Shown: positions 1-36,765, counted from the stretch's first letter. The stretch: DNA of 36,765 bases from Mariprofundaceae bacterium (GCA_030950925.1 JAUZQO010000059.1:1-36765); one strand, 5' to 3'. Numbers and translations: made by a program. Notes: generated by a model not told the origin, from the letters alone.

Positions 1-2
1 AG

Positions 3-104
3 AACATTTTAGAATCATGGCGGCAGGACATTGCCGTTTCAGCCTGTGGAGTGGATGCAATAGCAACCACAATGAAGCAGGAACCTGCATTAGCATCATG
101 CTAA
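3..104 (+). pseudogene. 3' remnant of an IS200/IS605-type OrfB (TnpB) transposase
   Basis: Reading from base 3, the frame gives an N-I-L start and then A-V-S-A-C-G-V-D-A and a terminal M-K-Q-E-P, ending in TAA at 102-104. This is the usual C-terminal end of OrfB/TnpB proteins (…NIL..AGHAVSACG…MKQEP). The expected A-A-G-H lies in the next frame (bases 17-31), so a short segment is shifted by compensating indels, which suggests decay. The gene runs off the window, so I cannot tell whether the upstream part is intact. The IS right end follows directly. Identification rests on family memory of the C-terminus. Confidence 0.6.
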
Positions 105-141
105 TCGAATCCCCTGAATTTATTCATGGGGAGGATGTCAA
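105..141 (+). mobile_element. Right end of an IS200/IS605-family element (hairpin plus TCAA cleavage motif)
   Basis: Bases 111-131 form a hairpin: CCCC/GGGG, a single unpaired T at 127, then TGAAT/ATTCA around a two-base loop. It is followed by GAGGATG and TCAA (138-141). Subterminal imperfect hairpins with a bulged T and a TCAA right-end cleavage site are known for IS608-like elements. The same DNA would form the 3' part of the TnpB-associated reRNA/omegaRNA, with the guide starting at about 142. Confidence 0.6.
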
Positions 142-175
142 CATAGAGGATCGACACAAACACTCGAGGGTAAGG
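142..175 (+). repeat. Partial copy of the window's REP-like repeat, next to the IS end
   Basis: The stretch with CGACACAAACACTCGAGGGT matches the 'cctcgacacaagcactcgagggtgac' half of the repeats at 29778-29917, 33005-33170, 35296-35486 and 36260-36592. The 5' half of the unit is missing and is replaced by the IS right end, so the IS appears to have inserted in or beside a repeat copy. The rest of 176-237 shows no gene or clear structure. Confidence 0.6.
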
Positions 176-237
176 TTGGGAGTGAATAGGTGATGCTAAA
201 TGCGTACAGCAGTGATTCAGCAGGTGCTTTAAACCAT

Positions 238-267
238 AAAAAATCCGCCTTTCCAAAGAAAAGCGGC
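238..267 (-). terminator. Rho-independent terminator of ilvC
   Basis: On the minus strand CCGCTTTTC, a TTTG loop and GAAAGGCGG form a nine-pair stem followed by ATTTTTT. It lies about 35 bases after the ilvC stop codon. Confidence 0.85.
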
Positions 268-302
268 TTTTGTTACATCATCAATACCCAAAGGGAAGTG
301 AT

Positions 303-1356
<1,054 letters not shown>

Positions 1357-1401
1357 GTCGGGTGCAGGATAGTGTGCTGTCTAAGATAAGTCATGTATGG
1401 G

Positions 1402-1758
1402 CTAGCTGCTTGGGTAAAACCACACAAATGCAACAACTCCATGCGCAATGGCTAGCGTGGTAGCTAAGCCAGCCGAAAGAACGTGCCAAATAAAAACATC
1501 TTTACCAAAGATTCCCATGGCAATCCCAAAACCAGCAGCAAGAAAGATAAGTAAGAGCAGGGATCCTCCCATCCAAAATAAAATTTGATGTTTGCGTTGG
1601 GTGGCAATGGCACGTTCTGGAGCGATTTCAATATCATGATTGAATTGTTCGATAATCTCTGTGGATTGTGGACTCATGGCTTGTTCATGGTTGGTGCTTG
1701 CATACGATGAACTCAAGGGCGTGAGCGCAATAAGACAGATAAATATGAATTTAAGCAT
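1402..1758 (-). CDS. Small secreted/membrane protein, last gene of the respiratory accessory operon
   Basis: I do not recognise a family. From the ATG at 1758 the product is 118 residues: a signal peptide (MLKFIFICLIAL…SSSYAS), a polar stretch of about 45 residues, then two strongly hydrophobic segments (WMGGSLLLLIFLAAGFGIAMGIFG and VLSAGLATTLAIAHGVVAFVWF). It probably sits in the inner membrane. An upstream in-frame ATG at 1776 would add MTTMMT and overlap the previous gene by 26 bases. I prefer 1758, which gives the common short ATGCTTAA overlap and a cleaner signal peptide. It shares an operon with a CcoS-like protein and a cytochrome c, so a role in assembling or anchoring a respiratory complex is an inference. 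Confidence 0.7.
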   Translation of the reverse strand: MLKFIFICLIALTPLSSSYASTNHEQAMSPQSTEIIEQFNHDIEIAPERAIATQRKHQILFWMGGSLLLLIFLAAGFGIAMGIFGKDVFIWHVLSAGLATTLAIAHGVVAFVWFYPSS

Positions 1759-1972
1759 GGTCATCATCGTCGTCATCTTTTTTCATCGCATAACGCCAGT
1801 AAAGTATCACTGCTAAAATCATGGGAGCAAAAACCAGACCAAATAGGAATACGAAAATGGCCCACGGTGTTTCAATATTTACATGCATATAGCGATAACT
1901 ATCGACGGCTGATGCAGGGATTGCCCAACATAAACTCACCAAAGTTAATGTGATTTTAGATAGTATATTCAT
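1751..1972 (-). CDS. Small single-pass membrane protein with acidic tail
   Basis: A 73-residue protein. It has a signal peptide ending in PASA, a short periplasmic stretch, one transmembrane segment (WAIFVFLFGLVFAPMILAVILYW), and a cytoplasmic tail of lysines followed by six aspartates and HA. Family unknown. The start overlaps the stop of the FGE-fold gene as ATGA (4 bases), so the two are probably translationally coupled. The acidic tail resembles a metal- or protein-binding tail, but that is speculation. Confidence 0.75.
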   Translation of the reverse strand: MNILSKITLTLVSLCWAIPASAVDSYRYMHVNIETPWAIFVFLFGLVFAPMILAVILYWRYAMKKDDDDDDHA

Positions 1973-3006
1973 GGTTGAACCTCATGGGGTGGCTTACTTG
2001 ATGCACAGCGGAAACCATAAAAATCAGATGCCATATTGGGCAAAGAATAATTACGATGATAGACTACTGTTGAAAAAGGATCCCCCTTCCAAGAGCCGCC
2101 GCGCATCACACGTTTTACAATGCCTTCGACACTTTCTTGTCCAACACCTTTAAATTGATCTTGAACAGGTGACAGCTTGGTGTGCAGTGTGCCATCAGGA
2201 TATTTGGATAAGGCATTGAATGTCCATTCAGAAACATTGCCTGACATATCCATCACACCATAGGCACTGGCGCCATGTTCATACTTTGTTACAGGTGTGG
2301 TATGTCCAATTTGATAATAGGTATTTAAACGGCTGACATCCATTTTATCACCCCAAGGCCAACGTCGCGCATCCGTGCCTCGTGCTGCCTTTTCCCATTC
2401 GGCTTCATCGGGTAAACGTTTGCCTACCCAGGCACAGTAATCACGGGCATTGTACCAAGAGACGAGGGTAACGGGGTGGTCATTGAGACCTTTAGGAATT
2501 TCTCCATCGCTCCAGTTTAGGGGGGGGCGATAGTGTTTGGATATAACAAATTTCGCATATTGCGCTTGTGTCACGGGGTATTTATCGATCCAAAATTTTG
2601 GTACATCAACGGTATGTTTTGGTTTATCTTCATGGTTGGCACGCGATGCATCAGTACCCATGCTGAAATCACCAGCAGGAACCTCGATGACACTTGCAAG
2701 CTCATGCCATATTTCGGGTGCAAGCAGTGCCTTGACAGATGATGCGGTATAAAAGATATGTTCATCCACGCGGGCTTCGTTTTTAGCTTGAATAAGGATG
2801 TCTTCACCCGCCGCACGCACATGTTGACTGATGTCGGTCGGATCGTAACTGATTTTTGCGCGCATCTCATCCATACGCATGGAGCCAAGTTCCATGACAT
2901 GAATAGAGCCACCAATCATGGCACCTGCAATACAGGTTAAAAACACTGCCATGGCAATTTTTTTACGACGTTTAAGTTCTTTTTTTGAGATCGGTTGACG
3001 AGCCAT
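1969..3006 (-). CDS. Membrane-anchored FGE/SUMF1-fold protein, probably lacking the catalytic cysteines
   Basis: 345 residues. One N-terminal transmembrane anchor (about 14-36) follows a very basic KKELKRRKK start, so the domain faces the periplasm. A formylglycine-generating-enzyme/SUMF1 fold covers about residues 100-340: GDFSMGTDASRANHEDKPKH, FWIDKYPVTQAQYAKF, HPVTLVSWYNARDYCAWVGK, RLPDEAEWEKAARG, GVMDMSGNVSEWT, RVMRGGSW, YGFRCASS. The copper-binding cysteine pair of true FGE, expected between GGSW and GFRC, is absent (GGSWKGDPFSTVVYHRNY). It is therefore more likely a structural or binding subunit than a formylglycine synthase. Its place between a four-helix membrane protein and small membrane proteins in a cytochrome operon supports a respiratory accessory role. 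Confidence 0.85.
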   Translation of the reverse strand: MARQPISKKELKRRKKIAMAVFLTCIAGAMIGGSIHVMELGSMRMDEMRAKISYDPTDISQHVRAAGEDILIQAKNEARVDEHIFYTASSVKALLAPEIWHELASVIEVPAGDFSMGTDASRANHEDKPKHTVDVPKFWIDKYPVTQAQYAKFVISKHYRPPLNWSDGEIPKGLNDHPVTLVSWYNARDYCAWVGKRLPDEAEWEKAARGTDARRWPWGDKMDVSRLNTYYQIGHTTPVTKYEHGASAYGVMDMSGNVSEWTFNALSKYPDGTLHTKLSPVQDQFKGVGQESVEGIVKRVMRGGSWKGDPFSTVVYHRNYSLPNMASDFYGFRCASSKPPHEVQP

Positions 3007-3014
3007 ACGGATGT

Positions 3015-3521
3015 TTATTCCTTTCGTTGATCGGGTAAGCGTTCGGAATCAGCAGGCGCATAATCGGCTGTGCCTGGCATGTCCAAAGTACCATAACGGT
3101 ATTTTAAAAGTAACTCACCAATAAAACCACCCACAGCACAAAATTCCATGTTGAGAATAAGAAAAAATCCCCACCACATCAATGGAATGATCTGAGCACC
3201 TTCAGGCGCACCCGTTTGTACGCGCATGTAATAATCAATACCCAAAACAAAAATAGGTGGCAAATGCGCCAATAATTTGCCACCCCAGCCAAAGATGAGA
3301 CTAAATACAATACCAGCAAGAAAAGGTAAGGCATACATCGCTAGAACCCATGAGAAGTTATAGCCTGCAATCCCCCAAAATAACTCAATTTGAACATCAA
3401 GAACACGATGTCCTAAATCAAAAACAATGGTGGTCGCAAAAAAAGCAACAAAGAAGCGTTGCCATGCGGGTGCCCAATGTTTTTGAAGTGCGATATTCTT
3501 TGCTTTGGTATCTGAAGTCAT
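3015..3521 (-). CDS. Four-helix integral membrane protein of unknown function
   Basis: 168 residues with about four hydrophobic segments: FFVAFFATTIVFDLGHRVLD, FSWVLAMYALPFLAGIVFSLIFGW, LPPIFVLGIDYYM and LMWWGFFLILNMEFCAVGGFIGELLL. It ends in a polar tail rich in D, E and R. Family not recognised. It lies between the cytochrome c gene (2-base gap) and the FGE-fold gene (8-base gap), so it is clearly co-transcribed. A membrane subunit or anchor for the neighbouring cytochrome is a reasonable inference. The histidines and glutamates within the membrane region are too few to call haem ligands. Confidence 0.75.
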   Translation of the reverse strand: MTSDTKAKNIALQKHWAPAWQRFFVAFFATTIVFDLGHRVLDVQIELFWGIAGYNFSWVLAMYALPFLAGIVFSLIFGWGGKLLAHLPPIFVLGIDYYMRVQTGAPEGAQIIPLMWWGFFLILNMEFCAVGGFIGELLLKYRYGTLDMPGTADYAPADSERLPDQRKE

Positions 3522-3523
3522 GG

Positions 3524-4027
3524 TTATTGCGCCTGTGCTTGATCTTGCGAATAAATTTTTCCAGTGAGTTTCTTATACTCCGCTGCTTTGGTTTCTTGTA
3601 GATACCAGTCTTTGACCTTCAAACTGGCAAAATATTTGGCTAGAAAACGTCGTTTTTCTTCAGGTAGAGAAGCATACGAAGGTTGTGCATACTTCTTTTT
3701 CAAACGCGTGGGCAGGATGCTTTGAGGGTCTTGGGCTGAAAAGTAATCGTAAAGCCACGCCTCACTGCGTAAAGAACCAATGCCATCCAAACTGGGGGCT
3801 GGGATGGTTTCCATCACATTTTTTATCGCCCAAATAGTATGACAGTTGCGGCAGCTTAAGTCACGATACAAATCAGCCCCTTTCACCTGTTCTGTTTCAG
3901 AAAGGGTTGAATAAAAAGGAATCCCTTTATCTTCAAGTGGATGATTTGCGGTATAAATACCATTGCCAACCGCAGTGACCAAGACAAGCCCCATCAAACC
4001 TACAATAAGTTTATCCCCAGAACGCAT
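3524..4027 (-). CDS. Membrane-anchored monohaem cytochrome c
   Basis: 167 residues. It has an uncleaved N-terminal anchor (LIVGLMGLVLVTAVGNGIYTA) and then a class I-like c-type domain with one CRNCH haem site at about residues 59-63. There is no obvious short distal-Met motif; a Met at VMETIPAPSLDGIG lies soon after the haem site. The C-terminal half (LPEEKRRFLAKYFASLK…) is helical and ends in a Q/A-rich tail. It would carry electrons on the periplasmic face of the inner membrane. Spacing to both neighbours is only 2-3 bases. FixP/CcoP are larger and dihaem, so this is not CcoP. Confidence 0.9.
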   Translation of the reverse strand: MRSGDKLIVGLMGLVLVTAVGNGIYTANHPLEDKGIPFYSTLSETEQVKGADLYRDLSCRNCHTIWAIKNVMETIPAPSLDGIGSLRSEAWLYDYFSAQDPQSILPTRLKKKYAQPSYASLPEEKRRFLAKYFASLKVKDWYLQETKAAEYKKLTGKIYSQDQAQAQ

Positions 4028-4030
4028 GGC

Positions 4031-4303
4031 TTAGCGGGATTGTTCTTTTAAAGCTGCTTGTTCTTTCAGAGCTTCAATACGGCGAGCTTCTTGGCGTTTG
4101 GTCGCCGCTTGATAATTTTTAAACTCTTCAGGATCCATTTTGTCTTTATCGTTGTCATCAAATACCAAGTATTTAATATCTTCATCAAACTGTTCATTTT
4201 TTGCAGCCCAGCGTAAGCCGAAAACCACGGCAATTAAAATAGACACACCACTGACTAGCCAAATATAGATGGTCCAGCCATCACCCCATTCATTCATATT
4301 CAT
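4031..4303 (-). CDS. CcoS-like cbb3 oxidase assembly protein
   Basis: 90 residues. One transmembrane segment (WTIYIWLVSGVSILIAVVFGLRWAA) is followed by NEQFDEDIKYLVFDDND. This matches the CcoS/FixS pattern (aromatic-rich helix, then xGQFDDL…ILFDD). The C-terminal extension KMDPEEFKNYQAATKRQEARRIEALKEQ is longer than in ordinary CcoS and looks like a charged coiled coil. CcoS proteins help insert cofactors into cbb3-type haem-copper oxidases. No ccoN/O/P lies in the window, so this paralogue may serve a different complex. The ATG is preceded by TAGGAGT. Confidence 0.65.
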   Translation of the reverse strand: MNMNEWGDGWTIYIWLVSGVSILIAVVFGLRWAAKNEQFDEDIKYLVFDDNDKDKMDPEEFKNYQAATKRQEARRIEALKEQAALKEQSR

Positions 4304-4359
4304 TATAGACTCCTATTCACGTTTTTTTATTCATAATAAAAAACACTTTGCTTTAAATA

Positions 4360-4677
4360 TTAAAGTAGAAAACCATCAAGCAATTGAACGACTGCAAAAA
4401 TACCCGCAACGACCACCCCGAGTACAATCATTCCCATCAATACTTTTTCACCTGTTTTGACTTTTGACATATCGGTATGTTGATAGAATAGTCGTATCAC
4501 GCCGACAAAAACAGCCATCGAAATAAATAAGAAAATTAAAATACCAACACTGTAATTTTGACTGCGCATGCCTTCGATGCCGAAGTCATAAGATTTATCT
4601 TCGGTAGCAGTTGCTACATAAGGCAGGATAAAGGCTAAGATGATGTTTGTCCAAAGGTGTTTGAAAGTTGTCAGCAT
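4360..4677 (-). CDS. Small membrane protein, first gene of the respiratory accessory operon
   Basis: 105 residues. There is a signal-like N-terminal segment (LWTNIILAFILPYVATATE), a short periplasmic loop, and two transmembrane helices (VGILIFLFISMAVFVGVIRLF; VLMGMIVLGVVVAGIFAVVQLL) joined by a basic loop. No family recognised. A 56-base A/T-rich gap containing an AT-only inverted repeat (4322-4343) separates it from the CcoS-like gene. The start lacks a clear Shine-Dalgarno site, so the exact start is less certain. Confidence 0.7.
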   Translation of the reverse strand: MLTTFKHLWTNIILAFILPYVATATEDKSYDFGIEGMRSQNYSVGILIFLFISMAVFVGVIRLFYQHTDMSKVKTGEKVLMGMIVLGVVVAGIFAVVQLLDGFLL

Positions 4678-4725
4678 GATGGCGGTAGACTATGGAGGAA
4701 GCACTACTGTGCAAGATATTATTAC

Positions 4726-4772
4726 ATTATATTTTAATGATATATTGGCAATGTATAAATCTTAGCTATGGT
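4726..4772. promoter_or_regulatory. Divergent promoter region between the membrane operon and the SEC-C gene
   Basis: Plus strand: TTGGCA (4745-4750), 16 bases, then TATGGT (4767-4772), suitable for transcription toward 4810. Minus strand: TATAAT at 4726-4731 facing the 4677 gene, with no well-spaced -35. The plus-strand -10 covers the ATG at 4768, which argues against that ATG as a start codon. Confidence 0.4.
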
Positions 4773-4809
4773 TGCGAGCTTATTTTCAGGGACATACTGG
4801 GGAGTTTCC

Positions 4810-5526
4810 GTGAGTCAAAAAGTTCAACGTAATGCATCTTGCCCATGTGGTAGCGGTCAAAAATATAAGAAGTGTTGTATGCTTAAAGCGAAAGATGAAA
4901 GCAATCGGCGTTATGATCATCGTGAAGCTGTGCAGCAAGCTTTGGTGTGGTTAAACCAAACCTATCGCCCTCAGATTGATCAATGGGTTGAGCAGGCTTG
5001 GTTCACGACGATGTCGGATGTCGAACGCCAAGGCATTGCGACTGCTGACCCCCAAATTCGTGCGATTCATGATGTGAATGTGTTGGAGCTTTTGCTGGCA
5101 GAGGGCGGATTGTCGGATATAGATAGTGTAGGTAGTGAAACAACGCCGCTTCAATTGGTGTTGGCGCAAGCGTCGCTTGGTTTGAATGCGCCACAACGGG
5201 CATACCTTGAGCAGTTGTCTCAACGTCCGCTGCGTCTTTATCGTGTGATCACATCGACTGAGGGTCAAAGTTTTGAGGTTGAAGATGTTTTGACGCAAGA
5301 AGGTTTTGAAGTCCCCGATGAGATGGGAAGTCGAATGTTTGATATGGGTGATGTTGTTGCATTGCGCATGATGGATACTGGAGGTGTTTGGGAAACATCG
5401 GGCGCTATTTACCATATTCCAAGTGATTATCAGGACGAATTGATTCAGTTGTTGCAAGGTGTGGATGGATCTTTAAGTTCAACGGTTGCAAGATTTTGGC
5501 TGAAATTGGTGGCTGCTCATGTCTAA
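4810..5526 (+). CDS. SEC-C zinc-motif protein
   Basis: 238 residues from a GTG start. The SEC-C metal-binding motif is at the very N-terminus: QRNASCPCGSGQKYKKCC, with ligands C-x-C…C-C. The remainder (about 200 residues, partly leucine-rich with several acidic stretches) is not a family I recognise. SEC-C motifs bind zinc and often sit on ribosome- or SecB-interacting proteins. The GTG is chosen because GGGGAG lies 6 bases upstream and because SEC-C proteins usually begin just before the motif; an in-frame ATG at 4768 lies inside the likely -10 box. It overlaps the next gene by 8 bases. Confidence 0.85.
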   Translation: MSQKVQRNASCPCGSGQKYKKCCMLKAKDESNRRYDHREAVQQALVWLNQTYRPQIDQWVEQAWFTTMSDVERQGIATADPQIRAIHDVNVLELLLAEGGLSDIDSVGSETTPLQLVLAQASLGLNAPQRAYLEQLSQRPLRLYRVITSTEGQSFEVEDVLTQEGFEVPDEMGSRMFDMGDVVALRMMDTGGVWETSGAIYHIPSDYQDELIQLLQGVDGSLSSTVARFWLKLVAAHV

Positions 5527-7201
5527 ACAGCTATCAAGTAATGCCCAGCGAAAAGTTGATGCTTTGGTGGGTCAAATGCATCAGGCATTTCAACAACAAA
5601 ATTGGGAACTGTGTGGGCAGCTTTGTGTACAAATTGAAGCTTGGGAACCCAGTAATCCGGAAACTGCCAATGTGCGAGGTATCGTTGCGATGCAGTCGGG
5701 TGATGCGCAAGGGGCGGAACATTATTTTGTTGCCGCAGTGAATGTAGAACCTGAAAATACTGGGTTTCAATTAAATTTGGGTAAATTTTATTTGCAACAA
5801 GGCTTGGCGCAAGATGCACTGCTTCGTTTTCAAGCTGCAAAACAATTGAATCTAAATGATATAACTGCATCGCTGGGCGAAGCTGAATGCTTGTTATTAC
5901 TCAATAAAGAGTACCAAGCTTATGATATTTTTAAAGATCTTTATGAATCTTATCCTCAATCAAATGAAATAAGTATTGGGCTGTTTCGTGCGGCCTTTCG
6001 ATTAAACCTACTAGAGGAGTCAGAGGAATATTTGCAAGCCGTTCTTGTTCGTCAGCCTGATAATGTTGAGGCACATTTGGGGTTGGTGCAGCTTGCTCTA
6101 CAGCAAGGTGATTTTGTAACAGCTGAGTCAGAGGCATTACGTTGTATTGCATTAAACCCTCAGTTGGATTTGGCATACCCCATGTTGGCGAGTGTTAAAA
6201 CCTTCTCGCACGACGATGATGTTTTGATTAAGAAGCTGCAAAAATACCGTCAAGGCACAGTCAAAGATTCGCCTTCTTATATGCACTTAAGTTTTACCTT
6301 GGGTAAAATCATGGAGGATTTAGGAGAATATCCGAGTGCTTTTGAATACATAGAAAAAGCCAATGATATTCGCTATCAGAATCTTTCTTATGATAATGAA
6401 GCAGAAGTTGCTCATTTGCAGGCTATCGTTGATTTAACCGCTGAACATCACATGCAGTGTACCAGTGGTATTGAAGATGACACAGCTATTTTTATTGTGG
6501 GTATGCCGCGTTGTGGCTCAACACTTGTGGAGCAAATTTTAGCATCCCACCCAAGTGTTGAAAGTGTGGGTGAGTGTAACTTTTTTGAAGCCGCAGTGGC
6601 CGAGTTAAGTGATCCCAAAGACCCTCTAACACTGGAGAAAATGCAGGATTTTTCTTCAGAACAATGGCAAGAACTTGGCTCACTTTATATGCAAAAAGTG
6701 CGAGATATGCATGGCGATGCTCGTTATGTGGTGGATAAAACGCTCACCAACACTCGTTTTGTCGGTGCTATTCATCAGGCATTACCGCATACAAAAGTGA
6801 TACATGTGAAGCGAGATGCTTTGGATACATGTTGGTCGATTTATAAAAATAATTTGCTCAGCCCTGTTTACGCCTATGGGTTTCACCTTGGGCAACTGGG
6901 TTATTATTATCGTGCGTATAAGCACTTGATGAAACACTGGGCTAATATCTTACCGGAAGGTGTGATGTATGAACTTCATTATGAAGAAATGGTGCAACAC
7001 CAAGAGATTGAGACGTTAAAATTATTGAGTGCATGTCATTTGGAATCGGATGATGCGTGCTTTCAATTTCAAAAATCTAAGAATATTACGATAACAGCAA
7101 GTCAAGCTCAGGTACGGAAACCGATGTATGCCAGTTCTATGGGTGCGGCAGATCCATATAAAGAAAACTTACAGGTTTTGACTGATATTTTGGCGCGTTA
7201 A
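5519..7201 (+). CDS. TPR-repeat sulfotransferase
   Basis: 560 residues in two parts. Residues about 1-300 are tetratricopeptide-like helical repeats (for example NVRGIVAMQSGDAQGAEHYF, FQLNLGKFYLQQGLAQDALL, AHLGLVQLALQQGDFVTAES). Residues about 320-560 are a PAPS-type sulfotransferase domain. The 5'-phosphosulfate loop is IVGMPRCGSTLVEQIL and the 3'-phosphate region is VIHVKRDALDTCWSIYKNNL. TPR-sulfotransferase fusions are common in Proteobacteria and are thought to sulfate proteins or glycans; the acceptor here is unknown. There is no signal peptide, so it is cytosolic. The 8-base overlap with the SEC-C gene implies translational coupling. Confidence 0.88.
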   Translation: MSKQLSSNAQRKVDALVGQMHQAFQQQNWELCGQLCVQIEAWEPSNPETANVRGIVAMQSGDAQGAEHYFVAAVNVEPENTGFQLNLGKFYLQQGLAQDALLRFQAAKQLNLNDITASLGEAECLLLLNKEYQAYDIFKDLYESYPQSNEISIGLFRAAFRLNLLEESEEYLQAVLVRQPDNVEAHLGLVQLALQQGDFVTAESEALRCIALNPQLDLAYPMLASVKTFSHDDDVLIKKLQKYRQGTVKDSPSYMHLSFTLGKIMEDLGEYPSAFEYIEKANDIRYQNLSYDNEAEVAHLQAIVDLTAEHHMQCTSGIEDDTAIFIVGMPRCGSTLVEQILASHPSVESVGECNFFEAAVAELSDPKDPLTLEKMQDFSSEQWQELGSLYMQKVRDMHGDARYVVDKTLTNTRFVGAIHQALPHTKVIHVKRDALDTCWSIYKNNLLSPVYAYGFHLGQLGYYYRAYKHLMKHWANILPEGVMYELHYEEMVQHQEIETLKLLSACHLESDDACFQFQKSKNITITASQAQVRKPMYASSMGAADPYKENLQVLTDILAR

Positions 7202-7255
7202 CTTGCTCGAAAACTAAGGCGAGGGCATGATGCGCTCATCACTTTTGATGATGAA

Positions 7256-7285
7256 TGACTGTGAGTTGGTTGATAAACACAGTCA
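7256..7285 (+). promoter_or_regulatory. Inverted repeat in the pdh leader
   Basis: TGACTGTG (7256-7263) and CACAGTCA (7278-7285) are perfect inverted arms separated by 14 bases, about 45 bases before the pdhA ATG. No T-run follows, so it is not a terminator. An operator or a leader hairpin is possible. No recognised promoter boxes stand out. Confidence 0.3.
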
Positions 7286-7331
7286 AAAGAAACGAAATAC
7301 TTGTTGCATACTTTAACCTTTTGGGGGATAC

Positions 7332-8387
7332 ATGACGGGCAAAAAAACACAAGAACAAGCGGCTGGATTGACGCAAGAAGGTCGCTTTTATAGCGCTGAA
7401 CGCTTGCATGCCATGCATGGTATGATGTTATATATTCGCCGTTTTGAAGAAAAAGCTGGGCAAATGTATGGCTTGAAGAAGATTGGTGGTTTTTGTCATT
7501 TATGCAATGGTCAGGAAGCCGTTTGTGTGGGCATGGAAGAAGCATCTGAATCCACAGACTATATGATGACAAGTTACCGTGACCATGGTCATATCATTGC
7601 ACGTGGCACTGAACCTACGGCTGTCATGGCGGAATTGTTAGGGCGTGCTGGCGGTGTGGTCGGCGGTAAAGGCGGCTCGATGCATATGTTTGATGTGGAG
7701 AAAAACTTTGCAGGTGGTAATGGCATTGTGGGTGAGCAAGTGCCGATTGGTTTGGGTTTTGCTTTCGCCTCTCAATACCGTGGTGATAAACGCGTGTCGA
7801 TTACCATTATGGGCGATGGGGGTGTGAATCAGGGTGCGGTTTATGAGTCCTTTAATATGGCGGCATTGTGGAAGTTACCTGTCGTTTTTGTCATTGAAAA
7901 CAATCAATATGCGATGGGTACATCCTTAAGTCGTGCCTCGGCTGAAACACACTTATATAAGCGTGGCATTTCATTCAAGGTGCCTGGCATTCAGGTGGAT
8001 GGTATGGATGTATTGGAAGTTGAACGTAAAATGGGTGAAGCCATTGAACATGCACGTTCCGGACAAGGTCCTATTATCGTAGAAATGATGACCTACCGTT
8101 ATCGTGGTCACTCCATGTCAGATCCTGCGACTTATCGTACCCGTGACGAGGTTGATGAATGGCGTACAGGACGAGATCCGATTGCACGCTTACAAAAACA
8201 AATGATTGAAGCAGGTCTGGCGACCGAAGCTGAATTCAAACAAAAAGATAAAGACATTAAGAAAGAAGTGGTGGCAGTGGCGAAGGCAGCAGAAGCACAA
8301 CCTGAACCTGATCTTTCCGTGCTTTGGGATGATATTCTGACCGATGAAATTCCCAATGCATATCCATATCCAAGGCAGGTAGGTTAA
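7332..8387 (+). CDS. pdhA: Pyruvate dehydrogenase E1 component, alpha subunit
   Basis: 351 residues, the length of the alpha2beta2-type E1 alpha. With E1 beta it decarboxylates pyruvate using thiamine diphosphate and reductively acetylates the E2 lipoyl group. The ThDP/Mg2+ motif GDGGVNQGAVYESFNMA…VFVIENN is at about 160-200, and the conserved YRYRGHSMSDPATYR loop is near 255-270. The N-terminal MHGMMLYIRRFEEKAGQMYGL and the HLCNGQEAV segment are typical. GGGGGATAC before the ATG serves as ribosome site. It starts a five-gene run with pdhB four bases downstream. A branched-chain or acetoin-type E1 is the alternative, but the lipoyl-E2/E3 set favours PDH. Confidence 0.94.
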   Translation: MTGKKTQEQAAGLTQEGRFYSAERLHAMHGMMLYIRRFEEKAGQMYGLKKIGGFCHLCNGQEAVCVGMEEASESTDYMMTSYRDHGHIIARGTEPTAVMAELLGRAGGVVGGKGGSMHMFDVEKNFAGGNGIVGEQVPIGLGFAFASQYRGDKRVSITIMGDGGVNQGAVYESFNMAALWKLPVVFVIENNQYAMGTSLSRASAETHLYKRGISFKVPGIQVDGMDVLEVERKMGEAIEHARSGQGPIIVEMMTYRYRGHSMSDPATYRTRDEVDEWRTGRDPIARLQKQMIEAGLATEAEFKQKDKDIKKEVVAVAKAAEAQPEPDLSVLWDDILTDEIPNAYPYPRQVG

Positions 8388-8391
8388 AACC

Positions 8392-9372
8392 ATGGCTAAA
8401 ATTACATACCGTGAAGCACTGAATCAAGCAATGTGCAACGAAATGGAACGTGATGATCGCGTCTTCCTCATGGGTGAAGAAGTTGCTGAATACAATGGAG
8501 CATACAAAGTATCGCAAGGCATGTTGGATAAATTTGGCCCTAAGCGCGTGATTGACACGCCGATTACCGAACTTGGTTTTGCTGGTTTGGGTGTGGGTGC
8601 TGCCATGGCGGGTTTACGCCCTATTATTGAATTTATGACTTGGAATTTTGCCATTTTGGCAGCGGATCAAATTGTCAATGCGGCAGCAAAAATGAAATAC
8701 ATGACAGCAGGTCAATATAATTGCCCGATGGTTTTTCGTGGCGCTGGTGGTGCTGCGGCTCGCGTAAGCTCACAGCACTCGCAAGCCTTTGAAAACTGGT
8801 ATGCCAATATTCCTGGTTTGAAAGTAGTGATGCCATCGAACCCAGCCGATGCCAAAGGTCTGTTGGCTGCATCCATTCGTGATAATGATACGGTTATTTT
8901 TATCGAGAATGAAATTAATTATGGTGATATTGGTGAAGTGCCTGAAGGTGAATACATCATTCCATTGGGCAAGGCTGATATCAAGCGTGTGGGTAAGGAT
9001 ATTACCCTTGTAGCGCATTCTCGCATGACAGGTTATGCCTTGGCTGCTGCTGAAGAATTGGCAAAAATGGGTATTGATGCTGAAGTGGTTGATCCCCGCA
9101 CCATTCGCCCTTTGGATGAAGCAACGATTTTAGCATCGGTTGCCAAAACTAACCGCGCAGTTGTGATTGAGGAAGGCTGGCGTTTTGCGGGTATTGGTGC
9201 TGAAATTTCGGCGCGTATCATGGAAAAAGGCTTTGATGATTTGGATGCACCTGTAGCACGTGTGACAGGTAAAGATGTACCCATGCCTTATGCGGCAAAC
9301 TTAGAAAACCATGCTTTGCCATCTGTTGCAGATATTGTGGAAGCTGCTCGCGTGACTTGTAACCGCGCATAA
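8392..9372 (+). CDS. pdhB: Pyruvate dehydrogenase E1 component, beta subunit
   Basis: 326 residues, standard for E1 beta. It has the transketolase pyrimidine-binding half (MGEEVAEYNGAYKVSQGMLDKFGPKRV, then DTPITELGFAGLGVGAAMAGL) and the C-terminal transketolase domain (VVDPRTIRPLDEATI, VVIEEGWRFAGIGAEI). It forms the alpha2beta2 heterotetramer with PdhA. Unlike many alphaproteobacterial homologues, it has no lipoyl domain fused at its N-terminus. A structured repeat occupies the 119 bases between it and E2. Confidence 0.95.
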   Translation: MAKITYREALNQAMCNEMERDDRVFLMGEEVAEYNGAYKVSQGMLDKFGPKRVIDTPITELGFAGLGVGAAMAGLRPIIEFMTWNFAILAADQIVNAAAKMKYMTAGQYNCPMVFRGAGGAAARVSSQHSQAFENWYANIPGLKVVMPSNPADAKGLLAASIRDNDTVIFIENEINYGDIGEVPEGEYIIPLGKADIKRVGKDITLVAHSRMTGYALAAAEELAKMGIDAEVVDPRTIRPLDEATILASVAKTNRAVVIEEGWRFAGIGAEISARIMEKGFDDLDAPVARVTGKDVPMPYAANLENHALPSVADIVEAARVTCNRA

Positions 9373-9388
9373 TTAGATTGAAATTTTG

Positions 9389-9459
9389 AAACCACAGAGG
9401 CACAGAGGCACAGAGTATAGAAAGAATAGAAGCTTTGTGTTTTTGCATCTTTGTGGTTT
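9389..9459. repeat. Inverted-repeat element between pdhB and E2 (CACAGAGG type)
   Basis: The left arm 9389-9415 (AAACCACAGAGG followed by GCACAGAG units) and the right arm 9433-9459 (CTTTGTGT…CTTTGTGGTTT) are complementary with some mismatches. The left arm contains a CACAGAGG tandem. A related but diverged element lies at 10834-10903. It is a non-coding dispersed-repeat type and sits inside the operon transcript. Confidence 0.65.
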
Positions 9460-9491
9460 ATCATTTTGCTGTAAATAAACTGAGGTAAGCG

Positions 9492-10817
9492 ATGCCGATT
9501 GATGTATTTATGACCCAATTATCACCAACCATGACCGAAGGCAAGATTGCGCGTTGGTTGAAAAAAGAAGGTGACACACTGGAATCGGGTGAAGTACTGG
9601 TTGAAATAGAAACCGACAAAGCCACGATGGAAGTGGAAGTTATCGAAGAAGGTACGCTACACAAAATCATTGCCGCTGAAGGCGCTTTGATTGCTGTGGG
9701 TGAAGCTATTGCTGTCATTGCTGAAGATGATGAAGACGTTGCGGCTGATTATATGCCTGAAAGTGCAGGTGAAGCACCTGTATTGGAAACAACCGCAACC
9801 GCAGATATTCCACCTAGCCCTAAGCCTGTAGCGGAAGCCATTGCCACCGCTTCTGTACCCGTACCTGTTGAAGCGATTCAAGCGGTAGATATGGCGGCTG
9901 TAGCGCGTGCTGCCAATGATAAGCGGATCAAGGCATCGCCTTTGGCACGTCGTTTGGCGAAGCAAAAAGGTATCAATATTGCCGCACTAAAAGGTACAGG
10001 ACCTAGAGGTCGTATTGTCAAAGCGGATATTGAAAAAGCTGCCAAACGTGGCATCCATTTGGGCGCATCTCAGAGCTTTATGCCCACAGCCATTCGCCCA
10101 TTGCCAACAGGTCCCATGCCTTACCATGTAGATGAATATGATGCGATTGAAAATAGCATGATGCGTAAAGCCATTTCACGCCGCTTGGTGGAATCCAAAC
10201 AGCAAGTACCACACTTCTATTTGAGCCTTGATGTGGAAATGGATCGTTTGATGGATTTGCGTGCGCAACTCAATGAATCGGCGGATGGTGCGTTCAAATT
10301 GAGTGTGAATGACTTTATTGTGAAGGCGGTATCCAAAGCTTTGGTGGATGTGCCTGATGCCAATGCATCTTGGACAGATACGCATACCTTTCAACACAAA
10401 CATGCGCATATTTCGATTGCGGTTGCGATTGAAGGTGGTTTGATTACGCCTGTGGTTCGTTTTTCTGAGCAAAAAGGGATTGTAGATATTTCCAATGAAA
10501 TCAAAGCATTGGCAGGGAAAGCGCGCAAGGGTGTGTTGAAACCTGAAGAATATACAGGTGGTACATTCTCCATTTCCAACTTGGGTATGTATGGCATCAA
10601 ACAGTTTCAAGCCATTGTCAATCCACCCGAAGGTGCGATTTTGGCAGTGGGTGCTACAGAAGAACGTGCGGTGGCTGAAAATGGTCAAGTGCTTGTGAAG
10701 AAAATGATGACCTTAACGCTTTCGTGTGACCATCGTGTGGTTGATGGTGCGGTGGGTGCAGCCTTCTTAAATGCCCTCAAGAAACATATTGAATGCCCTG
10801 CGTCGGTATTGATTTAA
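9492..10817 (+). CDS. pdhC: Pyruvate dehydrogenase E2, dihydrolipoyl acetyltransferase
   Basis: 441 residues. A biotinyl-lipoyl domain covers 1-78, with the lipoyl lysine K43 in ETDKATMEVEV. An A/P/V-rich linker of about 65 residues follows. The E3/E1-binding domain is at about 148-183 (ASPLARRLAKQKGINIAALKGTGPRGRIVKADIEKA). The 2-oxoacid acyltransferase domain covers about 210-441, with the catalytic DHRVVDG (H414) and the C-terminal ECPASVLI. It transfers the acetyl group to CoA and forms the core of the complex. The first 28 residues are identical to those of the E3 gene downstream, so the two lipoyl domains are recently related. Confidence 0.95.
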   Translation: MPIDVFMTQLSPTMTEGKIARWLKKEGDTLESGEVLVEIETDKATMEVEVIEEGTLHKIIAAEGALIAVGEAIAVIAEDDEDVAADYMPESAGEAPVLETTATADIPPSPKPVAEAIATASVPVPVEAIQAVDMAAVARAANDKRIKASPLARRLAKQKGINIAALKGTGPRGRIVKADIEKAAKRGIHLGASQSFMPTAIRPLPTGPMPYHVDEYDAIENSMMRKAISRRLVESKQQVPHFYLSLDVEMDRLMDLRAQLNESADGAFKLSVNDFIVKAVSKALVDVPDANASWTDTHTFQHKHAHISIAVAIEGGLITPVVRFSEQKGIVDISNEIKALAGKARKGVLKPEEYTGGTFSISNLGMYGIKQFQAIVNPPEGAILAVGATEERAVAENGQVLVKKMMTLTLSCDHRVVDGAVGAAFLNALKKHIECPASVLI

Positions 10818-10833
10818 TTTAACTTTATATTTT

Positions 10834-10903
10834 AAACCGTGGAGACGCGGAGGCGCGGAGTTTATGTATGCTTTCTTCGCGATTTTCGTGGTTTTCGTGG
10901 TTC
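10834..10903. repeat. Second structured repeat between E2 and E3 (CGCGGAGG type)
   Basis: The left arm 10834-10860 (AAACCGTGGAGACGCGGAGG and further GCGGAG) and the right arm 10873-10903 (TTCGCGATTTTCGTGGTTTTCGTGGTTC) are imperfectly complementary. The plan is the same as at 9389-9459: an opening AAACC, three short purine-rich units, a spacer, then the pyrimidine-rich complement. It sits in the equivalent intergenic space of the same operon. Confidence 0.55.
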
Positions 10904-10926
10904 ATATTTTTTGAACGAGGTAAACC

Positions 10927-12732
10927 ATGCCCATTGATGTATTTATGACCCAGTTATCGCCAACCATGACCGAAGGCAAGATTGCCCGTTGGTTGAAAAA
11001 AGAAGGTGATGAACTTGTTTCTGGTGAAGTCTTGGTTGAAATTGAGACGGATAAAGCCACCATGGAAGTGGAAGTCATTGAAGAAGGTAGACTGCATAAA
11101 ATTACTGCTGCGGCAGGTGATTTGATTCCTGTCGGTACTGCGATTGCAGTGATTGCGGAAGATGATGAAGAAGTGCCTGAGGATTATATGCCAGAGGGCA
11201 TTGCTGAATCAGTAACAGCAATGGTAGAAACGCCCGTTGCAGCGACAGAAGTGGTGAAGGCGATTGTGGAAGCATCTGCCTCCACATCCGATGATGAACA
11301 TGAACTCAACTTAAAACCCGCTGGCGTGTTCAATGTGGATGGTGAATATGATGTGCTGGTGATTGGTGCAGGACCTGGTGGTTATGTGGCAGCGATTCGT
11401 GCCGCACAGCTTGGTTTTAACGTTGCTTGCATTGAATCGACACATTTGGGTGGTATTTGCCTGAATTGGGGTTGCATCCCAACCAAAGCATTATTAAGAA
11501 CAGCCGAAATTATCAATGTGATTCAACACAGTGGTGATGAGTTGGGCTTGGGCATCAGCGAAGCCAAACCCGACCTTGAAAAAGCGGTGGCACGTTCGCG
11601 TAAAATATCGGCCAAACTCAATGCTGGTATTGGTTTCTTATTCAAGAAAAACAAAATCACCCATATCGAAGGTTTCGCCACATTTGAAGCGGATAACACA
11701 CTCATGGTCAAAGATGCCGATGGGAATAGTAAGCAAGTCACTGCCAAACATGTGATTGTGGCGACGGGCGCACGGGCGCGGGCTTTCCCAGGTATGGATG
11801 TCGATAACGAAGTGATTATCACGTATAAACAAGCTTTAGCCCCCACATCATTACCCCAGAAATTGGTGGTGATTGGATCTGGTGCTATCGGTATGGAATT
11901 CGCGTACTTCTACAATGCGATGGGTTCAGACGTGACGGTGATTGAAGCTGCGCCAAGTATTTTGCCTTTGGAAGATGAAGAAATTTCCAAAGTGGTGGCG
12001 CGTTCATTCAAGAAGAATGGCATCAAAATTATCACGGGTGCAATGGTTTCCTCTGCCAAAAATGTTGATGGCAAGGCTATGGTTGAGTATAAAGTTAAAG
12101 ATAAAGAACAAATGATGGAAGGTGATATATGCTTGGTTGCCGTGGGCGTGATTGGCAATACCGATAGCATTGGTGCTAAAAATACGCGCATGCAAATCGA
12201 GCGCAATCAGATTGAAGTGGATGATTATTACCGCACCGATCATCAAGGTGTTTATGCCATTGGTGATGTGGTCGGCGCGCCTGCATTGGCGCATGTGGCA
12301 AGCCATGAAGGCATGGTGTGTGTGGAAGCCATCAGTGGTGAAAATCCGCACCCTGTGGATTACGGCAATGTACCCGGTTGTACCTACTGCCAACCACAGG
12401 TGGGGTCATGTGGTAAAACGGAACAACAATGCAAGGATGAAGGTATCGCGATTAAGGTGGGACGTATGTCCTATGGTACGAATGGTAAGGCGATGGGCTT
12501 GGCAGAAACCGAAGGCATGGTGAAAACTATCTTTGATGCTGAGACAGGTGAGTTATTGGGCGCACACATTGTCGGTGCTGAAGCCACCGAATTAATTGTA
12601 TCTTTGCAGTTGGCACGCACATTGGAAACGACCGAAGCAGAGCTTGCACATCACATGTTTCCACACCCAACTTTATCGGAAATGATTCACGAATCTGTAC
12701 TCGATTCAGATGGCAAAGCGATTCATATTTGA
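10927..12732 (+). CDS. lpdA: Dihydrolipoyl dehydrogenase (E3) with N-terminal lipoyl domain
   Basis: 601 residues. A lipoyl domain (1-78, K43 in ETDKATMEVEV), an A/V/E-rich linker and a complete FAD/NAD(P) disulfide oxidoreductase from about residue 138 (YDVLVIGAGPGGYVAAIRAAQ). The redox-active disulfide is C178/C183 in GGICLNWGCIPTK. A second nucleotide fold is VVIGSGAIGMEFAYF. The C-terminal dimerisation domain holds the catalytic HxxxxE (HPTLSEMIHESVLDSD). It reoxidises dihydrolipoamide on E2 to make NADH. Lipoyl-E3 fusions are known in PDH complexes of several bacteria. The gene ends one base before the likely mrp start. Confidence 0.95.
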   Translation: MPIDVFMTQLSPTMTEGKIARWLKKEGDELVSGEVLVEIETDKATMEVEVIEEGRLHKITAAAGDLIPVGTAIAVIAEDDEEVPEDYMPEGIAESVTAMVETPVAATEVVKAIVEASASTSDDEHELNLKPAGVFNVDGEYDVLVIGAGPGGYVAAIRAAQLGFNVACIESTHLGGICLNWGCIPTKALLRTAEIINVIQHSGDELGLGISEAKPDLEKAVARSRKISAKLNAGIGFLFKKNKITHIEGFATFEADNTLMVKDADGNSKQVTAKHVIVATGARARAFPGMDVDNEVIITYKQALAPTSLPQKLVVIGSGAIGMEFAYFYNAMGSDVTVIEAAPSILPLEDEEISKVVARSFKKNGIKIITGAMVSSAKNVDGKAMVEYKVKDKEQMMEGDICLVAVGVIGNTDSIGAKNTRMQIERNQIEVDDYYRTDHQGVYAIGDVVGAPALAHVASHEGMVCVEAISGENPHPVDYGNVPGCTYCQPQVGSCGKTEQQCKDEGIAIKVGRMSYGTNGKAMGLAETEGMVKTIFDAETGELLGAHIVGAEATELIVSLQLARTLETTEAELAHHMFPHPTLSEMIHESVLDSDGKAIHI

Positions 12733-12733
12733 T

Positions 12734-13585
12734 ATGAGCGAATCCAAAGAGAAAGGCACTCAAGAGAATAAAACGAACAATTTAGCAGGCATCAAAAATA
12801 TTATTGCCGTGGCATCGGGTAAAGGTGGGGTGGGGAAATCCACAACCGCCGTGAACCTTGCGGTAGCACTGCGTCAACTGGGCTTAAAAGTAGGTTTATT
12901 GGATGCAGATATTTATGGTCCATCAGTGCCGCGTATGATGGGACTTTCAGGTCGTAAACCTGAAGTGAATGTTGAAGACAAAGAGTTTTACCCCTTGCAA
13001 AATATGGATGTAAAACTGATGTCGATTGGCTTTTTGGTGGGTGAAAATGATGCCATGATTTGGCGTGGTCCTATGGTGGCAGGTGCTTTATCGCAGCTTT
13101 TGAGTGATGTGAAGTGGGGTGAGTTGGATTTTTTGATTGTTGATATGCCCCCAGGGACAGGTGATGCTCAACTGACATTGTCGCAGAAAGTGAAGCTCAC
13201 AGGTACGGTGATGGTGACCACACCGCAAGATATTGCCTTATTGGATTGTCGTAAAGGCATTGAAATGTTTCAGAAAGTTCATGTGCCAACCTTGGGCATT
13301 GTGGAAAATATGAGCCAGTTCATTTGCCCACACTGCGGCGAATCCAGCCCGATTTTTTCAGAAGGTGGGGCCGAACGTTTGAGTCAGGAATTTAAAACGG
13401 ATGTGATTGCCAGTATTCCACTGGATATGCAAATCCGCCAAGATGGGGATGATGGATTTCCCATTGTTGCGGCTCATCCTGATTCAGAACATGCCAAGCT
13501 TTATGTGCAACTGGCACGCACGGTGAAAGAGAAAGTGGATACACTCAATCGTCGTAAGCTCAGTATTCCAATCATGCAGGCGTAG
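12734..13585 (+). CDS. Mrp/ApbC-type iron-sulfur carrier ATPase
   Basis: About 283 residues from the ATG at 12734. It is a MinD/Mrp P-loop ATPase with the deviant Walker A KGGVGKSTTAVNLA near residue 28, a switch region DADIYGPSVPRMMG, DFLIVDMPPGTGDAQLTL, and the cluster-binding CxxC in ICPHCGESSPIFSEGG. Mrp/ApbC/Ind1 proteins bind and deliver [4Fe-4S] clusters in the cytosol. The usual N-terminal MIP18/DUF59 domain is missing, giving the short form. An upstream in-frame ATG at 12710 would overlap lpdA by 23 bases; neither start has a strong ribosome site, and 12734 fits the neighbour better. The stop codon lies inside the palindrome 13582-13640. Confidence 0.9.
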   Translation: MSESKEKGTQENKTNNLAGIKNIIAVASGKGGVGKSTTAVNLAVALRQLGLKVGLLDADIYGPSVPRMMGLSGRKPEVNVEDKEFYPLQNMDVKLMSIGFLVGENDAMIWRGPMVAGALSQLLSDVKWGELDFLIVDMPPGTGDAQLTLSQKVKLTGTVMVTTPQDIALLDCRKGIEMFQKVHVPTLGIVENMSQFICPHCGESSPIFSEGGAERLSQEFKTDVIASIPLDMQIRQDGDDGFPIVAAHPDSEHAKLYVQLARTVKEKVDTLNRRKLSIPIMQA

Positions 13586-13640
13586 GGGCAGGGCCTTGTG
13601 CCTGCCCTTGATACAGGGCAACCACAAGGGTCGCCCCTAC
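13582..13640. repeat. Long palindromic element between convergent mrp and the kinase gene
   Basis: The outer arms GTAGGGGC…GCCCCTAC are perfect. Inner arms GGGCCTTGTG/CACAAGGGT and TGCCCT/AGGGCA enclose a TTGATAC-type loop. The element supplies the TAG stop of mrp and probably ends transcription from both convergent genes, although it lacks a long T-run. This style of GTAGGGGC palindrome occurs as a dispersed element in many bacterial genomes. Confidence 0.75.
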
Positions 13641-13644
13641 TGCA

Positions 13645-15717
13645 TTAAATTTGTATCATATCCATTTGCTGTTTAAAACCTTGAAAAGAAATGGGTTTGA
13701 AGAGCATCTGGATATTCAGCGCTTCGGTGTGTTGAAGTTTATTGTTTTCAGCAAATGCTGTAATCATCAACAAAGGAATATTGGGATTTTGTTGACGGAT
13801 ATGTTGGCATAAGTCGATACCATCCATGCCTGGCATAAGAAAGTCAGTAACAATGCAATCAAAGTTTTCGGGTTTTTTTGTGAACTCTGAAAGAGCTTCC
13901 TTGCCTGTGTGTGCAAGGGTGGTGTGATGCCCCATCCGTTCCAACATATGTTGGTGAACATGAAGAACATCGGGGTTATCATCCACGAGTAACACACGCC
14001 AAACCTTGCTGTGTTCTTGTGTGGCATGAATATCGCAGTCCTTTTCAACAGTTTGTACGAGAATATTTTCAGTCATGGGGAATGTCAGGGTGATGCAAGT
14101 TCCTTTGCCCAAAGCAGAATCAATATGAAAACTTCCGTTATGTTGACGCACAATGCGTTGTACCATGGCAAGCCCCAAGCCAGTGCCACCTGAATCCTTG
14201 TGTGATGTCCAAAAAGCTTGGGTCACTTTGTGTAAATTTTCTTCGGCAATGCCCATGCCATGATCGGAGACTTGTATCATCATGGCGGGTGTCCTAGCTT
14301 CATTGGGGCGATGTTGCACGCCTGTGAAAAGATTGACATCAATGGCACCACCGTTAGGACTGGCTTCAGCGGCATTTTTCACTAAATTCATCAGCAGTTG
14401 TTCCAATTGCGTCAAATGTATTTGAACAGAGGGCAAGCTGTTGGGCAGATGTAGGGTGAGTGGGATGGATTCAGGTAGCTGAATGCGTAGCAGATTAATC
14501 ATACTGGTGAGTGCCTGCATGATGTCTGGTTCTGCTTCATGATCTTCCGATTGACTCGCTTTACCCAGGGTGAGAAGGTCGCTAACCATGCGTGAACCTT
14601 GTTCGCTGGCTTGAATGATGAGTGCTAGTTTTTCAATGGTTTTGGGTTCGGTTTGTGAAAATTGCATCATTTCTGCGGTACCCATAATACTGGTCAGAAT
14701 ATTACGAAAATCATGCACAATGCCTGCAACCAAGGTACTCATATAACCATCTTGCATGTTTTGTTGCATTTTCAAAGTTTCTTGTTGTTGTTCGGTAATA
14801 TCGGTTAAAAAACAAATACCAACGAAGGTGTCATGAAAATCAAAACAACGAACATTACCCAGCAGCTGGCGTGTGCTATGCTTGCCCTGACTCCGAATAT
14901 AAAAAGTTGTATGTTCTTCTTCCTTTTCAAGAACAGCGAGACATGCTTGTTCAACTTCACATATATCTTCACTGGAGAAGATAGCGCGAATGGGACACCC
15001 CACTAATTCCTCCAAAGGCAAGGGGGAAATATGCTGTAAGGTTTGGTTGACGTAATTGATACACATGTTGTGTTGGGCATCATATTGAAAGGTAAAGGCG
15101 CTAAGAGGGCTATTATCCAACAGTTGAAATGAAATGGATTCCGCGTCTTTTTTTGCTTTGATTGCTTCATGCGCATGGACATTGGCTTGTTTCGTGTAAC
15201 GGGGTAAAATGAGAAGAACCAATAGTTGCATGAATAGAACGGGTAGATCAAGGGGTGTGTGGTGAACCCACCAGAGGTATAGACATACGCTTGGAAAGGC
15301 AATGAAGGACAAAATTTGCGAATAGGCCAACAAGCGATTTCCAAAGCGCATGCCGTTACCGATAATGGTTACAAGATAAAGCAGGTACAATGGGCTAAAC
15401 TGCCCACCATCAACCAGCAAAGCAGTGCTGAGGAAAACAATATCAAAGATGGGCGTGATAGCTATACGACAAAGGGATAATGGATGTTTTTTTACGTTCA
15501 ATAATGTATAAATTTGTAACGCAATATATGCAATAGCAATGCTGATCAGCGTGGTAAGGTGAGCGGGTAAATCAGCAGCATGAATGATCATATAGACAGC
15601 ACAAATCAAGCAGGCGACCAAGCGAATCCATGCTTGTTGAATTTGGTTGGGAATGAGGTCGCCAGTATAAGACGGCATACCATCCAAAAAGTAACGCTTT
15701 AATTGTAAATTCCTCAA
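13645..15717 (-). CDS. Hybrid sensor histidine kinase with C-terminal receiver
   Basis: About 690 residues from a TTG start. There are four to six N-terminal membrane helices (about 30-165), a PAS domain (about 185-300; LDNSPLSAFTFQYDAQ), a HisKA domain with H334 in VAGIVHDFRNILTS, a HATPase domain (N box NLVKNAAEASPNGG, GMGIAEENL, GGTGLGLAMVQRI), and a receiver (RVLLVDDNPDV, phospho-acceptor near D625 in VTDFLMPGMDG). The ligand is unknown and no separate regulator is adjacent. Start: the TTG at 15717 has GGGAGG 6 bases upstream; an ATG at 15738 and a TTG at 15774 lack such a site and would add 7 or 19 residues. Confidence 0.9.
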   Translation of the reverse strand: MRNLQLKRYFLDGMPSYTGDLIPNQIQQAWIRLVACLICAVYMIIHAADLPAHLTTLISIAIAYIALQIYTLLNVKKHPLSLCRIAITPIFDIVFLSTALLVDGGQFSPLYLLYLVTIIGNGMRFGNRLLAYSQILSFIAFPSVCLYLWWVHHTPLDLPVLFMQLLVLLILPRYTKQANVHAHEAIKAKKDAESISFQLLDNSPLSAFTFQYDAQHNMCINYVNQTLQHISPLPLEELVGCPIRAIFSSEDICEVEQACLAVLEKEEEHTTFYIRSQGKHSTRQLLGNVRCFDFHDTFVGICFLTDITEQQQETLKMQQNMQDGYMSTLVAGIVHDFRNILTSIMGTAEMMQFSQTEPKTIEKLALIIQASEQGSRMVSDLLTLGKASQSEDHEAEPDIMQALTSMINLLRIQLPESIPLTLHLPNSLPSVQIHLTQLEQLLMNLVKNAAEASPNGGAIDVNLFTGVQHRPNEARTPAMMIQVSDHGMGIAEENLHKVTQAFWTSHKDSGGTGLGLAMVQRIVRQHNGSFHIDSALGKGTCITLTFPMTENILVQTVEKDCDIHATQEHSKVWRVLLVDDNPDVLHVHQHMLERMGHHTTLAHTGKEALSEFTKKPENFDCIVTDFLMPGMDGIDLCQHIRQQNPNIPLLMITAFAENNKLQHTEALNIQMLFKPISFQGFKQQMDMIQI

Positions 15718-15807
15718 AATACCCCTCCCGACACTCATCCGTATGGAAGCTAGCGACACCGCATGCTTCGACAAGCTCCGAGCAGTGGAAGGAAGGGCAT
15801 CCTTTGT

Positions 15808-17166
15808 TTATAAAACCTTGGTGGCCTGTGCAGCCAAACGCGAACGTTCACTGGCTTTAAGCATGACATCACCCGCCCAATCCCAATCTGAAAAGCGTTC
15901 GACCACCATGGATAGTCCGTTGCTGTAGCCTGTTAAATAGGGCGTATCAATTTGAGCGTTATTGCCCAATACAACCAGTTTCGAACCTTCTCCCATACGT
16001 GTAACCAAGGTTTTCATTTGATGAGGTGTCAGGTTTTGAGCCTCATCGACAATCACCCAAGTGCGCGTAAATGTGCGTCCGCGTGCAAATGAAAGAGAAG
16101 CAATTTCAATTTGATGTTGCCCCAAACTCGCCGAAACATCTTGTACGCCAGCATCCAGTAAAAAGGCAAGGTTATCAGTAATTGCACCCATCCATGGTTC
16201 CATTTTTTCTTTTTCCGTGCCAGGTAAATAACCAATATCATGCCCCATGGGTACGGTTGCTCGTGTCACCAAAATACGATCATAAAGCCCTTCTTCTAAG
16301 GTTTTATGGAGTCCACATGCCAATGCTAACAATGTTTTTCCAGAGCCAGCCAAACCCAATAATGTGACCAAATCAACATCAGCATCCATCAATAAATTCA
16401 TCGCCATATTTTGTTCAAGGTTACGGGCTTTTACCCCCCAAACAGCATGCCGATCATTGCGATAAGAACACATGTCATGCAGCTCGACACGCCGTGTTTC
16501 CTGATTGACATTTCGGCAGCGCAAAGCCAGTTCCCGTTCACTGGGAACCAATATAAAATAATTGCTGTGGGGTAAGGGTAAATCATGGGGCCAAGTGACC
16601 ATATAGCAATGACCATAGGCTGATTCACTCACCTTCATCTCTTCACCCATGGCATCCCATGTTTGTGCATCCAATGGCATGGTACTTCGGGCCAATACAT
16701 CCAAGTCTTTCACCAAAATATCCGAACGATAATCTTCAGTGACCAAGCCCAAAGCACGTGCTTTGATGCGCAAATTAATATCTTTGGATACCAAGGTAAC
16801 CTGACGTGTCGGGTTCTTTTGTTTCAGGACCATCGTGACAGCAATGATTTGATTGTCATTGCTATTGCTGAGTGAATCAGGAAGAACACCATGCATGGGT
16901 GATGACATTTCAAAAAACAAACGACCACCCCCTGGTAAGGCACAGCCTTGGTTTAAATCATCCGCAGCTTCGCTTAATCCATCCAAATAACGCGATACCT
17001 CTCGAACATTGCGAGCCAGCTCATCCACGCCGACTTTTACCTTGTCCATTTCTTCCAATACTACCATGGGCAAAACCACATCATGTTCATCGAAATGGCT
17101 TAAGGCATTGGGATCGTGAATCAATACATTGGTATCCAATACAAATATTTTATGTGATGGCATCAT
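15808..17166 (-). CDS. PIN domain-PhoH family ATPase (PhoH2/YlaK type)
   Basis: 452 residues. The N-terminal PIN nuclease domain (about 1-150) has acidic sites in FVLDTNVLIHD, LEEMDKVK and NDNQIIAVT. The C-terminal PhoH ATPase has Walker A GLAGSGKTLLAL and Walker B TWVIVDEAQNLTPHQMKTL, followed by the sensor GNNAQID. PhoH2-type fusions act as RNA-unwinding and RNA-cleaving enzymes in actinobacteria; the substrate in this organism is unknown. AGGAGAGT sits just before the ATGATG start. The carbonic anhydrase stop is 15 bases upstream, so the two may be co-transcribed. Confidence 0.93.
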   Translation of the reverse strand: MMPSHKIFVLDTNVLIHDPNALSHFDEHDVVLPMVVLEEMDKVKVGVDELARNVREVSRYLDGLSEAADDLNQGCALPGGGRLFFEMSSPMHGVLPDSLSNSNDNQIIAVTMVLKQKNPTRQVTLVSKDINLRIKARALGLVTEDYRSDILVKDLDVLARSTMPLDAQTWDAMGEEMKVSESAYGHCYMVTWPHDLPLPHSNYFILVPSERELALRCRNVNQETRRVELHDMCSYRNDRHAVWGVKARNLEQNMAMNLLMDADVDLVTLLGLAGSGKTLLALACGLHKTLEEGLYDRILVTRATVPMGHDIGYLPGTEKEKMEPWMGAITDNLAFLLDAGVQDVSASLGQHQIEIASLSFARGRTFTRTWVIVDEAQNLTPHQMKTLVTRMGEGSKLVVLGNNAQIDTPYLTGYSNGLSMVVERFSDWDWAGDVMLKASERSRLAAQATKVL

Positions 17167-17181
17167 ACTCTCCTAAGACGG

Positions 17182-17811
17182 TTATTCAACGACGCGGTAA
17201 ATTTTAGCCACATCTTGTAAACCATGTTTACTGACACCTAAATCACGCAATAAACCATCTTTTAAGCGATACACCCAGCCATGCAAGGATAATGGTTTGC
17301 CAGCCACCCAAGCATCTTGAATGATATGGGTTTGGCTTAATTTTTCGACTTGTCGTTTGGTATTGAGTTTACACAAAGCATCCAATTGTTGTTGGTGTGT
17401 ACGATTCTTCATCTTTGATTCATGGGCAATATAAATACCACGGATACTACGAATCCAGTTATCCACGATACCAAAGTGTTGAGAATCCATCGCAGCACGC
17501 ACCCCACCACAATCATAATGACCTGCGATAATAATATGCTCAACCCCCAAGACATGCACCGCATAATGCACCGCCGCTAAACAGTTGACATCTGTATGAT
17601 GGACTTGGTTGGCAACATTGCGATGTACAAACACCATACCTGGATCAACCCCAATCATTTCATTCGCAGGCACGCGAGAATCAGAACAACCAATCCACAT
17701 ATACTTTGGGTTTCTTAATTGTGCCAAATGTTCAAAATAATTAGGGTTTTGTTCTATTTTCCGTTTTGCCCATGCTTTATTTTGATGTAAAAGGTGTTCG
17801 GGTGTTGGCAT
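17182..17811 (-). CDS. can: Beta-class carbonic anhydrase
   Basis: Reversible hydration of CO2 to bicarbonate, in the cytosol. 209 residues from the ATG at 17811, the usual length for Can/CynT-like enzymes. Zinc ligands and the catalytic pair are visible: CSDSRVP (C, D, R) and HYDCGG (H, C), and the C-terminal helices GWVYRLKDGLL are typical. The start at 17811 has AAGGA 7 bases upstream. A longer frame opening at 17934 would add 41 residues, but these are the translation of a REP-like repeat (17824-17930) and should not be included. Bicarbonate supply would suit CO2 fixation alongside fbp, as an inference. Confidence 0.94.
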   Translation of the reverse strand: MPTPEHLLHQNKAWAKRKIEQNPNYFEHLAQLRNPKYMWIGCSDSRVPANEMIGVDPGMVFVHRNVANQVHHTDVNCLAAVHYAVHVLGVEHIIIAGHYDCGGVRAAMDSQHFGIVDNWIRSIRGIYIAHESKMKNRTHQQQLDALCKLNTKRQVEKLSQTHIIQDAWVAGKPLSLHGWVYRLKDGLLRDLGVSKHGLQDVAKIYRVVE

Positions 17812-17823
17812 GTTGTATCCTTT

Positions 17824-17930
17824 ATAGTCGTTTAAGTATGAAAGTAGCTCGTCATTCTCGCGTGCTTTTGTCGAGGATCTCTTTAAATCATAGATTCCCG
17901 ATACAAGATTTTCGGGAATGAGGATAAGGG
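17824..17930 (-). repeat. REP-like repeat cluster upstream of the carbonic anhydrase gene
   Basis: It contains two modules in inverted arrangement: CGTCATTCTCGCGTGCTTTT with GTCGAGGATCT (17850-17880), and TAGATTCCCGATACAAGATT with TTCGGGAATGA (17891-17921). It also carries the flanking 'GTTTAAGTATGAA' motif seen next to other copies. It belongs to the family at 29778, 33005, 35296 and 36260. It probably lies in the 5' leader of the carbonic anhydrase transcript. Confidence 0.75.
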
Positions 17931-17979
17931 TCAATCAATACTTATACTCCAGCCTATCATAAACTAAAATAGTTGATTT

Positions 17980-18237
17980 TTAGGCGTTAAGCCATTGGCT
18001 TAATTCGCCGTTACGATCTAAGGCATGCAAATCATCACAACCACCGACATGACGGTCATTGATAAAAATTTGGGGAATGGTGCGTACACCGGGTGCGCGT
18101 GTTGCCATTTCTTGTCTGCGTTTAGGTTCATTTTGAACATTATACTCTGTAAATTCAATATCACGTTGCTTTAATAATGCCTTAGCACGCGAGCAATATG
18201 GGCAGTAATCACCCGAATAAACTTCAACTTTTGCCAT
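17980..18237 (-). CDS. grxC: Glutaredoxin 3 family
   Basis: 85 residues, typical for GrxC. The dithiol site CPYC (residues 12-15) follows KVEVYSGDY. RTIPQIFINDRHVGGCDDL carries the cis-Pro TIP motif and the GG-C-D glutathione-binding loop. It reduces protein disulfides and glutathione mixed disulfides in the cytosol. It starts 3 bases after the comF stop, and its AGGAGAT ribosome site overlaps that stop, so it is translationally coupled. Confidence 0.95.
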   Translation of the reverse strand: MAKVEVYSGDYCPYCSRAKALLKQRDIEFTEYNVQNEPKRRQEMATRAPGVRTIPQIFINDRHVGGCDDLHALDRNGELSQWLNA

Positions 18238-18240
18238 GAT

Positions 18241-18990
18241 TTAATCTCCTTGGATCGTTTTTGATAGTGACAGAACATAAACAGGAACACCTGTTGCCCG
18301 CAATGCCTTCGCAGCAAAATTCACGGTTGAACCTGTGGTGATAATATCATCCACCAACCATAGTTTCCCCTGTGTATGATGCTGCTTTGCCCAGTAGTCT
18401 TGATTCAACACAAAGGCCTTACGAAGATTCTTACGACGTTGCTGGGCCGACAATGCCGATTGTCGCACTTGTTCACCCTGCCGCCGCAAGATATGCCAGT
18501 CCCAATGACATGCCACCTTCTTTGCCATCCAACGACACAAGTTGGCGGTATGATGTTGACCATGCTGACGCATTCGCGATAAAGGCATGGGAATGGGTAT
18601 CAAGGTATCTTGCTCATGTAATAAACGTCTTAAATAGGGCGTTGCACTTTCAATAAGCCAACTTACACCCGCATCATCCCCTTGTAGTTTCCATGCTAAA
18701 ATCGCATCACGCACTGCGCCTTGATAACGATAAAGTGCGTGTGTTTCAAGTTGTGCAGGGGCATGATTTAAACATTGCCCACATGGACCTGGAGTGAGTG
18801 CTTGGCTCAGTGGTGCGGCACATTGCCTGCAAATATCGTGCGGAAAAGGTCGAATATTTGCCAAGCATGTTGCACAACAACCATCCACTTCTAAAGGCTT
18901 TTGACAAAATAAACAGATAGGTGGAAACACTTGATGTCGCAGTTTTTGTAAGTTCTGTTGAAACCATTGGCTTGTTTGTGCTTTAGTCAT
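18241..18990 (-). CDS. comF: ComF family amidophosphoribosyltransferase-like protein
   Basis: 249 residues. An N-terminal zinc-ribbon-like cysteine cluster (CLFCQKPLEVDGCCATCL, CRQC, GPCGQC; about 27-80) is followed by a phosphoribosyltransferase-type domain ending in LWLVDDIITTGSTVNFAAKAL (PRPP-binding loop with DD). ComF/GntX proteins take part in DNA uptake in naturally competent bacteria. Type IV pilins are encoded elsewhere in this window, so competence is possible but not shown. It overlaps the upstream cNMP-FHA gene by 8 bases. Confidence 0.9.
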   Translation of the reverse strand: MTKAQTSQWFQQNLQKLRHQVFPPICLFCQKPLEVDGCCATCLANIRPFPHDICRQCAAPLSQALTPGPCGQCLNHAPAQLETHALYRYQGAVRDAILAWKLQGDDAGVSWLIESATPYLRRLLHEQDTLIPIPMPLSRMRQHGQHHTANLCRWMAKKVACHWDWHILRRQGEQVRQSALSAQQRRKNLRKAFVLNQDYWAKQHHTQGKLWLVDDIITTGSTVNFAAKALRATGVPVYVLSLSKTIQGD

Positions 18991-19777
18991 GTACGATCAA
19001 TTCAAAAGAAAACACGCCATAAGATGCGCCAAAACTGATGGTATGAATGCCAACATCCAAGCTCACCTGACCATTGACGATCACATCATCCACCCAAGTG
19101 CCGAGACGTGAGGTATCAATAAGAATGACACCCTTTTTTTTCTTTTCTAAACGACAATGATGTCTGGAGAGTCCATAGGGCGGCACATCATGGATGTTCA
19201 AATCATTCTCTTCTTTGCAACCAAACCACAAGCTTTTTTCCTTTTGCCCCCAACGTCCGATACGAAAAGGGAAAGAATCAATGGGAAGCTCTTCCAAACC
19301 TCCCAAAGCATGGATGGCTTGAGGTGTGAGCCCTGATAAACTACCCCATGGTTCAGTATGAATGGCGGTTGATGGGGAGATTTTGGGAGTGGATAGAGCT
19401 GCCAATTTTCCTTCCAATTCGATGACACGGGCATTCATTTGTCGCATACGTTTGAACAAGGTGGTCAAGATATTTTCAACAGATTTTATATTGTTTGCCA
19501 TGGCATACGAAAATTGTGTTTGATCCAAACAACGCACTTTAACTTCGGTGAGGGTCGTCACGGTTGCTGAACAAGGCTGTTTACTGATCAAGCCCATTTC
19601 ACCAAACACTTCGCCACTTTCCAATTCGGCCAAAATCACGCGCATATTTTTATCATCCAAACGCGAGACTTGAACACGACCTTGCAACAGAATGTACACG
19701 GCTTTGCTACAATAACCTTCATGTAAAATATCCGTGCCTGCGGCAATGGTCTGAATTTGTTGAGTCTGAACGCTCAT
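18983..19777 (-). CDS. Cyclic nucleotide-binding domain fused to an FHA domain
   Basis: 264 residues without signal or membrane segments. Residues about 8-115 are a cNMP-binding (CRP/EPAC-type) fold: ILHEGYCSKAVYILLQGRVQV and LESGEVFGEMGLISKQPCSATVTTLT, where GE and the PCSATV stretch match the phosphate-binding cassette apart from the usual R. Residues 115-150 look helical. Residues about 165-260 are an FHA domain: FRIGRWGQ, YGLSRHHCRLEKK, DTSRLGTWVDDVIVNG. There is no DNA-binding helix-turn-helix, so it is a signalling adaptor that could link a cyclic nucleotide to phosphothreonine recognition. First gene of a cNMP-FHA/comF/grxC unit. Confidence 0.88.
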   Translation of the reverse strand: MSVQTQQIQTIAAGTDILHEGYCSKAVYILLQGRVQVSRLDDKNMRVILAELESGEVFGEMGLISKQPCSATVTTLTEVKVRCLDQTQFSYAMANNIKSVENILTTLFKRMRQMNARVIELEGKLAALSTPKISPSTAIHTEPWGSLSGLTPQAIHALGGLEELPIDSFPFRIGRWGQKEKSLWFGCKEENDLNIHDVPPYGLSRHHCRLEKKKKGVILIDTSRLGTWVDDVIVNGQVSLDVGIHTISFGASYGVFSFELIVHD

Positions 19778-19789
19778 AAGTCTGGCTCC

Positions 19790-19830
19790 AAAAAAGAAAA
19801 AAGGCTGGCAGTTTCCCCGCTGTCAGCCTT
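19790..19830 (-). terminator. Rho-independent terminator of clpB
   Basis: On the minus strand AAGGCTGACAG, the loop CGGGGAAA and CTGCCAGCCTT form a stem with one mismatch, followed by TTTTTTCTTTTTT (19790-19802). It lies between clpB and the cNMP-FHA gene. Confidence 0.88.
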
Positions 19831-19877
19831 GATATTCCTGTATATAGGAAAACTAGGTGTCTAACGTTGACATCTGT

Positions 19878-22487
19878 TTAAACACTTGCGTGTTGCACCT
19901 GAAACGTTAATGCGCCATCCAAAATATCGATATTGATGGCATCACCGGCAAGCGCATCAGCTGCCAAAATAATCTTGGCAAGCGGTGTTTCCAACAATTG
20001 CTGAATGGTGCGTTTCATCGGTCTAGCACCATACACCACATCATAGCCTTGCTCGGCAATGTGTTGCAATGCATGGGCTGATATATCCAAACCAATGTGT
20101 TGAGCAAGCAAGCGTTGGCGCAAGCTTTGCAAAAATATCTCGGCAATTTTGGCAGCCTCTTGTGCTGAAAGCGGGTGAAACAAGACTGTTTCATCCACGC
20201 GGTTCAAAAATTCAGGACGAAAATGTTGATGCAAACGCGCCATGACTGCTTGCTCACACGTATCCGTCATTGCATGGTGTTCTTGCATACTATCCAGTAA
20301 TATATCACTACCAATATTGCTGGTCATGATAATGACAGTTTCTTTGAAACTCACCGTACGCCCTTGATTATCGGTCAAACGCCCATCATCAAGAAGTTGC
20401 AATAAAATATTAAACACATCGGGATGTGCTTTTTCAATTTCATCAAACAACAACACCGCATAAGGTTTGCGGCGTACGGCTTCAGTGAGCTGTCCACCTT
20501 CTTCATAACCCACATAACCTGGAGGCGCACCGACCAAACGAGATACGGTATGTTTCTCCATATATTCGGACATATCCATACGAATCATGGCATGAGCATC
20601 ATCAAATAAATGGGCCGCTAAGGTGCGCGCTAACTCTGTTTTTCCGACACCCGTAGGGCCTAAAAAGATAAATGAACCAATCGGGCGGTCAGGGTCATTG
20701 ATGCCTGCGCGTGAACGTAGCACTGCATCGGATACTGCTTGCACGGCCTTATCTTGCCCAATGACACGAGCATGCAGCGCATCGGCCAAGTGCAATAATT
20801 TTTCTCGTTCGCCTTCCATCAGCTTGGTGATGGGGATGCTTGTCCAACGTGCCACCACTTGGGCGATTTCTTCCTCGCTGACCTCCTCTTGTAACATCGC
20901 CGTATCAGATAAAGTTTCCCCTTCTAATCTTGCCAGATCTTTTTCCAAAGCAGGAAGTTTACCATGCCGTAATTCAGCCACTTTGTTCAAATCATAAGCG
21001 CGTTCGGCACTTTCAATATCCAAGCGTACCTGCTCAATGTGTTCACGCAGGTTTTGCAGTTTTCCCAGTGATGATTTTTCGGCATCCCATTGGGCTTGCA
21101 TGGCATCCCGTTGCTCTTTGACATCGGCAAGCTCTTGTTGCAAGGCTTGAAGTCTATCTTGGCTGGCTGTATCCTTTTCTTTTTTCAGTGCTGTTTCTTC
21201 AATTTCCAAGCGCATGGTTTTACGTGTGACTTCATCGAGTTCCGCAGGTACGGAATCAATTTCAGTGCGAATGGAGGCGCAAGCCTCATCCAATAAATCA
21301 ATGGCTTTATCGGGTAAAAAACGATCCGCAATATAACGATCGGATAAGGTGGCGGCTGCGACAATGGCAGCATCTTGAATGCGTACACCGTGATGTATTT
21401 CAAAGCGTTCCTTTAAGCCGCGCAAAATAGAAATGCTATCTTCAACGCTGGGAGCATCGACAAGCACAGGTTGAAAACGACGTTCCAAAGCGGCATCTTT
21501 TTCAATATATTGGCGGTATTCATTGAGTGTGGTCGCACCAATACAGTGCAACTCACCGCGCGCCAACATCGGTTTCAGCATATTGCCAGCATCGGATGAA
21601 CCTTCTGTTTTGCCTGCCCCGACAATGGTGTGTAACTCATCAATAAACAGAATAATTTGACCGCTGGCTTCTTTGATTTCTTTGAGTACGGCTTTAAGAC
21701 GTTCCTCAAATTCACCACGGTATTTTGCCCCTGCCATCAATGCCGTCATATCCAACGAAAAAATGGTACGGTGTTTTAACCCTTCAGGCACATCTCCTGA
21801 TAAAATACGCTGCGCCAAACCTTCAGCAATCGCTGTTTTACCGACCCCTGGTTCACCAATCAGAACAGGGTTGTTTTTGGTTTTACGCGATAAAATACGA
21901 ATCACACCTCGAATTTCGGCATCGCGCCCAATCACAGGATCGAGTTTTCCTTGGCGTGCCATATCCACCAAATCCACGCCATATTTGGTCAATGCTTCAT
22001 AACTAGCTTCTGGATCTTCAGAAGTGACCCGTTGATGACCGCGCACCGCCTCTAGAGCCTTTAAAAGCGCTTTTCGTTGAATACCAAGATCATGAAATAT
22101 TTTACCTGCATCGGTGCGTTCTTTTTCTTCTGTGAATGCCAGCAATAAGTGCTCCACTGAAAGATATTCATCTTTCAATGCCTTCATTTCATCTTCGGCT
22201 TGAGCAAAAAGCTGTTGCAGACGTTGCGTGATATATACCTTGCCCATTTCAACACCGCTGCCTGAAATCTTGGTGCGTTGATTGAGCGTTTGTTTTACCC
22301 GTGCCTTGATAACATCTAAGGAGACATCCATTTTTTGTAAAAGGCGGGATGCCAAACCATAATCTTGCAGCAGCAATTCCAACAAAAGGTGCTCACTATC
22401 TACTTCTTGGTGGTTAAGTTTAGCAGCTAACGTTTGTGCTGAAGCCAAAGCCTCGCGAACTTTTTGGGTCATACGGTTCATATCCAT
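19878..22487 (-). CDS. clpB: ATP-dependent disaggregase ClpB (Hsp100)
   Basis: 869 residues, full length. Order of domains: Clp N-terminal repeats ([16 protein letters not shown]…), AAA1 with Walker [13 protein letters not shown] and Walker [14 protein letters not shown], the coiled-coil middle domain (about 410-530, rich in E, K, L and Q), AAA2 with [26 protein letters not shown] and the sensor TSNIGS, and the C-terminal small domain with [11 protein letters not shown]. It has no ClpP-binding IGF loop, as expected for ClpB. With DnaK it recovers aggregated proteins after heat stress. GAGGTGAAG precedes the ATG, and a heat-shock-type promoter lies upstream. Confidence 0.97.
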
Positions 22488-22518
22488 ATCTTCACCTCAT
22501 TAATTTGCTTACCTCATA

Positions 22519-22550
22519 TTATATACGGATATAAAGATACTAATTTCAAG
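22519..22550 (-). promoter_or_regulatory. Probable sigma-32 promoter of clpB
   Basis: On the minus strand CTTGAAA (22544-22550), 15 bases, then CCGTATAT (22521-22528). The -35 is a perfect heat-shock match and the -10 keeps CC..AT.T of the consensus CCCCATNT. A sigma-70 reading (TTGAAA with TATATA) is also possible. Confidence 0.55.
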
Positions 22551-22636
22551 AGGCAGCGCGTCTTTTTGTCAGTTTGATGAAATTTCGCTATGCTTCTTCC
22601 CAAGATTTGAGAATGTATTGAAGGGAGAGTGTGACA

Positions 22637-23587
22637 ATGGCAATGACATTGAATAACATTGTAAAACAGGGCGAACATGGCGCAACCATGATGCCGATCA
22701 TTCAAGGTGTAGGGCGTGCAGCCATTGAAATTGCAGCAGTATTGCGTGGGGCGGTATTTCGTGGTGCCTTGGGGCAAGCAGGTGGGGAAAACGTTCAAGG
22801 TGAGCAGCAACAAGTCTTGGATGTATTATCCGATGAAATTTTTCTTGAAGAAATGCGTGCGACTGGTTTTATTTGTGCTGTGGGTTCAGAAGAGCAAGAA
22901 GATTTATTGATTATTGAAGAATATAGCCATGCTGATTACTTGGTGTTGGTCGATCCTTTGGATGGCTCTTCCAACTTGGATATTGATTGTCCCGTCGGCA
23001 CTATTTTCTCGATTGTGAAGCGTAAAACACCCAATGAACAAACCCCTGATGTGTCAGACACCTTGCAATCGGGCCGTGATGTATTGGCTGCGGGTTATGT
23101 GTTGTATGGTCCATCCACCATGTTGGTATGTTCTGTGGGTGAAGGTGTGCATGGTTATACATTCAATCCAAGTACCGCACGTTTTGAATTAAGCCATGCT
23201 GATATGCGTATTCCTGCCACGGGTGGTTATTATTCTGTGAATGAATCCAATGCCGATAAATGGGCGGATGATATGGGCAGCAAGTTGGCAAACCTCAAAG
23301 CTGAAACTGGTTTGGGTATGCGTTATGTGGGTGCGATGGTCGCGGATATGCATCGTACGATTTTGAAGGGTGGTATCTTTTTATACCCAGCGGATTCAAA
23401 AAATGTAACGGGTAAATTACGTTTGTTGTATGAAGCGATTCCGATGGGCTTTATTATGGAACAAGCGGGTGGTAAATCCATGAGTAGTGATGGCGTGGCA
23501 GTCTTGGACATTGAACCGAAAGCATTGCATCAACGTGTGCCTGTTTATTTGGGCGCGAATGCTGCTGTTGATACCTTGTTGGGCTAA
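22637..23587 (+). CDS. fbp: Fructose-1,6-bisphosphatase, class I
   Basis: Hydrolyses fructose 1,6-bisphosphate in gluconeogenesis or the Calvin cycle. About 316 residues. The metal-binding site DPLDGSSNLDIDCPVGTIFSI is near residues 107-127. Substrate-binding regions include YYSVNESNADKW, MRYVGAMVADMHRTILKGGI, RLLYEAIPMGFIMEQAGG and the C-terminal HQRVPVYLGA. The ATG at 22637 has AAGGGAG at a good distance; the in-frame GTG at 22631 is too close to that site. The carbonic anhydrase in the window would fit an autotrophic role, but no Rubisco or phosphoribulokinase gene is present here. Confidence 0.95.
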   Translation: MAMTLNNIVKQGEHGATMMPIIQGVGRAAIEIAAVLRGAVFRGALGQAGGENVQGEQQQVLDVLSDEIFLEEMRATGFICAVGSEEQEDLLIIEEYSHADYLVLVDPLDGSSNLDIDCPVGTIFSIVKRKTPNEQTPDVSDTLQSGRDVLAAGYVLYGPSTMLVCSVGEGVHGYTFNPSTARFELSHADMRIPATGGYYSVNESNADKWADDMGSKLANLKAETGLGMRYVGAMVADMHRTILKGGIFLYPADSKNVTGKLRLLYEAIPMGFIMEQAGGKSMSSDGVAVLDIEPKALHQRVPVYLGANAAVDTLLG

Positions 23588-23611
23588 GTTAAATATTTTA
23601 TTTAGCATATC

Positions 23612-24295
23612 ATGTTTGATGCTAATGTTTTAGACATATACTTAAGGGAAATAGGTGTGAAAACACCTGTTTCCCTTCTTTTTTGTGCGCCTGATATAGA
23701 TATAGAAGCTAGCATTGAAAATACTGGGAACCATGATGTGGCGACAGCAACAGATTTGAAAGCATTGAAACAACAAGCTTTGGCTTGTGAACAATGTGAT
23801 TTATCATCAACTGGGTCTAAAGTTATATTTGGTTCAGGTGATGAGCATGCGGATATACTGTGTATTGGCGATGTTCCACATGCTGTAGATGATGCTAAAG
23901 ATCATGTTTTCACAGGTGATTCAGGTATATTGTTGGATAATATGTTGAAAGCGATCGGTTTGCAGCGGGAACAGGTGTATGTCAGCCATATTATTCAATG
24001 CCCCACCCCAGATCATCGTGATCCGAGTGTGGATGAGTGGGAGGCATGTCAATCATGGTTGCAACAAAAAATAAGTTTGATGCAACCCAAAGTGATTCTT
24101 TTAATGGGGCGGGTTGCAGCCCAAACTGTTCTTCAATGTGACGATGCTTTGCATGATTTGCGTGGGCAATGGCATCGCTATCAAGATGTACCTGTTCGCG
24201 TGATCTATCACCCTGCCTATCTTTTGCGATCACCGCGTCAAAAAGGTGAAATGTGGAAGGACTTACAATTAATCGTTCAATCAATATCGGTATAA
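23612..24295 (+). CDS. Divergent family-4 uracil-DNA glycosylase (Fe-S type)
   Basis: 227 residues of the UDG superfamily, family 4-like. The four iron-sulfur ligands are in the expected places: C59 and C62 (CEQC), C130 and C146. Motif A is unusual: IGDVPHAVDD replaces the usual GEAPGxxED, and VSHIIQC replaces the TNxVKC segment. The later active-site motif VIYHPAYLLR (H200-P-A) is conserved. It may be an active variant or a member with changed base preference. The first 50 residues are an unrelated N-terminal region common in this family. Its 3' end overlaps the convergent 24277 gene by 19 bases. Confidence 0.85.
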   Translation: MFDANVLDIYLREIGVKTPVSLLFCAPDIDIEASIENTGNHDVATATDLKALKQQALACEQCDLSSTGSKVIFGSGDEHADILCIGDVPHAVDDAKDHVFTGDSGILLDNMLKAIGLQREQVYVSHIIQCPTPDHRDPSVDEWEACQSWLQQKISLMQPKVILLMGRVAAQTVLQCDDALHDLRGQWHRYQDVPVRVIYHPAYLLRSPRQKGEMWKDLQLIVQSISV

Positions 24296-24801
24296 ATGGC
24301 GACACCTGTCGTAGGGTTATCATAAAGTTTTAGCCATACGTTAAAGCTGTCACTTGGATCGGATAACATTTTACGTGGAAGCAGAGCTTGTTTTCTTATG
24401 GTTCCTGTGGCGGTTGCAGTGAGGCGATCACAGATGCCGCTGATGGAGAAAAAAGCAGAATCTGCATCAGATTCATCATTAAAAATGAATCGGCAATCCA
24501 AGCCGCCACTGGCAAGTTCACCATTTCTGGTCATGTGCATCACATCAACCTGAAGGTTGATAACATCGCGATCTTTGAGTGCAGATGTGTGTGATGCTAA
24601 AATGACATGGGTGTCTTTTTGCATGCCGCTAATTACTTGCCCCAATTGACCATTGATAATGGATTCATATTTGAATCCAGCAGTGTTTGCTTGAAATGCA
24701 ATAATATTTATGCTGTGTTTTACTTCACTGGCTTGGCTGCTGATACATGAAAAACTGAGAAGTATGCTAGCAGCAAGGTATTGTATATATGTTTTTAACA
24801 T
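24277..24801 (-). CDS. Secreted protein of unknown function
   Basis: 174 residues with a clear signal peptide (YIQYLAASILLSFSCISSQAS). The mature part of about 148 residues looks beta-rich, with alternating polar and hydrophobic stretches (KHSINIIAFQANTAGFKYES, DRDVINLQVDVMHMTRNGE) and two cysteines (LDCRF, GICDR). No family recognised. AAAGGA lies upstream of the ATG. It follows the small secreted gene 24815-25096 by 13 bases and runs in the same direction as the HprK/PqqD/radical-SAM genes upstream. It could be part of that system, or only a neighbour. Confidence 0.75.
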   Translation of the reverse strand: MLKTYIQYLAASILLSFSCISSQASEVKHSINIIAFQANTAGFKYESIINGQLGQVISGMQKDTHVILASHTSALKDRDVINLQVDVMHMTRNGELASGGLDCRFIFNDESDADSAFFSISGICDRLTATATGTIRKQALLPRKMLSDPSDSFNVWLKLYDNPTTGVAIYTDID

Positions 24802-24814
24802 GGGGTATTATCCT

Positions 24815-25096
24815 TTAAATATGTGTGATTAATAATAAAATTTGGGTTCGAGTGGTTGTGATTTCTAATAAAAGTGTTTGATATACCAAGCGAGCATCGA
24901 CATGTGGCAAGCCTGCTTCTTCTAAAAAACGAATGTTTTTTAAGTTGTACAGACGCTCACGCAATGCTGCTGACATCACTGTGAGAAGCAGCATGTGATC
25001 TTCTGCTTGGGTATGTTTTGATATGTTTTTTTCAGTGGCCATGCCGATATTGGGTGTCATCAGACATAGAAATATAAAGACGATGGGTTTAAACAT
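24815..25096 (-). CDS. Small secreted protein of unknown function
   Basis: 93 residues with a signal peptide (MFKPIVFIFLCLMTPNIGMA-TEK). The mature portion (about 73 residues) is mostly helical, with leucine-rich stretches (HMLLLTVMSAALRERLYNLKNIRFLEEAGLP and RLVYQTLLLEITTTRTQILLL), and contains no cysteine. GGAGGT sits 4 bases before the ATG. It lies 128 bases after the HprK-related kinase gene and 13 bases before the next secreted gene. No family recognised. Confidence 0.7.
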   Translation of the reverse strand: MFKPIVFIFLCLMTPNIGMATEKNISKHTQAEDHMLLLTVMSAALRERLYNLKNIRFLEEAGLPHVDARLVYQTLLLEITTTRTQILLLITHI

Positions 25097-25224
25097 GCTA
25101 CCTCCGAGTGCTTCATTGAATCAATGCGCAGACAGTAGGTTTCTTTTATGGCTTCATTATGACATGCAGTATATTGGATCAATGTATACTGAAAATCACG
25201 ATATAGATTTCGGGAGGTGACGAT

Positions 25225-26106
25225 TTAACTATCGTTTTTAAACGATGTCGCATAAGCAGTGAGCTGTTCCCATGCAGCATGGACATCGGAAAAAACAAGT
25301 TGAAATGCTTGAATATTTTCGGGGATACGCTGGTTGAGTAATTGGATGCGTTCCGATGGCAAGATGTTGTGATGAAAGTGCTGCGCAAGTTGCATCAGGG
25401 CTGCACTGCGTCGAAGTGGTGAAAGTTGAGATGGTGGAGAAGATGCATCAAAGCGAGGGAAAACAAGGTGTGTGAGTGGCAAATTCTGATGTTGGACATG
25501 TGTGGGAAGCCAGAGTTGCAGTTGGGTGTCCATGCCTTTAAAATCAGGGAAGGTAAAAAATTCACGCTCAAAACAAGCACTTTTCAACATCATCTGATGT
25601 GGAAATGCTGGGTGTTCAGGTTCATCCCACTGCATGGGACGCGGCATGGGGCTAATATTTCCATTTTCTGTCAATAAACTGAATTCATCGGTCATATATT
25701 GGCAGTCATTGAGAAGGGCTGCAGTGGTCATACTGCTTTTTCCTGCCCCTGATTGTCCTGCAAACATCCAAGCTTCACCTTCTTTGGCAATACAACCAGC
25801 ATGAAGGGATAAAAATTGAGGGTATATGTGTTGAATGATTTGAGTGTAAAGTTGAATTTCAAAGGCCGCTACTGTTTCAGGGGCGCTGTTGCCTTGCCAC
25901 AGTTCGTGTTGTCCATTTAAAATGAGATATTGTTGCTGACCATTGCTTAAAAAATCAAAGCTGATGTCGGTAGCGTTTTGAACACTCTCATAAAGTCTGA
26001 CAAATGGTTCGATGTATGCCGCATAGGTGCGGTGACGGGCTGTGATGCTTATATTTTGATTGGCAATGCGGAAGTGGCGCAGCCAGTCCTTAGATGACGG
26101 CATCAT
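25225..26106 (-). CDS. HprK-related P-loop kinase of a PqqD/radical-SAM system
   Basis: 293 residues. The centre has HPr-kinase-like features: FLSLHAGCIAKEGEAWMFAG, then the Walker A GQSGAGKSS (117-125), then CQYMTDEFSLL, where the Asp follows the HprK pattern. The N-terminal part (1-95) and C-terminal part (170-293) are not those of true HprK, which phosphorylates HPr of the sugar phosphotransferase system. This is the divergent group found next to PqqD-like proteins (the HprK-related kinase A type, from memory). The substrate is unknown; a peptide or its carrier is the natural guess. Its ATGATG start overlaps the PqqD-like stop by 4 bases. Confidence 0.85.
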   Translation of the reverse strand: MMPSSKDWLRHFRIANQNISITARHRTYAAYIEPFVRLYESVQNATDISFDFLSNGQQQYLILNGQHELWQGNSAPETVAAFEIQLYTQIIQHIYPQFLSLHAGCIAKEGEAWMFAGQSGAGKSSMTTAALLNDCQYMTDEFSLLTENGNISPMPRPMQWDEPEHPAFPHQMMLKSACFEREFFTFPDFKGMDTQLQLWLPTHVQHQNLPLTHLVFPRFDASSPPSQLSPLRRSAALMQLAQHFHHNILPSERIQLLNQRIPENIQAFQLVFSDVHAAWEQLTAYATSFKNDS

Positions 26107-26390
26107 CCAGCGTTCTTTAACAATCCAAATATAGCAAATTCTTCTAAAATTGAGACGACATCATTGTGAACAATGTCTGGCTCGGCATCGAGTGCTTCAC
26201 AAATGATTTGAACCATATCTTGCTGCGAATGTTCACCATCGCATGCTTCTAAAATACTTGTGGCAATGAGGTTTAATGAAAGACTGGAGCCATCGGCATT
26301 ATTGGTCACCATCACTTCTTGAGTGTTGTCTAAATCTTCAAAGACCAAGGTATCGCGACGGATTGGGTAGTCGGGTAAGGCTTGGCTCAT
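26103..26390 (-). CDS. PqqD-like peptide carrier
   Basis: 95 residues. It fits the PqqD/RRE pattern of three beta strands followed by three helices: YPIRRDTLVFEDLDNTQEVMV, LNLIATSILEACDGEHSQQDMV, and DVVSILEEFAIFGLL. PqqD-type proteins bind a precursor peptide and hand it to a radical SAM enzyme. The start at 26390 has CAGGAGA 7 bases upstream, which makes a 53-base overlap with the radical SAM gene credible. It is a separate small protein, not fused to the enzyme as in many RiPP systems. The system is not PQQ synthesis, since no PqqA, PqqB or PqqC is here. Confidence 0.88.
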   Translation of the reverse strand: MSQALPDYPIRRDTLVFEDLDNTQEVMVTNNADGSSLSLNLIATSILEACDGEHSQQDMVQIICEALDAEPDIVHNDVVSILEEFAIFGLLKNAG

Positions 26391-27519
26391 GGTTTGTCTC
26401 CTGATGTATGGGGGGTGCTAGCAAGCATGCAATCATCTGACAATCCGAGCAGCTTAATTGCTCTTGGCAAGTTTGCCAGCGTGCTTCTGTGATTTGGGAA
26501 GCATCGCGATAACGCAAGTTCATACATATCTGTGGTAAACTTTGTTCACGAATATTGCCCAAACGTAGTTTGCGTGAAAAAATACAGGGGTAGACATCGC
26601 CATTGCTAGCGATACATAGTTTGCCCCGTCTCGATTCGCCTTGAGCGATGGCATGGGATGATTGAATGTTGATGTGTTCGGGTAAAAAAGTCGTGCTACC
26701 TCGCCCGACTGTATTGACGGGGTCAAAACGAATGTGTGCGGGTGAAAGCCCAAAATTTGTTTCTAAAAAATGCGGAAGTTCGGCAATATATTCTGCATTT
26801 TCTTGCATAATGACCACACCCACACGCACCTCAAAGCCTTGCTCTATAGCGCGTTGCATAGCGGCTAAAGTACGCTTCCAGCTACCTTTTACACGGGTGA
26901 TGGTATCATGTATTTCAGCACAATCAGCATAAACCGAAAAAGATAGTTGGGGTTGATAGGGTTGGAGTTGTGCCAGTAATTTATCGGTGAGCAATAAACC
27001 ATTGGTGTAAATTTCAATGCCTTGGAAATCGAGTTGGTGGGTTGCCTGAACCAGACGAATCAAATCACGATGAATGAGCGGGTCACCACCTGTAAATTGG
27101 ATGAAAGGGCGACCAAGTTCGCGAATCTGTTGTAAGCTAAGGTGGATCTCGTCAAAGCTTAAAAACTCTTGGCGTTCAGGCGATGATTCGGCATAGCAAT
27201 GTAAGCAACGCTCATTGCATTGAGATGTTAATTCGATAAAGACCATGCCCAGACTTTCACCCAACAAAAGATCTGAAGCGGGGAGGGGCGCAAGCTTGGC
27301 ATGGGATAAACCTTCAAGAGCGGGGTGCGCGCGTTCTATTTGTTGCAGGTGGGGGATATTGGCTTGGGTGGTTTGAAGTGATATAATAGCTTCGGCAAAA
27401 ATACCTGAAAAATACAAGGGTTTCGTATGTTGGATATGGTGAAGTGTGAGTTCTTGTGGGCTTGAGTAAGAACAGTAAACCACCTTCCCTTGTTGAAGGG
27501 TAAGTGTGAAATCATTCAT
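26338..27519 (-). CDS. Radical SAM/SPASM peptide-modifying enzyme
   Basis: 393 residues. The radical SAM cluster motif is C101-x3-C105-x2-C108 (SQCNERCLHCYAE). The SAM-binding GGDP is in QFTGGDPLIH (about 141-150). A SPASM/Twitch region holds C302 and C312 (GKLCIASNGDVYPC), then C351, C357, C360 and C365 (TCQEQLSCSDCQMIAC), enough for two auxiliary [4Fe-4S] clusters. Relatives with PqqD partners (PqqE, AlbA, sactionine and ranthipeptide enzymes) form C-C or thioether crosslinks in ribosomal peptides. The first 85 residues are an extra domain of unknown type. It starts 8 bases after the Cys-rich peptide gene. Confidence 0.9.
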   Translation of the reverse strand: MNDFTLTLQQGKVVYCSYSSPQELTLHHIQHTKPLYFSGIFAEAIISLQTTQANIPHLQQIERAHPALEGLSHAKLAPLPASDLLLGESLGMVFIELTSQCNERCLHCYAESSPERQEFLSFDEIHLSLQQIRELGRPFIQFTGGDPLIHRDLIRLVQATHQLDFQGIEIYTNGLLLTDKLLAQLQPYQPQLSFSVYADCAEIHDTITRVKGSWKRTLAAMQRAIEQGFEVRVGVVIMQENAEYIAELPHFLETNFGLSPAHIRFDPVNTVGRGSTTFLPEHINIQSSHAIAQGESRRGKLCIASNGDVYPCIFSRKLRLGNIREQSLPQICMNLRYRDASQITEARWQTCQEQLSCSDCQMIACLLAPPIHQETNHEPSLTRLPNPSRYLGL

Positions 27520-27527
27520 GGATAGGC

Positions 27528-27992
27528 TTATTTACAAACGTTTTCGTTCTGTTTTACGCTAAATGTGCATTTGCAAGGTTTCTTGCAACCTGGAGGAGGG
27601 ATGCAACCTGGAGGACCATCCTGACAGAATTTTTTACATTTAAAATTGCCAATGCCACCTGCTGTGGCACAAGCGGCCGCATTACCTGCACAAGATTTAA
27701 TACATCGTGTTTTGGCACATTTTGCAGCCCTAAATTTTTTAGCGTTTGGAATGCACGGACAACAGGCATTGGCACCCGATGAAATGGTAATGCTGACGGG
27801 TGCGACAGGTGCTCCAGCAGCATTGGGGTTCATTTTGCATGTTTGAGCCTGTCCCCAAGCTCCCAAAGCATGCCGAGGCCCGATCATCATGGTTCCCAAA
27901 ATTGCGGGAGGTGTGTAAACTGCCGCAGCCAATAATCGTCGACGAATACTTTGTTGTGGGTTTAATGTGGGTTTGGTTTCTTCTTCGTTCAT
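27528..27992 (-). CDS. Cys-rich secreted peptide, probable substrate of the radical SAM system
   Basis: 154 residues from the ATG at 27992. The leader (1-50) is MNEEETKPTLNPQQS, then RRR-LL and a hydrophobic stretch AAAVYTPPAILGTMM, which resembles a Tat signal. The rest (51-154) holds 15 cysteines: 52, 77, 78, 80, 92, 97, 101, 108, 119, 123, 130, 136, 140, 142 and 153. It is also rich in K, P and G (GANACCPCIPNAKK, DGPPGCIPPPGCKKPCKC). No known peptide family recognised. It is first in the operon and sits 8 bases before the radical SAM gene, the normal place for a precursor. A frame opening 12 codons earlier (28028) lacks a better ribosome site. Confidence 0.8.
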   Translation of the reverse strand: MNEEETKPTLNPQQSIRRRLLAAAVYTPPAILGTMMIGPRHALGAWGQAQTCKMNPNAAGAPVAPVSITISSGANACCPCIPNAKKFRAAKCAKTRCIKSCAGNAAACATAGGIGNFKCKKFCQDGPPGCIPPPGCKKPCKCTFSVKQNENVCK

Positions 27993-28035
27993 AATCAATA
28001 ACCTACCATCTGGACTACTGCTAAGCATAGTACCG

Positions 28036-28053
28036 TTTGCTTAATACAGCAAA
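28036..28053. promoter_or_regulatory. Palindrome in the divergent promoter region of the peptide system
   Basis: TTTGCT (28036-28041) and AGCAAA (28048-28053) form a perfect inverted repeat around a six-base AT-rich spacer. It is central in the 80-base gap between the divergent peptide and nucleotidyltransferase genes. It may be a regulator site controlling both arms. No confident promoter boxes were assigned. Confidence 0.35.
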
Positions 28054-28072
28054 TTATGGTTAAATTTTTGGC

Positions 28073-29185
28073 ATGAAAATATCCCAGCAAAAACAATTTC
28101 GTCAGTTTTATTGTCAGATGTTGCGGGGCGAGTGGGAAGGGATCTTGCCGCAAGATTTAAACTTTTGGTACATGCTTCGTTCAGAAGGCATCTTTTTCTG
28201 TGTATGGCAAAAATTTTCCTCCACACAACGTCAACAAATTCCTGTAGAAATCATGGCTGGCATGGATGAGCGTATGCATGAAGCATCGGCATTGCGTATG
28301 AAACATAGCCTAGGTCATATTTTACGCGAATTGAACGCTGCACAAATCCCTGTGATTTGTATGCGTGGTCAAGCCATGGCAGAAGCATTGTATGAACCAT
28401 CCAGCATGCGTGTGTTTACAGATTTTGACTTGTTGTATGATGAAAAAGATTCGTTGATGTTGAAGCAGGTTCTGGGTACACGCTTGATGTATGCGCCGCC
28501 TGAAAAATTTCCTTCGATGTTTAAAAAAGGTGATTTGGTCATTGACTTGCATATGGATCCTTTGGGCATTGAGCGTATTCAATCGTGGGCGCATTTAACA
28601 CCCTTGCGCGCGCCTGATTTCTTTAAATATGCATCAGAAGGCATGTTGGCGGGTGAAAAAGCTTTGCATGTACATCCCCGAGTCAATCTGCCGTATTTGT
28701 GTTTTCATGCGATGAAACATTCGTTTGATCGTTTAATTTGGCTTTATGACATCGCTTTGCTGGCAGAAAGCATGGAAGCCGAAGGCTGGGATGACGTGTT
28801 ACAGGGCATTCGCGAATACAAATTGGAACGCCCTTGTTTTTATGCATTGTCTTATGTGCATAAGCACTTGAATGCTTCTGTTCCTGATGCTGTATTGAAT
28901 GAAATTTGCCCCGATATGGGGTGGATTGAGCGGCGTTTGTTTGCACGACACATGAAATTTGAGGTGATCCCATATCTGGCAGAACGTTTGTTTGCGCGTA
29001 TGCAGCCTGATTTGCAACACCGTTTGGCTTTTTGGAAAGAAACGATTTATCCAAGTGCTGAGGTTCGGGCGCAAATTGCGGGGGGTGGCTGCGTGAAATG
29101 TAGTTTTATACGTACACGTATCAAGCAAATATCGCGTGCGACTATGTTATTTTTGCGTGAAACTTTTTTATTGATTCGGAGTTGA
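28073..29185 (+). CDS. Uncharacterised nucleotidyltransferase family protein
   Basis: 370 residues, like the 'uncharacterised nucleotidyltransferase' family (Pfam NTP_transf_5 type). The core is IPVICMRGQAMAEALYEPSSMRVFTDFDLLYDEKD at about 96-130, where RG-x-A-x-x-x-x-LY and the D-x-D of FTDFDLL match the family's GxALA…LY…DxDLL pattern. The later LPYLCFHAMKHSFDRLIWLYDIALL is the conserved helical His/Trp/Asp region. It probably transfers a nucleotide to a small molecule or peptide. This family is often found beside PqqD and HprK-related kinases. It is divergent from the peptide operon and 23 bases before the cytochrome lipoprotein start. Its final 40 residues are basic and may touch the membrane. 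Confidence 0.85.
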   Translation: MKISQQKQFRQFYCQMLRGEWEGILPQDLNFWYMLRSEGIFFCVWQKFSSTQRQQIPVEIMAGMDERMHEASALRMKHSLGHILRELNAAQIPVICMRGQAMAEALYEPSSMRVFTDFDLLYDEKDSLMLKQVLGTRLMYAPPEKFPSMFKKGDLVIDLHMDPLGIERIQSWAHLTPLRAPDFFKYASEGMLAGEKALHVHPRVNLPYLCFHAMKHSFDRLIWLYDIALLAESMEAEGWDDVLQGIREYKLERPCFYALSYVHKHLNASVPDAVLNEICPDMGWIERRLFARHMKFEVIPYLAERLFARMQPDLQHRLAFWKETIYPSAEVRAQIAGGGCVKCSFIRTRIKQISRATMLFLRETFLLIRS

Positions 29186-29208
29186 AGATGCGAGTGAAAG
29201 GAAATGAT

Positions 29209-29703
29209 ATGTTAAAGTATGCTGGTGTAGTATCGGGTGTCATGTTGTTGGCAGCTTGCCAAGGCAATGAACCTCAACAAGCGACAACAACAGCATTGGC
29301 TGCGGTTTCACCTGCCGCCGTGAGTACGCAAGATGTACGAAAAACGGATGGGGGTAAACTCAAACCTGCGGATATGAACGTTGAAAAAACCACCGCTATG
29401 ATTGGCGATTTAGCATCCCCGATGCAGGCAGATGTGAAGCATGGTAAAAAGCTGGTGAGGCAGCGTTGCTCGATGTGTCATTACTTGGATAAAGCACAGC
29501 GTAAGGTGGGACCAAGCTTGCAAGGTGTTTATGGTCGCGCCCCGAGCATTGATGGTATTCCTTTTGCTACTTGGAATGAGACAGCTCTGAATCAATGGCT
29601 GACCAATCCCAAAGCAGTCAAGCCCAAGACTCGCATGGGATTTCCAGGGTTTAAGAAAGAGCAAGATCGTTTGGATGTGATTGCTTATTTGAAAACACGT
29701 TAA
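29209..29703 (+). CDS. Lipoprotein monohaem cytochrome c
   Basis: 164 residues. The lipoprotein signal MLKYAGVVSGVMLLAAC puts the lipidated Cys at position 17, followed by an A/T/Q-rich linker of about 55 residues. The class I cytochrome c domain has CSMCH at 87-91, VGPSLQGVYGR, and a probable axial Met143 in TRMGFPG. It would be membrane-anchored in the periplasm. The start at 29209 is chosen for AAAGGAAA before it and for the normal lipoprotein signal; the longer TTG frame from 29182 overlaps the nucleotidyltransferase stop. Co-direction with the nucleotidyltransferase suggests the peptide system has a redox partner, which is an inference. Confidence 0.9.
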   Translation: MLKYAGVVSGVMLLAACQGNEPQQATTTALAAVSPAAVSTQDVRKTDGGKLKPADMNVEKTTAMIGDLASPMQADVKHGKKLVRQRCSMCHYLDKAQRKVGPSLQGVYGRAPSIDGIPFATWNETALNQWLTNPKAVKPKTRMGFPGFKKEQDRLDVIAYLKTR

Positions 29704-29712
29704 TCTTGGGCT

Positions 29713-29733
29713 TTCTCCCGCGCAGTGGGAGAA
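29713..29733 (+). terminator. Hairpin after the cytochrome lipoprotein gene
   Basis: TTCTCCC (29713-29719) and GGGAGAA (29727-29733) form a seven-pair stem around GCGCAGT, 10 bases after the stop. No T-run follows, so termination would be weak. It may equally be a repeat fragment. Confidence 0.4.
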
Positions 29734-29777
29734 CTTGGGCTATAGGCGTTCAAGTATGAATACTACATATAGTGCTA

Positions 29778-29917
29778 TCGTCACCCTCGAGTGCTTGTAT
29801 CGAGGGTCTATCAATAGATACCCGATAAAAGATTTCGGGTATGACGGTGCTTTAATACTTGAATCACTATATGGATAAGGTAGGAAATTCCGGACACAAG
29901 CACTCTGGAATGACGTG
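29778..29917. repeat. REP-like palindrome cluster before the first pilin gene
   Basis: There are three hairpin modules: CCCTCGAGTGCTTGTATCGAGGG (29783-29807), TACCCGATAAAAGATTTCGGGTA (29818-29841) and TTCCGGACACAAGCACTCTGGAA (29888-29910), linked by 'taatacttgaatcactatat'. Relative to the TTCCCGA…TCGGGAA copies, the middle module changes both arms together (TACCC/GGGTA), so pairing is kept. The stretch holds no gene. Confidence 0.8.
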
Positions 29918-29946
29918 GGTGGGAAGCTTTGGGATGAGACTGTTTT

Positions 29947-29976
29947 TTGGTGAGGCGCGTAACATCAGTATATAAT
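29947..29976 (+). promoter_or_regulatory. Possible sigma-70 promoter of the 29999 pilin
   Basis: TTGGTG (29947-29952), 18 bases, then a perfect TATAAT (29971-29976), 22 bases before the pilin ATG. No sigma-54 box was found here, unlike the pilin at 36045. Confidence 0.45.
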
Positions 29977-29998
29977 AAGAACATAAGAGGATGTTAAA

Positions 29999-30406
29999 AT
30001 GATGCAAAGAGGATTTACCCTGATTGAATTGATGATTGTGGTGGCAATTATTGGTATTTTGGCTGCCATTGCGATCCCGCAGTTCTCAGAATATCGCTCC
30101 AAAGCGTTCAATAGTTCAGCGATTTCGGATTTAAGAAACATTGCAACGGCTGAAGAAGCATATTATGTGGATCAACAAACTTATGTGAATTTACCAGCGA
30201 TTGTGGGCTTTAGTGCGTCGCTTGCGAACCTTCCAGGCACGCGTTTATCTAAAAATATTTGTGCAAAAGTGAGTGGTGCCAACGGTATTGACTTTATATT
30301 GCAAACTGAAAACTTGGGTGGTCATCAAAGTTATCAATCAACACAATCGGGTAGTTTGATTAAAACTCCGAAAGCCTTGAATGTGTTTACGATTTCAGGT
30401 TGTTAA
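29999..30406 (+). CDS. Type IV pilin (PilA-like, with C-terminal disulfide loop)
   Basis: 135 residues. A five-residue leader MMQRG is cut before [24 protein letters not shown] (prepilin peptidase site G/F, E5 present), and the hydrophobic alpha-1 helix continues into [25 protein letters not shown]. Two cysteines (ICAKV and the last residue, SGC) would close the C-terminal disulfide loop. Pilins are processed by PilD, assembled by the type IV pilus machinery and exported through PilQ, none of which is in this window. It reads toward a convergent ABC operon. AAGAGG is the ribosome site. Its N-terminal half closely matches the pilin at 35575-36045. Confidence 0.95.
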
Positions 30407-31173
30407 GCCAAGTTTTTTCGTCCAAAAATAAATGCGGCAATCAATAAGATAAACACAATTTCGCTGATACTATAAGTCATCATGCTGATGAGTTCATGCC
30501 ACGGTATGTTGGCAACATAACCTGCTTGATTGCGTAGATTGATGGCTTCCAAATTGGGTAAAAGGTAATACATGCCTTGTGTGAAAGTTTGAACCAGTGT
30601 GCTATCGGATTGTTCGCCGAGTTGTTGAATAACAAATGTAAAACGCCCCGCAATATCCACGGCAAGGGTTAATAAAATAGCCAAAAATAAGCTGGAACTT
30701 TGCGCAAATAACAGTGCGATGGCAATCACAATGTATATTTCAAACAGTGTACTGATGCATGCTTGCACAAAAGACAACCAAAAAATATGCCCAAAAATGG
30801 CAATGCAGCCTGACAATATGAGGCACATCATGATGATTTGTATGCTTAATACAGCAGCCAAACCTAGAAATTTTCCGACCAAATATTTCCATCTCCCTTG
30901 TAAACGGGTTATCAATACATAAAGCGTTCGGCTTTCACGTTCTTGTTGTAACGATTGAATGGTGAGGATAATGGCCATGAGGTTGCCCAAGATGGAGATG
31001 CCGCCCAAGCCCAAATCCATGATCATCAATTCCGTTCGTCCCATGGTCACTGAGGCCAGTGCAGAAGCTGTCGCCAGCAACAACAATAAAAAAGTGAACA
31101 CGCCATAGGCTACTTTATTACGAATCGCATCAGCAAAGCTTAGTTTGGCAATTTCAAGAATGGCTCGCATCAT
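30403..31173 (-). CDS. ABC-2 type transporter permease
   Basis: 256 residues with about six membrane helices ([115 protein letters not shown]). The motif [15 protein letters not shown] is typical of ABC-2 permeases of the NatB/CcmB-like type. It pairs with the ATPase upstream, overlapping it by 20 bases. The stop overlaps that of the convergent pilin by 4 bases. The substrate is unknown; a pilus-related function is suggested only by the neighbours. Confidence 0.9.
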
Positions 31174-32107
31174 GATCTCCTTTCAATTTTAGTAAGTTTA
31201 AAAATGCAGATTCAAGGGTTTGTTGTTCGGCTTGCACCGATACTAAGGTGGTGCTTTCTGAGGATAAAATATTTTGTAGCCATGTATTGCGTACTTCCTG
31301 ATTGGCGCCACGAATCTGCCAAATGCCATCAAGGGATTGTGATATTTCAATACCTGTATGTTGTCCCGCTTGTTGCCCCCAGAGTGGTTTTCCCTGCGCT
31401 TGAATCAGCCATGTCGTATCATGGGATAACAGTGAATGAATATCACCTGCATAACGAATTGCCCCTTCTTGCAAGACCACCACTTGATCACACATGGCTT
31501 CGGCATCCGATAATATATGCGATGAAAACAATAAGGTTGCGCCACGTTTGACTTCATCTTGAATCACCGAGCGGACGCAGGCGCGACCAATGGGGTCTAA
31601 GCCTGATAAGGGTTCATCCAATAAAATAAAATCAGGTTGATGAATCAAGGCTTGGGCGAGTCCAACACGTTGTGCCTGCCCTTTGGAACACGTGGATAAG
31701 CGTTGACCCAAGACTTGGGTAAAATCCAACTTTTCAGACCACATTTCAATTGTTTGTTTTAAACCTTTAGAAGGAAGTCCAGACAATTTTCCCAAGCTTG
31801 TCAATAATTCACGTGGCGTTAAGTTTTTATAAAAATAAGGGTGTTCAGGCATAAAGCCAAAACGCTTGGGCGGTAAACCTTGGCGCATGACTTCGCCATC
31901 AAAGATCACTTGCCCTGCATTGGGCTTCACCAAACCACAGAGAATACGAAACGTACTTGTTTTTCCTGAGCCATTCGTGCCTAAATAAGCCGTGCTTGTG
32001 CCTTGCTTCACAGAAAACGAAATATCATGCAAGATCGTTTTTGTTTTTTGGATGATATGCCCTGTTGGTACAGTCAAATGCAGGGATTGAACATCAATGA
32101 GTGGCAT
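31154..32107 (-). CDS. ABC transporter ATP-binding protein
   Basis: 317 residues. Walker A GTNGSGKTS (about 44-52), a Q-loop region, an atypical signature CSKGQAQRVGLAQ in place of LSGGQ, Walker B FILLDEPLSGLDPIG and the switch histidine in LLFSSH. A C-terminal extension of about 95 residues follows the ATPase core, as in NatA/DrrA-type exporters. It works with the permease encoded directly downstream and overlaps the helical-repeat gene upstream by 14 bases. In Myxococcus, pilH and pilI encode such a pair next to pilA and are required for pili; whether this is the same is open. Confidence 0.92.
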   Translation of the reverse strand: MPLIDVQSLHLTVPTGHIIQKTKTILHDISFSVKQGTSTAYLGTNGSGKTSTFRILCGLVKPNAGQVIFDGEVMRQGLPPKRFGFMPEHPYFYKNLTPRELLTSLGKLSGLPSKGLKQTIEMWSEKLDFTQVLGQRLSTCSKGQAQRVGLAQALIHQPDFILLDEPLSGLDPIGRACVRSVIQDEVKRGATLLFSSHILSDAEAMCDQVVVLQEGAIRYAGDIHSLLSHDTTWLIQAQGKPLWGQQAGQHTGIEISQSLDGIWQIRGANQEVRNTWLQNILSSESTTLVSVQAEQQTLESAFLNLLKLKGDHDASHS

Positions 32108-32990
32108 CGGGTTGAACTCCTTGGCGTCTTTTCGGAATAAATAGTTTGAAGCGTTTTTTCTCTTGGCTGCTCAATAAACTACCGTCTTTAAGAACTTGTA
32201 TCTTGCCGCCATCGGCAAGCATGTTGGGCAGTTTGTAACCGAGTTGGCGAAGTTGGGCTAGGTCAGAGCGATCCTGATGACGTTGGGGTAACTGGGTTAA
32301 GCGGGTTTCAATGGCGCGAAGCTGCTGTTCGGTTTGTAGTTGTTGGTATTGTTTGAGGAGTTGCGCTTGAAGTTTGGGGTCATTTTTTTTCTGTAGCAAA
32401 TCTTTCAAGAAATTCAATCCTGTTTGAATATTGCCTGCATGACTGTGCATCCGCAAAGCCAATGATGTGACCAAAGGGGGTGCATGGGGTTTCATTCCAG
32501 AGATTTCAAAATAGTGCGCGGCAAGCTCGCTGTTATGATCGAACCAATACGTATTAAAACCTCGATAGTAAGCCCAACGCCAATCTTTGGGGAATTCAAT
32601 CATGGCTTGCATGACAAAAGGTCGGCTCAGTCTGGTGTTGTTTGTACCCCAAGGAAATACAGAAGCAGCCATATAATAAACAGGCTCAAATTTTGGATTG
32701 AGTTGAATGATGGTATGAAGCTCATGGGCAAGGTAGTTGTAGTTGGGGGCATCTGTGTGAGAACCATAATAAGCAATGCTTTTAAACCACAGCCAAGTGG
32801 CGGTAAAATGGTTGTATCCCAAGGCAATATGTTGGATGGCTTGGGCAGGAATGGTAAAGGCAGTGACATTCTGTTCTTGAGGGTGGGTTTGAAAGCCCTT
32901 GTTGAAGCTTATATTGAGGCATAGGAGAAAAAACACACCCATATATAGTGATGCATGACGCATTGACATGTTGAATTTTACTTTTTTCAT
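32094..32990 (-). CDS. Membrane-anchored helical-repeat (TPR-like) protein of the ABC operon
   Basis: 298 residues. One N-terminal membrane anchor (ASLYMGVFFLLCLNISF) is followed by periplasmic helices with TPR-like spacing (ALGYNHFTATWLWFKSIAYYG, YNYLAHELHTIIQLNPKFEPVYYMAASVF, PKDWRWAYYRGFNTYWF, LVTSLALRMHSHAGNIQTGLNFLKDLL), a Q/R-rich coiled stretch, and a basic tail (KKRFKLFIPKRRQG). It is the first gene of the operon with the ATPase and permease. Proteins of this kind accompany ABC-2 transporters near pilin genes in delta-like bacteria. A PilG-like role is plausible but not proven. GGGGATAA precedes the ATG. Confidence 0.8.
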   Translation of the reverse strand: MKKVKFNMSMRHASLYMGVFFLLCLNISFNKGFQTHPQEQNVTAFTIPAQAIQHIALGYNHFTATWLWFKSIAYYGSHTDAPNYNYLAHELHTIIQLNPKFEPVYYMAASVFPWGTNNTRLSRPFVMQAMIEFPKDWRWAYYRGFNTYWFDHNSELAAHYFEISGMKPHAPPLVTSLALRMHSHAGNIQTGLNFLKDLLQKKNDPKLQAQLLKQYQQLQTEQQLRAIETRLTQLPQRHQDRSDLAQLRQLGYKLPNMLADGGKIQVLKDGSLLSSQEKKRFKLFIPKRRQGVQPDATH

Positions 32991-33004
32991 GTGTTATCCC
33001 CAGA

Positions 33005-33170
33005 TTCTATAGTGATTAAAATATGGAACCACTGTTATGCCCGAAATCCTTCTCTACCTGTCATGCCCGAAATCCTTCCCTACCTGTCATGCCCGAAATC
33101 TTTTATCGAGCATCTATGGATTGAAACAAAAGACCCGCGACATAAGCACTCGAGGGTGACGTGGGGGAGG
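33005..33170. repeat. REP-like repeat cluster with a 26-base tandem repeat
   Basis: It starts with the family's TATAGTGATT link. Then come a tandem unit TCATGCCCGAAATCCTTCCC plus TACCTG (33035-33060, 33061-33086, partial 33087-33100), a TCATGCCCGAAATC…ATCGAGCATCTA hairpin remnant, and GACATAAGCACTCGAGGGTGACG. The 26-base unit is the repeat's hairpin arm duplicated in tandem without its complement. No gene in the stretch. Confidence 0.75.
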
Positions 33171-33174
33171 TGAA

Positions 33175-34887
33175 TCAATACATGTCCAATGCTTCATGGT
33201 TTTGATGACCGCCTTGAATATGTTTGAGGAGTTTTTGATTCCAGACATTTTTGGGGAAATTTTTACGATATTGTTGCGCTAAATATATTTCAGACAGCGA
33301 ATTATCCGCCAAATGGGCTTGTAAAATCAAGCGTTTTAATCCCCAAGGCTCTTGGCACAGCTGCCAATATTCATAAAGATAAGGATAAAGATTCACCCAC
33401 TGGCGTGCTGGGGCATGGGTCAAATCCATATTGACAAATAAATAGGCAAGCCCGACTCGCGCCAGCCAAGGGTCATCAATGGCAGGGGCAACAGCATCAA
33501 TAAAGCGTGGGCTATCGGGATTATCATCAAAAACAGCACGGATATTGGCTTGTGTGTGGATGTATTGATAAGCTGTGAATGCCAAGTAAAAAGCAGGAAG
33601 CACATATAAAGCTGAGGCCATTGTTTTGCGGGAAGATTGGGAGTCAACCGAACATGGAAACAATGCAGCAAGATAAAGCCCAAGCAAGGCAATGAAAAAG
33701 CCTTGTAACAGACTAATGCTGATGAGGCCATGAAGAAGTAAGAGGCTGACAATGAGGACTGCGGTGAAAGCTGGGTGTTCGAGTGGATGGGGTGTTTTGA
33801 GAATTTGGTAAATGCGCCGAACAATGATGCCCAGAAATAGAAAAATAAATGCACCACCGAGAAGACCGCCTTCAGCAAGGTGTTGCAGGATGATATTGTG
33901 ACTCCATGGCGTAATGGTATCCATTTCCACCCATTCAGGATGCAAAGCCAGCGATTTCCCTTGATAGTCCGAAAAGTAAGAAGCGAGGTTGCCCGAACCG
34001 ATACCGATCCAAGGGTGATCCATAAACATCAACCATGAGCTGTACCAAATATTTAAGCGGGCAGACATGCCAGCTTCCGCCAGCCGTGAACCCAAGGGGG
34101 TGATGCTTGGTTGCATGGTTTGCAAGACTTCCTGCCATTGTAAGGCAAGCAATAAGCTAACAAATAATACGGCCGATATGTGAAGAAAGTATCTTTTCTT
34201 TTTGGGATGTAAGATAAACAAGCTGATGGTGAGTAATATGAGCAATAAAAGTGCGCTGCGGCTGTTGCTGATAAAAATAATGGCGCAGGGTAAAATAGAC
34301 GCGATAAGCCAGCGTTTATCCCATGCTGTGCGGATGCTCTTAACCCATAATGATGTCAATACAATCAATAAGAAAAGCGTGGCGAGATTCCGTTGTAAAA
34401 GTGGGCCTGCAAAATCAGGAAAATAGCTCCAAATCGCAAAGAAAGCACGGGGATCTTCTGGGAAAAAGTGAAAGCTGTGTATCACGCCAATCAATGCATA
34501 CACATTGCCCATGATGGCAAGCAAAGCGATCCATGATGAGCTTTGAATCAACGCGCTTGATGAAGCTTGGCACATCCGAAAAATAAGAAAAACTGCGGTG
34601 ATATAGATGCTGTATTTCACCAAACCCCAAGGGTTGGGGGTATCTTGTATGGCAAGGTGAATGAATACTGGGCTTAGAAATAAAGCCAACAAGCCCCAAG
34701 TGCTTGGCTTGTTTTCAGGGGGAGTGGTGGTTTGCATCCATGCGGCTGCAAGCAAAGCGGCAGCTAAGGCAAGCAAGTCTGTGGCAACCCAATAATCTAA
34801 AATACTGGTGGTAAAAAAAGGGGTCATGAAAAACAAACCCCAAAGCATAAGGGTGAATGCTTTGCTTGTGCGTGTCTTTTGAAGCAC
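33175..34887 (-). CDS. Wzy/PglL-type O-antigen ligase, probable pilin O-oligosaccharyltransferase
   Basis: 570 residues with about 12 membrane helices and a large periplasmic loop. The Wzy_C signature is in the middle: ARLNIWYSSWLMFMDHPWIGIGSGNLASYF, then TPWSHNIILQHLAEGGLLGGAFIF, with the conserved R, G-x-G-x-x and H. The C-terminal 120 residues are soluble and helical. Such proteins join lipid-linked glycans to lipid A or, in the PglL/PilO/TfpO group, to pilins. The GTG start is 5 bases after the stop of a pilin gene in the same direction, so it is coupled to a pilin, favouring the pilin-glycosylation reading. WaaL is the alternative. Confidence 0.87.
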   Translation of the reverse strand: MLQKTRTSKAFTLMLWGLFFMTPFFTTSILDYWVATDLLALAAALLAAAWMQTTTPPENKPSTWGLLALFLSPVFIHLAIQDTPNPWGLVKYSIYITAVFLIFRMCQASSSALIQSSSWIALLAIMGNVYALIGVIHSFHFFPEDPRAFFAIWSYFPDFAGPLLQRNLATLFLLIVLTSLWVKSIRTAWDKRWLIASILPCAIIFISNSRSALLLLILLTISLFILHPKKKRYFLHISAVLFVSLLLALQWQEVLQTMQPSITPLGSRLAEAGMSARLNIWYSSWLMFMDHPWIGIGSGNLASYFSDYQGKSLALHPEWVEMDTITPWSHNIILQHLAEGGLLGGAFIFLFLGIIVRRIYQILKTPHPLEHPAFTAVLIVSLLLLHGLISISLLQGFFIALLGLYLAALFPCSVDSQSSRKTMASALYVLPAFYLAFTAYQYIHTQANIRAVFDDNPDSPRFIDAVAPAIDDPWLARVGLAYLFVNMDLTHAPARQWVNLYPYLYEYWQLCQEPWGLKRLILQAHLADNSLSEIYLAQQYRKNFPKNVWNQKLLKHIQGGHQNHEALDMY

Positions 34888-34892
34888 TTTGA

Positions 34893-35273
34893 TTATTGGC
34901 CCAGATGACGAATGATTTTGATGGGTTGGGATGCACCAACATGGGTGGCGACAAGATTGAGTGAGCTATCTGGCAAAACAATACCTTTCATGGTAACCCC
35001 TTGAGATAACCTAATGCTATAGCTGGGGGCAATATAAAAAAGACTTAATCCTTTGCTGGCTGTAAAAGGCCCGAATCCAATATAAACTTGTTTATCACCA
35101 TAATAGCTCTCGCATGTAACGGCAGCGTTATGCAAATCTTGTTGCACTGATTTTTCCAATGATGATTGTTCGATACCATGATAAGAAGAGAGGGCGATAG
35201 ATGCCAAAATGCCAATAATCATGACAATAAAAAGTAATTCCAATAATGTGAAACCTTGTTCTTTTGGGTGCAT
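34893..35273 (-). CDS. Type IV pilin-like protein (candidate glycosylated pilin)
   Basis: 126 residues. The leader MHPKEQG is followed by FTLLELLFIVMIIGILASIALSSY (prepilin peptidase site G/F, E5 present). The globular part has one cysteine (VTCESYYGD), and its C-terminal region (GLSLFYIAPSYSIRLSQGVTMKGIVLPDSSLNLVATH) differs from the two other pilins of the window. It may be a minor pilin or a pseudopilin. GAGGTGA lies 3 bases before the ATG. The ligase gene follows 5 bases after its stop. Confidence 0.92.
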   Translation of the reverse strand: MHPKEQGFTLLELLFIVMIIGILASIALSSYHGIEQSSLEKSVQQDLHNAAVTCESYYGDKQVYIGFGPFTASKGLSLFYIAPSYSIRLSQGVTMKGIVLPDSSLNLVATHVGASQPIKIIRHLGQ

Positions 35274-35295
35274 GTTTCACCTCATTGATGGGAAT

Positions 35296-35486
35296 TATAG
35301 TGATTCAAGCATGAAACTACCGTCATTCCCGAAATCTTGTATCGGGAATCTATAGTTATTCAAGTATTAAACCACCGTCATTCCAGAGTGCTTGTGTCTG
35401 GAATCTATCGATAGACCCTCGACACAACCCCCGATACAAACACTCGGGGGTGACGACAACATCATGTAGTATTCATACTTAAACGA
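35296..35486. repeat. REP-like repeat cluster between two pilin genes
   Basis: Four hairpin-type modules linked by 'tatagtgattcaag…': CGTCATTCCCGAAATCTTGT with ATCGGGAATCTA (35321-35353), CGTCATTCCAGAGTGCTTGT with GTCTGGAATCTA (35376-35407), a CCCTCGACAC half (35416-35425), and CCCCCGATACAAACACTCGG with GGGTGACG (35428-35455). It contains no gene. Confidence 0.8.
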
Positions 35487-35490
35487 TTAT

Positions 35491-35520
35491 GGCATTCCCA
35501 CGCAGGAGCATGGGAACGAG
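35491..35520. repeat. Single REP of a second type (GGCATTCCCACGC…GGGAACGAG)
   Basis: GGCATTCCCACGC, AGGAG and CATGGGAACGAG give a short imperfect hairpin just before the pilin terminator. The same general motif (CATTCCCACGC…GTGGGAACG) is a common dispersed palindrome in Proteobacteria. The stretch 35274-35574 between the two pilins otherwise has only repeats and the terminator. Confidence 0.6.
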
Positions 35521-35523
35521 AAC

Positions 35524-35554
35524 CAAAAAAAAGGCTGGCTCATTGAGCCAGCCT
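35524..35554 (-). terminator. Rho-independent terminator of the 36045 pilin
   Basis: On the minus strand AAGGCTGGCTC, the loop AAT and GAGCCAGCCTT form a perfect stem, followed by TTTTTTGG (35524-35532). It lies 21 bases after the pilin stop. Confidence 0.9.
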
Positions 35555-35574
35555 TTTCTAACACAGTTGTCGAA

Positions 35575-36045
35575 TTAAATAACTTTGCCGCCTGCTGTTG
35601 CAGTTGAAGTTGTGATGCCTGTTGCAGCTGAACCTTTCTGAGTTTTATCACCCAACCAATGTTTGGTGCGAGCAACATAGTCTTGAGCAGTAATGGTTCC
35701 TGAAGGAATAATCAAGCTGACACCTTTGGATAATTTAGCACCTGGAAGGCTTGCAGCTGTAGTACTTTTACCAAGAGTACCATTAATAGTATTAGTAATA
35801 GTAGTTGGACCTGCAGTTGCGCCAATAGCCTTTGTCACAGCGACATACTGTTGGTTTTCTGCAAAACTTGCTTCTTCAGAGGTCATAACATTGCGTAAAT
35901 CTGATTTAGCTGCCGAGTTGAATGCCTTCAAACGATAAGAAGAGAATTGTGGAATCGCAATCGCAGCCAAAATGCCAATAATTGCCACAACAATCATCAA
36001 TTCAATCAATGTAAAACCTTTTTCTTTCTTCACTTGAACCATCAT
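35575..36045 (-). CDS. Type IV pilin without cysteines, Thr/Ala-rich
   Basis: 156 residues. The leader MMVQVKKEKG is cut before [32 protein letters not shown] (E5 present), which is nearly identical in this part to the 29999 pilin. The globular domain is rich in T, A, S and G (ATAGPTTITNTINGTLGKSTTAAS; GSAATGITTSTATAGGKVI) and has no cysteine, so there is no C-terminal disulfide loop. The Thr-rich regions are possible O-glycosylation sites for the ligase at 33175-34887. It has its own sigma-54 promoter, a GGAGG ribosome site and a strong terminator, which suggests the major pilin. Confidence 0.95.
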   Translation of the reverse strand: MMVQVKKEKGFTLIELMIVVAIIGILAAIAIPQFSSYRLKAFNSAAKSDLRNVMTSEEASFAENQQYVAVTKAIGATAGPTTITNTINGTLGKSTTAASLPGAKLSKGVSLIIPSGTITAQDYVARTKHWLGDKTQKGSAATGITTSTATAGGKVI

Positions 36046-36109
36046 AATATTTCCTCCAAAGAAATAATATAAAATTTATTTACCGCCGAAGTGACGATGC
36101 AAAGCTTAT

Positions 36110-36125
36110 CGCAACCCCAATGCCA
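36110..36125 (-). promoter_or_regulatory. Sigma-54 promoter of the pilin gene
   Basis: The minus strand reads TGGCATTGGGGTTGCG: TGGCA, then 6 bases, then TTGC. Spacing between GG (-24) and GC (-12) is exactly that of the sigma-54 consensus TGGCACG-N4-TTGCA. The start site would be about 11 bases downstream, giving a leader of about 55 bases before the ATG at 36045. Sigma-54 control through PilS/PilR is typical of pilA genes. Confidence 0.75.
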
Positions 36126-36259
36126 AAGTTGTGCGGGAGTATGTTCATCTTTTTATCTCAGTTGTGACGCATATTGTCACAAATAGCCAAAATAATTGTC
36201 AGTTTGACTTATTTTCTTCCATTTCTCCTTCCGACCGTCCTCGGTGGTGATGAAATAAG

Positions 36260-36592
36260 CCGTCATTCCCGAAATCTTTTATCGGGAATCTACCTATATA
36301 GTGATTCAAGTATTAAACCACCGTCATTCCAGAGTGCTTGTGTCTGGAATCTATCAATAGACCCTCGACACAAGCATTAAATCACCACGTCATTCCCGAA
36401 ATATTTTATCGGGAATCTAATGGTAGATCCTCGATACAAGCATTCGAGGATGACGATTGGGGAATATGGAAATGATAGTTCTATACTTGAATGACGTGGT
36501 GATTTAATACTTGAATCACTATAGATCCTTGATGCAAGCATTCGAGGGTGACGGCAGCATAATGTAGTCATCATGCTTGAACTACTATTATA
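36260..36592. repeat. Longest REP-like repeat cluster in the window
   Basis: Six modules: CGTCATTCCCGAAATCTTTT with ATCGGGAATCTA (36261-36292), CGTCATTCCAGAGTGCTTGT with GTCTGGAATCTA (36322-36353), a CCCTCGACAC half (36362-36371), CGTCATTCCCGAAATATTTT with ATCGGGAATCTA (36388-36419), GATCCTCGATACAAGCATTC with GAGGATGACG (36426-36455), and GATCCTTGATGCAAGCATTC with GAGGGTGACG (36524-36553). These are linked by ATAGTGATTCAAGTATTAAA or its reverse. The 590-base space between the pilin and yciB has the sigma-54 promoter and this cluster but no gene. Confidence 0.82.
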
Positions 36593-36635
36593 AGGTGCAA
36601 TCTTGAGTATTCGATGTTTCTTGATGCATGAAAAA

Positions 36636-36765
36636 TCATGTCGATTTATCTTCCATATACCGTGCCAAATAGATGCTCTGCCCCATGATAAATACAAAGG
36701 TTGCACCCAAAAGTCCAAACATTTTGAAATTGACCCATGTGGCTGTATCAAAATTGAAGGCGACA
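36636..36765 (-). CDS. yciB: Inner membrane septation protein A, 3' end only
   Basis: The last 42 codons of a minus-strand gene, cut by the window edge. The product contains FDTATWVNFKMFGLLGATF and VFIMGQSIYLARYMEDKST, which matches the C-terminus of YciB/IspZ (…TWVNFKxFG…QxxYLARHM). YciB is a polytopic inner-membrane protein linked to cell envelope synthesis and septation. The remaining part lies outside. Confidence 0.85.
   Translation of the reverse strand, partial: VAFNFDTATWVNFKMFGLLGATFVFIMGQSIYLARYMEDKST

Follow-up and report, generated by a model that had tools for sequence, protein, structure and literature searches.

A PqqD protein, a radical SAM/SPASM enzyme and a short peptide make up the core that is common to pathways of the PQQ and mycofactocin type. 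Tailoring by HprK-like kinases and nucleotidyltransferases has been described for lasso peptides and for LPPs. The kinases that tailor lasso peptides require a His-Lys-Asp-Asp set of residues, and phosphorylated Ser receives hexoses from PsmN, a protein with a nucleotidyltransferase annotation (PMC9266682). The LPP kinase places several phosphates on a Ser early in the core, and the activity of the LPP NTP transferase was not detectable in a heterologous host (PMC13381572). Lasso, PQQ and LPP leaders all bind RREs by the motif [Y/W]xxPx[L/V/I]; the YxxP is bound in the crystal structure of LppB, both its Tyr and its Pro are required, and D70 of LppB hydrogen-bonds the leader Tyr (PMC13381572). 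The gene set described here, which is real and unusual, appears to modify a Cys-Pro peptide that still bears its export signal, in deep-sea iron-oxidising bacteria and some myxobacteria. The literature search that was made found no report on this set.

The stretch of DNA analysed (the window; 36,765 nucleotides) belongs to a genome of 1.97 Mb that is 97% complete and has its nearest relatives in the Mariprofundaceae, within the iron-oxidising class Zetaproteobacteria. The genes of interest and their neighbours are as follows.

24277-24801 and 24815-25096, minus strand: two ORFs for secreted proteins (174 and 93 aa), shared with the closest relative alone and lying outside the cassette
25225..26106, minus strand: HprK/PEPCK-fold kinase, HprK-related (TIGR04352, 66 bits, under the 200-bit cut-off)
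26103..26390, minus strand: PqqD-like stand-alone RRE (PqqD match, 36 bits)
26338..27519, minus strand: radical SAM/SPASM peptide maturase (Pfam, 80.5 and 42.1 bits)
27528..27992, minus strand: precursor peptide of 154 aa with 15 Cys; leader RRxLLxxxxYxxPx(L/I)xG and a Cys-rich core with ACCPC
27993..28072, no strand: short divergent intergenic region between the peptide and nucleotidyltransferase genes, with a promoter signal not above chance
28073..29185, plus strand: NTP_transf_5 (PF14907) nucleotidyltransferase (103 bits), divergent from the peptide gene
29182..29703, plus strand: lipoprotein cytochrome c, which adjoins the cassette in two genera and lies outside it

The initial annotation of this DNA had named a secreted peptide, radical SAM/SPASM, PqqD-like, HprK-related kinase, nucleotidyltransferase and cytochrome c genes, and all are present as named. 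The gaps or overlaps of 4 to 53 bases that it gave are also found: the peptide gene is separated from the radical SAM gene by 8 bases, radical SAM overlaps PqqD by 53 bases, and PqqD overlaps the kinase gene by 4 bases. Its range for the system (24277-29703) does enclose the five-gene set but is too wide, taking in both the cytochrome c and the two ORFs at 24277–25096; neither belongs to the set, and the two ORFs occur in the closest relative only. The peptide ORF is open up to 28028 (27528-28028, minus strand), and 27992 is the start common to relatives. Comparison with a 95%-identical homologue in genome G010 gives a dN of 0.023 and a dS of 0.23, arguing that the peptide is encoded by a real gene. 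Scans for promoters and terminators found no excess over shuffled sequences, and an Rfam search of the window gave no match.

Homologues were sought in 78 Zetaproteobacteria genomes with a peptide profile and a radical SAM profile. The two profiles pick the identical 37 genomes, with scores at a clear distance from background, and both are absent from the other 41 (Fisher p 4e-23, kinship being ignored). Wide occurrence of the peptide apart from the radical SAM and PqqD genes, which the initial annotation had named as the outcome that would speak against it, is not what is seen (37/37 against 0/41 genomes). In nearly all complete loci, the NTP_transf_5 gene is divergent from a run of peptide, radical SAM, PqqD and kinase genes. 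This order, which the initial annotation had suggested looking for elsewhere, is found again in different genera, in three families and in a second phylum, Myxococcota. Because the peptide gene is real and the gene order recurs, the set is beyond chance, and because the flanking genes vary between genera, the five genes themselves are the unit (here called the cassette).

The cassette is divided in one genome (G031) over two loci with roughly 20 kb between them: the first has peptide, radical SAM, PqqD and kinase genes but lacks the nucleotidyltransferase, and the second has nucleotidyltransferase, peptide and PqqD genes. In another (G017) it has decayed, and a broken nucleotidyltransferase and a leader fragment are left, adjoining an intact cytochrome c; the large genus g11 has the cassette in none of its genomes. 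A sample of about 320 genomes of other Pseudomonadota gave no convincing peptide, the only four matches (E 0.004–0.009) being taken as chance. One genome of Pseudomonadota outside the class (G098) has a radical SAM protein of 189 bits, with the rest of the cassette missing.

A radical SAM search of GTDB contigs turned up two loci in Myxococcota, and a sample of 379 Myxococcota genomes added five more. The radical SAM proteins of these cassettes score 300–420 bits; in the two Myxococcota genomes tested, no further radical SAM protein exceeds 110 bits. All seven loci have radical SAM, PqqD and kinase genes in the same order, preceded by a short ORF that carries the leader of the Zetaproteobacteria peptides (at the G774 locus as read directly from the DNA), and NTP_transf_5 lies within the fetched stretch in five of them. 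The Myxococcota peptides combine this leader with different cores, which are tiny in size.

Beyond the five genes, an ATP-grasp gene adjoins the kinase in many loci and is unlinked in the window's genome (G000:C29:18482–19612). It is present in 23 genomes of the class, 22 of them with the cassette; in the last, G015, the contig stops inside the kinase gene. None of the 40 cassette-free genomes has it (p 4e-10, kinship again ignored). The first idea, that it is a mere flank, was dropped, and it was kept as an accessory because it is found only with the cassette: it is a sixth, often unlinked gene that goes with the set. The cytochrome c, to which the initial annotation had connected the exported peptide, fared differently. 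It adjoins the cassette in two genera only and is intact in G017 beside the decayed cassette, arguing that it is a neighbour, and it was rejected as a member. An MFS transporter gene that adjoins the kinase in 12 loci was also discarded as a specific partner, since it is found in 62 of the 78 genomes.

All 39 peptides fit the leader pattern RRx(L/F)L, 3–5 residues, YxxPx(hydrophobic), and a search of 3108 ORFs of the loci with this pattern matched cassette peptides only. R17, R18, L20, L21, Y26 and P29 are invariant in a 34-row alignment. The leader has an RRxLLK- or RRxFLK-type motif in all peptides, together with a hydrophobic stretch and, in many cases, an AxA site, as in a twin-arginine signal, and TatC is encoded in the window's genome. 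The leaders score under the cut-off of curated Tat models, however, and so Sec export is possible; the window peptide falls short of the TAT_signal_seq model, and one Myxococcota peptide gives a weak match of 14.5 bits against a cut-off of 16.7 bits. To our knowledge, Tyr-x-x-Pro is no part of Tat signals. When the PqqD profile is compared with solved structures, the lasso RRE TbiB1 comes out on top (E 7e-11), ahead of PQQ proteins, TfuB1 and LppB (3e-6). PqqD D77 is invariant and aligns with D70 of TbiB1, the Tyr-binding position, and the D70-x3-F74-x3-M78 pattern of LppB fits PqqD as well (our own comparison, from published residue numbers). From these likenesses we infer that the PqqD protein is an RRE, which should bind the YxxPx(L/I/V) of the leader.

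The CxxxCxxC motif is present in all of the radical SAM proteins, together with auxiliary Cys at 302 or 304 (in most), 312, 351, 357 and 360, which suffices for one auxiliary cluster; this combination of CxxxCxxC with SPASM/twitch auxiliary Cys is the one that marks radical SAM/SPASM maturases. The structural model (pLDDT 84.8) has a predicted N-terminus of a strand-rich stretch and three helices, resembling an RRE. Among solved folds it lies closest to SkfB, SuiB and CteB, each of which is a RiPP maturase; EpeE is also near. A first guess, from the fold resemblance to SkfB and CteB, is that the enzyme might make a thioether. SuiB and EpeE, which carry out different chemistry, lie near the same fold, which counts against that guess. 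The kinase model (pLDDT 95) fits the PEPCK/HprK superfamily. Its H102, K123 and D140 are invariant and correspond to residues of the His-Lys-Asp-Asp set of the lasso kinases, and position 141 is E or D. Sequence searches of the PDB with the kinase and with the nucleotidyltransferase found no relative.

The cores are far less uniform than the leader: they have from 2 to 17 Cys, and tandem precursors of the same genome share 77-87% identity in 30 leader residues but only 33-59% in the aligned core. The constant leader and variable core seen here, encoded beside tailoring enzymes, form the arrangement by which RiPP clusters are recognised. In Myxococcota, all 36 core Cys are in Cys-x-Pro, with up to nine units per peptide, mostly starting SCxP. 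Zetaproteobacteria have three kinds of core. One is SCxPSACxPC with charged or Gly-rich tails behind it, another is SCAPCFCAPCG, and the third, the kind of the window peptide, is a domain of 13–17 Cys containing S…ACCPC. The 15-Cys core requires one change on the radical SAM tree, against a shuffled mean of 13.6. Its clade joins two genomes of one genus (G011 and G012) to a genome of another family (G077), arguing that core type tracks the enzyme and not the host, with the reservation that this placement is unsure because the L096 branch is long. The large core is conserved within that clade; its Cys-rich domain, of about 110 residues, is unusually large for a RiPP core. Cys-richness, by which the initial annotation had described the substrate, is the core type of one clade and does not define the precursors, whose constant features are the leader and a Cys-x-Pro motif. 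Most short cores have a Ser directly before the first Cys, and this residue would be the obvious candidate for the kinase.

The explanation that we consider probable is a RiPP-type pathway in which the leader would be read by both an RRE and the export machinery, and a Cys-x-Pro core would be modified by the radical SAM enzyme. Its basis, visible in the sequences themselves, is the gene set, the leader motif, the active-site conservation and the co-occurrence. The idea of the initial annotation that several enzymes act on one peptide survives in part: the radical SAM enzyme, the RRE-type PqqD, the kinase and the nucleotidyltransferase appear to serve one peptide, and the cytochrome falls away. 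For the binding, the order of steps, the chemistry and the gating of export we propose the following. The leader would do two jobs, as a twin-arginine-type export signal (RRxLLK...AxA) and as a YxxPx(L/I/V) docking site for PqqD. While the RRE holds the motif, the radical SAM/SPASM enzyme would modify the core that bears Cys-x-Pro, perhaps forming a thioether, and the HprK-like kinase would phosphorylate the core Ser close to the first Cys. NTP_transf_5, along with the unlinked ATP-grasp of many genomes, would act further on the peptide. Finally, the RRE would let go, and the freed signal could direct export and be cut by the general signal peptidase. Export and cleavage by the general machinery would explain a cassette without a peptidase or transporter of its own. 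If the RRE docking site does coincide with the export signal, the RRE might also mask that signal until the radical-SAM and phospho-type modification of the Cys-x-Pro core is complete, a tentative proposal that we regard as quite possible.

Such a pathway, unreported until now, would join radical SAM chemistry to the kinase and nucleotidyltransferase tailoring of lasso peptides and LPPs, and it would do so in bacteria from which very few natural products have been described. Should the export signal indeed serve also as an enzyme-docking tag, modification would be coupled to secretion in a simple way and without a dedicated peptidase or transporter. The Cys-x-Pro cores offer a small, defined substrate for learning the roles of this radical SAM subfamily and of NTP_transf_5.

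Other explanations deserve consideration. The hosts are in an iron-oxidising class, the core of the 15-Cys clade is large and conserved, and two genera have a lipoprotein cytochrome c gene beside NTP_transf_5; the product could therefore be an exported Cys-rich protein that handles metal or electrons, stabilised by the modification and serving with the cytochrome c as a surface redox component in iron or hydrogen oxidation. This is unlikely, given that the large genus g11 is entirely without the cassette, that Myxococcota cassettes have tiny cores, and that the cytochrome persists after the cassette decays. The leader might instead be a Tat signal and nothing more, with the PqqD-like protein as a Tat proofreading chaperone and the radical SAM enzyme, kinase and nucleotidyltransferase acting elsewhere. 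TatC and the conserved RRxLLK, hydrophobic stretch and AxA site suit this idea, but it is highly improbable: Tyr-x-x-Pro would be superfluous for Tat and yet is invariant in 39/39 peptides, peptide and radical SAM genes always go together, and core type tracks the radical SAM tree. Least probable of those considered is a small peptide-derived redox cofactor, made in the manner of PQQ or mycofactocin. The PqqD and radical SAM/SPASM family matches do fit the core of such pathways, but the precursors have no cofactor-type residues in a fixed place, such as the Glu-Tyr of PqqA; their cores vary widely in length and content, the precursors occur in tandem, the leader bears an export signal, and the peptidases of such pathways are absent.

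With the LPPs of Bacillota the cassette shares a YxxPx(V/L/I) leader, a stand-alone RRE, an HprK-like kinase and an NTP transferase, along with variable C-termini or a hypervariable core and several precursors per cluster (PMC13381572). All four features that mark an LPP cluster (YxxP leader, RRE, HprK-like kinase and NTP transferase) are found here, and the cassette might be a Gram-negative member of that family with the radical SAM gene as an optional extra. That is improbable, since the radical SAM/SPASM gene is constant in the cassette and absent from the LPP core set, the leader has a twin-arginine-type signal in place of HQxIxFET, the cores are built on Cys-x-Pro, and neither a SipW-like peptidase nor an MsbA-like transporter is conserved beside the cassette in the loci of the class.

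Lasso peptides of the paeninodin and pseudomycoidin type likewise have an RRE leader motif, an HprK-like kinase and a nucleotidyltransferase (PMC9266682). The cassette differs in its radical SAM enzyme and long Cys-bearing cores, and neither the asparagine-synthetase-like macrolactam synthetase nor the B2 protease is among its conserved genes. Because the defining genes were sought and are missing, the cassette is neither an LPP nor a lasso cluster. The HPr-rel-A system (NCBIfam TIGR04352/TIGR04353) also pairs an HprK-related kinase with a PqqD-like protein, but the cassette adds a radical SAM enzyme and a peptide, its kinase reaches only 66 of the 200 bits required, and the window PqqD has no TIGR04353 match. 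GeoRSP and SynChlorMet have a PqqD-like protein with one or more radical SAM/SPASM proteins, and the kinase matches ScmC weakly; all of these matches are far under the curated cut-offs, and the precursor is different. SkfB, CteB and SuiB resemble the cassette enzyme in having an N-terminal RRE-like domain ahead of the radical SAM and auxiliary cluster domains, but identity is about 14-19%, and the cassette adds a separate PqqD, a kinase, an NTP transferase and a substrate that bears a secretion signal. The initial annotation's statement that no product of such a set has been characterised thus stands for the full set; the kinase, NTP transferase and RRE together are already known from lasso peptides and LPPs (PMC13381572, 2026). 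The cassette probably follows a logic akin to that by which lasso peptides and LPPs are tailored, with a radical SAM enzyme at its centre.

The ATP-grasp protein gene is confined to cassette-bearing genomes (23 of 23, counting G015, whose contig ends inside the kinase gene). In many relatives it adjoins the kinase gene; in the window's own genome it is not linked to the cassette:

G000:C29:18482-19612 (= L208 4468-5634), ATP-grasp protein gene

The window that holds the cassette also carries an FGE-type sulfatase-modifying-factor gene (1969-3006) and a TPR-sulfotransferase gene (5519-7201).

The cassette itself is not always in one piece. On G031:C1 it is divided between two loci about 20 kb apart (L101 and L102), with the radical SAM and kinase genes at one, the nucleotidyltransferase gene at the other, and peptide and PqqD genes at both. 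In G017 a leader fragment and a broken NTP_transf_5 gene remain, adjoined by intact cytochrome c and pilin genes:

L209 1685-2855 (G017:C76), decayed cassette

Outside the Zetaproteobacteria, a 4.1 kb contig (G098:C78, L203) carries two adjacent radical SAM genes, one scoring 189 bits to the cassette radical SAM family; peptide, PqqD and kinase genes are absent from this contig.

Precursor genes stand in tandem at six loci (L100, L105, L106, L114, L119 and L124), and within one genome such tandem precursors share the same leader and differ in their cores.
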